From contig NZ_JADKYW010000005.1 of NCBI RefSeq assembly GCF_015355785.1, forward strand, positions 651,468 through 715,467: 64,000 bases of DNA. The letters run 5' to 3'. The notes beneath the pieces are model-generated. The model was not told where the DNA came from, made no database searches, and was given only the letters and a program-made list of their open reading frames with translations. This stretch comes from Arthrobacter gandavensis (GTDB lineage: Bacteria; Actinomycetota; Actinomycetes; Actinomycetales; Micrococcaceae). Position 1 is the stretch's first letter. Each line of letters begins with the position of its first letter. The position numbers and the translations under genes were made by a program. This document shows, in pieces, positions 1 to 64,000 of this stretch.

Positions 1-2
1 AT

Positions 3-809
3 ACCCGGCTGTCTCCGGACTACCTGCAGACCGGGCTGCAGCTGTTCCGGGACCCTGAGGTAGTTGCCGTGGCCGGCCGGGCGAAGTCGCTGCCCGAGAG
101 CGGCAGGCACGGATTGGCAGCACGGATACTGCTCGGCTACCGGGAACGCCTGTATGCGGCCGTTCAGCTGTTGCTCAAATACGGTCAGGCCTCCCGTCCC
201 GCCAATGTAGTGAACATTGTTCCGGGGTTCGCCAGCATGTATCGGGCCCGCGTCCTTCCGTCCATTGACGTGGAGGCCCGGGGGCTGCTGATCGAGGATT
301 TCAACATGACCTTCGAAGTGCATGCCAAACGGCTGGGCAGGGTGGAGTTCCATCCGCAGGCGGCGGTGGCGTACACCCAGGACCCGGACAATTTGGCGGA
401 GTACACCCGGCAGGTACGGCGATGGACGCTGGGGTTCTGGCAAACCGTTCGCAGGCACGGTCTTCATATGGGTCGATTCTGGGCGGTGCTGGCGCTGCAC
501 ATCGTGGAGCTCGTGTCCGCGAGCATCGTCCTGCTCCTCTGCCTGCCCATACTGCTGATTTCAGAAATGACAGAGGTGGCACTGCTGCGTCCGGTGGATA
601 TCCTGATCGGCGTCCTTCTGCCTGACTATCTCCTGACGGTCTTTGTTGCCTGCAGCCTGCGGCGTCCCGGCCTGCTTCTGGTAGGACTCTTCTTCCCGCT
701 GGTCCGGCTGCTGGACGCCGGCCTCTGTCTGGTTACTCTCGTTCAGTCCTGGACACAGAAGACGAGCGGGGTGTGGGTCAGCCCGACGCGCAGGCTGCAG
801 CCAACATAG
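3..809 (+). CDS. Membrane glycosyltransferase, family 2 (5' end outside window)
   Basis: This is the C-terminal 268 residues of a membrane-bound family 2 glycosyltransferase; the frame is open from base 3, so the start lies left of the window. An acidic IEDFNMTF stretch near visible residue 98 looks like the catalytic ED motif. QVRRW at about 137-141 is the Q/RxxRW motif of processive GT2 enzymes such as cellulose, hyaluronan and poly-N-acetylglucosamine synthases. Three hydrophobic segments and a short basic tail follow. Such enzymes build an envelope or exported glycan from nucleotide sugars at the inner face of the membrane. The sugar cannot be told. The gene is convergent with its right neighbour, 62 bases away. 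Confidence 0.8.
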   Translation, partial: TRLSPDYLQTGLQLFRDPEVVAVAGRAKSLPESGRHGLAARILLGYRERLYAAVQLLLKYGQASRPANVVNIVPGFASMYRARVLPSIDVEARGLLIEDFNMTFEVHAKRLGRVEFHPQAAVAYTQDPDNLAEYTRQVRRWTLGFWQTVRRHGLHMGRFWAVLALHIVELVSASIVLLLCLPILLISEMTEVALLRPVDILIGVLLPDYLLTVFVACSLRRPGLLLVGLFFPLVRLLDAGLCLVTLVQSWTQKTSGVWVSPTRRLQPT

Positions 810-871
810 ACCCGGCAGATGACCGAACATGGGAGACCGGATGACGGCACTGGCCGCAGGCCCGAGCCGTA

Positions 872-1921
872 TCAGTCTCCGCCGGATTCGCTGCCCGCGC
901 CGTACGCGTTCACCAGGGCACATGCGCGGGCAGCCGTCCCGGCGTCGGGCATTGAAATCACGAACCGCGGCCCGGACCCAGTGGACAGCACCAGGGCCGG
1001 ACCGCTGCGCATGACGAATCCGGTGCCGGCGGCGCTGATCCGGTACCCCCAGCCGCCGAAGTCCAGTGCCTGGATGTCCCGCACGGACGCATTGGTGATC
1101 TCCCGATGTGCCAGCGGCATAACCTTCCAGAACCCGCCCGCCAATACCCGCACACCGGCGTCGTCGATGACTGCCCTGCCGGAGCAGAAGATCCGCAGCA
1201 GCATGGCGGCGGGAAGCCCCAGCAGTGCCAGCGCCGGATGGACAAACACCAGGCTTAGGGCAACTACAGCTCCGGTGCCCAGGCTGAGCAGCCAGCTGAC
1301 CATGCCCATGGACAACTCAATGGCCAGGCTTTGCCGGCTGCCGGCCGCACGGCGTGCCTCGGCCGCCAGGGATGAGTCCGCGTTCGCTGCGGCCGCGGCG
1401 GCGTCGACAGTCTCCGGAGCGGGTGTGCGGTCCACCTCCGAAGGGCGGTACAGCCAGGCGCAGAGACCGCCGGCCACACAGCCGGCTGCGGCCGAACTCC
1501 AGATCACCGCCCCGTCAATCACGGCCTGGGAAGCGTCGTCGAGCCCAATCTGACCGGCGACAACTGCGGCGGCCAGCCCCGTCATCAGGGTTCCGAACGC
1601 GATGCCGAAGCCTACTCCGCTGCGGGCAGTCAGCGCCGAGTGGCCGCGGAGCAGGACGGACAAACCCGCGAGGAGTGCCCCGCTTCCTCCGCCGGCGAGG
1701 ACAGCGATGGCCGCCAGGGTCCACAGGGAAGAGTAGCCGTCGACGCCGTCGGACCCCCAGTGGCTGGCAAGCCGGCTGGGAAGACTGCCGGAAACCGTGG
1801 CCATCCATGCTGCCGCAGCCAGCCCAAGGGCCAGCGGGCCAGCAGTTGCACCGATGAGCCAGCGCCGGTTGTAGGCACTCTCGCTGTGCTCCGGACGGTT
1901 CCTAAGTTCTGTCTTTTCCAT
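872..1921 (-). CDS. DUF1648 domain membrane protein
   Basis: A 349-residue integral membrane protein. After one N-terminal helix comes LPSRLASHWGSDGVDGYSS (about residues 48-66), the hallmark of DUF1648, seen in SdpI-like and other small membrane proteins. Further hydrophobic segments follow near residues 65-90, 100-125, 135-160 and 205-245. The soluble C-terminal third (about 250-340) is rich in Gly and Ala and has a PH-like or DUF-type beta pattern. No catalytic motif is visible. The ATG start sits in a clear gap from the next gene. The role is unknown; SdpI relatives give toxin immunity or signalling, but that is not implied here. Confidence 0.7.
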   Translation of the reverse strand: MEKTELRNRPEHSESAYNRRWLIGATAGPLALGLAAAAWMATVSGSLPSRLASHWGSDGVDGYSSLWTLAAIAVLAGGGSGALLAGLSVLLRGHSALTARSGVGFGIAFGTLMTGLAAAVVAGQIGLDDASQAVIDGAVIWSSAAAGCVAGGLCAWLYRPSEVDRTPAPETVDAAAAAANADSSLAAEARRAAGSRQSLAIELSMGMVSWLLSLGTGAVVALSLVFVHPALALLGLPAAMLLRIFCSGRAVIDDAGVRVLAGGFWKVMPLAHREITNASVRDIQALDFGGWGYRISAAGTGFVMRSGPALVLSTGSGPRFVISMPDAGTAARACALVNAYGAGSESGGD

Positions 1922-2002
1922 GCACTCCCCCGCTGCCTGTCCGGTACGTGGCGGACAGGACTGTCCGTCGACCCTAACAGGGACGAAGAGCGGGGGCCGG
2001 CG

Positions 2003-2311
2003 TCAGCTCTCGCGGGGTTTGCGGTCCGCGTCGATGGTTACGTCGGGGTTGGCGTCATGCAGGGAGTCCTCGGCTGCCGAGTCGTCCAGCTCGGCACGGT
2101 TGCGGGACTGAGGCGTCTTTTCGCTGAAGCGGCTCTGCAGGCCAACGGCCGCGGCGTCGCGCATGTCCCGGAAGAACAGGTACGTCACGCACCAGGCCAG
2201 AATGGCAGAGACGATGGCAGAGAGCACCAGTCCAAGCTGCAGGTAAATGCCTGCAATAAAGAAGACTGCCACCAGACCGAGGCGGAGAGCGGTAAATTTC
2301 CAGAAAGCCAC
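2003..2311 (-). CDS. DUF4229 small membrane protein
   Basis: A 102-residue protein with two hydrophobic helices (about 7-25 and 28-46), followed by a charged soluble tail rich in Asp, Glu, Arg and Ser. The opening MAFWKFTALRLGLVAVFF matches the pattern of DUF4229 proteins of Actinobacteria, which commonly lie near menaquinone and cytochrome-maturation genes, as here. The start is GTG with only a weak ribosome-binding site. It is divergent from the PLDc_N protein across 122 bases, which must hold both promoters. No enzymatic role can be assigned. Confidence 0.75.
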   Translation of the reverse strand: MAFWKFTALRLGLVAVFFIAGIYLQLGLVLSAIVSAILAWCVTYLFFRDMRDAAAVGLQSRFSEKTPQSRNRAELDDSAAEDSLHDANPDVTIDADRKPRES

Positions 2312-2433
2312 GTGCCCATTCTACGGGTATGGACGGATCCGGGCTCCCAGGCACTTCACAGCCCCCAGAACGAATTAGGTGCCTTTGGAAACCATTCAGG
2401 CCGCCTCCAGCCGGCTCCACTACACTGGGGAGC

Positions 2434-2811
2434 ATGCCCCGCTTCGTACTCCTCGGCGTCATCGTCGTCGCAGCCGTAATTATCTACGCCTTCATCGACT
2501 GCCTCATGTCCCGGGCCCATGAAGTGCGGAGCATCTCCAAACCCTTCTGGATCGCGGTGATCCTGCTGCTGCCGGTCCTGGGCGCGATCCTCTGGTTCCT
2601 TTTTGGCCGTCCCGGCCACGGCCCCGAGCCCAAACCACGGGCTCCGCGGCGCCCCACCGCCCCGGATGATGACCCCGAGTTCCTCCGCAACCTGGAGATC
2701 CGCCGCCGGCAGCAGGCAAAGGAAGCTGAGCTCAAGCGCCGCGAGCAGGAAATCGCGGACCGCGAGAAACGTTCCAAGCAGAACGACGACGAGAAGCCCA
2801 GCAACAGCTAG
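2434..2811 (+). CDS. PLDc_N domain membrane protein
   Basis: A 125-residue protein with two transmembrane helices (about 3-20 and 37-57) flanking the short RAHEVRSISKPFW loop. This is typical of the phospholipase D nuclease N-terminal (PLDc_N) domain, a membrane anchor here without any PLD catalytic domain. The C-terminal half is a highly charged, probable coiled coil of Glu, Arg and Lys (about 85-120). The ATG is preceded by GGGGAG at proper spacing, which decides the start over upstream in-frame codons. The gene ends just before a strong terminator. Function is unknown; the anchor plus coiled coil suggests a scaffold or regulator. Confidence 0.8.
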   Translation: MPRFVLLGVIVVAAVIIYAFIDCLMSRAHEVRSISKPFWIAVILLLPVLGAILWFLFGRPGHGPEPKPRAPRRPTAPDDDPEFLRNLEIRRRQQAKEAELKRREQEIADREKRSKQNDDEKPSNS

Positions 2812-2830
2812 CCCGGCCTCTCGGCAGGGA

Positions 2831-2868
2831 AGCCCCGTTCCGGATCCATTTCCGGAACGGGGCTTTTT
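2831..2868 (+). terminator. Rho-independent terminator after PLDc_N gene
   Basis: A 14-bp perfect inverted repeat beginning AGCCCCGTTCC, with a six-base loop, followed by a run of five T. It is a textbook intrinsic terminator for the rightward PLDc_N gene. Confidence 0.9.
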
Positions 2869-2998
2869 GCCTGCCCGCCGCGGAGTCTTCGACGGAGTCC
2901 CCGGACCGGCGTGTGGTGACCTGCCCTTGCTTCGCCCGCCCCCGGCGGCGGAAGCAGACCCGTCTCCGCCCCTGCACTGCAAGCCCCGCCGGTCGCAG

Positions 2999-3034
2999 AA
3001 AAAACCCCGCCCCGGCAGAGGCCGGAGCGGGGTT
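2999..3034 (-). terminator. Intrinsic terminator of the cytochrome c maturation operon
   Basis: Read leftward, a GC-rich stem (AACCCCGC paired with GCGGGGTT, extended inward) is followed by six T. It lies 15 bases past the ccsB stop codon and would end the leftward thioredoxin-ccdA-resB-ccsB transcript. Confidence 0.85.
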
Positions 3035-3048
3035 CTTGAACGTCAGCT

Positions 3049-4080
3049 CTAGACGCCGGAGTAGCTGTGCAGGCCGGCGAAGTAGACGTTCACGATCGTG
3101 AAGTTGAAGACCACGCACAGGTAGCCGACGATCGAGAGCCAGGCGGCACGGGTACCGGTCCAGCCGCGGGTGGCGCGGGCGTGCAGGTAACCGGCGTAGA
3201 CGACCCAGATTACGAACGTCCAGACTTCCTTGGTGTCCCAGCCCCAGTAACGGCCCCACGCCTGCTCGGCCCACACGGCTCCGGCCATCAGGGTGAAGGT
3301 CCACAGTACGAAGGCAATGGCATTGATGCGGTAGGAGAAGTTTTCCAGGGACTGCGCGGAGGGAACGATCTTCAGGAAGCCGAAGCGCTCCTTGCCGCCC
3401 GCGCGGGCCTTGGACTCACGGTCAGCCTGCAGCAGCTGCAGCACGGACATGGCAAAGGTGAGGGTGAAGAGCGCGGACGCGATGACGGCGACGGAGACGT
3501 GGATGATCAGCCAGTAGCTCTGCAGTGCCGGGATCAGGTGTCCAACCGGGGTGGGGAAGCCGATGGTCGCAGCCATCATCATGATCAGCACCAGGCCCAC
3601 CACAAAGGTGCCCAGGAAACGCAGGTCGCGGCGCAGCAGCACCAGCAGGAAGACCACTGAAACCACCAGCGCGCCGGTGGTGCAGAACTCGTACATGTTG
3701 CCCCAGGGCACGCGGTGCGCGGCAAGTCCGCGGGCAACCACGGCGGCTGCATGGATGAGCGTGGCAAGCGCGGTCAGGGCCACGGCGACGCGGGCTGCGT
3801 TGCGGCGCTTACCGGTGTAGCCCATGGCGTCGTCGGCGGTGACGGCTTCGCCGGTGTTCCACTCCCGGTTTGAATCCGCCGGGCCGGACGACGGCGCTCC
3901 CGCGGTCGCCATGACCTTCGGAGTGGACTGGACGGCCGCCTTCTGGTCGATCGCCTTCAGCGTCTTGCTGCTCTTCGCCAGGTCCCAGGCGAACGCAAGC
4001 AGCGCGACGGTGTACGTGAACGCCGCCAGCAGCATGAAGAGTTCGCTGTATTCCGCGAGCTGGTAGTCAATGGAGGGCAT
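3049..4080 (-). CDS. ccsB: Cytochrome c synthase subunit CcsB (System II)
   Basis: CcsB (ResC/CcsA family) pairs with ResB to carry haem across the membrane and attach it to the CXXCH motifs of exported apocytochromes c. The 343-residue protein has about eight membrane helices. It contains the WGNMYEF segment near residue 125 and the tryptophan-rich haem-handling WGRYWGWD motif at 275-282, followed by KEVWTF. Conserved histidines lie in the adjacent outer loops. Its ATG overlaps the resB stop by one base (TAATG), so the two are translationally coupled. It is the last gene of a four-gene leftward operon that closes with a terminator. Length is normal for the family. Confidence 0.95.
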   Translation of the reverse strand: MPSIDYQLAEYSELFMLLAAFTYTVALLAFAWDLAKSSKTLKAIDQKAAVQSTPKVMATAGAPSSGPADSNREWNTGEAVTADDAMGYTGKRRNAARVAVALTALATLIHAAAVVARGLAAHRVPWGNMYEFCTTGALVVSVVFLLVLLRRDLRFLGTFVVGLVLIMMMAATIGFPTPVGHLIPALQSYWLIIHVSVAVIASALFTLTFAMSVLQLLQADRESKARAGGKERFGFLKIVPSAQSLENFSYRINAIAFVLWTFTLMAGAVWAEQAWGRYWGWDTKEVWTFVIWVVYAGYLHARATRGWTGTRAAWLSIVGYLCVVFNFTIVNVYFAGLHSYSGV

Positions 4081-5885
4081 TAGGAGTCCTTACCTTCTTC
4101 TTCCGTGCGTCCGGTGCTGCCGGCCACTGATGCGTCGGCCGGGGATTCCCGGTCTTCCGCTGGGGTTGCGGCGTGGGCGTCCGCCAGCCACATCTTTTCA
4201 AGCAGGGTCCGCAGCGCTTCACCCTCAGTTTCCAGACGCGGGTCTTCACCCCGGGCCAGCAATCCGTACTCGACCATTATGCGGCCATCCCCGGCCGTTC
4301 CGGTACGGACCCAGACGCGGCGGCGTGCAATGAAGAGCGACGCCGAGAGGCCGAGGAGGCTGAGCGCGGCGAAAATACCTACCGCTGTCTTCGCCGGGTC
4401 ATAGTGCACGTCCAGTGCCGCGTAGCGCAGCAGGCCGTCGAAGCTGATGGAGCCCTTGCCCTCCGGCAGGTCGTAGCTCTGGTTCATGCCCAGGACGATG
4501 CCGCCGGAATCGAGGTCCCTGTTGTTCAGTTCCGTGAGCTCATCGGTGTCCAGGACGAAGACGTTGGTGGGCACGCCGTCGTCCAGACCAAGGTCGCCGT
4601 AGTAGGAGTTCAGGTTCAGCTGCGGATTGACCGGGTCAGGGTCTCCGGAGAAGGAGACGCCGGCGGAGTCCAGCATGGCCGTGGGGAGGAAGAACCCGAC
4701 GAATCCCAGCTGATCCGGTTTGGCATCGGGGGCCTTGATAACCATCAGGGAGGTGTACACACCGTCCGTCGGGACACCGACCACCGGGCCCTGGAAGGCG
4801 ACGTCGCCTTCTCCGTCGCGCACCGTGACAACCGGAGCGTAGCCGTTGCCGACCAGGTAGACCTTGGTGCCGCCAATGTTCAGCGGCTCGTTGACCTTGA
4901 GCGTCTCCTGGCGGGGTTCTTCCTCCGCGTCTTCCTGCACGGTTACGCTGGCGGTGAAGTCCAGCGGCTGGACGTTGCCGTTCGGCTGCCGGTCGAAGGT
5001 GACGTCGAATTCGTCAAGCGTCAGGGAGTAGGGGCTGAGCTGGGATTCGGAGAAGTTCGTGCCCGGGCTGAAGGTGTCGTAGCCAACCAGGGTATTCACG
5101 AACGTGTCCCCTTCAACCACGACGCGCTGCCCGTTGTAGCCCAGCAGACCGCCGACGGCGACGGATGCCAGTACGCCGATCAGCGACACGTGGAAGACCA
5201 GGTTGCCGGTCTCCTTGGCGAAACCGCGCTCGGCACCGACGGACGGGCGGGTACCGTCCAGGTCCCGGGTCTCGACGCGGTACCCCCGCTTGCGAAGGAC
5301 GGCTGCTGCGTCGCGGGCAGCTTCGGCGGCGGTGAGTCCCGTGCCCGCCGGCACGGCCAGGGTTCCGTATTCAGGCAGCCGGGAGAGCCGGGTGGGCGTG
5401 CGGGGCGGCTTGGAGCGCAGGGCCTTCCAGTGCACCTTGGCACGGGGAATGACGCAGCCGATCAGGGAGATGAACAGCAGCAGGTAGATGGCGGAGAACC
5501 ACACCGAGGAGTACACGTCGAACAGCTGGAACCGGTCCAGCCAGGGTCCGGTGTCCGGATTGTCCTGGATGTACTGGGTTACCGCCCCGGGGTTGGCCGG
5601 ACGCTGCGGAAACAGCGATCCGGGCACCGCAGCCACCGCGAGCAGCAGCAGCAGGAACAGTGCCGTGCGCATGCTCGTGAGCTGCGTCCACGCCCAGCGC
5701 AGGGTGCCGCGCAGCCCCAGGGCGGGAAGGGCGACGTCGTTGTCAGCCGCTTTTCCCGTGCGGTCCGCAGCAGCGGGATCCGCTTCCGTGTTCTCCACGG
5801 GAGGCTGTGGCGTCATTTCGCTCTCCGGTTTCGGTTTCAACTGGTTCTCATTGTTCTCTGGGGACGGAATCGGGGGTTTAGTCAT
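4080..5885 (-). CDS. resB: Cytochrome c biogenesis protein ResB
   Basis: ResB is the large partner of CcsB in System II cytochrome c assembly. It binds haem and apocytochrome on the outer face. The 601-residue protein has a Pro/Glu-rich cytoplasmic tail (about 1-60). A first helix near 75 is followed by the conserved GSLFPQ stretch, then come two more helices, a long extracytoplasmic domain (about 210-500) and a last helix (IFAALSLLGLSASLFIARRR). The start chosen is the ATG overlapping the ccdA stop (TGATG). An upstream in-frame ATG inside ccdA is less likely. Coupling on both sides indicates a tight operon. Confidence 0.93.
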   Translation of the reverse strand: MTKPPIPSPENNENQLKPKPESEMTPQPPVENTEADPAAADRTGKAADNDVALPALGLRGTLRWAWTQLTSMRTALFLLLLLAVAAVPGSLFPQRPANPGAVTQYIQDNPDTGPWLDRFQLFDVYSSVWFSAIYLLLFISLIGCVIPRAKVHWKALRSKPPRTPTRLSRLPEYGTLAVPAGTGLTAAEAARDAAAVLRKRGYRVETRDLDGTRPSVGAERGFAKETGNLVFHVSLIGVLASVAVGGLLGYNGQRVVVEGDTFVNTLVGYDTFSPGTNFSESQLSPYSLTLDEFDVTFDRQPNGNVQPLDFTASVTVQEDAEEEPRQETLKVNEPLNIGGTKVYLVGNGYAPVVTVRDGEGDVAFQGPVVGVPTDGVYTSLMVIKAPDAKPDQLGFVGFFLPTAMLDSAGVSFSGDPDPVNPQLNLNSYYGDLGLDDGVPTNVFVLDTDELTELNNRDLDSGGIVLGMNQSYDLPEGKGSISFDGLLRYAALDVHYDPAKTAVGIFAALSLLGLSASLFIARRRVWVRTGTAGDGRIMVEYGLLARGEDPRLETEGEALRTLLEKMWLADAHAATPAEDRESPADASVAGSTGRTEEEGKDS

Positions 5886-6673
5886 CAGATCGGCAGGGTC
5901 ACGCTGTCCAGCCAGCCCTGAAGCTGGTTGATCCAAAGATTCCAGACGCCGGTGACCATCAGCAGGCCGAGGGCAATCAGCATGCCGCCGCCAAAGCGCT
6001 GCAGTCCAACGCGGTAGCGGCGGAAGAAGCCCAGCGCTCCCATGCCGCGCCGGAAGCCGAGGGCGATCAGCAGGAACGGCAGGCCCAGGCCGAGGCAGTA
6101 GACGAAGGTGAGCAGCGCACCCTTGGCTGCGGAGGCGTCGTCACCGGAAAACGAAAGCAGCTGGACGGCGGAGAGGGTCGGGCCAAGGCAGGGAGCCCAG
6201 CCCAGGCCAAAAGTGACTCCCAGCAGCGGAGCACCCCAAAGGCCGGCGGGAGGGCGGGCCTCAATCTTCCGGTCGCGCTGGAACCAGGACAGGCCGCCCA
6301 TGAAGATGACGCCCAGCAGGATGATCAGCGCACCCAGCACCTGCTGGATCCACACCTGGTCCGGGCCGCGCAGCCAGGCACCCAGCTGTCCGATTCCGGC
6401 ACCGATTGCCACGAACACCACGGAGAAACCCAGTACGAACAGAGCGATGCCGGTGAACATCCGGCCACGGCGCTGCTTCTGGAGGTCGATTCCCGTCAGT
6501 CCGGTGACGTAGCCAAGGTATCCCGGCACGAGCGGGAGCACACACGGGGAAAGGAAGGACACCAGCCCGGCCAGCACCGCAACGGGAATCGCCAGCAGCA
6601 TGGATCCATTCAGGATTGTTTCGGCGAAGACGTTGGCTGCCGGTACGGAGGCAGCTGCAAGCACGGGAGGCAC
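5885..6673 (-). CDS. ccdA: Thiol-disulfide transporter CcdA
   Basis: CcdA is a DsbD-like membrane protein that passes electrons from cytoplasmic thioredoxin to extracytoplasmic thioredoxins, keeping apocytochrome cysteines reduced for haem attachment. The 262-residue protein has six or seven helices. The two redox-active cysteines are visible in SPCVLPL (helix 1, about residue 43) and APCLGPTL (helix 4, about residue 160). The start is GTG, five bases after the thioredoxin stop codon. The upstream ribosome-binding site is weak, so translation may depend on the preceding gene. Its partner acceptor is very likely the adjacent lipoprotein thioredoxin. Confidence 0.94.
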   Translation of the reverse strand: MPPVLAAASVPAANVFAETILNGSMLLAIPVAVLAGLVSFLSPCVLPLVPGYLGYVTGLTGIDLQKQRRGRMFTGIALFVLGFSVVFVAIGAGIGQLGAWLRGPDQVWIQQVLGALIILLGVIFMGGLSWFQRDRKIEARPPAGLWGAPLLGVTFGLGWAPCLGPTLSAVQLLSFSGDDASAAKGALLTFVYCLGLGLPFLLIALGFRRGMGALGFFRRYRVGLQRFGGGMLIALGLLMVTGVWNLWINQLQGWLDSVTLPI

Positions 6674-6678
6674 GTCGG

Positions 6679-7332
6679 CTACGCGGCCAGCGCGTCGGAG
6701 ATGAGGGTCTTCAAGGTGCCCTTGTCCGCAAGGCCGAGGATGCGTGCCGCTACCCTGCCCTCGCGGTCAAGGACCAGTGTGGTGGGAACGGCCTGCGGAG
6801 GAACGAAACTGGTCATGGCCAGCAGCACTCCCCCGTTGCGGTCCTCGAAGCTGGGGTAGGGAATGGCGAAGTTCCGCTCAAACGCCTCTGCGGTCTTCGC
6901 CTCATCCCGGATGTTCACGCCGTAGAAGCGTGCGCCTTCCGGGGCATAGGTGTCATGGAGTTCCACAAGGTCCGGGGCTTCCTTCCGACACGGTGCACAG
7001 GCGGCGTACCAGAAGTTCAGGACGACGACGTCGCCGGCCCAGTCGGCAGCGCTGACTTCCGTACCGTCGAAGAGGGTTCCGGTCAGGCGTACCGCCTCGC
7101 CGCGTTCGGACGGCGCGTATTCCGTGACTGAACCGTCACCGGCTATGTAGTTCTTGTTGTCTCCGGCCTTGGCCTGCTCCGCAAGCGGATCATCCGCCGT
7201 GCACCCTGCCAGGACAGCCGCCAGCGGCACGCCAACTGCCAGCCCGGCGCCAAGCCGCAGGAAGGACCTGCGGTGCATGGCAGCAGGGGGTGTTTCGCTA
7301 TTGGGTTTCTTCACGGAAGCTCCAGCTTTCAT
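6679..7332 (-). CDS. TlpA/ResA-like thioredoxin, Tat lipoprotein
   Basis: An extracytoplasmic thioredoxin-fold reductase of the TlpA/ResA type, probably reducing apocytochrome c cysteines for the System II machinery encoded downstream. The 217-residue protein has a twin-arginine-like signal (RRSFLRLG, about 21-28). A lipobox AVLAGC follows with Cys44 as the lipidation site, so it should be folded before export and anchored outside. The active site is WYAACAPC with Cys112 and Cys115, and the cis-Pro loop is VPTT. It is the first gene of the four-gene operon. Naming it ResA is an inference from context. Confidence 0.9.
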   Translation of the reverse strand: MKAGASVKKPNSETPPAAMHRRSFLRLGAGLAVGVPLAAVLAGCTADDPLAEQAKAGDNKNYIAGDGSVTEYAPSERGEAVRLTGTLFDGTEVSAADWAGDVVVLNFWYAACAPCRKEAPDLVELHDTYAPEGARFYGVNIRDEAKTAEAFERNFAIPYPSFEDRNGGVLLAMTSFVPPQAVPTTLVLDREGRVAARILGLADKGTLKTLISDALAA

Positions 7333-7374
7333 CGCGGCCGGGGGCGGCCACTTCTACAACGCGTAGTAATTGTA

Positions 7375-8037
7375 TTATGCGCCCGGGAGATTCGCCGCCC
7401 CGGGCAGGAGGTCGGCGGACGGCTCGGCGTAGCGAACCCCGGTAAGTTCCATGTCATTGAAGTCCAGGGTGGTGACCGACGTGAGGGTGCACTCCCGGCT
7501 GCGGGGGTCATGCCAGAGCCTGCGCCCTTCGGCGGCGAGCCGGGTGACCCAGATGGGCAGCTGGTGGCTGACCAGGACAGCTTCGGCACCGCTGCCACCC
7601 AGCTCAAGGGCGTGGATCCTCGCCTCATGCACAGCAGCCATGACCCGTTCCACCTGCCGGGCGTAAGGCTCGCCCCACGATGGCTTCATCGGATTGCGCA
7701 GCAGCGGCCAGTACCTGGGGTTGCGCAGCTGGCGCTTCACCCCGGGCAGCCCCTCGAAGCGGTTCTCCGCTTCGAGAATCCTCTCGTCCGTGACGGTTTC
7801 AAGTCCGAGTGAGCGGGCGATCGGAGCTGCTGTCTCCTGGGCACGGGTCAACGGCGAGGCAACCAGGTAAACCAGCTTCGCGCCGTCGTTCCGGCGTTCT
7901 TCGAAGTACTTCGCCGCGCGGTCCGCCATTTCCCGGCCGAGGTCCGAGAGATGGAATTCAGGCAGCCGGCCGTAGAGAATGCCGTCCGGATTGAAGACTT
8001 CACCGTGACGGACGAGGTGGATTGAGGCGCGGGACAT
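7375..8037 (-). CDS. Histidine phosphatase family protein
   Basis: A 220-residue member of the histidine phosphatase (phosphoglycerate mutase-like) superfamily. LVRHGE places the phospho-accepting His at about residue 11. SPLTRAQETA provides the second conserved Arg, and LVSHQLPIW the second catalytic His. Substrate is unknown; relatives hydrolyse small phosphometabolites. The start was put at the ATG beginning MSRASIHLVRHG because the catalytic strand must lie near the N terminus. A GTG seven codons upstream is also possible. The gene lies 42 bases upstream of the thioredoxin gene in the same direction and may head that transcript, as in many actinobacterial ccs clusters. Confidence 0.88.
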   Translation of the reverse strand: MSRASIHLVRHGEVFNPDGILYGRLPEFHLSDLGREMADRAAKYFEERRNDGAKLVYLVASPLTRAQETAAPIARSLGLETVTDERILEAENRFEGLPGVKRQLRNPRYWPLLRNPMKPSWGEPYARQVERVMAAVHEARIHALELGGSGAEAVLVSHQLPIWVTRLAAEGRRLWHDPRSRECTLTSVTTLDFNDMELTGVRYAEPSADLLPGAANLPGA

Positions 8038-8182
8038 GCCTCCCAGTCTCGCAGACACGCCGGGGAAGATTAAATCTTCACAAACGGTTGAACCTTTGAG
8101 CAACGTATGCAATAGTGAATGCAAATGCATCTAATGGTGATGGGGCAGAACGCCTCCCACCGGCGAAACCAAGGAGAAACAC

Positions 8183-8722
8183 ATGATCCCCACCGGTCTG
8201 ACCGCAGGCACCTGGAACCTCGATTCATCCCACAGTGAGGTTGGCTTCACCGTCCGCCACGCCGGCATCAGCAAGGTCCGCGGCAACTTCGACAAGGTCA
8301 CCTCCGTTCTGGAAGTCGGCCAGGACCTGGCTGAATCCAAGATCACTGCCGTGATCGATGCCGCATCCTTCAACTCGAACGACGCCAACCGCGACGCACA
8401 CGTCAAGGGCCCGGACTTCTTCGATGTTGAGCAGTTCCCCGAACTGCGCTTCACCGCCACCGGTATCGAAGGTTCCGGCGAGGAATACATGCTCACCGGA
8501 GACCTGACCATCAAGGACACCACCCGCCCGGTGACCCTCGACGTCGAGTTCAACGGCGTTGCCGTTGATCCGTTCGGTGCCACCCGCGCAGGATTTGCCG
8601 GCAGCACGGTCATCAGCCGCAAGGAATTCGGACTGACCTGGAACGCGGCCCTGGAAACCGGCGGCGTCCTCGTGGGCGACAAGGTCACCATCAACGTGGA
8701 CGTAGCCTTCGTCAAGGCCTAG
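8183..8722 (+). CDS. YceI family lipid-binding protein
   Basis: A 179-residue YceI-fold protein (lipocalin-like barrel binding polyisoprenoids or similar amphiphiles). The family pattern is clear: an opening GTWNLDSSHSEVGFTVRH, the central NRDAHVKGPDFFDVEQFPELRF, and a C-terminal KEFGLTWN strand. There is no signal peptide, so this is a cytoplasmic form, as is common in Actinobacteria. AAGGAG precedes the ATG at ideal spacing. It is transcribed alone, divergent from the histidine phosphatase, and ends at a strong hairpin. The physiological ligand is not known; some homologues respond to stress or alkaline pH. Confidence 0.93.
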   Translation: MIPTGLTAGTWNLDSSHSEVGFTVRHAGISKVRGNFDKVTSVLEVGQDLAESKITAVIDAASFNSNDANRDAHVKGPDFFDVEQFPELRFTATGIEGSGEEYMLTGDLTIKDTTRPVTLDVEFNGVAVDPFGATRAGFAGSTVISRKEFGLTWNAALETGGVLVGDKVTINVDVAFVKA

Positions 8723-8741
8723 TCCGCCACCAGGCATCACC

Positions 8742-8783
8742 GTGGATCCGAAGCGCTCTTGACGCGCTTCGGATCCACGTCTT
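8742..8783 (+). terminator. Hairpin terminator after yceI
   Basis: A perfect 15-bp inverted repeat (GTGGATCCGAAGCGC and its complement) with a seven-base loop, followed by GTCTTT. The stem begins 19 bases after the yceI stop codon. It is a good intrinsic terminator despite its short T tract. Confidence 0.85.
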
Positions 8784-8880
8784 TAAGGGCTTAGGCGCCG
8801 TGGCAAAAGATCCGGCGCCCGTGTGGAGGGACAGGGCGGGGGCATAGACTGGTTTCCGACTTCGCAGATGGGTTATCTGC

Positions 8881-8903
8881 CCTGCCGGAGGCCCTCCGGC
8901 AGG
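8881..8903 (+). repeat. 10-bp inverted repeat in front of membrane protein gene
   Basis: CCTGCCGGAG, a three-base loop and the exact complement form a compact hairpin 28 bases upstream of the next ATG. It could act as an operator or as a structure in the 5' leader. Confidence 0.6.
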
Positions 8904-8930
8904 CCAATCCACACGGCAGGCGGGCCACAA

Positions 8931-9701
8931 ATGAGCACTCCCAACGTTCCCGATCCGCAGGACCACGGCAACCCAGACCAAGGCGGCTCCGCACCGGACC
9001 CCCGGCCCGAGCCACGCTATGGACAGTACGGCCAGCCATCCGGGCAGCAGGGCGCAGCGCACATTCCACCGCAGCCGGGCCAGGACCCGGCCCAAGGCTC
9101 GAGGCCCTACGGCGCGCCGGAAAGTCAACAGGGCCAGGGGCCATACGGACAGGGCCAGTACGGCCAATCCTACGGTTACCAGCCCGCCCAGCCCTCCGGC
9201 TACAGCTCCCCAGGGTCCCCGCAGCGGCAAGGCCAGCCCAAGGGACCGGCACCGCGGGAAGTCGTCATCGGCTTCTGGCTCATCATCTCCGCCGGTGTCC
9301 TGTCCCTCATCAACAACCTGGTGACTTCCTTCCGGCTCCCAGATGTCCTGACCACGTCCCAAATAGACGCACTGCGGGACGCCAACGTCGATGTCCAGGA
9401 CGCCGGCGGCTTCATCGTCTGGTTCTCCGTAGTCATGAGCATTATTGGACTGGGCCTGTACGTCCTGGTCGCCTGGTTCATCCTGAAGGGGCACAACTGG
9501 GCGCGGATCCTGGGCACAGTGTTCGCCGCCTTTTCCGCCGTCGGGCTGCTGGTTTCCCTCCCCGTATATGTGACATCGGTGCTTGGCTGGCTCTCGCTGC
9601 TTTCCTCGCTGGCCGGAATCGCCGGAATCGTGATGCTTTATCTCCGCCCGAGCAACCCCTACTTCCGGCGCCGGGAATTCAACCCTTACCGCGCCTACTA
9701 G
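8931..9701 (+). CDS. Membrane protein with Gln/Pro/Gly-rich N-terminal tail
   Basis: A 256-residue protein in two parts. Residues 1 to about 100 are disordered and rich in Gln, Pro, Gly and Tyr, with repeated GQYGQ- and GPYGQ-like units. Residues 105-245 hold four hydrophobic helices, with HNWARILG before the third. The C terminus is YFRRREFNPYRAY. I recognise no named family. The layout (low-complexity cytoplasmic tail plus four helices) is common among actinobacterial proteins of unknown function. The ATG was preferred because upstream codons cross the hairpin at 8881. The gene at 10235 has a similar helix pattern and may be a divergent paralogue. Confidence 0.75.
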   Translation: MSTPNVPDPQDHGNPDQGGSAPDPRPEPRYGQYGQPSGQQGAAHIPPQPGQDPAQGSRPYGAPESQQGQGPYGQGQYGQSYGYQPAQPSGYSSPGSPQRQGQPKGPAPREVVIGFWLIISAGVLSLINNLVTSFRLPDVLTTSQIDALRDANVDVQDAGGFIVWFSVVMSIIGLGLYVLVAWFILKGHNWARILGTVFAAFSAVGLLVSLPVYVTSVLGWLSLLSSLAGIAGIVMLYLRPSNPYFRRREFNPYRAY

Positions 9702-10234
9702 GCACTCGGTACCCGTTCTGAGGGCCCGCGAAAAGAATCTGCGGCCACAGCGCACGGGTTCGGGGCTGCACAGGTCACAGCCGAAGCGCCGGCGCGTAGC
9801 GTTGAGTCTCCGCCGGCACCTTCGGGAACACGGCGGTGGTTAGATTCTCCGGTCTTGTGAAGGCGGCGACGATTATGACGATTCCTCCCGCAGCTCCCCG
9901 CTCCCCCAGAGCAGGCACCAATTCCCTCACCCACCGCATCCTGCATCCCGGCCATCGCCGTCATGCGGAAGTGGATCATTCTTCCCCGGACCTCGACCTG
10001 CCAGCCGGTAATGCTTCCGTCTCGCATCCCCGCAGAACCCCCGCCAGCCATATGGGCATCGGCGACCGCCTGTTCGGCTGGGCCCGTTTTCCGGATGCAG
10101 TCATCCAGCTGGCGCTCTCCTCTCCGGCTGCCCGCAGGCCGCGGCTGAGCCCCTCCCCGGCCGCCCTGAACGGGTCGGCGGTCCTGCAGGAAGACCGCAC
10201 GGCGAAGGAGACGGCGTCCAGCCCGGGAGCAGGC
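9702..10234. other. 533-base stretch without a confidently assigned gene
   Basis: Both strands stay open here. The frame of the downstream membrane protein runs back to 9836, and leftward frames cover 9698-10246 and 9976-10713. None shows a recognisable domain, good ribosome-binding site or membrane segment before 10235. The text is rich in Pro, Arg, Ser and Ala in every frame, as expected for non-coding high-GC sequence. It may hold the promoter and leader of the 10235 gene, an N-terminal extension of it, or a decayed gene. Confidence 0.4.
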
Positions 10235-10786
10235 ATGTCCGGGCAATCCGCCAAACCCCCGGTGGCGCGCCCAGCAGCCAAAACGCCGCCCCGGCCGGAT
10301 CGCTCGCCGTCGGCTCCGGCAACAGTCCCGCGGCCGCCGCAGATCTCCGCCCGCAGGACACGTCGTCCCGCGCCGCTAGCCATAAACACCGCTGCCCTGC
10401 TCATCACCGCAGGCGGCGTGCTGGGCCTGATAGCCGGCCTGCGTGCGGCCCTGGATCCGGCACGGCCGGCGCCCCAGGCGGCCGCCCAGCTGGCGGAGCT
10501 GCGCGTTCCGGTTGAGACGGTCCTGTCACTGGCGAGGATCGCGGACGTCGCCGTTGCCGCAGTCGCCTTTGGCATTTTCCTGCTGCTGGCATCCCTGGTC
10601 CGGGACGGCAGGAGCTGGGCACGGACCGGCGCCTGTGTGGTGGTGGCCGCAGCCCTGTTCCTGGGGTTCCGGGATAGTTCTTCCGCGCATGTGGCCGCGG
10701 CGCTGCTGGCCATGCTGGGAACCGGATTCCTGTTCGTGCCGTCCAGCCGCAGGTATTTGGCGAGCCGCGGTGGCAGGACCGCTTAG
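10235..10786 (+). CDS. Four-helix membrane protein, unknown function
   Basis: A 183-residue protein in the reading frame that stays open back to 9836. I placed the start at the ATG beginning MSGQSAKPP because GGGAG precedes it and the part upstream lacks any domain. Residues 1-50 are Pro/Arg/Ala-rich and probably disordered. Hydrophobic segments lie near 55-75, 105-125, 133-150 and 155-172. The RDGRSWARTG loop before helix 3 resembles KGHNWARILG at the same place in the 8931 gene, so the two may be paralogues. It is convergent with rex, with four bases between stop codons. Function is unknown and the start is uncertain. Confidence 0.55.
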   Translation: MSGQSAKPPVARPAAKTPPRPDRSPSAPATVPRPPQISARRTRRPAPLAINTAALLITAGGVLGLIAGLRAALDPARPAPQAAAQLAELRVPVETVLSLARIADVAVAAVAFGIFLLLASLVRDGRSWARTGACVVVAAALFLGFRDSSSAHVAAALLAMLGTGFLFVPSSRRYLASRGGRTA

Positions 10787-10790
10787 GTCC

Positions 10791-11507
10791 TCAGCGCATG
10801 AGCCGCGCCTGGGCATCCGTCGCGAGAGCGGAGACCTGGGCGCGCTGCGCGTGGTAGGCAAGGATCTGCAGCTCGGTAGCCATGTCCACCTTGCGGATCT
10901 GGACCTCGGGAGGGGCCTGCAGGACCACCGGCGCGAAGCTGAGGATACTCGTTATTCCGGCGTCCACCAGGCGTGTGCACATCTCCTGCGCTGCTTCGGC
11001 GGGAACGGCCAGGACGGCCATGTTGGCCCGCGTTTTTTCAAGCACGGCTTCCATTGACTGCACGTCGCTGATGCGGAGCCAGCCGACTTCCTGTCCCACG
11101 GTCAGCGGATCGGCGTCGAAGAGCGCCACCACTTCGAATCCCCGGGACCCGAACCCCGGATATCCGGCCAGCGCCCGTCCCAGGTGTCCGGCGCCCACGA
11201 TCGCCACCCGCCAGTTCAGGGTCAGGCCCAGTGCGGCCGAAATCTGGCCGCTGAGATAGGGCACGTCATAGCCAACCCCGCGGGTACCGTAGGAACCCAG
11301 GTAGGAAAGGTCCTTGCGGAGCTTGGGCGAATTCACCCCTGCCGCTTCTGCGAGTTCCTCTGAGGACACCCGCTCGACGCCCTCGGTCAGCATGGTTCCC
11401 AGGACCCTCAGATACACGGTCAGCCGAGCCAGGGACGCAGGCGGAATGTGCCGTCCGTGCGCGGACACGGCCGCGCCTGCGGCGGCTGTCTCATCCGGCA
11501 TACTCAC
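10791..11507 (-). CDS. rex: Redox-sensing transcriptional repressor Rex
   Basis: Rex senses the NADH/NAD+ ratio: NADH binding releases it from operators of respiratory and fermentation genes. The 238-residue protein has the N-terminal winged helix (about 20-85, including SSEELAEAAGVNSPKLRKDLSYLG, here given in part) and the GTRGVGY linker. A Rossmann domain follows with VAIVGAGHLGRAL near residue 98, then the C-terminal domain-swapped helix. The start is GTG, with an in-frame ATG two codons on; AAGGAAAG upstream suits either. It follows the glutaredoxin gene in the same direction, a common actinobacterial pair. The hemA gene that often follows is absent here. Confidence 0.95.
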   Translation of the reverse strand: MSMPDETAAAGAAVSAHGRHIPPASLARLTVYLRVLGTMLTEGVERVSSEELAEAAGVNSPKLRKDLSYLGSYGTRGVGYDVPYLSGQISAALGLTLNWRVAIVGAGHLGRALAGYPGFGSRGFEVVALFDADPLTVGQEVGWLRISDVQSMEAVLEKTRANMAVLAVPAEAAQEMCTRLVDAGITSILSFAPVVLQAPPEVQIRKVDMATELQILAYHAQRAQVSALATDAQARLMR

Positions 11508-11615
11508 TTCGGCAACTTTCCTTCGCTACGGGCTGCTCCTGCAGGCCGGGATGCCCCGGCAGGTTCTCCACTCTAGAACCGGTTCCCCCGGCGTCCAAGT
11601 GTGTTCAGCGTGCGG

Positions 11616-11879
11616 TCATCCTGCCAGCAGCCGGCGCAGGCGGGCTTCGTCGATTTGCCAGAAGTCGCGCTGCACGCCGTCGATGAGCAGCACCGGAATC
11701 TCTTCGGCAAAACGCACCTGCAGCTCGGGATCGTCGGTGATTGAACGTTCCTGCCAGGGAATACCCAGGTCGGCCGAGATCCGCTCGAGGACCTCGCGGG
11801 CGCCCTGGCACAGATGACAGCCGGGACGGGTCAGCAGAAGGAGCTCAGGCACTGGGGTTCCGGAAAGTGCGTCTTTCAT
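11616..11879 (-). CDS. Glutaredoxin-family protein
   Basis: An 87-residue thioredoxin-fold protein with the active site TRPGCHLC (Cys21 and Cys24), a cis-Pro loop at EIPVLLIDG, and a C-terminal helix. It belongs to the short glutaredoxin-like family (DUF836-type) found next to rex in many Actinobacteria. In cells using mycothiol rather than glutathione, its reductant is uncertain. GGAGGTC directly upstream of the ATG fixes the start, discarding a much longer upstream frame that would overlap the divergent HAD gene. It is probably cotranscribed with rex, which begins 108 bases downstream. Confidence 0.88.
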   Translation of the reverse strand: MKDALSGTPVPELLLLTRPGCHLCQGAREVLERISADLGIPWQERSITDDPELQVRFAEEIPVLLIDGVQRDFWQIDEARLRRLLAG

Positions 11880-11945
11880 GACCTCCAACTTAGTCTCCCA
11901 GCGGCGTTTCCGCGTACGGTCGGGGTTTTTCAGTAGACTTCTTCC

Positions 11946-12758
11946 ATGCCCCGTCCCACGCTCGTCCGTGCCGCCGATTCTCCGGCCGCGGAAGGCACCC
12001 CGGGAGAAGCGGCCTTCTTCGACGTAGACAACACACTGATGCGCGGAGCCAGCCTGTTCCATGTGGGCAGGAAGATGTACCAGAAGAAGGTCTTCACGCT
12101 CCGTGAAGCGGCCGGATTCGCCGTGAAGCAGGTGCGTTTCATGCTCCGCGGAGAGAACCTGAAGGATGTACACAGTGTCCGGGACGCAGCCCTGGCGTTC
12201 GCCACCGGGCTGGCTGCCGAGGACGTCCGCATTCTGGGCGAAGAAGTTTATGACGAGATGATCGTCTCCAAGATCTGGCCGGGAACCCGCGCGCTGACCG
12301 AGCAGCACCTGAAGTCCGGCCGCCCTGTGTGGCTGGTTACCGGAACCCCGGTGGAAGTCGCGTCAGTCATCGCGAGCAGGCTCTCCCTTACCGGAGCGCT
12401 GGGAACCGTCAGCGAAGTCACGGACGGCCTCTACACCGGGCGTTTGGTGGGCGAGTTCCTTCACGGTCCTGCCAAGGCGGCCGGTGTGAAGGCACTGGCC
12501 GAGCAGGAAGGGCTGAATCTGGACCGCTGCTGGGCCTACAGCGATTCCTACAACGACGTGCCGCTGCTCAGCATCGTGGGACACCCCGTGGCGATCAACC
12601 CGGACGCTCGGCTGCGCCGCCATGCCCGCGACCGCAACTGGCCGGTCTACGATTTCCGCTCCGGACGCCGTGCCGCGACACTGGGACTGAAGACGGCTTC
12701 CCTTGCCGGTGCAGCCTACGGACTGTGGCGCGGTTTCTCCTGGGTGCGTTCCCGCTAG
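11946..12758 (+). CDS. HAD-IB family phosphatase (SerB-like)
   Basis: A 270-residue HAD subfamily IB hydrolase. Motif I is FFDVDNT with the nucleophile Asp26 and acid Asp28, motif II is LVTGT, and motif IV is YSDSYNDVPLL. A helical cap (about 40-130) separates motifs I and II. Subfamily IB includes phosphoserine phosphatase and close relatives acting on phospholipid-type substrates; mycobacteria keep a homologue annotated SerB1 beside a glutaredoxin. The C-terminal 40 residues are basic, with a hydrophobic patch (ASLAGAAYGLW). The gene is divergent from the glutaredoxin across 66 bases. The substrate is unproven, so I give no symbol. Confidence 0.88.
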   Translation: MPRPTLVRAADSPAAEGTPGEAAFFDVDNTLMRGASLFHVGRKMYQKKVFTLREAAGFAVKQVRFMLRGENLKDVHSVRDAALAFATGLAAEDVRILGEEVYDEMIVSKIWPGTRALTEQHLKSGRPVWLVTGTPVEVASVIASRLSLTGALGTVSEVTDGLYTGRLVGEFLHGPAKAAGVKALAEQEGLNLDRCWAYSDSYNDVPLLSIVGHPVAINPDARLRRHARDRNWPVYDFRSGRRAATLGLKTASLAGAAYGLWRGFSWVRSR

Positions 12759-12778
12759 AGCGACCGCCGGAGCATCAC

Positions 12779-12817
12779 GACGACAGTTAAAGACGACAGT
12801 AAAAGACGACAGTTAAA
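12779..12817 (+). repeat. Three tandem 13-bp repeats
   Basis: The unit GACGACAGTTAAA occurs at 12779, 12792 (one change, GACGACAGTAAAA) and 12805, end to end. The array lies between the HAD gene stop and the hairpin serving the leftward bS22 gene. It is AT-richer than its surroundings. Confidence 0.9.
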
Positions 12818-12855
12818 AGCGGAAGCCCGCCAGGTCCTGTAGGACGGCGGGCTTC
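12815..12855 (-). terminator. Terminator of the bS22 gene
   Basis: GAAGCCCGCC pairs with GGCGGGCTTC around a 14-base loop. Read leftward, the stem is followed by CGCTTTTAAC, giving a short T tract. The stem begins 18 bases past the bS22 stop codon and may also slow rightward transcription from the HAD gene. Confidence 0.75.
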
Positions 12856-12873
12856 GCGGCAGCTAAGAAGAAC

Positions 12874-12972
12874 CTACTTCTTATTGCGGCGCTGGTGGCG
12901 GGTCTTACGAAGCAGCTTGCGGTGCTTCTTCTTGGCCATACGCTTGCGGCGCTTCTTGATTACTGAACCCAC
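12874..12972 (-). CDS. Small ribosomal subunit protein bS22 (AURKAIP1/COX24 domain)
   Basis: A 32-residue, extremely basic peptide that is easily missed. It begins with GTG and the conserved [11 protein letters not shown] stretch, then [13 protein letters not shown], and ends in RRNKK. This is the actinobacterial bS22 protein (AURKAIP1/COX24 domain), seen in mycobacterial ribosome structures near the decoding centre of the 30S subunit. GAGGA lies at proper spacing before the GTG. The next gene upstream on the same strand, a small HTH protein, is its conserved neighbour in mycobacteria too. It is monocistronic or follows that gene, and ends in a terminator. Confidence 0.92.
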
Positions 12973-13159
12973 AGAGTCCTCACAAACTTGAATTAGGAGC
13001 CATGCCGGTCCCCGCTTCCGTCAGGCCTTGCGGCCCGCCAGCATCGGTTCCGGCAATTACTAGCCAGAATGAAACGTTCCTTAACAGGGTACCGCCTCCG
13101 CGCAGCCTTCATGGACAGCGCCGGGGCAGCCTCGAGTCAGGTTACGGACGAGAAAGTGC

Positions 13160-13372
13160 CTACGCTGTTCCGGACTGCCGGTCAGTGACGGCGTTGCGCA
13201 GAACCTGCTGCACCGCAGACTCCGGAACGCGGTAGGACCGGCCGAAACGGACTGCCGGCAGTTCCCCGGAATGCACCAGCCTGTAAACGGTCATCTTGGA
13301 CACGCGCATGACATCCGCAACCTCTGACACCGTCAGAAACCGCACGTCCGAGAAATTGCTCTCGTCTGCCAT
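13160..13372 (-). CDS. Excisionase-type helix-turn-helix regulator
   Basis: A 70-residue single-domain DNA-binding protein of the excisionase (MerR-like winged helix) family. The core FLTVSEVADVMRVSKMTVYRL holds the recognition helix, and SGELPAVRFGRSYRVPESAV is the wing. It matches the small actinobacterial protein found beside bS22 and proC in mycobacteria (Rv0500A type), which is a chromosomal regulator and not a phage excisionase. The ATG start gives the usual short N terminus; an in-frame ATG 13 codons upstream is possible. Targets cannot be read from the sequence. Confidence 0.9.
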   Translation of the reverse strand: MADESNFSDVRFLTVSEVADVMRVSKMTVYRLVHSGELPAVRFGRSYRVPESAVQQVLRNAVTDRQSGTA

Positions 13373-13520
13373 TTTTCTTCTGTTCCTTCGCTCGGAAGCA
13401 ACCTGCGCCATACAACTGGAGGCGGCGTGTCGCCTTGATGACCATCTCGTGACCGTCTAGGACCCTACTCTAGTGGCTGGAGTAACCATAGTGGAAGTTC
13501 AATCGCTCTTTCTTCGACTC

Positions 13521-14618
13521 CTATGACGCGTTGCGGCGGGTGCGTGCGGCCTGGGCAAGGACAGTCAGGACCCCCGCTGAGGTTTCCCAGTCCATGCACT
13601 TGTCCGTGATGCTCTGGCCGTAGACCAGCGGACCCGGATTCCCGGAGTCATGCGCCTGCGCACCTCCCACCAGGAAGCTCTCCAGCATGATTCCGGCAAG
13701 GATGCCGGCGCCTTCCGTTCCCGATTCAAGCTGGGCGGCCAGCTCCAGTGCGACTTCCGCCTGGCGGTGGTGGTCCTTTCCGGAGTTTGCGTGGCTGGCA
13801 TCGACGATGAGCCGCGGGTTCAGTTCCCGGGCCGCCAGCGCCTGCGAGGCGGCAGCGACGTCCGTCGGCGAGTAGTTTGGTCCGGCACTTCCGCCGCGCA
13901 GGATCAGGTGGGTGTCCGCGTTGCCGTCAGTGCGGACCATGGAGGCACGGCCGGAGCCGTCGATCCCCAGGAAAGACTGCGGAGCCGCGGCCGCCGCGCA
14001 GGCGTCCAGGGCGATCTGCAGCGAACCGTCCGTGCCGTTCTTGAAGCCGACCGGCATTGACAGTCCCGACGCGAGCTGGCGGTGGATTTGGCTTTCGGTG
14101 GTCCGGGCACCGATGGCTCCCCAGCTGACCAGGTCAGCGACGTACTGCGGGCTGATGGGTTCGAGGAATTCGGTGGCAACGGGCAGGCCCAGCTCGCCGG
14201 CCGCAATCAGGAACCTGCGGGCCGCGTACAGGCCAGCCTCAATGTCATGGGTGCCGTCCAGATGGGGATCGTTGATCAGGCCTTTCCAGCCCACCGTGGT
14301 CCGCGGCTTCTCGAAGTAGGCACGCAGCACAATGAGGAGGTCGCCACGGTGCTCTTCCGCCACGGCGGCCAGGCGGCGGGCGTACTCCAGGCCGGCGTCC
14401 GGGTCATGGATGGAGCAGGGTCCGACGACGACGAGCAGGCGGTCGTCAACGCCGTCGAGCACCGCGCGCACGGCGTCGCGGCTGCTGCGCACGGTGGCCG
14501 CCAGCTCACCGGAGAGCGGCAGTTCGGACAGCAGCTGCTCCGGCGCCGGCAACGGGCGGAATTCACGTACGCGCTGGTCTGAGGTGGTCTTGGTGTGCTG
14601 TGTGGCGGTGAGGTTCAT
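13521..14618 (-). CDS. 3-deoxy-7-phosphoheptulonate synthase, class I
   Basis: Class I DAHP synthase joins phosphoenolpyruvate and erythrose 4-phosphate in the first step of aromatic amino-acid biosynthesis. The 365-residue protein shows VVGPCSIHDP (about 64-73, metal-binding Cys), FEKPRTTVGWKG, GARTTESQ, VGFKNGTDG and VDASHANSGKD, with the metal ligands His and Asp in the last. This is the AroF/AroG/AroH type, distinct from the class II enzyme also common in Actinobacteria. Its length allows allosteric loops, but the effector cannot be predicted. The ATG at 14618 gives the usual N terminus. It lies 115 bases downstream of an aromatic leader peptide gene and three hairpins, which very probably attenuate it. 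Confidence 0.94.
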   Translation of the reverse strand: MNLTATQHTKTTSDQRVREFRPLPAPEQLLSELPLSGELAATVRSSRDAVRAVLDGVDDRLLVVVGPCSIHDPDAGLEYARRLAAVAEEHRGDLLIVLRAYFEKPRTTVGWKGLINDPHLDGTHDIEAGLYAARRFLIAAGELGLPVATEFLEPISPQYVADLVSWGAIGARTTESQIHRQLASGLSMPVGFKNGTDGSLQIALDACAAAAAPQSFLGIDGSGRASMVRTDGNADTHLILRGGSAGPNYSPTDVAAASQALAARELNPRLIVDASHANSGKDHHRQAEVALELAAQLESGTEGAGILAGIMLESFLVGGAQAHDSGNPGPLVYGQSITDKCMDWETSAGVLTVLAQAARTRRNAS

Positions 14619-14642
14619 GGTCCCGAATCCGGTTGAGGTGGA

Positions 14643-14733
14643 CCGGCGGGACTCAGCTTCAGAACCCGCCGGAAATGGCGAAGGACAGGGAATGATCCCT
14701 GTCCTGTTGGCTCTGAAGGTTGGCGTCAGCGAA
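14643..14733 (-). promoter_or_regulatory. Attenuator hairpins of the DAHP synthase leader
   Basis: Three structures occur in the leader RNA. Arm TTGGCTCTG at 14752-14760 (inside the leader peptide gene) is perfectly complementary to CAGAGCCAA at 14707-14715. A 10-bp perfect stem with a four-base loop (AGGACAGGGA) spans 14682-14705. An 8-bp GC-rich stem (CCGGCGGG) spans 14643-14672. In addition CTTCAGAGCC at 14709-14718 can pair over 10 bp, with one G-U, with GGTTCTGAAG at 14657-14666, which competes with the first and third structures. No strong U-run follows, so whether termination or start-site occlusion is controlled is open. Confidence 0.75.
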
Positions 14734-14790
14734 TTATCGCGCGGGCTCCTCCAGAGCCAACGAAAAATACGCATACCAACGGTTAGTCAT
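14734..14790 (-). CDS. Aromatic leader peptide of the DAHP synthase operon
   Basis: An 18-codon open frame, MTNRWYAYFSLALEEPAR then TAA, directly upstream of the DAHP synthase gene on the same strand. Residues 5-9 are Trp-Tyr-Ala-Tyr-Phe: all three end products of the pathway in five codons. The next codons, Leu-Ala-Leu, form the first arm of a hairpin. This is the arrangement of a ribosome-mediated attenuator, in which slow translation of the control codons changes downstream RNA folding. There is no Shine-Dalgarno sequence, but a good promoter places the transcription start at or next to the ATG, so it is probably leaderless. An analogous Phe-rich leader peptide is known upstream of a DAHP synthase gene in Corynebacterium glutamicum. 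Confidence 0.85.
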   Translation of the reverse strand: MTNRWYAYFSLALEEPAR

Positions 14791-14797
14791 GGGTAAG

Positions 14798-14826
14798 ACC
14801 GTAAGCCGGTTCCTCAGGCAACGCAA
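14798..14826 (-). promoter_or_regulatory. Promoter of the aromatic leader / DAHP synthase transcript
   Basis: Read leftward: TTGCGT (-35), a 17-base spacer, TACGGT (-10), then seven bases to the leader ATG. Spacing is ideal and both hexamers keep the key positions (TTG and TAnnnT). Transcription would begin at or beside the ATG, giving a leaderless mRNA. Confidence 0.65.
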
Positions 14827-14923
14827 ATTCCCGGGTTCACAATGCCTCTGTGTGACGCAAGGGCTGCCGTTGACGGCGTAGGCTCGGGTGCCAAGAACAG
14901 CCAGCAGTGAAAGAGAGTTTTTG

Positions 14924-17526
<2,603 letters not shown>

Positions 17527-17583
17527 TTACCACGCTAGACCGGTCAGCGCCGGTAAGCGATCCAGGACCGGGTTGGGTGCCGC

Positions 17584-18129
17584 CTACGGGCGGCGACGGC
17601 GGAACTTGGGCAGAGCTCCCAACAGATCGGCTGCACGTTCCGCGGCACGGCCTACAGTTCGGCCCAGCTGCTGCTGGACTCTGGCATCGACCGCTGCTGA
17701 CGGGGTTTCGGCGGCGCCGGACGGCATCTCGGCCGCGGCTGCCGCAGCAGTGGTTTGCCGTGTTGTGCCGGGAAGCCCGGCAAACAGGGAACGGCCGCGG
17801 GCATCGCTGCTGAGTCCGGCGGCGACGCCTGCCAGACGAGGTGTGGTGGCCTGGGCGGCTGTGAGTGATGGCAGATCAAATGCGCTTAGCCATAGTACTA
17901 CTTCATCGAGGGGGCCGGTCTTCAGGGAGTAGTAGCGTCGCTGGCCCTCAGCCCGCATGTCGACCAGTCCGGCTTCCCGAAGGACCTTCAGGTGCTTGGA
18001 TACCGTGGGCTGGCTGACCTCCAGTTCCTGGACCAGCGTCCCTACGGACTTGTCGCCGCAGCGCAGCGCACCCAGGATCTCCCGCCGGGTTCCCTCTGCT
18101 ATGACAGCGAAAACATCGTCAATGACCAT
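17584..18129 (-). CDS. ArsR-family winged-helix regulator with C-terminal extension
   Basis: A 181-residue regulator. Residues 1-85 form an ArsR-type winged helix: FAVIAEGTRREILGAL, then the recognition region LEVSQPTVSKHLKVLREAG, then the wing EGQRRYYSL. No CxC metal site is visible. The second half is an Ala/Thr-rich, probably disordered linker ending in an amphipathic segment (AAERAADLLGALPKF) and a run of Arg, which is unusual for the family. AAGGTA lies seven bases before the ATG at 18129, preferred over one two codons upstream. Orthologues of this type in Actinobacteria often stand alone; the targets are unknown. Confidence 0.85.
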   Translation of the reverse strand: MVIDDVFAVIAEGTRREILGALRCGDKSVGTLVQELEVSQPTVSKHLKVLREAGLVDMRAEGQRRYYSLKTGPLDEVVLWLSAFDLPSLTAAQATTPRLAGVAAGLSSDARGRSLFAGLPGTTRQTTAAAAAAEMPSGAAETPSAAVDARVQQQLGRTVGRAAERAADLLGALPKFRRRRP

Positions 18130-18186
18130 AGGCATTACCTTAGCGGCATATCTGTGGTGCTCCGTTTCGGCAACATCGCAGGACCG

Positions 18187-19395
18187 TTAGTCGAACCAGG
18201 GATCCAGCCCGTGCAGCGGGAAGACTTCCCTGCGGGTGGCCATGACGGTCCGGTCAATATCGTCATTCGGGTCATACCCGACCTCCCATGAGCGCCACCA
18301 CATATCCACACCGTCCCCCATCTCTGCAGGAGTGTCGATCCCGTGCCGTTCGCGGACGTATTCCCGCCACTGCTGGGGGACGGCGGTGTTCAGCGGCATC
18401 CGGATATTCGCGGCAACTGCCAGCAGCAGCGACCAGGACCGCGGCACCACGCTGGCAACGTTGTATCCGCCCCCGCCGGTGGCAAGCCAGCGTCCCTCGC
18501 AGAACTGGTCTGCCAGCCCGGAAATGCTCAGGGCTGCCTGCCGCTGCGTGTCCACGGATACGCGCAGGTTGGAGAGCGGATCATCACGGTGCCCGTCACA
18601 GCCGTGCTGGCTGATGAATACTTCCGGTTCGAAGGCGGCTGCGAGCTGGGGAACGACGGCGTGGAATGCACGCAGCCAGCCGGCATCCCGGGTGCCGGGC
18701 GGCAGGGCAACATTCACGGCCGTGCCGGGCGCGTCCGGCCCTCCGGATTCGTTGGCGAACCCGGTCCCCGGAAAGAGCGACATTCCGGTTTCATGAATCG
18801 AGATGGTCATGACCCTTGGGTCGTTCCAGAAGATGGACTGGGTGCCGTCCCCGTGGTGCGCGTCGACGTCGATGTACAGGACCCGGGTGTAGCCGGCGTC
18901 CAGGAACCGGGCGACGGCGGCAGCGGCGTCGTTGTAGATGCAGAACCCGGCCGCCTTGCCGGCAAATGCATGGTGCATTCCGCCGGCGAAGTTGACTGCG
19001 TGGCGTGCCCGTCCGGAAAGCACCGCCTCGGCTGCGGCCAGGGAACCTCCCACAAGCCGGGCACTGGCTTCGTGCATCCCCTCGAAGGCCGGGTCATCTT
19101 CGGTGCCCAGTCCAAGGGCGGCATTGGAGGTGTGCGGGTTCCGGCTGGCTTCCCGCACGGCGGCGACGTAGGCGGGGTCATGAACCCGCGCCAGCTCGCG
19201 GTCCTCGGCGACGTAGGGGGCTCCCAGGGTGACCTGGGGCAGGTCGAAAATCCCCAGCTCCTTCGCCAGGCGGGCGGTCAGGTCCAGCCGCAGCGGACTC
19301 ATGGGATGGGAGGGCCCGAAGTTATACGCCAGCAGCGATTCGTCCCACACGATGTGCGTGGGCACAGCGGTGAGGCCCAGCCCGGTACTCGTCAT
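18187..19395 (-). CDS. acuC: Acetoin utilisation deacetylase AcuC
   Basis: A 402-residue class I histone-deacetylase-fold enzyme that removes acetyl groups from lysine, classically reactivating acetyl-CoA synthetase. Zn and catalytic motifs are clear: NFAGGMHHAFAGKAAGFCIYND (part shown; tandem His), YIDVDAHHGDGTQ (Zn-binding Asp and His), SQHGCDGHRDDPL and the catalytic Tyr region TGGGGYN. A likely target, Acs with its acetylatable TRSGKIMRR, is encoded 30 kb away in this window. The ATG at 19395 was used; a GTG two codons upstream is in frame, and neither has a strong ribosome-binding site. It is divergent from trkH across about 100 bases. Confidence 0.9.
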   Translation of the reverse strand: MTSTGLGLTAVPTHIVWDESLLAYNFGPSHPMSPLRLDLTARLAKELGIFDLPQVTLGAPYVAEDRELARVHDPAYVAAVREASRNPHTSNAALGLGTEDDPAFEGMHEASARLVGGSLAAAEAVLSGRARHAVNFAGGMHHAFAGKAAGFCIYNDAAAAVARFLDAGYTRVLYIDVDAHHGDGTQSIFWNDPRVMTISIHETGMSLFPGTGFANESGGPDAPGTAVNVALPPGTRDAGWLRAFHAVVPQLAAAFEPEVFISQHGCDGHRDDPLSNLRVSVDTQRQAALSISGLADQFCEGRWLATGGGGYNVASVVPRSWSLLLAVAANIRMPLNTAVPQQWREYVRERHGIDTPAEMGDGVDMWWRSWEVGYDPNDDIDRTVMATRREVFPLHGLDPWFD

Positions 19396-19501
19396 GCTCA
19401 CAGGCTACGCGATCCGCCCACGGCGGCATGCACCGCCGGACGCCGGGTTAAGTGGTTTACTACTTGGCAGGACCCCGCACAGAACTGGACTTTTTCGACC
19501 C

Positions 19502-20911
19502 ATGGCATCCCAACCGCAGCGCACGCTGCAGACGCGGCAGCGCCGTCCCCTCGGCTTCATCGTCGCAGGCCGGGACTTCATTGACGCAGTGGCCAGTTCT
19601 TCCCCGGCCCGGCTCGCGCTGATTGTCTTTTCCCTGGTGATCCTGGTCTTCACGGCCCTGCTGGCCCTGCCTGTCGCGTCCTCCTCAGGCCAGGCCACTG
19701 CCCTGCATGACGCATTGTTCACTGCGGTCTCAGCCGTCTGCGTCACCGGACTGACAGTAGTTTCAACGGCCACCTACTGGTCGGCTTTCGGGCAGGTTCT
19801 TATTCTTGTGGCTATCCAGGTGGGCGGCCTTGGCATCCTGACCATGGCCTCGCTGCTGGCACTGGCCGTGAACCGCCGGCTGGGCGTGCGCGGCAAGCTG
19901 ATCGCACAGGAAGGCATGAACACCGGCCGCCTGGGCGAGGTGGGCAACCTGCTGCGGATCGTGGTGAGCACCACCGTGCTCATCGAACTTGCGCTGGCCG
20001 CCGTGCTGGCACCGCGGTTCATGATCCTCGGCGAATCCCCCGGCCAGGCCATCTGGCACGCCGTGTTCTACGCCGTTTCGTCGTTCAACAACGCCGGGTT
20101 CACACCCCACTCAGACGGACTGGTCCCTTACGAAAACGACCTGTGGGTACTGATCCCCATCATGGCGGGCGTCTTCATCGGCAGCCTCGGCTTCCCGGTG
20201 ATCATGGTCCTGCTGCAGAGCCGGCTGCGGACCCGCCGGTGGAACCTGCACACCAAGCTCACCGTGTTGGTCTCGCTGATCCTGCTGGCCGCCGGTTCAG
20301 TGCTTTGGGCCATGTTGGAATGGTTCAACCAGCGCACCATCGCCGGCATGGGCGTGGGAGAGAAAATCCTGCACGCAGTGTTCGCTTCCGTCATGATGCG
20401 CTCCGGCGGATTCAACCTGGTGGACATGGCGGACCAGGATGCCTCCACCCTGCTCATCACGGACATGCTGATGTTTGCCGGCGGCGGCTCAGCCTCCACA
20501 GCGGGCGGCATCAAGGTGACCACCATCGCCGTCATCTTCCTGGCCATCATAGCCGAAGCACGCGGTGATACGGACGTGCGTGCCTTTGGCCGGAACATCC
20601 CGGCCGGAGCCCTGCGGGTAGCCATTTCGGTGGTCATCCTGGGCGCGACCATGGTGGCGGTGGCTACGATTGGGCTGCTGGTCGTCACGGAGGAAACCCT
20701 GCAGCCGGTACTGTTCGAAGTGATCTCCGCGTTTGCCACCGTGGGCCTGAGCATTGGGCTCAGTCCCGAGCTGCCGCCGTCGGGCAAGTACATCCTGGCC
20801 GGGCTGATGTTCGCCGGCCGCGTCGGCACGATCACCCTGGCAGCCGCCCTGGCGCTGAGGCAGCGCAAGCCGCTGTACCACTATCCCGAAGAAAGGCCCA
20901 TCATTGGCTGA
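19502..20911 (+). CDS. TrkH-family potassium uptake channel subunit
   Basis: The membrane subunit of a Trk/Ktr K+ uptake system. The 469-residue protein has the four-fold M1-pore-M2 design. Selectivity-filter glycines are visible in VCVTGLTV (about 88), FNNAGFTP (about 200), MRSGGFNL (about 303) and FATVGLSIG (about 417). A GGSASTAGGIK gating-loop segment lies between. Na+ dependence, as in KtrB, is possible but unproven. The ATG at 19502 gives a normal N terminus with a basic cytoplasmic leader, although no good Shine-Dalgarno is seen. Its stop overlaps the TTG start of trkA by eight bases, so the pair is one operon. Confidence 0.92.
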   Translation: MASQPQRTLQTRQRRPLGFIVAGRDFIDAVASSSPARLALIVFSLVILVFTALLALPVASSSGQATALHDALFTAVSAVCVTGLTVVSTATYWSAFGQVLILVAIQVGGLGILTMASLLALAVNRRLGVRGKLIAQEGMNTGRLGEVGNLLRIVVSTTVLIELALAAVLAPRFMILGESPGQAIWHAVFYAVSSFNNAGFTPHSDGLVPYENDLWVLIPIMAGVFIGSLGFPVIMVLLQSRLRTRRWNLHTKLTVLVSLILLAAGSVLWAMLEWFNQRTIAGMGVGEKILHAVFASVMMRSGGFNLVDMADQDASTLLITDMLMFAGGGSASTAGGIKVTTIAVIFLAIIAEARGDTDVRAFGRNIPAGALRVAISVVILGATMVAVATIGLLVVTEETLQPVLFEVISAFATVGLSIGLSPELPPSGKYILAGLMFAGRVGTITLAAALALRQRKPLYHYPEERPIIG

Positions 20912-21572
20912 GAGACCGCCGCATAATGCCCCCGTCCTGGTCATCGGGCTGGGACGCTTTGGTTCCGCCACCGCCGAGCAGCTGGTGAAGCAGGGCCGCG
21001 AAGTCCTGGCGATCGAACGGGACCCCGATCTGGTGCAGAAAGCGTCAGGCAAGCTCACGCACGTGGTGCAGGCGGACGCGACCAACATCGATGCGCTGAA
21101 GCAGCTGGGCGCGCAGGACTTTTCCGCCGCCGTCGTGGGTGTTGGCACGTCCATTGAGTCGAGCGTGCTGATCACCGTGAACCTGGTGGACCTTGGCATC
21201 GAGCACCTGTGGGTGAAGGCCATCACCCCGGCGCACGGAAAGATCCTCACCCGGATCGGCGCGAACCATGTGATTTATCCGGAAGCCGACGCCGGGCAGC
21301 GCGCCGCGCACCTGGTGGGCGGGCGGATGCTGGACTTCATCGAATTCGACGACGACTTCGCGATCGTGAAGATGTACCCGCCGAAGGAGACCCAGGGGTT
21401 CACCCTGCGGGAATCCAACGTGCGCTCTAAATACGGGGTCACGGTGGTGGGGGTGAAGTCCCCCGGCGAGGACTTCACGTATGCGCAGGCCGACACCAAA
21501 GTCTCCAGCCGGGACGTGCTGATCGTCTCCGGGCACGTTGACCTGCTGGAACGCTTCGCGTCCAGGCCCTAG
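20904..21572 (+). CDS. TrkA/KtrA regulatory subunit (RCK domains)
   Basis: The cytoplasmic RCK ring subunit that gates the TrkH channel in response to nucleotides. The 222-residue protein has an RCK_N Rossmann domain beginning VLVIGLGRFGSATAEQL, with the acidic ERDPD after strand 2 binding the adenosine ribose and VVQADATN for the second strand. An RCK_C domain follows (about 140-220; FIEFDDDFAIVKMYPP). The start is TTG inside the trkH reading frame, which suits translational coupling. It ends five bases from proC, which is convergent. A single RCK_N/RCK_C pair is the KtrA pattern. Confidence 0.92.
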   Translation: MAERPPHNAPVLVIGLGRFGSATAEQLVKQGREVLAIERDPDLVQKASGKLTHVVQADATNIDALKQLGAQDFSAAVVGVGTSIESSVLITVNLVDLGIEHLWVKAITPAHGKILTRIGANHVIYPEADAGQRAAHLVGGRMLDFIEFDDDFAIVKMYPPKETQGFTLRESNVRSKYGVTVVGVKSPGEDFTYAQADTKVSSRDVLIVSGHVDLLERFASRP

Positions 21573-21577
21573 GTCCG

Positions 21578-22423
21578 TTACCGGGAAGCGCTGAGTTCGT
21601 CGGTGATCTCCGCTGAGCGGTCCGCCGCGGCCTGCATTCCGGCGGCGATGATGCCTGGCAGCCCCTGATCATCGAAAACGCCGATTGCGGCTTCCGTGGT
21701 CCCGTTGGGGCTGGTTACGGCCTTCCGCAGGGCTGCGGCGTCCGCTTCCGGCTCGGCCAGCATGGCGCCTGCTCCGGCGATGGTTTCGGCGGCCAGCAGG
21801 GCGGCCAGCTCCGGGTCCAGGCCCAGGTCCGCGCCGGCCTTCGCCATCGCCTCAGCCAGGTAAAAGGCGTACGCCGGGCCGGAACCGCTGACGGAGCCGA
21901 CCGCGTTGATCTGGTCCTCACGGACCTCGACTATCCGCCCGGTGCCTGACAGCAGGGAACGGACCAGCTTCACGGACTCCGGCGTCGCAGCCGAACCCGC
22001 TGCAAGCGCGGTGACCCCGCGGCCCAGCTTCGCAGGCGTGTTGGGCATGGTTCGGATCACCTGGGCGCCGGCGGGCAGGGCGGCCTCCATGAGTTCCAGC
22101 GGGACTGCCGCCGCAACGCTGACGACGACGGCGGACGGGTTCAGGACGCCGGCCACGGTTTCCAGCATGGCGCGGACACCCACGGGCTTTACCCCGACAA
22201 TGACGACGTCCGCGGATTCGGCGGCGGTGCGGTTGGCTGTGCCGTCCTCGGACTCAGCCAGCACCGTGATGCCGTGGCGTTCGCGCAGCTGCGCCGCACG
22301 TTCGGCCCGGCGAACCGTGGCGGTGATGAATTCTGCCGGGAAGCCGCCGGCAAGGATGCCGCCGAGGATGGCCTCGTTCATGGAGCCGCAGCCCAGGAAT
22401 GAAAGTCGGGGTAGGTTCTGCAT
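21578..22423 (-). CDS. proC: Pyrroline-5-carboxylate reductase
   Basis: ProC reduces 1-pyrroline-5-carboxylate to L-proline with NAD(P)H, the last step of proline biosynthesis. The 281-residue protein starts with the Rossmann loop FLGCGSMNEAILGG. It has VKPVGVRAML, the conserved IRTMPNTPAKLGRGVTAL, and the substrate loop VSGSGPAYAF, with SPNGTTEAAI in the dimerisation domain. Length is normal. It lies upstream of the sugar-isomerase and ppx genes in the same direction but is separated from them by 225 bases, so it probably has its own transcript. The nearby bS22/HTH pair, next to proC in mycobacteria, is 8.6 kb away here. Confidence 0.95.
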   Translation of the reverse strand: MQNLPRLSFLGCGSMNEAILGGILAGGFPAEFITATVRRAERAAQLRERHGITVLAESEDGTANRTAAESADVVIVGVKPVGVRAMLETVAGVLNPSAVVVSVAAAVPLELMEAALPAGAQVIRTMPNTPAKLGRGVTALAAGSAATPESVKLVRSLLSGTGRIVEVREDQINAVGSVSGSGPAYAFYLAEAMAKAGADLGLDPELAALLAAETIAGAGAMLAEPEADAAALRKAVTSPNGTTEAAIGVFDDQGLPGIIAAGMQAAADRSAEITDELSASR

Positions 22424-22648
22424 GCCACGATTCTTTCACGCCGCGCTGCAGAGCCTCGAAAACGCAGATTCAAAGCAGAAATCCAGGCTCTTCGGTGCCT
22501 GCGCACAACTTCGATGCCTATCGTAGGAAGTGCCTCTTGGAGGTGCGAGTGATGAAGGGCCGGTCTTCCCGGTCCGGTGGTGCCGGCGATCCGCGGACGT
22601 TTTCCCCCAACCGTCCCGTTTGACCGCCGGCACCCACTCGTTTAAGGG

Positions 22649-23482
22649 CTATTCGTCCAGCACCTGGTTCAGGTTCACGCGGGCGAACTCAAGCGTCTGC
22701 CGCAGCATCTCCTCCCGTTCGCCCGCTTCTTTTGCCTTGCGGGTGCTGACTTCGATCGCAACGGTGCCGGTATAGCCGGTTTCGGACAAATACTGCAGGG
22801 TTTCGGCGCAGCGCTGGGTGCCCTCCCCTGGCAGCAGGTGCTCGTCCTTGCCGTTGGGCGTTCCGTCGGTGAGGTGCACGTGGCTCAGCCGCGTGCCGAG
22901 CTTGCGGATCTCCTCATAGGAGTCCATCCCGGCGATGGCGGCGTGGGAGAAGTCCCAGGTCACATGCTCATAAGGTTCCGGCAGGGGGTTCCAGTGCGGC
23001 AGGTACGCCTTGGCCTCCCGGCCCCGAACCCGCCACGGGTACATGTTCTCCACCGCGATGGTGACGCCGTACTCCTCCGCGATGCGGCGGACGCCCTCCG
23101 CGAAGTTCTCCGCGTAGCCGGACTGCCAGCGGAACGGCGGATGGGCCACCACGGTGGTGGCACCGACTTCCGCGGCCATCGCAGCGGACAGTTCGATCTT
23201 GGTCCATGCCTTTCCCCATACCTGCTGCGTCAGCAGCAGAGTCGGCGCATGGATGGCGAGCACCGGCATCTGGTACCGCTCGATGAGGCCGCGGATAGTC
23301 TCCGGATTGCGGCTGATCTGGCTGCCGGTAACCATCACTTCCACACCGTCGTAGCCGAGGTCATGTGCCACGGCGAACGTGTCGTGGACAGAGAGCGGGT
23401 ACACGGACGAACTGGACAGCGCCACGGGGATCTGCGGCAGGTTCGCCGCGGGCTGCACGTTCTGGGGGGAGGTCAGTGTCAT
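22649..23482 (-). CDS. Sugar phosphate isomerase/epimerase-like TIM barrel
   Basis: A 277-residue AP endonuclease 2-type TIM barrel (xylose isomerase-like family). It opens with VALSSSSVYPLSVHDTFAVA (about 22-41). Metal-binding candidates are the His in VVAHPPF, Glu in AVENMYP, Asp and His in TWDFSHAAI, His in LSHVHLTDG and Glu in VAIEVST. This full set of acidic and His ligands suggests an active divalent-metal enzyme. The substrate is unknown. Its GTG or ATG region overlaps the ppx end by four bases, and the same pair stands next to proC in mycobacteria, so the association is conserved. Confidence 0.85.
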   Translation of the reverse strand: MTLTSPQNVQPAANLPQIPVALSSSSVYPLSVHDTFAVAHDLGYDGVEVMVTGSQISRNPETIRGLIERYQMPVLAIHAPTLLLTQQVWGKAWTKIELSAAMAAEVGATTVVAHPPFRWQSGYAENFAEGVRRIAEEYGVTIAVENMYPWRVRGREAKAYLPHWNPLPEPYEHVTWDFSHAAIAGMDSYEEIRKLGTRLSHVHLTDGTPNGKDEHLLPGEGTQRCAETLQYLSETGYTGTVAIEVSTRKAKEAGEREEMLRQTLEFARVNLNQVLDE

Positions 23483-24528
23483 AGTGGTGCACTTCCGTTC
23501 GATTCGCCGGCCTCAGCCAGGACCAGGGCCCCGGCTGGTACCGGTGGGAGGATGCGGGGGCCGGCCGGCAGCGGGACCGGCAGGTCAACATGCGGTGTGT
23601 CAAAGCGCAGCGTGTCGAAACGCTGCAGGATGAGTCCCTCGCGAAGCGCCCAGGGGCAGATCCGCAGGGACTTGATGCTGAAGGCTTCCATGGCTGCTTC
23701 CGCAACCAGCGCGCCGGCGAGGACCTGCGGCGCGCGCAGGGCGGAGACGCCGTCGAGCTCCGCGCGCTGGGCGGCAGTCATTCCGGCCAGCCGCGGGATC
23801 AAAGCGGTGAGGTCCGAACGGCGGAGCCTGCGGCGAACGTATGGCCCAGCGGCCGACGGCGCGGCTCCGGTAAGGCGGGCCAGGGACCGGAACGTCTTGG
23901 AGGTACCGGCAGCCACGTGCGGGGCGCCGTACTCCCTGAATTCCTCCGCGGCGTCCTGCGCCACGTCCCGGATGTAGCTGCGCAGCGCCTGCACCGCGGC
24001 CGGTCCGGGCGGGTCGCCGTGCAGCCAGTCGCGGGTGAGCCGTCCGGCGCCGAGCGGTACCGAGACAGCGACGTCGGGCAGTTCGTCCTGCCCCTGCGCC
24101 ATTTCAAAGGAACCGCCGCCAATGTCCAGGTCCAGCAGGGTGCCGGCGCCCCAGCCGAACCAGCGGCGGACCGCGAGGTACGTCATGGACGCTTCCTGCC
24201 GGCCGCTGAGCTCCCTGAGCACCACTGCAGTTTCACGTTCCACGAAATCCAGTACGTGCTGGCCGTTCGCGGATTCGCGGATGGCGGAGGTGGTGAAGGC
24301 GAGCATGTCCTGCGCGTGGTGGCGGAGGGCGAAGTTCCGGGCCTCGGCCACGAAATCTGCCAGGAGGCGCTGGCCCTCGGCTGTTATTGCCCCTTCGGCG
24401 TCCAGGTGGGCTACCAGCTGCAGGGGCCGTTTGTGGGATGCGAACGGAACCGGGCGCGCGCCGGGGTGTGCATCCACCAGCAGCAGATGCACCGTGTTGG
24501 ACCCGACGTCCAGGACTCCTAGTCGCAT
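23479..24528 (-). CDS. Exopolyphosphatase / pppGpp phosphohydrolase family (Ppx/GppA)
   Basis: A 349-residue ASKHA-fold phosphatase acting on inorganic polyphosphate or pppGpp. DVGSNTVHLLLVD at the N terminus is the phosphate-binding loop. FTTSAIRESANG holds the conserved Arg and Glu, and DLDIGGGSFEM is the second nucleotide/phosphate motif. Only the short two-domain form is present, without the HD and C-terminal domains of E. coli PPX. This is like the short mycobacterial Ppx proteins, which prefer short-chain polyphosphate. The stop overlaps the start of the sugar-isomerase gene by four bases, indicating one operon. Confidence 0.9.
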   Translation of the reverse strand: MRLGVLDVGSNTVHLLLVDAHPGARPVPFASHKRPLQLVAHLDAEGAITAEGQRLLADFVAEARNFALRHHAQDMLAFTTSAIRESANGQHVLDFVERETAVVLRELSGRQEASMTYLAVRRWFGWGAGTLLDLDIGGGSFEMAQGQDELPDVAVSVPLGAGRLTRDWLHGDPPGPAAVQALRSYIRDVAQDAAEEFREYGAPHVAAGTSKTFRSLARLTGAAPSAAGPYVRRRLRRSDLTALIPRLAGMTAAQRAELDGVSALRAPQVLAGALVAEAAMEAFSIKSLRICPWALREGLILQRFDTLRFDTPHVDLPVPLPAGPRILPPVPAGALVLAEAGESNGSAPL

Positions 24529-24615
24529 GATCCCATTATGCGGCTGTGCCGGCCGCGCACCTTTCCGGCCCCCTGTGCAAGGGTCCGCAAAACGTGCGCG
24601 GCATCCGGCACAGTC

Positions 24616-27330
24616 TTACTTCTTGGCCGCGGCGCGCTTGCGGACCGGCTTCTTGGCCGGACCCTTTTCGCGTTTCTCCGCGAGCAGTTCGAGCGCCCGT
24701 TCCCGGGTGAGTTCCTCGATGGCCATGGACCGCGGAACGGTGATGTTCGTGATGCCGTCGGTGATGTAGGGACCAAACCGGCCGTCCTTGACCACTACCG
24801 GCTTCTCGGAGACAGGATCGGTACCGAACTCGGCCAGCGGAGCCGCGGCCTGCCGGCCGCCGCGCTGCTTGGGCTGGGAGTAGATCTCCAGTGCCTGCTC
24901 CAGGGTGATCGTGAAGATCTCCTCCTCGGAGCCGATCGACCGGGAGTCAGTGCCCTTCTTCAGGTACGGACCGAACCGGCCGTTCTGCACCGTGATCTCG
25001 TTGCCCTCGGCGTCAGTACCCAGCACGCGGGGCAGCCGCATCAGCTTCAGCGCCTCCTCCAGGGTGACGGTGTCAACGCTCATGGACTTGAACAGCGAAC
25101 CCGTGCGCGGCTTGACCTTGGCAGGCTTCTTCGGCGGCTTGGGCTTGCCGTTCTTGTAGTACTCCACCGGCTGGTTCGCCAGGTCCTCGGCCGTGGGCTC
25201 CGGAATGATTTCAATGACGTACGGCCCGTAGCGTCCGTTGCGCGCCACGATGGTGCGCCCGGTCTCGGGATCCTCGCCCAGCACCCGCTCCTCGGGGCCG
25301 GCGCTGTTCATCAGCTCGACGGCCTTCTCGGCGGTCAGCTCATCCGGGGCAAGGTCTTCGGGTACGTTGGCGCGGTCCGGTTCGGTGCCTTCCGGGGCGT
25401 CCGCCGGCAGCGGCCGCTCCAGGTACGGGCCGAACTTGCCCACGCGCAGCACAATGCCGTCCGCGATTTCAATGGAGTTCACCGCGCGTGCGTCGATTTC
25501 ACCGAGGTCGTTGACGATGGTGTGCAGGCCGGTGTCTTTCCGGTCTCCGTAGTAGAACTGGTTGAGCCATTCCACGCGGCCGGCTTCGCCGCGGGCAATG
25601 CGGTCCAGGTCCTCTTCCATTTCGGCAGTGAAGTCGTAGTCCACGTAATCCGTGAAGTGCTCCTCCAGCAGCCGCACCACGGAGAACGCGATCCAGCTGG
25701 GCACCAGTGCCTGCCCGCGCTGCGTAACGTAGCCCCGGTCCATGATGGTGGAGATCGTCGCGGCGTACGTGGACGGGCGTCCAATTCCCAGCTCTTCGAG
25801 CGTCTTCACCAGCGAAGCTTCGGTGAAGCGCGGCGGCGGGGAGGTCTCGTGGCCGCTGGCTGCCAGGTCCGACGCGCTGAGCGGATCGTCCTTCTTCAGG
25901 ACCGGCAGGCGTCCTCCTTCGGATCCCTCGTCCTCGTCGCGGGTGGCATCGTGGCCTTCTTCATAGGCTGCCATGAAGCCGCGGAAGGTGATGACGGTAC
26001 CGGAAGCAGAGAACTCGGCGTCGCGCCCGTCCGCCGAGACGGCACCCAGCTTGACTGACGCCGTCGAGCCCTTGGCATCCGCCATCTGAGACGCGACTGT
26101 ACGCTTCCAGATCAGTTCATAAAGCTTAAACTCGTCCCCGCGCAGCGAGGAGGCCACCTGCGCCGGAGTGCGGAAAGAGTCGCCGGCGGGGCGGATGGCC
26201 TCGTGGGCTTCCTGGGCATTCTTGGACTTGCCCTTGTAGACGCGGCGGGCTTCGGGCACGTACTCGGGTCCGTAGAGTTCCGATGCCTGGCGGCGGGCAG
26301 CGTTGATCGCCTGGTCCGACAGCGCCGAAGAGTCGGTACGCATATAGGTGATGTAGCCGTTTTCATACAGGCGCTGCGCAACCTGCATGGTCACGCGGGA
26401 GGAGAAGCGCAGCTTGCGGCTGGCTTCCTGCTGCAGCGTGGAAGTGGTGAACGGGGCTGCCGGCCGGCGGGTATACGGCTTGGTTTCAAGGGACCGGACA
26501 GTGAACGACGCCGACTGCAGGCCCTCGGCGAGGGACAGCGCGGCCGCTTCATCCAGGTGTGTGACGTTCTTGGACTTGAGTTCACCGCGGTCGGTGAAGT
26601 CCTTTCCGGAAGCGATCCGGGCGCCGTCGACCGAGGTCAGGCGGGCCTTGAATGACTCAGAGGACGCGGTGGAGAACGTGCCGAGCAGGTCCCAGTAGGA
26701 CGCCGAACGGAACGCCATGCGCTCGCGTTCGCGCTCCACGACGAGCCGGGTCGCCACGGACTGGACACGGCCGGCGGAGAGGCCGCGGGCCACCTTGCGC
26801 CAGAGCACGGGGGAAATTTCGTAGCCGTAGAGGCGGTCCAGGATGCGGCGGGTTTCCTGGGCGTCCACCATGGAGATGTCGATGTCGCGCATTTCCTGGA
26901 GCGCGCGCTGGATCGCTTCCTTGGTGATTTCGGGGAAGGTCAGGCGGTGGACGGGAACCTTGGGCTTGAGCACCTGGAGCAGGTGCCACGCGATGGCTTC
27001 GCCTTCGCGGTCACCGTCAGTTGCGAGATAGAGTTCGTCGGCGTCCTTGAGGGCGGCCTTGAGCTCGGCAACCTTCTTCTTCTTGTCCGTGGAGACAACG
27101 TAGTAGGGCTCGAAGTCCTTATCCACGTCAACGGCGAACTTGCCCAGCGAACTCTTCTTGAGCTCGGCGGGCAGGTCCGAGGGCTGCGGAAGGTCACGGA
27201 TGTGACCCATCGACGCCGTGACCTCGAAGCCCTCGCCAAGATAGCCGGCGATCGTCTTGCCCTTGGCCGGTGACTCGACAATTACCAGCTTCTTCTTGCC
27301 GGTCGACTTGTCCGTTGCCTTAACTGGCAC
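24616..27330 (-). CDS. topA: DNA topoisomerase I
   Basis: Type IA topoisomerase that relaxes negative supercoils. The 904-residue protein opens with the Toprim domain (KLVIVESPAKGKTI) and DREGEAIAWHL with its metal-binding acidic residues. The catalytic Tyr329 sits in GYITYMRTDSS. The C-terminal 300 residues carry four related domains with the repeated GRFGPYL or GRYGPYV pattern (about 590-880) in place of zinc ribbons, as usual in Actinobacteria. They end in a basic tail, KKPVRKRAAAKK, for DNA or RNA polymerase contact. Transcription is leftward with a 170-base upstream gap. Confidence 0.97.
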   Translation of the reverse strand: MPVKATDKSTGKKKLVIVESPAKGKTIAGYLGEGFEVTASMGHIRDLPQPSDLPAELKKSSLGKFAVDVDKDFEPYYVVSTDKKKKVAELKAALKDADELYLATDGDREGEAIAWHLLQVLKPKVPVHRLTFPEITKEAIQRALQEMRDIDISMVDAQETRRILDRLYGYEISPVLWRKVARGLSAGRVQSVATRLVVERERERMAFRSASYWDLLGTFSTASSESFKARLTSVDGARIASGKDFTDRGELKSKNVTHLDEAAALSLAEGLQSASFTVRSLETKPYTRRPAAPFTTSTLQQEASRKLRFSSRVTMQVAQRLYENGYITYMRTDSSALSDQAINAARRQASELYGPEYVPEARRVYKGKSKNAQEAHEAIRPAGDSFRTPAQVASSLRGDEFKLYELIWKRTVASQMADAKGSTASVKLGAVSADGRDAEFSASGTVITFRGFMAAYEEGHDATRDEDEGSEGGRLPVLKKDDPLSASDLAASGHETSPPPRFTEASLVKTLEELGIGRPSTYAATISTIMDRGYVTQRGQALVPSWIAFSVVRLLEEHFTDYVDYDFTAEMEEDLDRIARGEAGRVEWLNQFYYGDRKDTGLHTIVNDLGEIDARAVNSIEIADGIVLRVGKFGPYLERPLPADAPEGTEPDRANVPEDLAPDELTAEKAVELMNSAGPEERVLGEDPETGRTIVARNGRYGPYVIEIIPEPTAEDLANQPVEYYKNGKPKPPKKPAKVKPRTGSLFKSMSVDTVTLEEALKLMRLPRVLGTDAEGNEITVQNGRFGPYLKKGTDSRSIGSEEEIFTITLEQALEIYSQPKQRGGRQAAAPLAEFGTDPVSEKPVVVKDGRFGPYITDGITNITVPRSMAIEELTRERALELLAEKREKGPAKKPVRKRAAAKK

Positions 27331-27500
27331 TGTTCTCCTACGTACGGGGGTGGATCAAAACGGATGAGGGCGCGTGCTGCACCGCATGCCCGCTCATCCT
27401 TAGACAGTATGGGGAAACCCCAAGCACAAGGGTAACCATAACTGCACCGGCGGGCGGACCAGGACCAATTTAGCTGTGGGCCGGGTTACGGTTCCACGGG

Positions 27501-29126
27501 TTACGGTTCAGCCGGAAGGAGGAATCCGTCCAGGACCAGGTTGCGCACCTCTTCTTCCAGTCCCGCGGCGAACTCCGGATCATCCCGGCCCAGCAGCGAA
27601 CCCAGCGCCGCGATGATCGCCCCGGCGGGGAGGTCGCCGTCGCACGCTGACACAAAGCCGGTCAGCTCGGTGCTCATCAGGGTGGTCCGGCGCAGGCCGG
27701 CGCCCTGGCGGAGCAGGATCACTCCGGGGTGCTCGGCTCCGGGGCGTGCATGGCGTTCCTCGGTAACGTCTTCGGCCACAACCAGGTGTTCGGCGGCAAG
27801 GTTCGGATGCGCCTGGATCCAGTCAAAACGCCCGACGGCGGCAGCCAGGTGCGGCGCGAGCGGAGACTCAAGCGGGTGGGGGATGTCTTCGAACCGGCGC
27901 AGCGGCACAGCCTGCGGATCTACCGGCCGGCGCATCCACACCGAGCCGAAACCGATGCCGGTGGTGCCGCGGGAGGTGAAATCTTCCAGGTACGCGGCAT
28001 AGGAGGCGGCGTACTCGTTCCGGTCCCGGTTCTCCGCCGCGTCCCGGAGCCACATTTCCGCGTATTCGGCCGGGCTGAGCACTTCCCGCTGGATGACCCA
28101 GGCGTCCATGCCTTCCGGCAGCCAGGAGCGCAGCCGTTCGCTCCAGGCATCCTTCTCCACCGCCGCTTCGTCCGCTGAGCCCTGAATCTCCCAATTTCCC
28201 AGCATCTGGGCGATGCCGCCGGGAGCCAGCACGGATTCGAGGTTCCGGAAGAGCCCGGAGACGATCTGGTCTCCCGGCAGCCCGCCGTCGCGGTAGGTGA
28301 AGCGGTGATCCTCATCCTCGCCGGCCACCCGCGGAGTGATCACGAACGGCGGGTTGGAGACCGCCTGGTCAAACCGCTCCCCGGCCACCGGCTCCAGCAT
28401 GCTGCCAAGCCGCAGCTCCACGCGCTGCTCCGGATTTTCGGGGTCCAGCCGGAGGGCGGGCGCGTTGAGCACCAGGTTGAAGCGGGTGAAGCCCAGCGCC
28501 CGCTCGGAAATGTCCGTGGCAGTGACGTGTCTGGAGTGGCCCAGCAGGTGGAAAACCTGGATTCCGCAGCCGGTGCCGAGGTCCAGCGCCCGGTCCACCG
28601 GAGCGTTGATGCTCAGCTGGGCCAGGGAGAGGGAGGCCTGCCCAATGCCCAGCACGTGGCCGTGCGGGAGGACTCCGGGGCGCTGGTGGGCGCCAAGGTC
28701 GCTGGCCACCCAGAGGTGCGTGCCGCCGTCACGTCCGTCGAACTCGTAGGGGCGCAGGTCCACGCTGGCGCGGAGCATGTCCGGGGCGTCGGGGTCCTTC
28801 TCCACCAGTCCGAGTTCCGCCAGTCCCTCCGCACCGGTGCGCGGAAACGCCTCCTGGACCTGCTGTGCAGGAACGGAGGAGCCCACCAGCCACAGTGCTG
28901 CGGCAGCTGCCACCGGTACCGGGGTGCCGCCGTCGGCCGCTGCCTTGCAGGCGAGCATGGCAGGAACCAGCTGGTCCCGGGACAGTGCCCCGCTGGCTTC
29001 TTCCCCGAGGAAGCCAGCGACGCCGTCGACCGTGTAGCCGGCCTCGGACAGGTCGGCCGCGAGGCCGGCCAGCAGCCGGGGGTTGGAGCTTTGGGGGGTG
29101 CCCGGAATGCGGGAAAAGTCAGTCAC
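27501..29126 (-). CDS. Class I SAM-dependent methyltransferase (HemK/RsmC-like) with N-terminal domain
   Basis: A 541-residue protein. Residues 1-150 form an all-helical N-terminal domain of the type seen in the actinobacterial DUF7059/methyltransferase family. Residues 165-340 are a Rossmann methyltransferase with motif I DLGTGCGIQVFHLL, an acidic TATDIS strand, and VSNPPFVI, the NPPF/Y motif of enzymes methylating an amide or base nitrogen. A C-terminal domain of about 180 residues resembles a winged helix. The target could be rRNA, a release factor or another N-group, and cannot be decided. The start is GTG with GGAGGG nearly touching it, so the exact N terminus is uncertain. Confidence 0.85.
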   Translation of the reverse strand: MTDFSRIPGTPQSSNPRLLAGLAADLSEAGYTVDGVAGFLGEEASGALSRDQLVPAMLACKAAADGGTPVPVAAAAALWLVGSSVPAQQVQEAFPRTGAEGLAELGLVEKDPDAPDMLRASVDLRPYEFDGRDGGTHLWVASDLGAHQRPGVLPHGHVLGIGQASLSLAQLSINAPVDRALDLGTGCGIQVFHLLGHSRHVTATDISERALGFTRFNLVLNAPALRLDPENPEQRVELRLGSMLEPVAGERFDQAVSNPPFVITPRVAGEDEDHRFTYRDGGLPGDQIVSGLFRNLESVLAPGGIAQMLGNWEIQGSADEAAVEKDAWSERLRSWLPEGMDAWVIQREVLSPAEYAEMWLRDAAENRDRNEYAASYAAYLEDFTSRGTTGIGFGSVWMRRPVDPQAVPLRRFEDIPHPLESPLAPHLAAAVGRFDWIQAHPNLAAEHLVVAEDVTEERHARPGAEHPGVILLRQGAGLRRTTLMSTELTGFVSACDGDLPAGAIIAALGSLLGRDDPEFAAGLEEEVRNLVLDGFLLPAEP

Positions 29127-29177
29127 CCCTCCAGTCTAGGTTCCGCGGCCTGCCGCCGTTTCCGCCCCGTGCCTGGC

Positions 29178-30635
29178 TTAGGCGCGGCGCGGGATGCGGA
29201 TGAAGGGCGCCAGGACGAGGCTGGCCGTGGCCAGCAGCGCCCCGATAATGAACGCCGTGTGCGCACCGGCGAACAGTGAATCCGCCAGCGCGGCCCCCTC
29301 CTCGAGCCGGTTTGCCGAGAGCATGGACAGCACGGTCACGAAGATGGTGGTTCCGACTGCACCGCCCAGCTGCTGGCCGGTGTTGAAGATGGCTGAACCG
29401 TGGCCGTAGAGCCGGGGCTCCACCGTGGCCAGGGCTGAGGAAAGCAGGCCGGTCATCAGCATCGCCAGCCCAATGCTGAACACGACATGGGAAACCGTGA
29501 ACAACCAGAGCGGGGAATCCGGCGTGATGCTGACGTAGAGCCACTGTCCCAGCGCCAGCATGGCCGCGCCGGGGATGAGGACGGGACGCGGACCAAAGCG
29601 GTCGAAGACCCGCCCAAAGACGGGGCCGACGGCGGCCTGCACCAGCCCGCCGGGCAGGAGCACCATGCCTATGGTCAGGGTGTCCAGGCCCCGGCCGGTC
29701 TGGAGCATGATTGGCACAACCATGACGGTGCCCAGCAGTGTGCCCATGGCAATCATGATCATGATCGCGCTGAGCCGAAAGTTCCGGTTCCGGAACGGCG
29801 TCAGGTTCAGCAGTTCCCGGCCGGTCCGGGCCAGGCGGATCTGGCGCCGGATGAACAGCACCAGGGCTCCGGCCCCGACGATGACGCTGGCGGAGATCAG
29901 GAAAAGGTTGTCCGAAGCGTGCTCAAGGCTGGAGATCGCGTAGACCAGGAACCCGAAGGCCAGGGCGGAAAGAATGACGGAGGGAACGTCGACAGGCAGG
30001 CGGCGGGTCTGGGAGGGCAGCTTGATGAAGATGATTCCCAGCAGCAGGATCGCCACGGCAAGCGGAATCATCAGCACGAAGATCCAGTGCCAGCTCAGTG
30101 CGTTGACGATTGCTCCGGAGACAGTGGGGCCAATAGCCGGCCCCACCGAGATGACGATCGAATTCAGGCCCATGATGGTGCCGCGCTTGTGCAGCGGAAC
30201 CAGGGTCAGCGTGGTGGTCATCAGCAGCGGAAGCACAATAGCGGTACCCACCGCCTGAATGATCCGCGCGATGAGCAGCACGGCGAAGGTGGGGGCGAAG
30301 ACGGCCAGGGCGGTTCCGCTCAGGAAGCTGGCCAGCGCGAAGATGAACAGGCTCCGGGTGGTGAACCGCTGGAGCAGGAATCCCGTGGTGGGAATGACTA
30401 CCGAAACAGTGAGCAGGAAGCCGGTGGTCAGCCACTGGCCTGCGGACGCCGTGACGTCCAGGTCCGCCATGATCGAGGGAAGCGCCACTGAGAGGACGGT
30501 CTCATTAAGGATCATGAGGAACGCGGCCAGGGCCAGCGCGCCGATGATGCCGGTCAGCTGTCTGGTGGGCAGGGCCGGACGCGGAGGTGCTGCGGGTGCC
30601 GCTTTGTGCTCGGCGGCGGGGCTTTCGGAAGTCAA
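29178..30635 (-). CDS. MFS multidrug efflux transporter, DHA2 type
   Basis: A 485-residue major facilitator of the 14-helix drug:H+ antiporter (DHA2/EmrB/LfrA-like) family. Features include NETVLSVALPSIMADL in helix 1, a motif C-like IGPTVSGAIVN in helix 5, and a long hydrophobic run of helices to the C-terminal PFIRIPRRA. I place the start at TTG 30635, preceded by GAGGA at five bases, and not at upstream codons that would run into the divergent promoter. The divergent TetR gene and its paired operators make substrate-induced expression likely. The exported compounds are unknown. Confidence 0.88.
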   Translation of the reverse strand: MTSESPAAEHKAAPAAPPRPALPTRQLTGIIGALALAAFLMILNETVLSVALPSIMADLDVTASAGQWLTTGFLLTVSVVIPTTGFLLQRFTTRSLFIFALASFLSGTALAVFAPTFAVLLIARIIQAVGTAIVLPLLMTTTLTLVPLHKRGTIMGLNSIVISVGPAIGPTVSGAIVNALSWHWIFVLMIPLAVAILLLGIIFIKLPSQTRRLPVDVPSVILSALAFGFLVYAISSLEHASDNLFLISASVIVGAGALVLFIRRQIRLARTGRELLNLTPFRNRNFRLSAIMIMIAMGTLLGTVMVVPIMLQTGRGLDTLTIGMVLLPGGLVQAAVGPVFGRVFDRFGPRPVLIPGAAMLALGQWLYVSITPDSPLWLFTVSHVVFSIGLAMLMTGLLSSALATVEPRLYGHGSAIFNTGQQLGGAVGTTIFVTVLSMLSANRLEEGAALADSLFAGAHTAFIIGALLATASLVLAPFIRIPRRA

Positions 30636-30673
30636 GGATTCCTCGGTTTCTGTGGGACGTGAACCGGAAAATA

Positions 30674-30722
30674 CTGTCACAGACTGACAGATTATTCTAA
30701 ACAAACTGGCATACTGTGACAG
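30674..30722. promoter_or_regulatory. Paired TetR operator half-sites between MFS and TetR genes
   Basis: CTGTCACAG at 30674-30682 and its exact reverse complement CTGTGACAG at 30714-30722 lie 40 bases apart centre to centre. Within the first site CTGTCA-N5-TGACAG (30674-30690) is also a perfect palindrome. They flank the AT-rich TAGAAT and CATACT promoter elements of the two divergent genes, as expected for TetR operators. Confidence 0.7.
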
Positions 30723-30763
30723 AAGATATTGAGTGGCGGCCCTCCGATGAAAGCTGGAACACC

Positions 30764-31363
30764 GTGGGAAAACGAGACGACCACAAAGCCGCGACGAGAC
30801 GGCAGATCCAGCAGGCAACCCTGGACCTGATGGAGACGGCGGGGGTGGAGGCCACCACGGTGGCCAGCATCGCAGAGCGCGCCGGGATCTCGGAGCGGAC
30901 GTTCTTCCGCTACTACGACTCGAAGGAATCCGCCGCCGTTCCAGGTCAGGGCGAACTGCTGGAAGCGCTGCTCTCCCGTGACATCGACCCGTCAGCGGCC
31001 CCGGCGGAGATCCTGCGCGAACTGATCGACGCCTGCCGGCAGCAGTTCGCCTGCGAGGTGGAACAGGTTCAGTTCAGGCGGATCTCACGTCTCCTGCTGC
31101 GTGAGCCCCGGCTGCTCCAGGCAGTCTCCCGCCAGGAGATGCATCTGGTGGACACGCTGAGCAGCACACTTACGGAACCCGCTCTGTTGACCCGGATGCA
31201 GGCGCAGCTCGTGGCGGAGCTGGTTGCCTGCACCTGGCGGGTGGCGTGGCAGTGCTTCGCCCGGGAGGAGAGCGCCGGCCGGAGCTCGGATCCTGCAGAC
31301 CTGTTCGAACAGGCTGTGCAGGGACTGGCGGACATCACCGCGCCTGCGGCGTTCGGCCGCTAG
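30764..31363 (+). CDS. TetR/AcrR family repressor of the adjacent exporter
   Basis: A 199-residue TetR-family regulator. The N-terminal helix-turn-helix is clear (ATRRQIQQATLDLM, then VASIAERAGISERTFFRYY). The ligand-binding half is helical, with no named family evident. The frame is open to a GTG at 30716, but that codon sits inside an operator arm and next to the apparent -10 box. The GTG at 30764, giving MGKRDDHKAATRR, is therefore preferred. It most likely represses itself and the divergent MFS exporter, with release on binding an exported compound. This is inferred from the gene pair and operator layout. Confidence 0.88.
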   Translation: MGKRDDHKAATRRQIQQATLDLMETAGVEATTVASIAERAGISERTFFRYYDSKESAAVPGQGELLEALLSRDIDPSAAPAEILRELIDACRQQFACEVEQVQFRRISRLLLREPRLLQAVSRQEMHLVDTLSSTLTEPALLTRMQAQLVAELVACTWRVAWQCFAREESAGRSSDPADLFEQAVQGLADITAPAAFGR

Positions 31364-31423
31364 TCCGGGCCAGGCGGCTGCCGCCCCGGTGCTGTTGTAC
31401 GGTGGTGCTTTTCCCGGCCGGTA

Positions 31424-32311
31424 CTAGTCTTCGCAGCCGTCCGGGCAGCGCAGCGTGGAGGGATCGGCAGCGCATTCGGCACAGTACAGTGTCAGCTTCC
31501 GGCAGGACGGATTGGAGCAGTTCTCGAACTTGCTGGTGGGCGCGTGGCAACGCACGCACTCACCGATAGTGGCGGCGTCGTCGGTAAATTCCGTGTGCAT
31601 GCGCTTGTCGAAGACATAGAGCGAACCCTCCCAGAGCCCTTTGTCCCCGAACGTCTCGCCGTAGCGGACGATTCCGCCCTTCATCTGGTAGACCTCGGAG
31701 AATCCGCGGTTCACCATCAGCGCCGATAACACTTCGCAGCGCACACCGCCGGTGCAGTAGGTGACAACGGGCTTGTCCTTCAGGTCGTCGTACTTGCCTG
31801 ACTCGAGTTCCTTAATGAAGTCGTGCGTGGTGGATACGTCCGGAACCACGGCGCCCTTGAACTTTCCGATCTGGGCTTCGAAAGCGTTGCGCCCGTCGAA
31901 GAAGACCACGTCTTCACCGGCGGCCTTCCTGGCCTCAACCAGCTCATGCACTTCTTCGGGCCGCAGGTGGGTGCCGCCGCCCATGACACCGTTTTCATCC
32001 ACCTTCAGCTCGCCGGGCGCTCCGAAGCTCACGATTTCAGGCCGGACCTTCACGCTCAGGCGGGGGAAGTCTTCGGCGGAGCCTTCGGAGTACTTGATGT
32101 CCATTTTCTTGAAGGCGGGGTACTCGCGGGTGGCTTTCACATAGGCCTTGACCGAGCTGAGTTCGCCGCCGACGGTTCCGTTGATGCCGTCCTTCGAGAT
32201 CAGGATGCGGCCGCGCAGTCCGAGCTTCTCGCACAGGGCGCGCTGCCAGAGCCGGACCGCCTCGGGATCCGGAAGGGGGGTAAAGGCGTAGTAGAGAGCA
32301 ATTCGATTCAT
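31424..32311 (-). CDS. trhO: tRNA uridine 34 hydroxylase TrhO (rhodanese-related)
   Basis: TrhO (YceA) oxidises U34 of tRNA to 5-hydroxyuridine as part of wobble modification. The 295-residue protein has an N-terminal acylphosphatase-like domain ([21 protein letters not shown], part shown) and a rhodanese domain with the active-site Cys near residue 186 in [14 protein letters not shown]-terminal Cys-rich zinc-type tail follows (CVRCHAP, CSNPSC, CAECA, CPDGC). This is the full family architecture. GGTGG precedes the ATG at 32311; a GTG two codons upstream is in frame. It is convergent with the TetR gene. Confidence 0.92.
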
Positions 32312-32400
32312 GGCCACCTATTAAGGGTAGACCGGGGGGCGAAATCCTGATTTGCCGGGCCGCCCTCCCGCAGGCCGGAGCGGCAGGCTAGTGTTTCTGC

Positions 32401-33051
32401 ATGAACGGACTAACCGACGAACTCCTGGAAACCTGGGTGAGCGGGTGGGCCAGTGCCAGGGGTTACCAGACCCGCCATGAGGGCCGGTTTCCGGCCGCGT
32501 TCCTGCACGACAAGACCAACGATTGGGAGTACTTCGCACTGGAGCCCTCCCATGACGAGTTCGCGGCATTGGCTAATTCGGCCCGGCAGGGCGCAGGGCG
32601 GTTGTTCACGATAGTGACGTCGAGGGTGTCCGAACTCCACGCTGCAGCAAACGTCTACGGGCTTGCCGTCCGGTCCACGGATGAGGTCTTCATGATGCTG
32701 CCGATGGAGAGCCAGGACGTCGAAGATCCAATTCCGCCGGAGGGCTTCAGTGTGAGGACCATCCGCAGTTCCAATGGAGGACGGGTGGAGGTTGACGCCG
32801 GGGAGACGCCGGCCGCGCGGGGGCATGTGGCGGTGGTGGACGGGTTTGCGGTTTACGACCAGATCTACACAGACCGCCAGTTCCGCAGGCAGGGGCTGGG
32901 CAGCTACGTGATGCGGGCGTTGACGGCACTCGCCCTCGAGCACGACGCCGAGACCGGGCTGCTGATCTCTCCCGCGACCGGGCTGGAACTGTACCGGTAT
33001 CTAGGCTGGGAATCGCTTGCCAGTGTCATGATGTTCGAGCCGCGGCTGTAG
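32401..33051 (+). CDS. GNAT family N-acetyltransferase
   Basis: A 216-residue GNAT protein. The acetyl-CoA pyrophosphate loop RRQGLGSYVMRAL lies near residue 162, followed by the typical beta-5/alpha-4 LLISPATGLELYRYLGWE. The N-terminal 110 residues resemble the DUF-type extension of actinobacterial GNATs and have no further motif. Substrate is unknown: it could acetylate an amine metabolite, antibiotic or peptide. It lies divergent from trhO (90 bases) and upstream of the helicase in the same direction, without overlap. Nothing suggests it is the Acs-acetylating enzyme AcuA. Confidence 0.87.
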   Translation: MNGLTDELLETWVSGWASARGYQTRHEGRFPAAFLHDKTNDWEYFALEPSHDEFAALANSARQGAGRLFTIVTSRVSELHAAANVYGLAVRSTDEVFMMLPMESQDVEDPIPPEGFSVRTIRSSNGGRVEVDAGETPAARGHVAVVDGFAVYDQIYTDRQFRRQGLGSYVMRALTALALEHDAETGLLISPATGLELYRYLGWESLASVMMFEPRL

Positions 33052-33089
33052 ATTCCGCCCGCCGCGGACCGGCGGTGCTCGAGTCCCGA

Positions 33090-35516
33090 ATGTCCAGGTA
33101 CCGGTGGGACAATGGCCGCGTGGCCATTTCTGATTCCCTGATCCCGCTGCTCGGCGGCGGAGCCGACCCGGAGCAGCTGGTCCACATCCACCGGATTCCC
33201 GCGCGGGAAGCCAAGATTGTGCCCTGGCCAGAGTGGGTGCACCCTGACCTTGTTGAGGCATACACGATGCTGGGGGTTCGTTCCCCCTGGCAGCACCAGG
33301 CCGAGGCAGCTGACTGCGCCCATGCCGGACGGCACACCATCATTTCCACCGGTACTGCGTCCGGCAAGTCGCTGGCCTACCAGCTGCCGGTCCTCAACGA
33401 GATTCACCGCACCGCCCTGGACGACCGGATCTCCCTGGAGCCCACCGGGTCCGTTGCCCTTTACCTCTCCCCTACGAAGGCCCTCGCCGCTGACCAGCTG
33501 GCCGCCCTTAACTCCCTCCACCTGCCAACGCTGCGTGCCGAAACGTACGACGGCGATACGGACCCGGGTGCCCGCCGCTGGATCCGGGACCATGCCAACC
33601 TGGTGCTGGCGAACCCGGACATGCTGCACTTCGGGGTCCTCCCAAACCACGCGTGGTGGGCGCGGTTCTTCCGCCGTCTGAAGTACGTCATCATCGACGA
33701 GGCGCACAGCTACCGCGGTGTATTCGGCTCCAACGTGGCCAACCTGATGCGCCGGCTGCGGCGAATCTGCTCCTACTACGGGGCGGACCCGGTGTTCATT
33801 GGAGCGTCCGCTACCTCCGCTGATCCTGCCCAGTCCTTCGGCCGGCTGATCGGCAGCCAGGTCCAGGCCTTTACTCGTGATTATTCGCCGCACGGAGCGA
33901 CAACGGTTGCACTGTGGGAGCCGCAGCTCACGGACGGCAAGGGGGAGAACGGTGCCCGCGAGCGCCGCACCGTGATTGCCGAAACCTCCGATCTGCTCGC
34001 CAACCTGGTCTCCGCGCAGGTACGGACCATTGCGTTCATCAAGTCCCGCAGGGGCGCTGAAACCATTGCCGCCATTACCCGGCGGCTGCTCGACGAGGTG
34101 CACCCTTCCCTTCCGGACCGTGTGGCCGCCTACCGCTCCGGGTACCTTCCGGAGGAGCGCCGTGCCCTGGAGAATCAGCTGCGCAGCGGGCAGCTCCTAG
34201 GCATTGCCAGCACGTCGGCGCTGGAACTGGGCATCGACATTTCCGGCCTGGACGCCGTGCTCGTGGCCGGCTGGCCGGGTACCAGGGCATCCCTGTTCCA
34301 GCAGATCGGCCGGGCAGGCCGTTCCGGGCAGGATGCCCTGGCCGCCTTTGTGGCCAGTGACGATCCGCTGGACACCTATCTGGTGCATCATCCGGAAGCA
34401 ATCTTCGACATCTCCGTAGAGGCGACGGTCTTCGATCCCTCGAACCCGTATGTCCTGGGGCCACATCTGTGCGCGGCGGCGGCCGAGCTGCCGCTGAGGC
34501 CCGAGGAACGGGAGATGTTCGGCCCCACGGCGGCGGCACTGCTGGATTCGCTGGTGGTGCAGGGGTACCTGCGGCGCCGCCCGGCCGGGTGGTTCTGGAC
34601 CCATGCCGAGAGCGCCGCCTCGATGGTTAACCTGCGGGCGGCCGGCGGCGGTCCGATCAACATCGTGGAGGCCGAGACCGGAACGCTGCTGGGCACCATG
34701 GACGGCGCGCAGAGCCAGTACCAGGCCCACACCGGAGCCATATATGTGCATCAGGGACAGACCTTCCTGGTGGAGGAACTCAATGAAGCGGACCACTGCG
34801 CCGTTGTCACCCGGGCGAACCCCGAGTTCTATACCCAGGCCCGGGACATCACCCAGATAGAAGTCATGGAAACCGAGCGCTCCGAGCAGTGGGGCGAGGT
34901 CCAGATGTGCTTCGGCACTGTGAAGGTAACCACCCAGGTAGTCTCCTTCCAGCGCAAGGCCCTGGTCTCCAACGAAATCCTTGGCGAGGAGCCGCTGGAG
35001 CTGGAGGCCAAGGAACTGTTCACCAAGGCCGTATGGTTCATCATCGACGAGAAGCTTCTGCTGGGTGCCGGACTGGCCGCTGCTGACTTTCCGGGCTCAC
35101 TGCATGCGGCAGAACATGCAGCGATCGGCATGCTGCCCCTGGTGGCAACCTCGGACCGCTGGGACATTGGCGGCGTTTCCACCGCCCTGCACGTTGACAC
35201 CGGGAAGCCGACCATTTTTGTGTATGACGGCCATCCCGGCGGTGCCGGCTTCGCGGAACGGGCCTACGAAGCCGCCGCGATCTGGCTCACCGCCACTCGG
35301 GACGCGATCCGGGCCTGCGAGTGCGACGGCGGCTGCCCCTCCTGCGTGCAGTCCCCCAAATGCGGCAACAAGAACAACCCCCTGGACAAGAGGGGCGCTG
35401 TCACCTTGATCGGCGTGCTGCTGGAGAATGCGCCCAGGACCGGCGCTTCCCCGGACCAGTCCGGCAACCCGTCCGGGGAAGAACACGCTGCGGGCAAAGT
35501 CGGCACCCGTTCATAG
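33090..35516 (+). CDS. DEAH-box helicase with DUF1998 domain (helicase/secretion neighbourhood, MrfA/YprA-like)
   Basis: A superfamily 2 helicase of about 808 residues. Domain 1 has Walker A ISTGTASGKSLAYQL, LYLSPTKALAADQL (motif Ia) and the DEAH box VIIDEAHSYRG. Domain 2 has SALELGIDISGLDAVL and QQIGRAGRSGQ (motif VI). The C-terminal DUF1998-type region ends in four cysteines (CECDGGCPSCVQSPKC), a probable metal site. Relatives include Bacillus YprA/MrfA, used in repair of mitomycin damage. In Actinobacteria this helicase nearly always faces the Tad-like cluster, as here. The N terminus is uncertain: ATG 33090 or GTG 33120, the latter with a better ribosome-binding site. Confidence 0.92.
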   Translation: MSRYRWDNGRVAISDSLIPLLGGGADPEQLVHIHRIPAREAKIVPWPEWVHPDLVEAYTMLGVRSPWQHQAEAADCAHAGRHTIISTGTASGKSLAYQLPVLNEIHRTALDDRISLEPTGSVALYLSPTKALAADQLAALNSLHLPTLRAETYDGDTDPGARRWIRDHANLVLANPDMLHFGVLPNHAWWARFFRRLKYVIIDEAHSYRGVFGSNVANLMRRLRRICSYYGADPVFIGASATSADPAQSFGRLIGSQVQAFTRDYSPHGATTVALWEPQLTDGKGENGARERRTVIAETSDLLANLVSAQVRTIAFIKSRRGAETIAAITRRLLDEVHPSLPDRVAAYRSGYLPEERRALENQLRSGQLLGIASTSALELGIDISGLDAVLVAGWPGTRASLFQQIGRAGRSGQDALAAFVASDDPLDTYLVHHPEAIFDISVEATVFDPSNPYVLGPHLCAAAAELPLRPEEREMFGPTAAALLDSLVVQGYLRRRPAGWFWTHAESAASMVNLRAAGGGPINIVEAETGTLLGTMDGAQSQYQAHTGAIYVHQGQTFLVEELNEADHCAVVTRANPEFYTQARDITQIEVMETERSEQWGEVQMCFGTVKVTTQVVSFQRKALVSNEILGEEPLELEAKELFTKAVWFIIDEKLLLGAGLAAADFPGSLHAAEHAAIGMLPLVATSDRWDIGGVSTALHVDTGKPTIFVYDGHPGGAGFAERAYEAAAIWLTATRDAIRACECDGGCPSCVQSPKCGNKNNPLDKRGAVTLIGVLLENAPRTGASPDQSGNPSGEEHAAGKVGTRS

Positions 35517-35527
35517 TCCGGCCGCCA

Positions 35528-35923
35528 TCAGCCACGTTCCGCCAGGCTGACTGGCGGCGGTCCTGCCCGAGCCTCGGCTGCTGCAGGCCAGGGCAGCAGC
35601 CCGGCTGCGGTATGCACGCTGACGGTCACCGTTCGTGATTGGAGATCCGGCACGCACTGCACCATCTGCCCTCTGTTCCGTTCCGCGACCGCAGCGGCCA
35701 GCGTGCAGGGGTCCGCACTGCGAAGCCCCCGCAGTGCATCCGCCCCGGCGAGCGCGGCCAGGTTCGCCGCTGTACCTGCCCTGGCTCCGGAAACTACTGC
35801 GGAGGCCAGAAGCACCGCGGCCACGGCGAGCGTGATCACCCCCAGCACAATGCCGAGCATAAGGACCGTTCCAGACCCGGTATCGCCGTCCACCGAGGCC
35901 CGGCAGTGGCCGCGGTTCATCAT
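35528..35923 (-). CDS. TadE-like protein of the helicase/secretion neighbourhood (Rv3654c type)
   Basis: A 131-residue minor pseudopilin-like protein. After a short basic leader comes DGDTGSGTVLMLGIVLGVITL, a hydrophobic segment resembling prepilins (helix about 18-45). An Ala-rich stretch (AANLAALAGADALRG) and a small C-terminal domain with two cysteines (residues 73 and 90) follow. It matches the TadE-like family found only beside the actinobacterial DEAH helicase. GGAGGAAAA lies before the ATG pair. Its first bases overlap the TadE gene stop by four. It is the last gene of the leftward Tad cluster and ends 11 bases from the helicase stop. Confidence 0.82.
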   Translation of the reverse strand: MMNRGHCRASVDGDTGSGTVLMLGIVLGVITLAVAAVLLASAVVSGARAGTAANLAALAGADALRGLRSADPCTLAAAVAERNRGQMVQCVPDLQSRTVTVSVHTAAGLLPWPAAAEARAGPPPVSLAERG

Positions 35924-36276
35924 TTTTCCTCCCGCGGAGCCGAAGCCTCAGCAGCGAGGGTGATGGGCAGCAGGTCCAGCAGCGGAGCCCGGAGCGAGGA
36001 TTCAACGCGGACGTGTATCCAGGACCCGTTCTCCGACACCTCCATCGCTGCACCATCACCCGCAAGGCGTGTGACGGCTCCCGCTGCCTCGCTGATGTCC
36101 CCGCGCATGACCAGCCTGGCTGCAGCACCTGCTGCTTCTTCCAGCCGCAACTGGGTCAAGCCGGCCGCGGCTCCGGACAGCAGCGCTGCCAGGAGAATCG
36201 CCACGGCCGGCATGGCGACTGCGAGTTCCGCGGTGACTGCGCCCTCATCGGCTGCCTGTCGGTGGGCCGGCTTCAC
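35920..36276 (-). CDS. TadE family minor pilin-like protein
   Basis: A 118-residue TadE-type pseudopilin. EGAVTAELAVAMPAVAILLA (about 11-30) shows the prepilin-like pattern: a Glu at the fifth position after Gly/Ala, then a hydrophobic helix. The remainder is a small soluble domain (SENGSWIHVRVESSL). TadE proteins are thought to act as minor subunits or assembly factors of Tad/Flp pili. The GTG start overlaps the stop of the DUF4244 pilin gene (GTGA), and its stop overlaps the next gene, so all three are translationally coupled. Confidence 0.85.
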   Translation of the reverse strand: MKPAHRQAADEGAVTAELAVAMPAVAILLAALLSGAAAGLTQLRLEEAAGAAARLVMRGDISEAAGAVTRLAGDGAAMEVSENGSWIHVRVESSLRAPLLDLLPITLAAEASAPREEK

Positions 36277-36677
36277 CCGAAACTGAGCGCCGCACGGATA
36301 AGGGACATCAGCAGTTCGCGAACATCGCCGCTGCTAAGCACTGCAACCAGCAGTGCAGCAAAAGCTACGGCGGCGAGGGTAGCGATGGCATACTCTGCCG
36401 TGGCCATCCCCGCTTCCTTGTCCTCAGCCTCCGTTGTGTGTCTCCTCCTGTCCGGGAATGGGTAAATACGGGCCAGGGGCATCGATTCGCCCGGCGTGCC
36501 GGGAAGCCCGGTGGGCCCGGAGACGGCGGCGCGTGCGTCACCTCCGGACGGGTGACGGGCACCAGCGGGTGCGTTACGGGCACCGCTGCCGGCACCGCCG
36601 ACACCGCTGGCACCTGTCGGTGCAGCCGCACGGCGGGGCTCGGGGGCTGCTGTCGGTTCGAGCTGTATGGATGACAT
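36273..36677 (-). CDS. DUF4244 Flp-type pilin-like protein
   Basis: The probable major pilin of the Tad locus. The C-terminal 44 residues, MATAEYAIATLAAVAFAALL onward, are a classic Flp pilin: cleavage after Gly90 would leave Met-Ala-Thr-Ala-Glu with Glu at +5. It is unusual in carrying about 90 residues of Pro/Ala/Gly-rich leader. The ATG at 36677 is preceded by GGAG at seven bases, which supports this long form. An internal ATG (codon 66) has a weak ribosome-binding site. DUF4244 proteins occupy this position in Actinobacteria. The mature peptide would be among the smallest pilins. Confidence 0.85.
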   Translation of the reverse strand: MSSIQLEPTAAPEPRRAAAPTGASGVGGAGSGARNAPAGARHPSGGDARAAVSGPTGLPGTPGESMPLARIYPFPDRRRHTTEAEDKEAGMATAEYAIATLAAVAFAALLVAVLSSGDVRELLMSLIRAALSFG

Positions 36678-36810
36678 TCTGTGACTCCTCGATTGAGTGG
36701 ATTACGCCGCGGACCGGCGGCCTGTGGCATGAACCGAGTCTTGCCCGCAGAGGGAACCGGGGAGGCCAAAGAGGCCTTACCTAGGGAAAACAGCTCTCAG
36801 CCACGCCCTT

Positions 36811-36850
36811 GTGGAGGAACACCCGGTCCTTGGGCCGCGTGCTCCTCCAC
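36811..36850 (-). terminator. Hairpin between TadC-like and pilin genes
   Basis: GTGGAGGAACAC (36811-36822) pairs with GTGCTCCTCCAC (36839-36850) with one mismatch (G-U or A-C depending on strand) around a 16-base loop. It lies in the 209-base gap between the assembly genes and the pilin genes. It could partly terminate upstream transcription or protect pilin mRNA. No U-run is present. Confidence 0.5.
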
Positions 36851-36886
36851 GAGCCCGGACACAGGCACAGGGCTGGGGATTGGAGG

Positions 36887-37528
36887 CTAGAACTCCGGCA
36901 ACAGCGCAAGCAGGAGCGGGACCACCGTGACGCATAGGAAAGCCGGCAGAGAGCACAAGCCCAGCGGCAAGACCAGCTGAATTCCAAGTGCCGCGGCCCG
37001 CCGCTCCGCATCCCGGGCCCGGCGGCGGCGGATCTGGGAGGCCTGGGCGTGGAGCACCTCGGCGGAGGGCGCGCCGCTGGACGCAGCAAAGGCAAGGGCG
37101 TCCCTGAGGATTGCGGCCGCGGGCGCTGCTTCCCGGGCCTCCCGTCCGTCCACCCTGGTTCCCAGCTCCCAGGCCTGTTCCCAACCGGCCCCCAGCTCCA
37201 GCGCCGTCACTACCCGGCGAAGGACCACCCCGAGCGGAGGGTCGGAGGTTTCAGCAAGCACCAGCAGCACGGTACCCAGCGGCCGCCCCGCAGAAAACAT
37301 GGCCGCAGAAAGGTCCAGCATGAGCGCCGGATCCCGAATGCCGGGAGCAGCGGCAAGGGTAGCCGCGGCACCGGACGACTTCCCGGCGCCCAGTGCTGCA
37401 GCGCGTCCGGCCTCGCCGGTTGCATCAGTTGACCCTTCCTCCGAAGCAACTCCGCTCGACCTGACGGGACTTATCCACAGGACTACTGCCGCGAGGCAGA
37501 GCAGAAGGCCCACTGCAAGGCCCGTCAT
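36887..37528 (-). CDS. Type II secretion F-domain protein, TadC-like
   Basis: A 213-residue membrane platform protein of the Tad assembly machine. One N-terminal helix (TGLAVGLLLCLAAVVLWI) is followed by a T2SSF-like helical cytoplasmic domain (about 65-175). A C-terminal hydrophobic pair (LVLPLGLCSLPAFLCVTVVPLLLALLP) completes the protein. It pairs with the TadB-like protein encoded just upstream, 16 bases away. The ATG at 37528 gives a normal N terminus; an upstream start would overlap the TadB gene. The large gap after it separates the assembly genes from the pilin genes. Confidence 0.85.
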   Translation of the reverse strand: MTGLAVGLLLCLAAVVLWISPVRSSGVASEEGSTDATGEAGRAAALGAGKSSGAAATLAAAPGIRDPALMLDLSAAMFSAGRPLGTVLLVLAETSDPPLGVVLRRVVTALELGAGWEQAWELGTRVDGREAREAAPAAAILRDALAFAASSGAPSAEVLHAQASQIRRRRARDAERRAAALGIQLVLPLGLCSLPAFLCVTVVPLLLALLPEF

Positions 37529-37544
37529 GTCCCGGTCCGGAACG

Positions 37545-38321
37545 TCACCTGGCCCCCTCCCCCGGCGGCACCGCACGCCGCATTAGCCGCCTGGACCAGA
37601 ACCGTGCAGCCAGGCCGAGCACCGCACCCGATCCGGCCGCGGCCCATCCGAGCGGGCTCTGGGCGAGGACAGCCAGCGGATTGGTTCCCAACAGGAATCC
37701 AAGCCCCAGCCCGGCCACGGGGAGCCAGGTGAGCAGCCGGACGGTGGCCTGCGGTCCGGAAAGTGCAGATGCCCGGGCAGCGCGGGAATCCAGGATTGCT
37801 TCAAGGCCCTGCGCGTAGCGTCCCAGGATGCCTGCCAGCGGCGCTCCGCTGCGCTCAGAGGCCTGTACACACGCCGCCAGGTCGCTCCACAGCACCGCAC
37901 GCAGCCCGGAGGTTCCCTGCGCAGCCTGGCGCAGCACAGGAACGGGGCTCATCCCGAGCAGGGCTGCACGGGCAGCACGGTCCAGGGTTGGTGATAGATG
38001 GTTCCCGGGAAGTGAGTCCTCTGCATCCCGATGCAGCCGGGCTGCATCAGCCCAGAGCTGGCCCGGCGTCCGGCCCGCTTCAAGAAGACCGGCCAACTGG
38101 TGGACCAGCAGTGGCAACCGGTGCAGTTCGTCCTCGGCGGAGCTTCTCTTCCGTCTGGCCCGCTGCTGCACGGAACGGCGCGGGCTCCGGGGCGGGGGAT
38201 CTGAGCCGGCCCCGAGCACAAACTGGTTCCGCTGCGTGAATTCCCATACCTTGTGGTCCGGGCTCTTGAGCATCAGCAGCCAGGCCGCTGCCAGCAGGCC
38301 GGTCACCCACAGGCCCGTCAC
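37545..38321 (-). CDS. Type II secretion F-domain protein, TadB-like
   Basis: A 258-residue inner-membrane platform protein. It has an N-terminal hydrophobic stretch (WVTGLLAAAWLLML), a basic cytoplasmic linker, and a T2SSF-type helical domain (about 75-195; LPLLVHQLAGLLEAGRTPGQLW). Two C-terminal helices end it. With TadC it would anchor the ATPase and add pilin subunits. The start chosen is GTG 38321, preceded by GGAGG at five bases. A longer frame to 38363 has no ribosome-binding site. It lies 73 bases after the ATPase gene in the same operon. Confidence 0.85.
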   Translation of the reverse strand: MTGLWVTGLLAAAWLLMLKSPDHKVWEFTQRNQFVLGAGSDPPPRSPRRSVQQRARRKRSSAEDELHRLPLLVHQLAGLLEAGRTPGQLWADAARLHRDAEDSLPGNHLSPTLDRAARAALLGMSPVPVLRQAAQGTSGLRAVLWSDLAACVQASERSGAPLAGILGRYAQGLEAILDSRAARASALSGPQATVRLLTWLPVAGLGLGFLLGTNPLAVLAQSPLGWAAAGSGAVLGLAARFWSRRLMRRAVPPGEGAR

Positions 38322-38394
38322 GCCCGCCTCCGGGCGATCGGTAGCCGGACAGGCAACCGGCACGGGACAGCGGACAGCTCCCGGACAGCTGCCG

Positions 38395-39600
38395 TCACCA
38401 TGCCGTCTTCGCGGTTAGCCGTGCCTGCAGCTTTTTCCAGCCCGGCCCGAATTCCGGAACGCCGGGACGGCAATCAAGCGCCGTGAGTGCAACCAGGGCA
38501 CCGTCGCCGGCTCGGTCCAGGACCGCGATCTCTGCAACGCGGCGACCCTCGGTGTCTCTTTCCAAGTGGATCAAAGCGTCCAGCGCCCCGGCAGCCTGCA
38601 GCGTGAGGGCCCGGGCGTTCAGCCCGGCGAGCGCACCAAGGGCAGCAAGCCGGGCGGGCACGGTTGACGCGGCGCTTGCGTGAATCGTTCCGCCGGCGCC
38701 GTCGTGGCCCGTATTCATTGCCGCGAGGAGTTCCCGCACTTCCGCCCCGCGGCATTCCCCGACGATCAACCGGTCAGGCCGCATGCGCATGGCCTGACGA
38801 AGCAGGTCGGCGAGGTCCACTGATCCGGCGCGCTCAATGTTGGTGTGCCGGGCCTGCAGCCCTATGACGTGGGGGTGCCCGGGCATTAGCTCGGCGGCAT
38901 CCTCGATCAGCACCAGGCGTTCATGCGGCGGGCAGAGGGACAGCAGGCCCGAGAGCAGTGTGGTTTTGCCGGTGCCGGTGGCACCGCTGATGAGGAAATT
39001 CAGCCTGGAGGCTACAACGCTCCGCAATATTCGCGCACACTCTGCGCCCATCATGCCCGCGGCCTGGAGTTCTTCCAGGCTGAAATTGTCTGCTGCCCGA
39101 ACCCGGATCGACAGCAGGGTGGAACCGGTGGAGACCGGCGGCAGCACTGCGTGCACGCGGCACCCCCGAAGCTGTACATCCGCGCAGGGCGATGAATCAT
39201 CCAGGCGCCGCCCACCGGCGGCGATCAGCCGCACAGCCAGCCCCTGCAGCTCGGCCTCGGAGGAGAAGGAGACTTCGGTCCGTGAGAGGCCGGCTCCGGT
39301 GTCTATCCATACCTCCCGCGGCCCATTGACCAGGATGTCTGTCAGGCCCGGTATTCGAAGAAGTCCCTGCAGCGGACCGAGGCCCTGCAGCTCCGCATGA
39401 ACCCGGTCAACGGCACGCAGGCCGCCGTCCGATCCCAGCAGGCGGCCGCTGGCATGAACCGCCGCTGCCAGCCGCGCACCTGTGACGGGGACGTCGCCGG
39501 CCAGGACGTCCTCCCGGATTTGGTTGACCAGTCCGGCATAGGCTTGCGGATCAGCTGCCCGCTGCGCCGGGCGCCGGGCCCGCCGCCCCGCTCCGTTCAT
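38395..39600 (-). CDS. TadA/CpaF-type secretion ATPase
   Basis: A 401-residue hexameric ATPase powering Tad pilus assembly or a related secretion step. The N-terminal domain carries LGPLQGLLRIPGLTDILVNG (about 74-93), diagnostic of the family. Walker A is SGATGTGKTTLLSGLL, the Asp box LVLIEDAAEL, and Walker B/His box RMRPDRLIVGECRGAEV and TGHDGAGGTIHA. It is the helicase/secretion-neighbourhood ATPase type. Its ATG overlaps the CpaE-like gene stop by four bases, which couples regulator and motor. No prepilin peptidase gene lies in the cluster. Confidence 0.93.
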   Translation of the reverse strand: MNGAGRRARRPAQRAADPQAYAGLVNQIREDVLAGDVPVTGARLAAAVHASGRLLGSDGGLRAVDRVHAELQGLGPLQGLLRIPGLTDILVNGPREVWIDTGAGLSRTEVSFSSEAELQGLAVRLIAAGGRRLDDSSPCADVQLRGCRVHAVLPPVSTGSTLLSIRVRAADNFSLEELQAAGMMGAECARILRSVVASRLNFLISGATGTGKTTLLSGLLSLCPPHERLVLIEDAAELMPGHPHVIGLQARHTNIERAGSVDLADLLRQAMRMRPDRLIVGECRGAEVRELLAAMNTGHDGAGGTIHASAASTVPARLAALGALAGLNARALTLQAAGALDALIHLERDTEGRRVAEIAVLDRAGDGALVALTALDCRPGVPEFGPGWKKLQARLTAKTAW

Positions 39601-40721
39601 GCATCCCGCCCCGGGGTGGACCCTGCGGCTGCCAGGATACCGCCGACTGCCCGGCGGAGCCGTCTGCGCCGGGCATCCAGCAGGCGTCCGTCATCGGAGG
39701 CTGACGCCAGGCCGCGCATCCACGGCAGGTAACCGGCCAGTTCCATCCCGAGCAGCCCGGCTATCCGAGCCTCATCCATGCCTTCCTGGAGCGGGCCCCG
39801 GACGACGGCGAATGCAGGCGGCGCTCCGGAGCCCAGGCTGTTCCACCAGGACTTGGCAGCGAGCAGGCGGGCCGTTCCTCCTCCGACGACCGCCAACAGT
39901 GCATCGCACTGTTCCAGCGCCCTCGAAGTCCGCGGAGGACAGCTGCCCAGGTCCAGGATGGTCAGTTCAAAAGCTGCCCGGGCCGCGTGCAGGACCGCAG
40001 GCTGGACCTCGTCTTCCAGGCCTTCCGGCGCGGGTTCACCGGCGGCGTTCCCAAGCACCGCAAAGCGCCCCGCCTCCGGGAGGGCAGCCGCCAGCTGGGC
40101 CGGATTGACCGTTCCCTCAACACCGGCAAGGTCCTGCCAGCGCAGTCCGCTCGCATCCGCTGCGCCCACACGGTATTCGAGCCCTCCCCCGCCGGTGCCC
40201 GTTTCAGCGAGCAGTACCTGCAGCCCGGACTCAGCCGCTTCCCTGGCCAGCAGGCAAGCCAGAGTTGAACCGCCGGCACCGCCGCACGCCCCCGCCACGC
40301 CGAGGATCCGGCCGGTGGGAGAGTTGCGGCGGGCGAGGTGCTCCGCCAGCCAGGCCGCTGCTTGGGGCAGCACTGCCACGCCATCCACGCCGTGGCGGGC
40401 GGACTGCTGCCATGGCTCGTCGGCGTCGAAACCAACACAGATGGTTTCCATTCCGCCAAAACCTCCCAGCGCACGTCCGCCGCGTTCCAGGGCGTGGGGG
40501 TCCACCAGCAGGATTCCGGGCGAAAGCGTCAGTGCCCCGGAAACGGTCTCCGCCGTGGCGAGGGCAATGCCGGCCGCGACGGCGATGCGCGCGATTTCGT
40601 CCTGGAGCTCCTGGTTCTTGGGAATCACCAGCACGGCGTCTCCTCCGCCGGGTTGGCCGAAGTGTGCCCGTTCCGGGTGGACCTGCCTGGCCCGCGGGGT
40701 CCAGGAGAGAGTTTCCGTCAT
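39597..40721 (-). CDS. CpaE/Ssd-like septum-site ATPase homologue (degenerate P-loop)
   Basis: A 374-residue MinD/ParA-superfamily protein heading the Tad operon. An N-terminal receiver-like domain (about 30-130) precedes the ATPase fold. The P-loop position reads VAGACGGAGGSTLACLLARE (here without flanks): the glycines and Ser-Thr remain but both lysines of the deviant Walker A motif are missing. It is the actinobacterial CpaE-like family; the mycobacterial homologue Ssd is linked to septum regulation. It probably positions the Tad machine without normal ATP hydrolysis. The ATG at 40721 was chosen over upstream codons that would leave a random Arg/Pro-rich tail. Confidence 0.85.
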   Translation of the reverse strand: MTETLSWTPRARQVHPERAHFGQPGGGDAVLVIPKNQELQDEIARIAVAAGIALATAETVSGALTLSPGILLVDPHALERGGRALGGFGGMETICVGFDADEPWQQSARHGVDGVAVLPQAAAWLAEHLARRNSPTGRILGVAGACGGAGGSTLACLLAREAAESGLQVLLAETGTGGGGLEYRVGAADASGLRWQDLAGVEGTVNPAQLAAALPEAGRFAVLGNAAGEPAPEGLEDEVQPAVLHAARAAFELTILDLGSCPPRTSRALEQCDALLAVVGGGTARLLAAKSWWNSLGSGAPPAFAVVRGPLQEGMDEARIAGLLGMELAGYLPWMRGLASASDDGRLLDARRRRLRRAVGGILAAAGSTPGRDA

Positions 40722-40876
40722 GGGTCCAGCTTCTCGGTCATGCCCCGCCCCCGGACCATGAGAACTGGGACTGGGGACTAAAAGGCCCCTGCGCTCAGGG
40801 GCTGGCGTCCTGTGGAGGACAAGCCGTCCGGTCCGGCTCCCCGTGCCGTCTGCGGATGTCCCCGGGACAAGGAAGA

Positions 40877-42598
40877 ATGAAGGGCATGCACCTCGTCCTG
40901 GCCCCCGCTCCCGGAAGCGCCGACGCCTGGGTCCTGCAGCCGGCTGATGCCGCCGGGGCACCCACCGCACCGGGCGCCGTCGTACCCGGAGCCGAGCTGG
41001 CGCACGCTGTGGCGCAGGCGGAACAGCGGCCGGTCCGCTGGGTCTGGGACCGCAGCCGGGAGACATACGGCAGGCTTCTGGCCGCCGGGAGCAGCGTCGA
41101 ACGCAGCCATGACCTCAGCCTGTGCCGGGAGATCCTCCGCAACTCGGAATACGCCGCGGAAACGCCCTACATCAAGGAACTGCGGGCCCGCCGTCCGGAG
41201 GACGAACCCGATTTGGCACCCCGGCAGCTGCTGCCGGCAGCCCCGGCACCGGACCAGGGATCGCTGTTCGAGGGGCTCGACGGCGCCGGGAACCTCGATC
41301 CCCGCTCACGGCAGCATACCCGCACGGTGGAGGAACTAACCGAAGAGCTCCAGGACCAGCTCGCCGCCGTCGCCGGAAGCCCCGAAAGGCGCCGGCTCAC
41401 CCTGCTGCTCGCCGCCGAATCCGCCGGCGGACTGGTTGCTGCCGAAATGGAACACGCGGGCATTCCCTGGCGCCGGGACCTGCACGAAGCCATGCTGGAA
41501 GAGCAGCTCGGGCCACGCCCGCCGGAAGGCCAGCGTCCGGTGAAACTGGAAGCCGCAGTTGCCGAGCTGCGGGCAAAGCTGGGCAATCCGTCCTTCAACC
41601 CCGACTCGCCGCAGGAACTCCTGCGCGCCCTTCACCGCGTCGGCATTGAGGTGCGGACCACCCGCACCTGGGAACTTGAGCAGCAGGACCACCCCGCGAT
41701 CGAACCGCTGCTGCGCTATAAAAAGCTTGCCCGGCTCCTCTCAGCCAGCGGCTGGAGCTGGCTGGATGACTGGGTGGAGAACGGACGGTTCCGCACCGAG
41801 TACGTGGTGGGCGGCGTCGTGTCCGGGCGCTGGTCCTCCCGCGGCGGAGGCGCCCTGCAGATCCCCAAGTCCGTGCGCGATGCAGTGCGGGCGGATCGCG
41901 GGCATAAGCTCCTCGTCGCCGACGCCGCCCAGCTGGAACCCCGGGTCCTCGCTGCCCTGGGACAGGATTCGGTCCTTGCTGCAGCTGCCCGCGGCAAGGA
42001 CCTGTACCAGGGCATTGCAGACCAGGGCTTCAATGGCGACCGGTCACTGGCCAAAATGGCCATGCTCGGAGCCATGTACGGGGCGACCAGCGGTGAGGCG
42101 GGCCGGCTGATGCCCGTCCTGACCCGGAACTATCCCCGCGCAATCGCCGTCGTGGAACGCGCTGCACGTGCCGGCGAAGCCGGCGGAACGGTTTCCAGCC
42201 GGCTGGGCCGCAGCACTCCCCCGGCCTCCGAACGGTGGCTTGCCTCGCAGCGGACCGCGTCAGCGGAGGAACAGCGCCGTGCGGATAACCTGGCCCGTTC
42301 CCGGGGCCGTTTCACGCGGAACTTCGTGGTCCAGGGCACAGCGGCCGAGTGGGCTACCTGCTGGCTGGCGGGAATACGACGGCGGCTGCGGGCGGCGTCG
42401 GGAGCCTCACCGGCAGGACGGCTCGTGTTCTTCCTGCATGACGAAGTGATGCTTGAGGTTCCGGCCGGGCGTGTCCGGGAGGCAGAGGTGATCGTCACCG
42501 AAGCCGCGGCGGAGGCGACAGAGTTGCTCTTCGGAAAGATCCCGCTCGAGTTCCCGGTGGTGTGTGCCGCCGTCGACTCCTACGCAGAGGCGAAGTAG
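40877..42598 (+). CDS. Stand-alone family A DNA polymerase (annotated 'bifunctional 3'-5' exonuclease/DNA polymerase' in Actinobacteria)
   Basis: A 573-residue Pol I-like enzyme lacking the 5' nuclease domain. Polymerase motif A is LLVADAAQLEPRVLAALG with the catalytic Asp. The O-helix is RSLAKMAMLGAMYG (Arg and Lys kept; Leu at the usual Phe position), and motif C is FFLHDEVMLEV. The N-terminal 190 residues sit where the proofreading domain should be but show no DxE exonuclease motif, so proofreading is doubtful. It is a second polymerase distinct from PolA and probably serves repair. The ATG is preceded by AAGGA; the frame is open far upstream but only by chance. Confidence 0.88.
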   Translation: MKGMHLVLAPAPGSADAWVLQPADAAGAPTAPGAVVPGAELAHAVAQAEQRPVRWVWDRSRETYGRLLAAGSSVERSHDLSLCREILRNSEYAAETPYIKELRARRPEDEPDLAPRQLLPAAPAPDQGSLFEGLDGAGNLDPRSRQHTRTVEELTEELQDQLAAVAGSPERRRLTLLLAAESAGGLVAAEMEHAGIPWRRDLHEAMLEEQLGPRPPEGQRPVKLEAAVAELRAKLGNPSFNPDSPQELLRALHRVGIEVRTTRTWELEQQDHPAIEPLLRYKKLARLLSASGWSWLDDWVENGRFRTEYVVGGVVSGRWSSRGGGALQIPKSVRDAVRADRGHKLLVADAAQLEPRVLAALGQDSVLAAAARGKDLYQGIADQGFNGDRSLAKMAMLGAMYGATSGEAGRLMPVLTRNYPRAIAVVERAARAGEAGGTVSSRLGRSTPPASERWLASQRTASAEEQRRADNLARSRGRFTRNFVVQGTAAEWATCWLAGIRRRLRAASGASPAGRLVFFLHDEVMLEVPAGRVREAEVIVTEAAAEATELLFGKIPLEFPVVCAAVDSYAEAK

Positions 42599-42601
42599 GG
42601 C

Positions 42602-43561
42602 TCAGCCGGCCCGGCTGGCTGCCGCGCCGGCAGCAAAGGGCGCAGGACGCTGGGGGGAACCGGGAGCCGGGAACCAGCGCACCGCCAGCAGCGCGTAGGC
42701 CAGTACGATGGCGATGGATACCGGGAGGTGGGCCAGCGGCATGTCGACGGCGTTCGGGTCCGCCAGCCCCACCGCTCCCATCGCCAGCACCACCAGGTTA
42801 TTCACCACGTGCAGGGCAATGGCCGCTTCCAGTCCGCCCGTGCGCCACGTCAGCCAGCCTGCTGCCACGGCGAAGACGGCGACGTCGATCTGGCCCGCCA
42901 GCCCGTAGCCGTGGCCGAGCACGAACAACGGCACCGGGAGAAGGATCGCAAATGCCGGATGGCGTAGCCAGGACCCAATGACCTGCATGAGCAGCCCCCG
43001 GAAAACGTATTCCTCCGCGGCGGCCTGGAACGGGACCAGCGCCGCGGCGACCAGGAGCATGACCCACCATCCCCCGGCTCCGCTGCCGGATGACTCGCCC
43101 GAGGGCTCAGCGGGCAATAGCAGCGTAAGGGCGCTGCCGGCCAGGAGGAGCCCGGTGGCCAGCCCCAGCAGCTTGGGAAAGAGCTGCCAGCGCAGCCGGC
43201 CGGCAACCGACGAAAGCGTCCCGGCGCTCCGCCGGCCACCCCACCGCACGCCAAGCGCTGCCGCAGGCCAGAGTAGGCACACCGTTCCCAGCAGGAACGC
43301 CAGCTGCCCCGGGTCGCGTAGGTCTGTCCCCGACGAAACGGCACTCTCTACGGTGGCGGCAACGGATGGAACGAAAAGCCCAAGGATGACAAGGAACACG
43401 ATGGAAGCCAGGACCAGGACGCAGTAGATTCCGGCGGCACAGAGCAGGGTGAGCACCGGGCGCCACCACCGGTGGTCCGGCCTGGAACGGGCGAGCCGGT
43501 GGAAGGCAGTCCCGTCGAGTGCTGCCGTGGCTGGGATGTGGAGTGAGGAAGGGAAGACCAT
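42602..43561 (-). CDS. CPBP family intramembrane metalloprotease
   Basis: A 319-residue membrane protein with about eight helices. The CPBP (Rce1/Abi) motifs are present: AAEEYVFRGLLMQV (EExxxR), FVLGHGYG with the first His, and LHVVNNLVV with the second. Such proteases act on prenylated or membrane substrates, or on peptides in bacteriocin immunity. The substrate is unknown here. The ATG at 43561 begins MVFPSSLHI; a longer upstream frame is less likely. It is convergent with the polymerase gene, three bases between stops, and divergent from the histidine kinase. Confidence 0.87.
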   Translation of the reverse strand: MVFPSSLHIPATAALDGTAFHRLARSRPDHRWWRPVLTLLCAAGIYCVLVLASIVFLVILGLFVPSVAATVESAVSSGTDLRDPGQLAFLLGTVCLLWPAAALGVRWGGRRSAGTLSSVAGRLRWQLFPKLLGLATGLLLAGSALTLLLPAEPSGESSGSGAGGWWVMLLVAAALVPFQAAAEEYVFRGLLMQVIGSWLRHPAFAILLPVPLFVLGHGYGLAGQIDVAVFAVAAGWLTWRTGGLEAAIALHVVNNLVVLAMGAVGLADPNAVDMPLAHLPVSIAIVLAYALLAVRWFPAPGSPQRPAPFAAGAAASRAG

Positions 43562-43695
43562 GTTCCCAGCATCCTTGCCGCCGGCCCGGTCCCGCATCCG
43601 TCCTGCGGCCCTTTCAGGCTCCCTCCTCCGGCACCCCGAAGCTCATGCTTTCGGCCAATTGCCGGGGAGAAGCGGCCCTCACTAGGATCGATTGA

Positions 43696-44865
43696 ATGCA
43701 TCCGATGCCTTACCGCCCCAGCGTCCTCCGGACCACGGGACTGACCCTCGGCGCGGCGGCGGCCGGAATCGTCGCCTTCCTGGTGGTGCAGGGCAGCCTG
43801 CTTCCCGCTGAGGGTTCGCAGCCGCCACCGGGTTTCCTGGCACTGATGGTGCTGGACCTGCTGCTGGGCCTCGCCGCCGTCGGGCTCCTGCCGCTGGCGC
43901 TTCGGAGGGCGCCGCTGGCCGCCGGCCTGCCGATCATCGTCCTCTCTTCACTCTCCTCACTGGCATTCATCCCGGCCTGCATGGCGTTGATCGGTATTGC
44001 CGCCCTGCGCCGGCCGCGCGCGCTGGGCGCCGCGGCAGCCGCCTACGCTGCCGCCGTCGCGGTGGACCTGGCCGTGCATCCGGACGGGGACCTGCCCTGG
44101 TGGGCCGTTCCGACGGCAGCCGGCCTGCTGCTTGCGGTCCTAGTTCTGGTGGGCCTCAACCGTGGTGCCCGGCGGCAGCTCATCCGCTCCCTGCAGCATG
44201 AGGCACAGAGCGCGCACCGCGAACAGGAAGCGCGGATGTCCGCAGCGCGGCTGGCTGAACGCACCCGCATCGCCCGGGAAATGCATGACACGCTCTCCCA
44301 CCGGCTGAGCCTGATCTCCATGCATGCCGGCGCCCTCGAGTACCGCTCCGATCTGGACCGGGACACCATCCGGGCCACCGCGGCGGTCCTGCGTGAGACC
44401 GCGCAGACAGCTGCGGGTGAACTGCGCACCGTCCTGTCCGTGCTGCGGGAAGATCCGGCGGAGACCACCCCCCAGCCTGCACTGGACTCGATTCCGGGCC
44501 TGGTGTCTTCCGCACGGACTGCCGGCAGCGACGTTACGCTGCAGATGGAGCCGCCGCTCCAGGGCGAGGCTGCAGCGTCCCTGCCGGACGCAACCTCCCG
44601 CCATCTGTACCGGATTGTGCAGGAAGGGCTCACCAATGCGCAGAAGCACGCTCCGCACCAGCCCATCCAGGTTTCCCTCACCGGAGCGCCCGGACGAGGC
44701 ATCACTGTGGCGGTCAGCAACCCCCTGCCGGCCGGCGCAGCAGCTCCGGATGCCGGCGGGCTTGGCCTGGTCGGCCTGGCTGAACGGGCCCGGCTCGCGG
44801 GCGGATCCTTTGAAACCGGCGTCCGCGGAGACGTCTACGCGACGACTGTGAAGGTGCCCTGGTGA
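43696..44865 (+). CDS. Sensor histidine kinase, NarL/DesK type
   Basis: A 389-residue membrane kinase. About five N-terminal helices (15-150) have no large outer domain, suggesting it senses the membrane or a small hydrophobic signal. HisKA_3 follows with the phospho-acceptor His in REMHDTLSHRLSLISMHAGA (about residue 196). The HATPase domain has IVQEGLTNAQKHAP (N box) and GGLGLVGLAERARLAGG (G box). Its stop overlaps the GTG start of the response regulator by four bases. That regulator carries a frameshift, so the pair may no longer work. Confidence 0.92.
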   Translation: MHPMPYRPSVLRTTGLTLGAAAAGIVAFLVVQGSLLPAEGSQPPPGFLALMVLDLLLGLAAVGLLPLALRRAPLAAGLPIIVLSSLSSLAFIPACMALIGIAALRRPRALGAAAAAYAAAVAVDLAVHPDGDLPWWAVPTAAGLLLAVLVLVGLNRGARRQLIRSLQHEAQSAHREQEARMSAARLAERTRIAREMHDTLSHRLSLISMHAGALEYRSDLDRDTIRATAAVLRETAQTAAGELRTVLSVLREDPAETTPQPALDSIPGLVSSARTAGSDVTLQMEPPLQGEAAASLPDATSRHLYRIVQEGLTNAQKHAPHQPIQVSLTGAPGRGITVAVSNPLPAGAAAPDAGGLGLVGLAERARLAGGSFETGVRGDVYATTVKVPW

Positions 44866-45525
44866 ATTCGGTACGGGTCCTGCTGACCGACGACGAGCCG
44901 CTCATCCGGGCGGGGCTGCGGCTCATCCTTGACGGCGCACCGGACATCGAGATCGTGGGCGAGGCTGCGGACGGTGAGGCCGCTGTCCGGCTCGCGGGAC
45001 TGCTGCACCCGGATGTGGTTCTCATGGACATCCGGATGCCGGTCCTGAGCGGCATCGGCGCCACAGAACGCATCACAGCGATGTCTGCCCCGCCCCGGAT
45101 CATAGTCCTGACTTCGTTCGATACGGACGACTTCATTCTGTCGGCCCTGCGCGCCGGTGCCAGCGGGTTCCTCCTCAAGGACACTGCACCGGAAGCCCTG
45201 GTATCCGCCGTCCGGGATGCTGCGCAAGATTCACTGCAGTTCTCCCCCGCCGCTGAAGCGCATTGTCGCCGCCGCGGCGGCGGTCCCGCCGCCCTCCGTC
45301 CGGATACCGGACACCCGGCTGGAAGTTCTCAGCGAGCGGGAGCGGGAGGTCGCGGAGGCCGTGGCCCGCGGGCTGACGAATACGGAGATCAGCACCGAAC
45401 TGTTCGTCAGCGTCGCCACGGTGAAGACCCACATCGCCAACGCCTTCACCAAGCTGGACGTGACCAACCGGGTCCAGCTGGCCGTCACCGTCCTGGAGTC
45501 GCTGCGGAGCGCCGAGGCGACGTAG
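44862..45525 (+). pseudogene. LuxR/NarL-type response regulator, frameshifted
   Basis: The frame from GTG 44862 encodes a normal receiver domain: LLTDDEPLIRAG with acidic pocket, the phospho-acceptor Asp in VVLMDIRMPV, LTSF and the conserved Lys in FLLKDTAPE. After about residue 128 (DSLQFSPA) the meaning is lost. It resumes in the +1 frame with LKRIVAAA and a complete LuxR helix-turn-helix (LSEREREVAEAVARGL, then VATVKTHIANAFTKL) ending at TAG 45525. Restoring two bases in GCCGCTGAAG (near 45254) would rejoin FSPAALKRIVA. This is a two-base deletion or a sequencing error. The stop abuts that of the NUDIX gene. Confidence 0.88.
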
Positions 45526-46209
45526 CTACAGGGGCGGAACCATTTCCCGGGTCTCATCCCAAGGCAGCGTCCAGCCCAGCTGGTTGAACACTTCATCCAG
45601 GAGCAGGGCGGTGAAGCCCCACACCACCACCCCGTTGACCAGGAACGCCGGCCCCCGGTGTTCCTGCCCGGGGCGGCCCAGCACGGTGGTCCGGCGGTTG
45701 ACCGGGTTCAGCAGGTCCGCCACGGGCACCCGGAATACCGACGCCGATTCGGCCTCATCGACCACGTCCACCGGGGTAGGTTTGTCCCACCAGCCCAGGA
45801 CCGGCGTCACCAGGAAGTTGCTCACCGGCAGCCCAACCTCCGGCAGCGTGCCCAGCACCCGCACGCCGCTCGGGTCCAGGCCGGTTTCCTCGTTCGCCTC
45901 ACGCAGCGCCGCTGCCACCGCATCGGCGTCAGAGGGGTCCACCCCGCCGCCCGGGAAAGCCACCTGTCCCGGGTGGTCGTTCAGGGTGGAGGCGCGCTCC
46001 ACGAACAATACGTCCAGGTCATCCGGAACGGCATCCGCGTGGAACCGTGCCGGGTGGTCATCGAGCACGCCGAAGAGGATCAGCACGGCCGCTTCACGGG
46101 CCACGGCGGGATCCACCGCGCGGGTCAGGAAACGCAGGTCCCGCCCGTAGTTTCCGCCCCCGCCGCTGACCACGCTGCCAAAGGCTTCCAGCTGAGCCCG
46201 GGCGCTCAT
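45526..46209 (-). CDS. CoA-type NUDIX hydrolase
   Basis: A 227-residue NUDIX pyrophosphatase. The Nudix box reads GGGVDPSDADAVAAALREAN then EETGLD (REANEETG core, about 90-112). It is preceded by the LNDHPGQVAFPGG signature of the coenzyme A pyrophosphatase subfamily (NudL/YeaB). It probably hydrolyses CoA, acyl-CoA or a related dinucleotide. Its ATG overlaps the nth stop by four bases, and the nth-NUDIX pairing is conserved across Actinobacteria (Rv3674c-Rv3672c region). It ends against the response-regulator stop. Confidence 0.92.
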   Translation of the reverse strand: MSARAQLEAFGSVVSGGGGNYGRDLRFLTRAVDPAVAREAAVLILFGVLDDHPARFHADAVPDDLDVLFVERASTLNDHPGQVAFPGGGVDPSDADAVAAALREANEETGLDPSGVRVLGTLPEVGLPVSNFLVTPVLGWWDKPTPVDVVDEAESASVFRVPVADLLNPVNRRTTVLGRPGQEHRGPAFLVNGVVVWGFTALLLDEVFNQLGWTLPWDETREMVPPL

Positions 46210-46997
46210 GCTTCGAGCCCGTAGCCGGCGGCGCGCAGCTGGGCTCTGGTTTCGGAAGCCATCATCCGGGCAAGCAGGTCCTCGCGTCCGGGGGCCAGTT
46301 CATATTTGAGCAATTTGCGGGCCTTGTCCGGGTCCGTTTCGCCTTCACCGTAGGAGGGGCACAGCTGCGCGACGGCACACGCACCGCAGGCGGGCTTCTT
46401 GGCATGGCAGACCCGGCGGCCGTGGAAGACCACGCGGTTGGACAGCGGCGTCCAGTCCTTGGGTTCGACGAGCTCCGCCACGTCCTGCTCCACCTTCACC
46501 GGGTCTTTCGAGTCCGTCCAGCCGAACCGCCGGGACAGGCGCAGGAAGTGGGTGTCCACCGTGATGCCCGGAACTCCAAAGGCATTGCCCAGCACCACGT
46601 TGGCGGTCTTGCGGCCTACCCCGGCCAATTTCACCAGTTCTTCAAGCTTGTTCGGCACTTCACCGTCGTAGTCGTCGACGATCTGGGTGGCCAGCTTCTT
46701 GATCGCGGCCGATTTGGCCCGGAAGAAACCGGTGGGCCGGATCAGTTCCTGCAGCTCCTCTGCGTTCGCTTCCGCGAGCGAGCGGGCGTCCGGGTATCGG
46801 GCGAACAGGACCGGGGTGACGGCGTTGACGCGTACATCCGTGGTCTGGGCGGAGAGCACCGTTGCAATCAGCAGCTCGAAGGCGTTCGTGAAGTCCAGCT
46901 CGGCCACCGCATAGGGGTACAGCTCCCCGAGCAGGCGGTTGATCTTGCGGGCGCGGCGCTTCGTGGCCAGCGCGGAGGCGTCGTTGCCGGTGGGCAT
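46206..46997 (-). CDS. nth: Endonuclease III
   Basis: A bifunctional DNA glycosylase and AP lyase removing oxidised pyrimidines. The 263-residue protein has LLIATVLSAQTTDVRVN, the helix-hairpin-helix LVKLAGVGRKTANVVLG with the catalytic Lys, and the catalytic Asp in ITVDTHFLRLSRR. The [4Fe-4S] loop is C-x6-C-x2-C-x5-C (CHAKKPACGACAVAQLC). A C-terminal tail of about 40 residues extends past the cluster. The ATG at 46997 is preceded by AAGGAAA. It is followed, overlapping, by the NUDIX gene, and preceded by a long hairpin ending the upstream gene. Confidence 0.95.
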   Translation of the reverse strand: MPTGNDASALATKRRARKINRLLGELYPYAVAELDFTNAFELLIATVLSAQTTDVRVNAVTPVLFARYPDARSLAEANAEELQELIRPTGFFRAKSAAIKKLATQIVDDYDGEVPNKLEELVKLAGVGRKTANVVLGNAFGVPGITVDTHFLRLSRRFGWTDSKDPVKVEQDVAELVEPKDWTPLSNRVVFHGRRVCHAKKPACGACAVAQLCPSYGEGETDPDKARKLLKYELAPGREDLLARMMASETRAQLRAAGYGLEA

Positions 46998-47024
46998 GTG
47001 GCGTAGTTTCCTTCGCAGTTCAAC

Positions 47025-47067
47025 GATGCCCCGGCACTCCCGGAAGAATCCGGGGTGCCGGGGCATC
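47025..47067 (-). terminator. Long hairpin between membrane-protein gene and nth
   Basis: GATGCCCCGGCAC and its exact complement form a 13-bp outer stem. An inner CCCGG/CCGGG stem surrounds AAGAAT. It lies 13 bases past the stop of the 47081 gene. No T-run follows, but the stability suggests a terminator or an RNA barrier. Confidence 0.7.
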
Positions 47068-47080
47068 GGTGGTGGTTGCC

Positions 47081-48376
47081 TTAGTGTCCTGAGCTGTCGT
47101 CGCTGACACGTTCGATGTTGGTCAGGTCGCGCAGCACGCCAATCCGGCCGGTGCGCTTGTCCTGCACCAGGAACTCGTGGCCGCGGTCTTCCAGGCCAAG
47201 TTCCCAGTCTCCCGGGTAGAACATGAACAGCGGCAGGCCGGTGCGTTCGTCGACAATCTGGCGCGGCGTGCCAACGGCGAACCAGAAAGCCTCCACCACG
47301 TTTTCGTTCTCTTCGCGGGTCGCCGAGATTGATTCCTGGGCCTGGGTGTTCGACGCCGCCGCACCGCCCTGGACGGCAGGATTCACCGTGGTGGCGGGCA
47401 GCGGATCTTCTCCGGCCGGGATGTCCCGGCCGCGTCCGGCGCTGTTCCCGCCGGACGTTCCGGCTGCTCCGGGGGCTGAGGCTGCTGCAGCCGTTCCTGC
47501 CGCTGCCGACCCGGCCGCGGCCGCAGCACCCTGGCCAGCACCGGCCTGGCTGGCTCCTGCCTGGCCGGCACCGGCCTGACCGGCAGCGCCCGTGCTCGCA
47601 GCACCCTGGCTGGCTCCGGCCTGGCCGGATTCGTGTCGGGTGCCGGTCCCGGCGGAACGGGCTTCTGCCGCGCCGGACCCGGCTTCCGGGCGGCCTGTGG
47701 CGGCGTGCTGCTGGGCCTGGACCTGCCCGGATTGGGGTGCGCCGGGACCTGTTGCGGCTGGCTGTCCGAACGTACCGGGGTGCCCGGCGCCATCGGCCGC
47801 TGCGGGCTTGGGGGCGGGTGCCGGCCTCGGAGCGCGGACAAGCGGCTTGGCCTCCCGCGCAACCGGGTGCGCCGGAGTCTCCGGGCGTTCGCTGAACTCA
47901 GCTGCGAACGGCGGGATGTAGGGCGCGAACGTGGTCGCGGCGAGCAGCGCCACGGCGCCCAGTAGTCCCAGCAGGGAGCCGACGCTGAATACGTAGACAA
48001 TCTGCAGGAAGAAGAAAACGGCGGCCAGGACCGCTATGACGGAGGCAAACTGGTCCAGTGAGAGGGAGCCAACGCGCAGGCGCGTGGACGGCGCCAGCCG
48101 GCGGGCGGTGAAGAGCCCGGCTACCACCAGCGGCATGATGATGCCGATACCAACGTAGAAAAGGCTGAAGGCGGTCCACAGGTTCCGTCCGCTGCCAACG
48201 GTGAACGGCAGGACGCTGCCCACCAGCATCACCAGAACGGCGGATCCCACCACAATGTCGCGCAGGCCGAACGGCCCCGCGACAGCACGAAGCCCGGTTG
48301 CCGGTTCGGCGCCGGGCCGGGGGCCGGGGGCTTCCGCAGCGGGGTGTTCCTCGTGTTCAACGTGGGGCTGGTTCAT
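47081..48376 (-). CDS. Membrane protein with long Ala/Gly/Gln-rich linker
   Basis: A 431-residue protein of unknown function. Four or five helices occupy about residues 30-165. A disordered linker of some 180 residues follows, dominated by Ala, Gly, Gln and Pro, with AGQAGAGQAGASQAGAGQ-like tandem units. The last 75 residues are a compact soluble domain (VVEAFWFAVGTPRQIVDERT, then LPLFMFYPGDWEL) that looks conserved and may be the functional part. The ATG at 48376 begins MNQPHVEHEEH; an upstream start is unlikely. I do not recognise the C-terminal domain. It is divergent from acs. Confidence 0.75.
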   Translation of the reverse strand: MNQPHVEHEEHPAAEAPGPRPGAEPATGLRAVAGPFGLRDIVVGSAVLVMLVGSVLPFTVGSGRNLWTAFSLFYVGIGIIMPLVVAGLFTARRLAPSTRLRVGSLSLDQFASVIAVLAAVFFFLQIVYVFSVGSLLGLLGAVALLAATTFAPYIPPFAAEFSERPETPAHPVAREAKPLVRAPRPAPAPKPAAADGAGHPGTFGQPAATGPGAPQSGQVQAQQHAATGRPEAGSGAAEARSAGTGTRHESGQAGASQGAASTGAAGQAGAGQAGASQAGAGQGAAAAAGSAAAGTAAAASAPGAAGTSGGNSAGRGRDIPAGEDPLPATTVNPAVQGGAAASNTQAQESISATREENENVVEAFWFAVGTPRQIVDERTGLPLFMFYPGDWELGLEDRGHEFLVQDKRTGRIGVLRDLTNIERVSDDSSGH

Positions 48377-48699
48377 TCTGGTCTCCGTTCCGAGAGCATC
48401 CAACCGGAAGGCGGGTGCGCCGACCGTGCTCTGGCACCGCCACAGCGGTGCCGCAAGCGGTTTGCTTTCAATGACAGCCTAGTCAACGCCAGCAGGTCAG
48501 ACTACCGGTTCACGCCTGCGCAGGGGCAGCGGGTCGACCGTTTATCGCATAATTACCCCGTTTCACGGAGGTGCTTGTGACCGGCACCACACCTTGGCCG
48601 TGTCCGCGCTAGGGTAAGGGCAGACACTACCAACAGCCCCGCCGGCCGGGCAGGCGCCCGGCCCCGGCGCCGGGTCCAAGCCAACGGAAAGGGTCCGAG
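48377..48699. other. 323-base divergent intergenic region upstream of acs
   Basis: No coding potential stands out. It must hold promoters for the leftward membrane-protein gene and rightward acs. A Crp-like palindrome lies at 48576 and a GC-rich stretch with short inverted repeats (GCCGGCCGGGC) at about 48637-48655, in the acs leader. Confidence 0.6.
48576..48591 (+). promoter_or_regulatory. Crp/GlxR-like operator upstream of acs
   Basis: TGTGA, six bases, CCACA: nine of ten positions fit the TGTGA-N6-TCACA consensus. It is centred about 117 bases before the acs ATG. The crp gene lies 6.6 kb to the right. Confidence 0.5.
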
Positions 48700-50688
<1,989 letters not shown>

Positions 50689-50695
50689 CGCCACA

Positions 50696-50751
50696 CGAGA
50701 TTACAGAAACTGCCCGTATCGCGCTTGATACGGGCAGTTTCTGTAATCTCG
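50696..50751. repeat. 25-bp perfect palindromic element after acs (terminator / dispersed hairpin)
   Basis: CGAGATTACAGAAACTGCCC continues to a 25-base arm matched perfectly by its complement around the loop GCGCTT. It starts eight bases past the acs stop and ends 15 bases before the convergent ohr stop, so it can terminate both. Its outer arms match an element at 60763. Confidence 0.9.
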
Positions 50752-50766
50752 GGGGCGGAGAGCGGA

Positions 50767-51189
50767 CTAGCCGACGACGGCGTCCACTTCCACCTCGATG
50801 TTGCCGCGGGTGGCATTGGAGTACGGGCACACCTGGTGTGCTTCCTGGACCAGCTTGTCCGCCATGGCCTGCTCAACGCCGGACATTTCAACGTGCAGCG
50901 CAACCGAGAGCTGGAAGCCGCCCTCCTCCGTAGGGTGGATGCTGACCTCGGAGGTGACGGCGCTGTCACTGATCTGTGCCTTGGCCCGGCGGGCGACCAG
51001 CTTCAGGGCGGAGTGGAAGCAGGCGGCGTAGCCGACGGCGAACAGCTGTTCCGGGTTCGTGGCCCCGCCTGCGCCGCCCATCTCGGCGGGAACGGCGAGG
51101 TCGACTTCGAGGAGTCCGTCACTGGTGCGGGCTTCTCCGTTCCGGCCGTCGCCGGTGGCCGTGGCAACTGCTGTGTAAATGGCGCTCAT
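50767..51189 (-). CDS. Organic hydroperoxide resistance protein, Ohr/OsmC family
   Basis: A 140-residue thiol peroxidase reducing organic and lipid hydroperoxides. The two catalytic cysteines are in YAACFHSALK (about residue 58) and AHQVCPYSNATRGN (about 124). The conserved Arg that orients peroxide is probably near residue 16-21 (GRNGEART). The Ohr subfamily is indicated by the VCPYSNATRGN form. AAGGAGAA precedes the ATG. It is divergent from a TetR gene with a strong palindrome between them, in place of the MarR-type OhrR usually found. Confidence 0.92.
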   Translation of the reverse strand: MSAIYTAVATATGDGRNGEARTSDGLLEVDLAVPAEMGGAGGATNPEQLFAVGYAACFHSALKLVARRAKAQISDSAVTSEVSIHPTEEGGFQLSVALHVEMSGVEQAMADKLVQEAHQVCPYSNATRGNIEVEVDAVVG

Positions 51190-51251
51190 CGGGTTCTCCT
51201 TCGAGTTGGAACATGTGGCTGGCGAAGAGCGGGATTTTCCGCCGTTCTCCA

Positions 51252-51275
51252 AGTAGACTAACTAGTAAGTCTACT
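51252..51275. promoter_or_regulatory. 24-bp palindromic operator between ohr and tetR
   Basis: AGTAGACT, the self-complementary centre ACTAGT with flanking A residues, and AGTCTACT make a palindrome matching at 22 of 24 positions. It lies midway in the 125-base divergent gap and fits a TetR dimer-of-dimers or a single long operator. It probably controls both genes. Confidence 0.75.
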
Positions 51276-51314
51276 AATGGCCAGTTCTACGGACTGGCAT
51301 CACAGGAGGTTCCA

Positions 51315-51899
51315 ATGGCAGACCAGTCCGCCGGCAGCCGCCAGCCGGTCCGTGAGCGCATCCTCGATGCGGCCACGGATGCCTTTTACCGCGGTGGAAT
51401 CCGCGCCGTCAGCGCAGATAAGATCATTGCCGCCGCCGCTACCACCAAGGTGACCTTCTACCGCCATTTCCCCACCAAGGACGATCTGGTGGCGGCGTAC
51501 CTCGACCGGCAGTCTGCCTTGGTCCGAGAGGCTGCCGGGACGCTGCCCGCGGATCCCTGCGAGGCTCTTCGGACGCTGGCGCTGGCCATGGGCACCGAAG
51601 CCTGCCGGCCCGGATTCCGCGGCTGCCCGTTCATCAATGCCGCGGCTGAATACCCGGCCGCTGATCATCCGGTACGGGCCGCCGTCGCCCGCCACCGGGG
51701 CTGGTTCCGCGCCCTGGTAGCCGAACTCGCGGGACGGCTCGGCGCCGTCGATCCCGGGTTGGCCGCGGACCAGCTGATCATGCTGCGCGACGGCGCGATG
51801 GTCCACGGCTACGTCGCCGACCCCCAGACGGTGGGCGCCTCCCTGCTTCAGGCCGGTACCGCCGTCCTGAAGCAGCATCTTCCGGCAGGGCAGTGCTGA
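51315..51899 (+). CDS. TetR/AcrR family regulator, divergent from ohr
   Basis: A 194-residue TetR protein. The N-terminal domain has RERILDAATDAFYRGGIRAV then AAAATTKVTFYRHFPTKDDL. The ligand domain contains the EACRPGFRGCPFINAAAEY stretch, with Cys96 and Cys103 six residues apart, and a Cys at the very end (GQC). This CPFxNAA pattern occurs in a widespread TetR subgroup. AGGAGG lies at good spacing before the ATG. Control of ohr through the intervening palindrome is inferred. Cysteine oxidation by peroxides is a plausible but untested trigger. Confidence 0.88.
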   Translation: MADQSAGSRQPVRERILDAATDAFYRGGIRAVSADKIIAAAATTKVTFYRHFPTKDDLVAAYLDRQSALVREAAGTLPADPCEALRTLALAMGTEACRPGFRGCPFINAAAEYPAADHPVRAAVARHRGWFRALVAELAGRLGAVDPGLAADQLIMLRDGAMVHGYVADPQTVGASLLQAGTAVLKQHLPAGQC

Positions 51900-52023
51900 C
51901 GCAGGCCCGGGGTGCCGGCGTCTGCCGCCGTTCACCGCCGCAGGGCTGCGCCCGGCGACCTAAATCGTGACGTTCGGCTCAGCAACTGGCCAAAGCCGCC
52001 GGCACCTAGCACAATCAGCACTT

Positions 52024-53352
52024 GTGTCTATTTCCTCCACAACGGTGAACCCCGCGCAGCGTTCCCGGATGGCCCGCAGGGTCGCCGGAGCATCATTCGT
52101 CGGGACAGCACTTGAATCCTATGACTTCTATGTTTTCGGCACTGCCGCCGCACTGATCCTGAACCGGGTGTTCTTCCCCGATGTTGATCCGCTGACCGGC
52201 ACGCTCCTGGCGTTCCTCTCGCTGGGCATGGGCTTCGTCGCCCGGCCGCTGGGCGCGGTGCTGTTCGGCCACATCGGAGACCGCGTGGGCCGGAAAAAGT
52301 CCCTCATCTACACCATCGTCCTCATGGGCCTGGCCACTGGCGTCATCGGCCTGCTGCCGGATTACTCCACAATCGGTGTCTGGGCTCCGATCCTGCTGGT
52401 GGCCCTGCGGCTGCTGCAGGGCCTGGCTGTCGGCGGAGAATGGGGCGGTGCCGTCCTGATTGCCAGCGAGCACGCCGAACCGCGCAAGCGTGCCCTCTTC
52501 GCCGCCATCCCGCAGATCGGCTCCCCGGTTGGCACCATCATGGTTACGGCCACCTTCCTGATCCTCACCCAGGTCTCCCCGGAGGCAATGGAAGCCGGCG
52601 TCTGGCGGGTTCCGTTCCTCCTCGCGTTCCCCTTCATGGCCGTAGCCCTCTACCTGCGCCTGGCCATCGATGAGACCCCGGTCTTCAAGGACGTCGCCGA
52701 GCACAACCAGGTAGCCCGCATCCCGGTCCTGGAGGTGCTCCGCTCCCAGCCCGCCGCCGTCGTCATTGCCGTGGCCGCAGCCCTGCTGGGCATCGGCTCC
52801 TACTTCCTCATGACCACCTACACGCAGGCCTACGGCGTGGGTGTCCTGGGGCTGTCCGAATCCACGATGCTTAACGCCGCCCTGGTGGGCTCGGTCCTCC
52901 AGCTGGCCACCATCCCGGCTTTCGGCTGGCTGGCCACCAGGATCGGTTCGGCAAAGGTAGTCGCCGGGGGCGCGGCGGCTACAGCGCTGATTTCCTTCCC
53001 GCTGTACTACCTGATCAGCATCGCGGACCAGCCGCTGTACATCCTGACCATCCTGATTGGCGGCATCGCCCCGACCGCGGCCTGGGCAGCGCTGGGCGGA
53101 CTGATGGCGGACCTGTTCCCGGCCCGGACCGGCTACACAGCCATGTCACTGGCCTACAGCTTCGCCGGCATCGCCGCAGGCTTCACGCCGGCTGTCACCC
53201 AGCTCTTCTCCGATGCCACCGGCGCCGCCTGGTGGCACCCCGGTGCGGTACTGGCCCTGATGTCCCTGATCACGATCGCCGGCTCCCTTGCGGCCGCCCG
53301 CCGGATCCGGGCACAGTCACAGACGGCGGACGCGGAGACGGTTGCGGCATAG
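52024..53352 (+). CDS. MHS-family MFS transporter (metabolite:H+ symporter)
   Basis: A 442-residue, 12-helix major facilitator of the metabolite:H+ symporter family (ProP, KgtP, ShiA, CitA relatives). Family signs are GTALESYDFYVFGTAAALI in helix 1, GHIGDRVGRKKSL between helices 2 and 3, and LQGLAVGGEWGGAVLIASEH in helix 4. The start is placed at GTG 52024, giving a normal N-terminal tail, but no good Shine-Dalgarno is visible. The stop lies only eight bases before aroQ, so the two are probably cotranscribed. This hints at shikimate, quinate or a related aromatic precursor as substrate. Confidence 0.87.
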   Translation: MSISSTTVNPAQRSRMARRVAGASFVGTALESYDFYVFGTAAALILNRVFFPDVDPLTGTLLAFLSLGMGFVARPLGAVLFGHIGDRVGRKKSLIYTIVLMGLATGVIGLLPDYSTIGVWAPILLVALRLLQGLAVGGEWGGAVLIASEHAEPRKRALFAAIPQIGSPVGTIMVTATFLILTQVSPEAMEAGVWRVPFLLAFPFMAVALYLRLAIDETPVFKDVAEHNQVARIPVLEVLRSQPAAVVIAVAAALLGIGSYFLMTTYTQAYGVGVLGLSESTMLNAALVGSVLQLATIPAFGWLATRIGSAKVVAGGAAATALISFPLYYLISIADQPLYILTILIGGIAPTAAWAALGGLMADLFPARTGYTAMSLAYSFAGIAAGFTPAVTQLFSDATGAAWWHPGAVLALMSLITIAGSLAAARRIRAQSQTADAETVAA

Positions 53353-53360
53353 TTGAACCC

Positions 53361-53831
53361 ATGACTACCGAACGCACCCGCAACCTCCTGGTCCTGAACG
53401 GCCCCAACCTGAACCTGCTGGGCACGCGCGAACCCGCGGTGTACGGGACGGACACCCTGGATGACGTGGAAGCAGCCGCCGTCGCAGCCGCGCAGGTGCA
53501 CGGCTGGACGGCGGACTGCATCCAGTCCAACCATGAAGGGGACCTGATTGACGCCATTCACGGGGCTCCCGGCCTGGCCGATGCGATCATCATCAACCCC
53601 GCCGCCTACAGCCACACGTCGGTGGCGATCCGCGACGCACTCTCCGGTGTGGGGCTCCCCGTGGTGGAGGTTCACCTGAGCAACATCCACAAGCGCGAAG
53701 AGTTCCGTCACCACTCGTTCGTCTCCGCGGTGGCGGAAGTGGTGATCTGCGGAGCAGGGATCGCCGGCTACCGGATGGCCGTGGACTATATCGCTGCGAA
53801 GCTGGACGGCGCCGGGGACGCTACTCGCTGA
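53361..53831 (+). CDS. aroQ: Type II 3-dehydroquinate dehydratase
   Basis: AroQ converts 3-dehydroquinate to 3-dehydroshikimate, in the shikimate pathway or in quinate catabolism. The 156-residue protein matches the type II dodecameric enzyme: NGPNLNLLGTREPAVYG with catalytic Tyr and flexible-lid Arg, IINPAAYSHTSVAIRDAL, and VHLSNIHKREEFRHHS. The ATG follows the transporter stop by eight bases. It stands apart from other aro genes in this window, and its 3' end overlaps marP tail to tail by 11 bases. Coupling to a transporter leaves open a catabolic role. Confidence 0.95.
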   Translation: MTTERTRNLLVLNGPNLNLLGTREPAVYGTDTLDDVEAAAVAAAQVHGWTADCIQSNHEGDLIDAIHGAPGLADAIIINPAAYSHTSVAIRDALSGVGLPVVEVHLSNIHKREEFRHHSFVSAVAEVVICGAGIAGYRMAVDYIAAKLDGAGDATR

Positions 53832-55047
53832 TGCACTCCCCCGGGGAAACGGCGCTGCGGTAAGTCGGGGCGGCCTCCGCGATAGGGCCCAGCTCAGCGA
53901 GGGACAGGGCGTAGCCAATGGGCTGGTCTCCGGTGGTCTTGGCGAAGACCACTCCGGCAACCTGTCCGTCGATGTCCAGCAGCGGGCCGCCGGAGTTGCC
54001 CTGCTGGACGTTCGCGGCCAGGGTGTAGACCTCCAGGACCTCCGGGGATGTTCCGTAGATGCTGCGGACGGACACATCGCCGAGGTTCTGCACGACGGCA
54101 GCCTGAAGCCGGAAGGGCCCGCCTGCCGGATACCCCGCAAACCCCGCTGTTGTTCCCGCGGGCAGTTCGGTGCCCAGCGCCAGAGGCTTGGCGTCCAGGT
54201 TATCCACCGCAATGACCGCGAGGTCCCGGGCCGGGTCAAAGTGCACAACCCGCCCGGGCAGCACGCCCCCTCCGGGGACCTGGACCACCGGTTCGCTCAC
54301 TCCTGCCACGACGTGGGCATTGGTTACGACCCTGTCCTTGGCCACCACGAACCCTGACCCCGTCTGGTTCTGACCGCACTGGAACGCGGTGCCGGTGATC
54401 TTCAGGACCGAGGACGATGCCTCGGTCAGGGCCTCGGAGCTGATGCCCTCGGCGGGAAGCTCAACGGTGTCAGGAGCTGCGCCGTCGAAAATGCGCGGCA
54501 GTCCTTCATCGAGGGTGATGGAACGCACCTGCGCCGCCACCGTCTTCACGGCGTCAGGCGTCACCGAATCGATGGTCATTAGGACCTTCGAGGAGGCGAT
54601 CTGCTGGGACAGGAAAGGCATCCCCAGCGTGCCGATGCTGAACGCCAGCATGGACATCACCACGGCAGCGACAACAACGTTCAGGGCACCGCCGAGGATC
54701 CGGTCCAGCGCGCGCAGCGGTGCGAAGTTGAACCAGCGGCGCACGCCGCCGCCAAGCGCCGCGCCGGCCGCGTGGCCTACCAGAACCAGCACGACGGCGG
54801 TCGCGATCACTGCTGCGAGCCGCCAGCTTTCATCCGGCACCCAGCCCGAGACCAGCGGGATGGCGAAGAACGCGGCTACGGCGCCGGCCACGAAACCGAC
54901 GATTCCGCCGAGTGTGACCGCGAGGCCGTTGCGCAGGCCGGCCAGCAGGTAAAAAAGCAGCGAGAGGCCCAGGATGATGTCCAGAACGGTGAATCCGAGC
55001 ACAAAGAGCTCCAATATGGTGTACGTACGCGTGCGGCTGCCGGTCAA
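53821..55047 (-). CDS. marP: Membrane serine protease MarP
   Basis: A 408-residue envelope serine protease. Four N-terminal helices (about 10-165) form a CvpA/colicin V production-like membrane domain. The periplasmic chymotrypsin-like domain has the triad in VVTNAHVVAG (His), RDLAVIAV (Asp) and VQQGNSGGPLLD (Ser). In mycobacteria MarP supports acid and oxidative stress resistance through proteolysis of a cell-wall hydrolase. Two cysteines (in AFQCGQN and GECISE) could form the redox-sensitive disulfide described there. The start is TTG with AAGGGG just upstream. It is divergent from crp, its conserved neighbour. Confidence 0.92.
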   Translation of the reverse strand: MTGSRTRTYTILELFVLGFTVLDIILGLSLLFYLLAGLRNGLAVTLGGIVGFVAGAVAAFFAIPLVSGWVPDESWRLAAVIATAVVLVLVGHAAGAALGGGVRRWFNFAPLRALDRILGGALNVVVAAVVMSMLAFSIGTLGMPFLSQQIASSKVLMTIDSVTPDAVKTVAAQVRSITLDEGLPRIFDGAAPDTVELPAEGISSEALTEASSSVLKITGTAFQCGQNQTGSGFVVAKDRVVTNAHVVAGVSEPVVQVPGGGVLPGRVVHFDPARDLAVIAVDNLDAKPLALGTELPAGTTAGFAGYPAGGPFRLQAAVVQNLGDVSVRSIYGTSPEVLEVYTLAANVQQGNSGGPLLDIDGQVAGVVFAKTTGDQPIGYALSLAELGPIAEAAPTYRSAVSPGECISE

Positions 55048-55222
55048 GAGCCCCTTTGCTTTCCGAGTCTAGCGGCCACCGGGAACGATTCCATCGGCGT
55101 GTAATCCTGCGCACATTAGGCAGGCTTTTTATCATCCGTGGGCGAACAGAGCTATTACGGCTGTCACATGCCCGTTCGGTGCGGCAAGATAGTAGAAGCG
55201 ACAACTATTAACAGGAGATTTC

Positions 55223-55900
55223 ATGGATATCGAGGTATTGCGCCGCGCGCCTTTGTTCGCCTCACTGGGAGACGACGTCTTCGCTGCTTTGACCGACGAG
55301 CTCACCGAGGTCGATCTGTCCCGCGGAGCCTCTGTCTTCCGCGAAGGTGACCAGGGCGACCAGCTCTATTTCATCGTGTCCGGAAAGATCAAGCTGGGGC
55401 GTTCGGCCCCCGACGGGCGCGAGAACCTGCTGGCCATTCTCGGCCCGGGTGAGCTGTTCGGCGAGATGGCCCTTTTCGACCCGAGTCCCCGCACCGCCAC
55501 GGCCACCGCGGTGTCCGAGACCCGCCTGGCCGGACTGCGCCACGAGAACCTGCGTGCCCTGATTGAAACGCGTCCGGAGGTATCCGTGCAGCTGCTGCAG
55601 GCGCTGGCCCGCCGCCTGCGCCGCACCAACGAGTCCCTGGCGGACCTCGTCTTCTCCGACGTTCCGGGCCGCGTGGCCAAGGCGTTGCTGGACCTCGCAG
55701 ACCGCTTCGGCCGCCCGGCCACGGACGGCATCCTGGTGGCCCACGAGCTGACCCAGGAAGAATTGGCCCAGCTGGTGGGCGCTTCCCGCGAAACCGTGAA
55801 CAAGGCGCTGGCCGAATTCGTCCAGCGCGGCTGGCTGCGGCTGGAGGCACGCGCCGTCGTCATTCTTGACGTCCAGCGCCTGCGCCAGCGCTCCCGCTGA
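55223..55900 (+). CDS. crp: Crp/Fnr family transcriptional regulator (GlxR/Crp type)
   Basis: A 225-residue cAMP-receptor-type global regulator. The cyclic-nucleotide domain includes GDQGDQLYFIVSGKIKLG and the phosphate-binding cassette GELFGEMALFDPSPRTATATA (Glu, Arg and Thr as in cAMP binders; given in part here). The C-terminal winged helix has LTQEELAQLVGASRETVNKAL, the usual recognition helix for TGTGA half-sites. It corresponds to Rv3676/GlxR, conserved beside marP and nth. CAGGAGA precedes the ATG. A strong terminator follows. A Crp-like site upstream of acs suggests one local target. Confidence 0.94.
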   Translation: MDIEVLRRAPLFASLGDDVFAALTDELTEVDLSRGASVFREGDQGDQLYFIVSGKIKLGRSAPDGRENLLAILGPGELFGEMALFDPSPRTATATAVSETRLAGLRHENLRALIETRPEVSVQLLQALARRLRRTNESLADLVFSDVPGRVAKALLDLADRFGRPATDGILVAHELTQEELAQLVGASRETVNKALAEFVQRGWLRLEARAVVILDVQRLRQRSR

Positions 55901-55915
55901 CCCTTCCCGGCATCA

Positions 55916-55961
55916 AGTAAAGCGGCACCGTCTTCGCCCCGGAGGACGGTGCCGCTTTACT
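55916..55961 (+). terminator. Bidirectional terminator between crp and NUDIX gene
   Basis: A perfect 17-bp inverted repeat, AGTAAAGCGGCACCGTC and its complement, with a 12-base loop. T residues at both outer ends allow it to serve crp and the convergent leftward NUDIX gene. Confidence 0.9.
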
Positions 55962-55979
55962 CTTGGCTTGCGCGGCGGT

Positions 55980-56891
55980 TCAGCGCCCGCGGTGCCCGGA
56001 TCCTTCCGCGGCGTCGACGGCGGTCACCCGCAGGGCGTACCCGGCGTCGGTTTCAACGAGTTCGGGCTGGAAAACCTCGTTCGCGCGGCGATGCGCCAGG
56101 TAGGCAATGCAGCCCCGCGCCTTTGCCAGCTTTTCGATCATCAGCGCCACAGCCGGAACCGTGAGCTGCTCCAGCGTCAGTCCAACCGTGTCCGGCTGGG
56201 CAACTTCGTCACCGAGAGCCGTGGTGGCTGCGCGCTCATTTTCCACCGCTGCCGCGCGCCATTCGCCCCAGATTCCCTTGGTCTCCAGGAGGGAGGTTTC
56301 CTGGCCCAGCGGCTGGACGGCGGCAAAGTAGCGGGTGTCGAAGCGGCGCAGCGCGAAATCCGCCGTAAGCCAATGGCTGAGCGGCCGCAGCAGGTCGCTG
56401 CGCAGGCCGAGTCCGCGGCGGGCCAGCAGTTCGGGGAAAGACTCGTCACCGGCGGCGATGGCGACCCGCGCAGCCATCCACTCCGGCCCGCGGTTGCTTT
56501 CCAGGAGCGTGGACCCATCAGGTCCGGCCAGCAGCACGCCGGTCTCTTCGAACAGTTCCCGAGCGGCGGCTACGACGTGCCGGCGGGCGTCCTGGGCATC
56601 ATCCATCCCCAGGGTCTTAGCCCATTCAGCGGGAGAAGGACCGTACCACTCGACGGGATCTCCGTCGGCTTCTTCCAGGCTGCCGCCGGGGAAAGCTATC
56701 CTCCCCAGCGGAGATTCGCCCCGGCGGTAGCGCAGGAACACTTCGGCTCCCTGGCGGGAGTCGCGCAGCAGCAGGACCGACGAGGCCGCCCGCGGCTTGC
56801 GGGCGCTACCTTCACCGCGCTCAAACCAGCTTTGCGCTGCGTCCAGTTGCCAGGGCGGCAGCTGGAAATGACGGGTAGAGACGTTAGGCAA
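55980..56891 (-). CDS. NUDIX hydrolase family protein (NUDT19-like)
   Basis: A 303-residue NUDIX-fold protein. RIAFPGGSLEEADGD and, after an insertion of some 30 residues, AARELFEETGVLL make a split Nudix box as in NUDT19/peroxisomal CoA diphosphatase relatives. A roughly 100-residue helical C-terminal domain follows (LSHWLTADFALRRFDTRYFA, then the rest). The substrate could be a CoA derivative. The start is TTG, overlapping the ridA stop by eight bases; no nearby ATG fits. It is the third gene of the leftward DUF4177-ridA-NUDIX operon and ends at the shared terminator. Confidence 0.85.
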   Translation of the reverse strand: MPNVSTRHFQLPPWQLDAAQSWFERGEGSARKPRAASSVLLLRDSRQGAEVFLRYRRGESPLGRIAFPGGSLEEADGDPVEWYGPSPAEWAKTLGMDDAQDARRHVVAAARELFEETGVLLAGPDGSTLLESNRGPEWMAARVAIAAGDESFPELLARRGLGLRSDLLRPLSHWLTADFALRRFDTRYFAAVQPLGQETSLLETKGIWGEWRAAAVENERAATTALGDEVAQPDTVGLTLEQLTVPAVALMIEKLAKARGCIAYLAHRRANEVFQPELVETDAGYALRVTAVDAAEGSGHRGR

Positions 56892-57366
56892 ACTCTGCGA
56901 TCACTTCCACTTCCACCGGCGCGTCCAGCGGCAGCACCGCCACGCCGACGGCGGAGCGGGCGTGGCTGCCCGCTTCACCAAATACCTGTCCCAGGAGCTC
57001 GGATGCTCCGTTGATGACGCCGGGCTGGCCGGTGAAGGACGGGTCGGAGGCCACGAACCCTACAACCTTCACGATCCGGGTGACCCGGTCCAGGTCCCCG
57101 ATCTGCGCCTTGATGGCGGCCAGGGCGTTCACGGCGCAGCGCGCGGCGTACGTCTTCGCGTCCTCGGCACCCACGTCCGCGCCAACCTTGCCCGCGGCCG
57201 GCAGCACACCGTCAACGAAGGGCAGCTGGCCGGAGGTGTATACATGGTTCCCGCTGACGACGGCGGGAACATAGGCTGCCACCGGTGCGGCGACCGGGGG
57301 CAGCTCCAGGCCGAGTTCGGCCAGGCGCTGCTCGACGGCGGAAACCGCCTCCGGGGCAGTACCCAT
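56884..57366 (-). CDS. RidA/YjgF family protein
   Basis: A 160-residue RidA-family protein; the family hydrolyses reactive enamine/imine intermediates such as 2-aminoacrylate. The opening ELGLELPPVAAPVAAYVPAV and VYTSGQLPFVDGVLP belong to the longer actinobacterial subgroup (Rv3678c type). The catalytic Arg normally found near residue 105 is not clearly placed, so true deaminase activity is uncertain. GAGAAGG precedes the ATG at 57366, which overlaps the DUF4177 stop by one base. Its stop overlaps the NUDIX gene, giving a tightly coupled trio. Confidence 0.9.
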   Translation of the reverse strand: MGTAPEAVSAVEQRLAELGLELPPVAAPVAAYVPAVVSGNHVYTSGQLPFVDGVLPAAGKVGADVGAEDAKTYAARCAVNALAAIKAQIGDLDRVTRIVKVVGFVASDPSFTGQPGVINGASELLGQVFGEAGSHARSAVGVAVLPLDAPVEVEVIAEFA

Positions 57367-57521
57367 CAGGCCTTCTCCCGCTTCATGTAGGCCACTGAAC
57401 CGGTGCCGTTGGGGGCCGGGGTGATCTGCACCAGCTCCCACCCTTCTTCACCGTGCATGTTCAGCACGGCGCCGGGGGTGTGCAAAGGCAGCGGTGTAAT
57501 GAAGTATTCCCATTTGCTCAT
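57366..57521 (-). CDS. DUF4177 small protein
   Basis: A 51-residue protein, MSKWEYFITPLPLHTPGAVL onward, ending in the GEEGWELVQI pattern characteristic of DUF4177, with YMKREKA as the last strand. It should fold as a single alpha/beta unit. Function is unknown. The ATG at 57521 was chosen over a longer upstream frame because that would enter the divergent penicillin-binding protein gene. Its stop overlaps the ridA ATG by one base (TGATG). Only 37 bases separate it from the divergent gene, which leaves little room for two promoters. Confidence 0.88.
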   Translation of the reverse strand: MSKWEYFITPLPLHTPGAVLNMHGEEGWELVQITPAPNGTGSVAYMKREKA

Positions 57522-57545
57522 GATCCAAAGACTAGCGCGTGCTTG

Positions 57546-57551
57546 TAGACT
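57546..57551 (+). promoter_or_regulatory. -10 box of a probable leaderless promoter for the PBP gene
   Basis: TAGACT lies exactly seven bases before the ATG at 57559, and no Shine-Dalgarno sequence is present. That spacing is typical of leaderless actinobacterial transcripts. Confidence 0.55.
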
Positions 57552-57558
57552 GATCCGC

Positions 57559-59817
<2,259 letters not shown>

Positions 59818-59819
59818 CC

Positions 59820-60770
59820 TTGGCGACCAATAACCCGGTTACCCCGGTCCTTCGATCCGCCGCGTGGACCGCCGGCAGCCTCGCGGCTGCCGGCGCCGCG
59901 GCCCTCGCCTACGGTGCCCTCATTGAACGGAACCTCTTCGGCATCCGCACCGAGTCGGTGGCAGTGCTGCCTGCGGGCAGTAAACCGATGCGGGTCCTTC
60001 ACCTCTCGGACATCCACTATGTTCCCGGCCAGGAGCGCAAGACCCGCTGGCTGCAGTCCCTCGCGGACCTTGAACCGGACTTCGTGGTCAATACCGGGGA
60101 CAACCTGAGCCATCAGCAGGCGGTGCCCCCGCTGCTGGAAGCGCTCAAACCCCTGATGCGGTTCCCCGGCGTATTCGTTCCCGGCTCCAATGACTATTAC
60201 GCGCCGGTGCCCAAGAACCCGTTCACGTACTTCACCTCACCGTCCAAGCTGCGGAAGGACCCTGCCAAACTGCCCTGGGCAGACATGTTCACGGCCTTCG
60301 GCAACGCCGGCTGGATCGACCTGACCAACAGAAACCAGTCAGTGGTCCTGAACGGACTGCGCCTGGACTTCTCCGGCGTCGACGATCCGCACCTCAAACG
60401 GGACCGGTACGCCGGATTCCCCGCCGGGAGTTCGACGTCGGACTCTGCCCGGCACCTGCGCGTCGGCGTCGCACATGCCCCGTACCAGCGGGTGCTTGAC
60501 TACTTCACCGACGGCGGCGCCCAGCTGATCCTGGCGGGACACACCCACGGCGGGCAGGTCTGCATTCCGGGATACGGTGCCCTTGTGAGCAACTGCGACC
60601 TCCCCACCTGGCGGGCCAAGGGCCTGACGGACTGGGAACATAACGGGCGCACGGTGCCGCTGAATGTCTCGGCGGGCATCGGTACGTCCCGGTTCGCACC
60701 GGTGCGGTTCGCCTGCCGCCCGGAAGCCGTGCTGCTGACCCTCACTCCCCGCGAACCCCTAACGAGATGA
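59820..60770 (+). CDS. Membrane-anchored metallophosphoesterase
   Basis: A 316-residue calcineurin-like phosphoesterase. One N-terminal helix (about 12-34) anchors it. The dimetal motifs are LHLSDIHYVP, NTGDNLSH, PGSNDYYAP and LAGHTHGGQVCIPG. It belongs to the YaeI-like group acting on phosphodiesters of lipids or nucleotides; the substrate is unknown. The start is TTG two bases after the PBP stop, so translation is coupled and the pair is an operon, as in mycobacteria (Rv3682-Rv3683). Its last codons and stop lie inside the palindromic element at 60763. Confidence 0.88.
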   Translation: MATNNPVTPVLRSAAWTAGSLAAAGAAALAYGALIERNLFGIRTESVAVLPAGSKPMRVLHLSDIHYVPGQERKTRWLQSLADLEPDFVVNTGDNLSHQQAVPPLLEALKPLMRFPGVFVPGSNDYYAPVPKNPFTYFTSPSKLRKDPAKLPWADMFTAFGNAGWIDLTNRNQSVVLNGLRLDFSGVDDPHLKRDRYAGFPAGSSTSDSARHLRVGVAHAPYQRVLDYFTDGGAQLILAGHTHGGQVCIPGYGALVSNCDLPTWRAKGLTDWEHNGRTVPLNVSAGIGTSRFAPVRFACRPEAVLLTLTPREPLTR

Positions 60771-60819
60771 CAGAAACTGCGCGTTAGACCCCGTCTTTCG
60801 TGCACTTTCTGCCATCTCG
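60763..60819. repeat. Palindromic element, second copy, overlapping a gene end
   Basis: Arms CGAGATGACAGAAACTGC (60763-60780) and the near-complement at 60802-60819 match at 16 of 18 positions around a 21-base loop. The outer arm equals that of the element at 50696 apart from one base. The TGA stop of the metallophosphoesterase gene is inside the left arm. Confidence 0.8.
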
Positions 60820-60935
60820 ATGGGGAAGGCCGATTCGGGACGGCGGCGTCGTGCGGCGGGGGTGCCGTGGCCTAGGATTGAGCGGTATCCGGCCCGCACC
60901 GCTCGGCGCGGACCTCTCGACCTCGAAGAGGATTC

Positions 60936-62750
60936 ATGCCCCCGCAGACATCATTGTGGCAATCCCTGGGGCGCCTGTACCCGCACATCAAGCCGATCCT
61001 TCCGCGCCTGTTCCTCGGCTTCCTCTGCGCAGTTGGGGCCAGCGTCGTTGCGCTGGCCATCCCGCAGGTACTGCGTGTCCTGGTGAATTCCTATCTGTCC
61101 CCCGGCGGCGCGGTCACTGCGCTGTGGTGGGCCACCGGAATCGTGCTGCTGCTGGGCACGCTGGAAGCGGTGTTCATGGCGCTGCGGCGGCAGTTCGCCG
61201 TCGCACCGTCCACACTCGTTGAAACCAGCCTGCGGACGTCCTTTTACCGCCATCTGCAGGATCTGTCCGTAGCGTTCCACGACCGCTGGGGCTCCGGGCA
61301 GCTGCTCTCCCGCGCCATGAGCGACCTGAACCTGATCCGGCGCTGGATGGCATTCGGCGCGCTGATGCTGATCGTCACGGCGCTGACGGTGATAATCGGC
61401 GTGACCATCATGTTCTTCACCGCCTGGCAGCTTGCGATCGTGTTCCTCCTCGCTGCCGTGCCCATCATCGTTTACGGCTTCAAGTTCCGCCGCTTCTACG
61501 GCCGGGTGTCGCGGCAAAGCCAGGACCAGGCCGGCGACCTGGCCACCACAGTCGAGGAATCGGTGCACGGCATCCGTGTGCTGAAGGCCTTCGGCCGCAG
61601 TTCCGAGGCACTGGACGCGTTCGAGGAGCAGGCCGAGGGCCTGCGCCAGACCGAGGTCTATAAGGCCAATTCGCTGGCCAAGTTCTCCCTGGTAGTAACC
61701 CTGCTGCCCGAGGCCGCGCTGGCGGTCTCGCTGGTTCTGGGTATCCTGCTGGTCAATGACGGCCAGATCAGCATCGGCGCGCTGGTGGCGTTCTTCGCGA
61801 CCGCCGCTGTTGTGGCCGGGCCGGTGGAATCCATGGGTCCGCTGCTGTCCATGACGCTGACTGCGGCCACCGCGATCGACCGGCACTTTGAGGTTATGGA
61901 CGCCAAACGCACCATCACCGATCCGGAGCGTCCGGTGCAGCCGACGGAAGTCCGCGGCCGGCTTTCGTTCGAGGATGTGCACTTCGCCTACCCGGATGCC
62001 GCACCGGAACGCCGGGACGTGCTCGACGGCGTGAGCCTGGACCTGCGTGCCGGCGAGACTATGGCGCTCGTCGGAATCACCGGCAGCGGAAAGTCCACGC
62101 TGCTGCAGCTGGTCCCCCGGCTGTACGACGCCACGGCCGGGCGCATCCGGATCGACGGCGTGGATGTGCGGGACTACCCGCTGCGGGAACTGCGCCGCAT
62201 CGTTTCGGTTGCCTTCGAGGAGACCACCCTGTTCTCCAGCTCGGTCCGGGACAATGTGCTTCTCGGCGCGGACGCCGGCAGCGACGCCGAAGCCGAAGAC
62301 CTCCTGCGCGAAGCCCTTGACGTGGCGCAGGCCCAGTTCGTCTATTCGCTGCCCGACGGCGTGGACACCCTGATCGGGGAGGAAGGGCTCAGTCTTTCCG
62401 GCGGTCAGCGCCAGCGAGTGGCCCTGGCCCGTGCCATTGCTGCCCGGCCCACTGTGCTGGTTCTGGATGATCCGCTCTCCGCGCTGGACGTGCGCACCGA
62501 GGAACTGGTGGAGCACCGGCTCCGCGAGGTCCTGGCAGAAACCACTACCCTGGTCGTCGCCCACCGCCCCTCCACAGTTTCCCTGGCGGACCGGGTAGCC
62601 CTGATGCAGGACGGCAGGATTGCCGCAGTCGGAACCCACGCCGAGCTGCTGGCAGAGAATGAGCACTACCGCCACGTGATCGCCAGCCTGCCGGCCTCGC
62701 CGCAGGACCTGGACAGCGGACTCGAAGATGAAAGCGAGGTTCTCCGGTGA
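60936..62750 (+). CDS. ABC exporter half, ATPase-permease (degenerate catalytic site)
   Basis: A 604-residue half-exporter. Six helices (about 15-305) precede the nucleotide-binding domain. Walker A is LVGITGSGKSTLLQL, the signature LSLSGGQRQRVALA, Walker B VLVLDDPLSALD and the switch His in VVAHRP. Asp replaces the catalytic Glu after Walker B, as in one member of heterodimeric exporters such as TM287 or BmrC. GAGG precedes the ATG. Its stop overlaps the GTG start of the next half-exporter by four bases, so the two should form a heterodimer. Substrates may be drugs, lipids or peptides. Confidence 0.93.
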   Translation: MPPQTSLWQSLGRLYPHIKPILPRLFLGFLCAVGASVVALAIPQVLRVLVNSYLSPGGAVTALWWATGIVLLLGTLEAVFMALRRQFAVAPSTLVETSLRTSFYRHLQDLSVAFHDRWGSGQLLSRAMSDLNLIRRWMAFGALMLIVTALTVIIGVTIMFFTAWQLAIVFLLAAVPIIVYGFKFRRFYGRVSRQSQDQAGDLATTVEESVHGIRVLKAFGRSSEALDAFEEQAEGLRQTEVYKANSLAKFSLVVTLLPEAALAVSLVLGILLVNDGQISIGALVAFFATAAVVAGPVESMGPLLSMTLTAATAIDRHFEVMDAKRTITDPERPVQPTEVRGRLSFEDVHFAYPDAAPERRDVLDGVSLDLRAGETMALVGITGSGKSTLLQLVPRLYDATAGRIRIDGVDVRDYPLRELRRIVSVAFEETTLFSSSVRDNVLLGADAGSDAEAEDLLREALDVAQAQFVYSLPDGVDTLIGEEGLSLSGGQRQRVALARAIAARPTVLVLDDPLSALDVRTEELVEHRLREVLAETTTLVVAHRPSTVSLADRVALMQDGRIAAVGTHAELLAENEHYRHVIASLPASPQDLDSGLEDESEVLR

Positions 62751-64000
62751 GCCGGTTCAGCATCCGCCGCGCCGGGGCGCCACTCCCGGACCAGGCACAG
62801 GCAGGCAACGCCGTCGGCACGTCCGGAGAAGACAACCTGGACCTGGACCGGGAGCAGAACCGGGCCGTCCGGCGTCGTTCGCTGTCCCTCCTCGCCTCCC
62901 TTGTCCGTCCCAACCGCGGCCGGTTCATCTTCACCATCGCACTAGTGGTGTTCTCCCAAGCCGCCCGCGTCGCCGGGCCTGCGATCATCGCCTTTGGCAT
63001 TGACCATGCCCTGCCTGCCCTGCAGGACGGCAGTTCCCTGCCGCTGCTGGCGGCCGGCGGCACCTACCTGCTCGCCGCGGTCCTGGCAGCCGGGCTGACG
63101 GCAGGCTACGTCCGGTCCACTGCACAGCTAAGCCAGGCGATGCTGCTGGACCTGCGGCTGAGGGTTTTCCGGCACACGCAGCGGCTCAGCCTGGAGTTCC
63201 ACGAGCGCTACACCTCGGGCCGGATCATCTCCCGCCAGACCTCGGATCTGGAGGCACTGCGCGAACTGCTGGACTCGGGTATCAGCTCCCTGGCCTCGGG
63301 TGCCATGTACATGGTCTTCGTGGCCGTCAGCATTTTCGCCCTGGATTGGCGCACCGGCGTGCTGCTCTGCGTGGCGTTCGTGCCGATGTTCCTGCTGACC
63401 CGCTGGTACCAGAAGCGTTCCCAGCTTGCGTACCGTGCTTCCCGGGTGACCTCGGCGAAGCTGATCGTGCACTTCGTTGAAACGATGACCGGCATCCGCG
63501 CCGTGAAGGCGTTCCGCCGGGAGACCGTCAACGCCGAGAAGAACGACGAGCTCGCTGAGGACTACCGCCGGGCCACCCTGCGCTCCATCAACCTCAACGG
63601 CGTGTTCCAGCCCGGCCTGATCTTCATCGGCAACGCGACCGTGGCTGTGGTGCTGCTGGCGGGCGGCTACCGCGTGCTCGATGGCGGGCTTGAAGTCGGT
63701 GCGCTGCTGGCCCTGCTGCTCTACGCCAAGCGGTTCTTCCAGCCGGTGGACCAGATGGCCATGTTCTACAACTCGTTCCAGTCCGCTTCCGCGGCCCTTG
63801 AAAAGGTATCCGGTCTGCTGGAAGAAGTCCCGACCGTGCGTCCGCCCCGGCAGCCGGTGACACTGCGGGACGCTGCAGGAGACATAAAATTCGACGGCGT
63901 GGAGTTCCGTTACGGGGACGGCCCGCTGGTCCTGCCCCGCCTGGACCTGCACATCCCCGCCGGGCAGACCGTGGCCCTGGTGGGCCAGACCGGCGCCGGC
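62747..64000 (+). CDS. ABC exporter half, partner subunit (3' end outside window)
   Basis: The first 418 residues of the second half-exporter, continuing past the right edge. A charged N-terminal tail of about 40 residues (DNLDLDREQNRAVRRR) precedes six helices (about 58-330) and the start of the nucleotide-binding domain, cut just inside Walker A (LVGQTGAG). The coupling-helix region SARLIV-like sequence (TSAKLIVHFVETMTGIRAVKAF) is conserved. The GTG start overlaps the first gene's stop. The partner has a degenerate site, so this subunit probably supplies the intact catalytic Glu; that part is not visible. Confidence 0.92.
   Translation, partial: MSRFSIRRAGAPLPDQAQAGNAVGTSGEDNLDLDREQNRAVRRRSLSLLASLVRPNRGRFIFTIALVVFSQAARVAGPAIIAFGIDHALPALQDGSSLPLLAAGGTYLLAAVLAAGLTAGYVRSTAQLSQAMLLDLRLRVFRHTQRLSLEFHERYTSGRIISRQTSDLEALRELLDSGISSLASGAMYMVFVAVSIFALDWRTGVLLCVAFVPMFLLTRWYQKRSQLAYRASRVTSAKLIVHFVETMTGIRAVKAFRRETVNAEKNDELAEDYRRATLRSINLNGVFQPGLIFIGNATVAVVLLAGGYRVLDGGLEVGALLALLLYAKRFFQPVDQMAMFYNSFQSASAALEKVSGLLEEVPTVRPPRQPVTLRDAAGDIKFDGVEFRYGDGPLVLPRLDLHIPAGQTVALVGQTGAG

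Follow-up and report, generated by a model that had tools for sequence, protein, structure and literature searches.

A probable ribosome-mediated attenuator before the class I DAHP synthase gene of Arthrobacter gandavensis and related leaders in other actinobacteria

The class I DAHP synthase gene of Arthrobacter gandavensis is preceded by an attenuator-type leader, as a sequence-only reading had claimed, and the assignment is well supported by conservation of a small open reading frame, by conservation of the RNA pairing around it and by covariation between the paired strands. We consider it probable that this leader is a ribosome-mediated attenuator of aroF and the local member of an actinobacterial family of aromatic leaders. 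We propose more tentatively, as something possible yet open to considerable doubt, that the family represents an old actinobacterial RNA switch with Trp, Tyr and Phe codons before DAHP synthase genes and Phe/Tyr codons without Trp before chorismate mutase genes, in which rare synonymous codons are kept on purpose and the sensing codons themselves form one strand of the switch. Coordinates below refer to the window, the whole stretch of 64,000 nucleotides that was analysed.

The gene in question lies at 13521..14618 on the minus strand and encodes a class I DAHP synthase of the aroF type (TIGR00034 aroFGH, 468 bits versus a cut-off of 173; PF00793, 7.2e-86). Its ribosome-binding region and start (CGGGACC ATG) occupy 14616..14625 of the same strand, and its best named match is the DAHP synthase of Arthrobacter citreus DSM 20133, at 96% identity. 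The window's own genome contains one class I and one class II DAHP synthase match. Across 29 genomes of the genus, class II enzymes were found in 29 and class I enzymes in 12 (E 1e-60), and the enzyme behind the leader is therefore the optional one, a second enzyme under leader control that only some species have. A longer in-frame reading of aroF, 417 amino acids from an ATG at 14774 (13521-14774, minus strand), was rejected because a stop codon closes the matching frame in loci L010 and L012. That ATG lies inside the leader and constitutes an annotation trap. The idea that the same leader precedes class II DAHP synthase genes was likewise rejected, with none seen at the 20 loci examined of 29 found; class II locus L095 carries an unrelated Phe-rich frame, FFPALF.

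The leader frame, MTNRWYAYFSLALEEPAR, comprises 18 codons and a TAA stop at 14790-14734 on the minus strand, 115 bases upstream of the aroF ATG at 14618, and holds in five consecutive codons (TGG TAT GCG TAT TTT, 14778-14764) the proposed sensor cluster Trp-Tyr-Ala-Tyr-Phe (WYAYF), both as described in the sequence-only reading. The TGGTATGCGTATTT pattern has a single occurrence in the window's own genome. Three strong hairpins follow the frame, again as claimed, and the 227-nt stretch folds at -97.9 kcal/mol (z = -6.0, 200 shuffles). The hairpin arm said to start two codons after the cluster was misplaced, since it starts at the third base of the codon directly after Phe. The families of Rfam 15 (T-boxes, riboswitches and known leaders among them) gave 0 matches at gathering score in the whole window, and a known Rfam element was thus rejected as the identity of this RNA.

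The weakest part of the earlier reading proved to be the leader's own promoter. A -10 hexamer, TACGGT (14798..14803, minus strand), lies 7 nt before the leader ATG, with a possible, weak -35, TTGCGT (14821..14826, minus strand), 17 nt before it. The pair is a poor match to consensus, and promoter prediction lists no site there, its one promoter-like site falling inside the leader (14760-14733). A divergent gene on the plus strand (14888-16159), which we take to resemble an FMN-dependent alpha-hydroxy acid dehydrogenase, faces this promoter. In favour of the claim, a -10-like hexamer stands 4-10 nt before the leader start in 38/72 and 35/72 relatives versus 54/2880 shuffles, at a threshold of at least four of six matches, below which the window's own TACGGT (3/6) falls. 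The spacing to the leader start is 6-8 nt in 71 of the 73 relatives that have such a hexamer, which makes a leaderless leader transcript likely; for the window, we predict from sequence an mRNA that likely starts at the leader ATG. Small proteins heading leaderless transcripts are reported as common in mycobacteria (extract of PMC4633059).

A comparison of orthologous loci, proposed with the original claim, found both the frame and its pairing conserved, and the attenuator idea passed. In family f1 a class I DAHP synthase gene is present in 58 of 149 genomes. WYAYF lies upstream in 67 of 68 same-family class I loci, an unselected set made up of 64 loci from f1 genomes and four named Arthrobacter contigs (L014-L017), and the exception, L133, reads WYANF; left out were L013 and L018, whose contigs are identical to L002 and L011, and L165, identical in place to L138. 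The leader Trp codon sits 150-175 nt upstream of the aroF start in most same-family loci. A covariance model of the RNA, R1, trained partly on these f1 loci, finds it in 58 of the 58 gene-bearing f1 genomes (E <= 7.2e-17) and nothing of such strength in the other 91, where four weak matches reach E 1.7e-4 or worse, the genome lists for gene and RNA having been compared by eye. Six weak R1 matches that were looked at (L297-L302) are by eye not leaders.

Related leaders precede class I DAHP synthase genes in mycobacteria, Gordonia, Nocardia, Isoptericola and others. We define an f1-type set of 72 loci (the 68 above with L020, L021, L167 and L188); outside it, 72 of 132 loci pass an automatic test for a leader and strand B (described below), their clusters containing Trp, Tyr and Phe in 59, Tyr and Phe in 12 and Trp and Tyr in one. 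Further leaders outside the f1-type set were recognised by eye at L180, L222, L243, L169, L171, L204 and L216, perhaps at L239 and L240, and at L028 with no nearby stop. The cluster reads RWYAYF in Microbacterium (L021) and Candidatus Avipropionibacterium (L020), RWYWRF in Isoptericola (L026), RWYWRY in Streptomyces (L034), YWRF in mycobacteria, Gordonia and Williamsia, YFWF in Nocardia and Rhodococcus and an RYPYF type in family f34. Over the resulting 144 loci, Trp, Tyr and Phe fall within six residues in 131/144 upstream regions, a figure from a set chosen for having a leader, compared with 0/144 on the opposite strand and 37/2880 shuffles. No leader was found by the automatic test and by eye at 19/19 f31 class I loci, none in f4 (two copies per genome) or at the named Bifidobacterium/Gardnerella class I loci, and none by eye in the remaining non-f1-type loci, including two from non-actinobacteria (L023, L032); L313 likewise has none.

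From 5' to 3', the strands of the RNA, all on the minus strand, run A', A (with its local hairpin), stop codon, B', B, hairpin C, hairpin F, D, E and the ribosome-binding region. Strand A' (CGTTGGTATGCG, 14770..14781) spans the Arg-Trp-Tyr-Ala codons and pairs with B' (CGCTGACGCCAAC, 14719..14731), which lies directly 3' of the stop codon. Strand A (GTTGGCTCTGGAGG, 14748..14761) consists of codons after Phe and pairs with B (CCTTCAGAGCCAAC, 14706..14719), and folding energies also place a local hairpin, GGCTC-TGGAG-GAGCC, inside the leader at 14744..14758. Swap tests, folding models and covariation indicate that B, whose end directly adjoins hairpin C in the window, pairs with either A or the 3' part of D (GGCGGGTTCTGAAG, 14657..14670); the 5' GGCGGG of D pairs with F or E. 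Hairpin C (AGGACAGGGA..TCCCTGTCCT, 14682..14705) has no U-run here. The small hairpin F (CGCC..GGCG, 14667..14680), recognised by covariation, competes with D:E, and strand E (GTCCCGCC, 14645..14652), placed like A', B' and D by swap tests, has two possible partners, D and the aroF ribosome-binding region. Hairpin F is enlarged in L152-L158 (CGCTATTTT..AAAATAGCG in L157 and L158), and the leader is longer in the genus of these loci.

In the swap tests, native partners were contrasted with shuffled partners, with reversed partners as the control. Over the 144 loci native pairing is favoured for A:B (-26.1 vs -20.3; reversed -12.9 vs -12.7), for A':B' (-10.8 vs -8.7; reversed -7.35 vs -7.40) and for B with its downstream region (-17.3 vs -14.8; reversed -12.9 vs -12.5). 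Within the 72 f1-type loci the values are -26.2 vs -24.9 for A:B, -16.2 vs -11.8 for hairpin C, -19.6 vs -16.6 for D:E, -15.5 vs -14.7 for B:D and -13.2 vs -10.6 for E with the ribosome-binding region (E:SD; reversed -9.9 vs -9.0), where the controls are not clean, as reversed partners slightly favour the native ones for A:B, C and E:SD. A':B' gives just -12.08 vs -11.99 in this set; because A' is invariant there, the test is powerless.

Covariation was scored in alignment A1, 40 sequences hand-chosen from the 144 loci. For A:B, C and F together it reaches 0.326, compared with 0.157 for shuffled and at most 0.116 for slid alignments, and 15 of 28 pairs show changes in both partners; 32/500 shuffles scored as high on one measure out of five, the count of further pair types. 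Kinship among the sequences inflates these numbers, and the slid control retains that kinship. Double changes affect 6 of the 14 pairs of A:B, 7 of the 10 of hairpin C and 4 pairs of D:E (57 sequences). A pairing of A with the 5' arm of C (CUCUG:CAGAG), present in 99% of 57 sequences with zero double changes, was not adopted. The codons of the leader also favour A:B, at -26.5 vs -15.5 kcal/mol for random synonymous versions (143/144 loci). The local A hairpin is at or below -3 kcal/mol in 142/143 loci; selection on it is unclear, with a median of 20% of random synonymous versions equally stable. By eye, strands A, B and D changed in concert in L020. In L114 a one-base insertion in strand A alters the end of the peptide to SLCSGGARV; A:B is intact in the model and B:D hardly forms.

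When a ribosome is modelled on the leader, A:B prevails if it stands at Trp (13.2 pairs on average) or at the first Tyr (13.3), and B:D if it stands at the second Tyr (6.8), at Phe (8.1) or at the stop codon (8.3); the modelled ribosome covers 12 bases past the A-site start, perhaps more than is realistic. GGCTC, the core of the A helix, begins five bases downstream of Phe, and A may therefore stay free when a ribosome halts at any one of the four aromatic codons. A five-base spacing of this kind resembles that of frameshift-stimulating hairpins. The models thus support A:B and B:D as two mutually exclusive states chosen by ribosome position, the basis for this exclusivity being prediction and covariation. 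In the mechanism that we envisage, translation of the leader probably takes place on a leaderless transcript. A shortage of charged aromatic tRNA would halt the ribosome on WYAYF, where it would cover A' and free A. A:B would then form, as it does in the folding models for halts at the first two aromatic codons; at the last two, its formation would depend on the distance between helix and ribosome. Translation to the stop codon would cover A and let B pair with D. We infer that A:B is the starvation ("on") state and B:D the resting state, with output either through termination near hairpin C and B:D or through access to the aroF start.

The aromatic codons of the leaders invert the usage of the genes that they precede. 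Among the 144 leaders Tyr is encoded by TAT 223 times and TAC 5 times and Phe by TTT 139 times and TTC 11 times, whereas the DAHP synthase bodies of the same loci (900 bases per gene, loci long enough for it) use TAT 0 and TAC 368 times, TTT 9 and TTC 592 times. In the f1-type set the second Tyr is TAT in 70/72 leaders and Phe is TTT in 69/72; in the window at large, counted over 38 mechanically picked frames, TAT makes up 61 of 326 Tyr codons and TTT 71 of 530 Phe codons. The first Tyr codon falls within strand A', where pairing may dictate its bases. Neither the second Tyr codon nor the Phe codon lies in a well-supported helix (a weak candidate of four pairs, columns 15-18 with 94-97, covers Phe and has a single double-changed pair), and the inversion therefore points to decoding, that is to rare codons, or to the need for an unstructured stretch. 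The two synonyms of each pair, TAT/TAC and TTT/TTC, are read by one tRNA. Elf and Ehrenberg (extract of PMC1183508) treat the choice among isoacceptor tRNAs, which does not account for the inversion.

A class-wide search of 295 genomes with R1 also returned matches in f31 genomes that lack a class I DAHP synthase at E 1e-60. Of the 14 f31 matches examined (L283-L296, E 2.6e-6 to 2.6e-11), all have a leader that contains Phe, nine have one that contains Tyr, and Trp is absent throughout. The next gene encodes a chorismate mutase domain in all seven proteins tested (of 14 loci), six of which fuse the mutase behind a weak DAHP-synthase-like match (five above the Pfam cut-off, L283 below), the seventh being a stand-alone chorismate mutase. 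Since chorismate mutase serves Phe and Tyr only, the absence of Trp from these leaders fits sensing; Trp-less f34 leaders before DAHP synthase genes warn against a strict rule linking codons to pathway branch. In Escherichia coli, pheL-pheA senses Phe before a chorismate mutase gene, and the ilv leader reads several amino acids. By description, both count among the known systems closest to the leader of the window, which itself has no Rfam match.

In Corynebacterium glutamicum, according to an extract of a 2025 review (PMC11802643), aroF is controlled by ribosome-mediated transcription attenuation through the leader AroR, which carries Phe-Tyr-Phe; transcription rises when Phe is limiting and does not respond to how much Tyr is available. 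An extract of PMC4046766 lists the same leader among new leaders for ribosome-mediated transcription attenuation. These extracts compare the aroR RNA with that of no other genus. The window shares with aroR-aroF a short aromatic leader frame directly before a class I DAHP synthase gene; compared by description, it differs in reading WYAYF, whereas aroR has Phe-Tyr-Phe and a reported response to Phe only. A corynebacterium-like leader, L303 (MRMWRFYFSKAPEAETS), contains Phe-Tyr-Phe and by eye has A', A, B', B and C in common with the window's RNA, including an A':B' pairing and a hairpin C with TTTT, D not being seen. The trp attenuators of Corynebacterium and Streptomyces, in the first part of PMC1262725, likewise combine a leader peptide, regulatory codons and alternative hairpins, but use Trp codons only and GC-rich terminators with poly-U. 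That part of the 2005 actinobacterial survey by Seliverstov (PMC1262725) describes structures upstream of genes for Trp, Cys and Leu, T-boxes upstream of ileS, and no conserved structures before other amino acid pathway genes; the eight leaders named in an extract of a Streptomyces lividans survey (PMC8079986) include none for DAHP synthase. Among the matches listed in the open-access literature, the C. glutamicum leader is the only one recognised before a DAHP synthase gene, and we claim only weakly that the class-wide leader is absent from print.

Whether the leader in the window reads Trp, Tyr and Phe together, as first proposed, is a narrower question than whether it attenuates. The attenuator is well supported; sensing of three amino acids is possible, with doubt arising from the pairing of A', the Trp-less leaders and the C. 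glutamicum case. UGG and the first UAU lie within A', paired with B', so RNA pairing could explain their conservation, and the last Tyr and Phe codons, which lie in no well-supported helix, are for that reason the best sensor candidates. It is a real possibility, falling somewhat short of probable, that the same attenuator senses only Phe, perhaps with the last Tyr, and that Trp and the first Tyr are kept by pairing with B'. Strand A' overlaps Trp-Tyr-Ala and covaries with B', 12 of the 72 leaders outside the f1-type set lack Trp, and f34 loci such as L207 and L210 have CGG (Arg) in place of UGG, with CCGACG on the facing strand, which reads CCAAC in the Trp-bearing L209. In C. glutamicum, as excerpted from PMC11802643, the aroF leader answers to Phe and not to Tyr. 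Set against a Phe-only sensor are the TAT inversion shared by the Tyr codons, including the second Tyr outside A', and the absence of Trp from 14/14 chorismate-mutase-type leaders, as though its presence mattered. Within f34 the pairing is kept in L207 and L210 and less well in L214.

The output of the proposed attenuator is harder to assign. No U-run terminator or terminator-like site was found in the window, where the tail of hairpin C reads TCGCCATTTC, and no double-changed partner competes with the 5' arm of hairpin C, so that a classical contest of terminator and antiterminator is not seen. The element works as an attenuator in our reading yet is not classed as a textbook trp-type one, given this lack of a U-run terminator. 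Elsewhere hairpin C is terminator-like, with T5-T6 tails at 13/14 f31 loci and T4 at one, and T-rich tails in L081 and some mycobacteria. Modelled access to the aroF start (unpaired) is 0.46 with a halt at Trp vs 0.50 at the stop codon, lower in 41/72 loci and higher in 15/72; at equilibrium, access is thus nearly equal between the states, leaning against A:B as the "on" state. The fold without a ribosome already favours A:B (9.9 vs 2.6 B:D pairs), and together these two results slightly lower our confidence in the main reading.

We also weighed an output at the level of aroF translation, with E masking the ribosome-binding region unless D holds E, and judge it doubtful though worth retaining. 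It draws on the native preference of E:SD in the swap tests, on the double-changed pairs of D:E, on the window's want of a U-run and on an extract of PMC7356990 that describes translational control by AroR. Equilibrium folding, however, gives no gain of access in the A:B state, the f31 hairpin C runs into its T5-T6 (13/14) or T4 (1/14) terminator-like tails, and an extract of PMC11802643 treats the C. glutamicum leader as one that attenuates transcription. Far less probable is that the small protein itself acts, as an arrest peptide or in trans, with RNA pairing secondary: WYAYF is almost invariant within the family, but beyond it the peptide varies (YWRF, YFWF, RYPYF, RWYWRF) while codon choice and A:B are kept, and the frameshifted L114 retains A:B. 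A chance frame without function has next to no probability left, being already refuted by WYAYF at 67/68 loci, the enrichment of W/Y/F clusters over shuffles and the RNA covariation.

The attenuator that we favour probably turns DAHP synthase on when aromatic amino acids become scarce. In actinobacteria, little has been described of RNA-level control over the step that opens aromatic synthesis, although the group is used in amino acid and antibiotic production. With a widespread leader, natural Trp-less variants and a copy before chorismate mutase genes, the choice and weighting of sensor codons in leaders that read several amino acids become directly testable.
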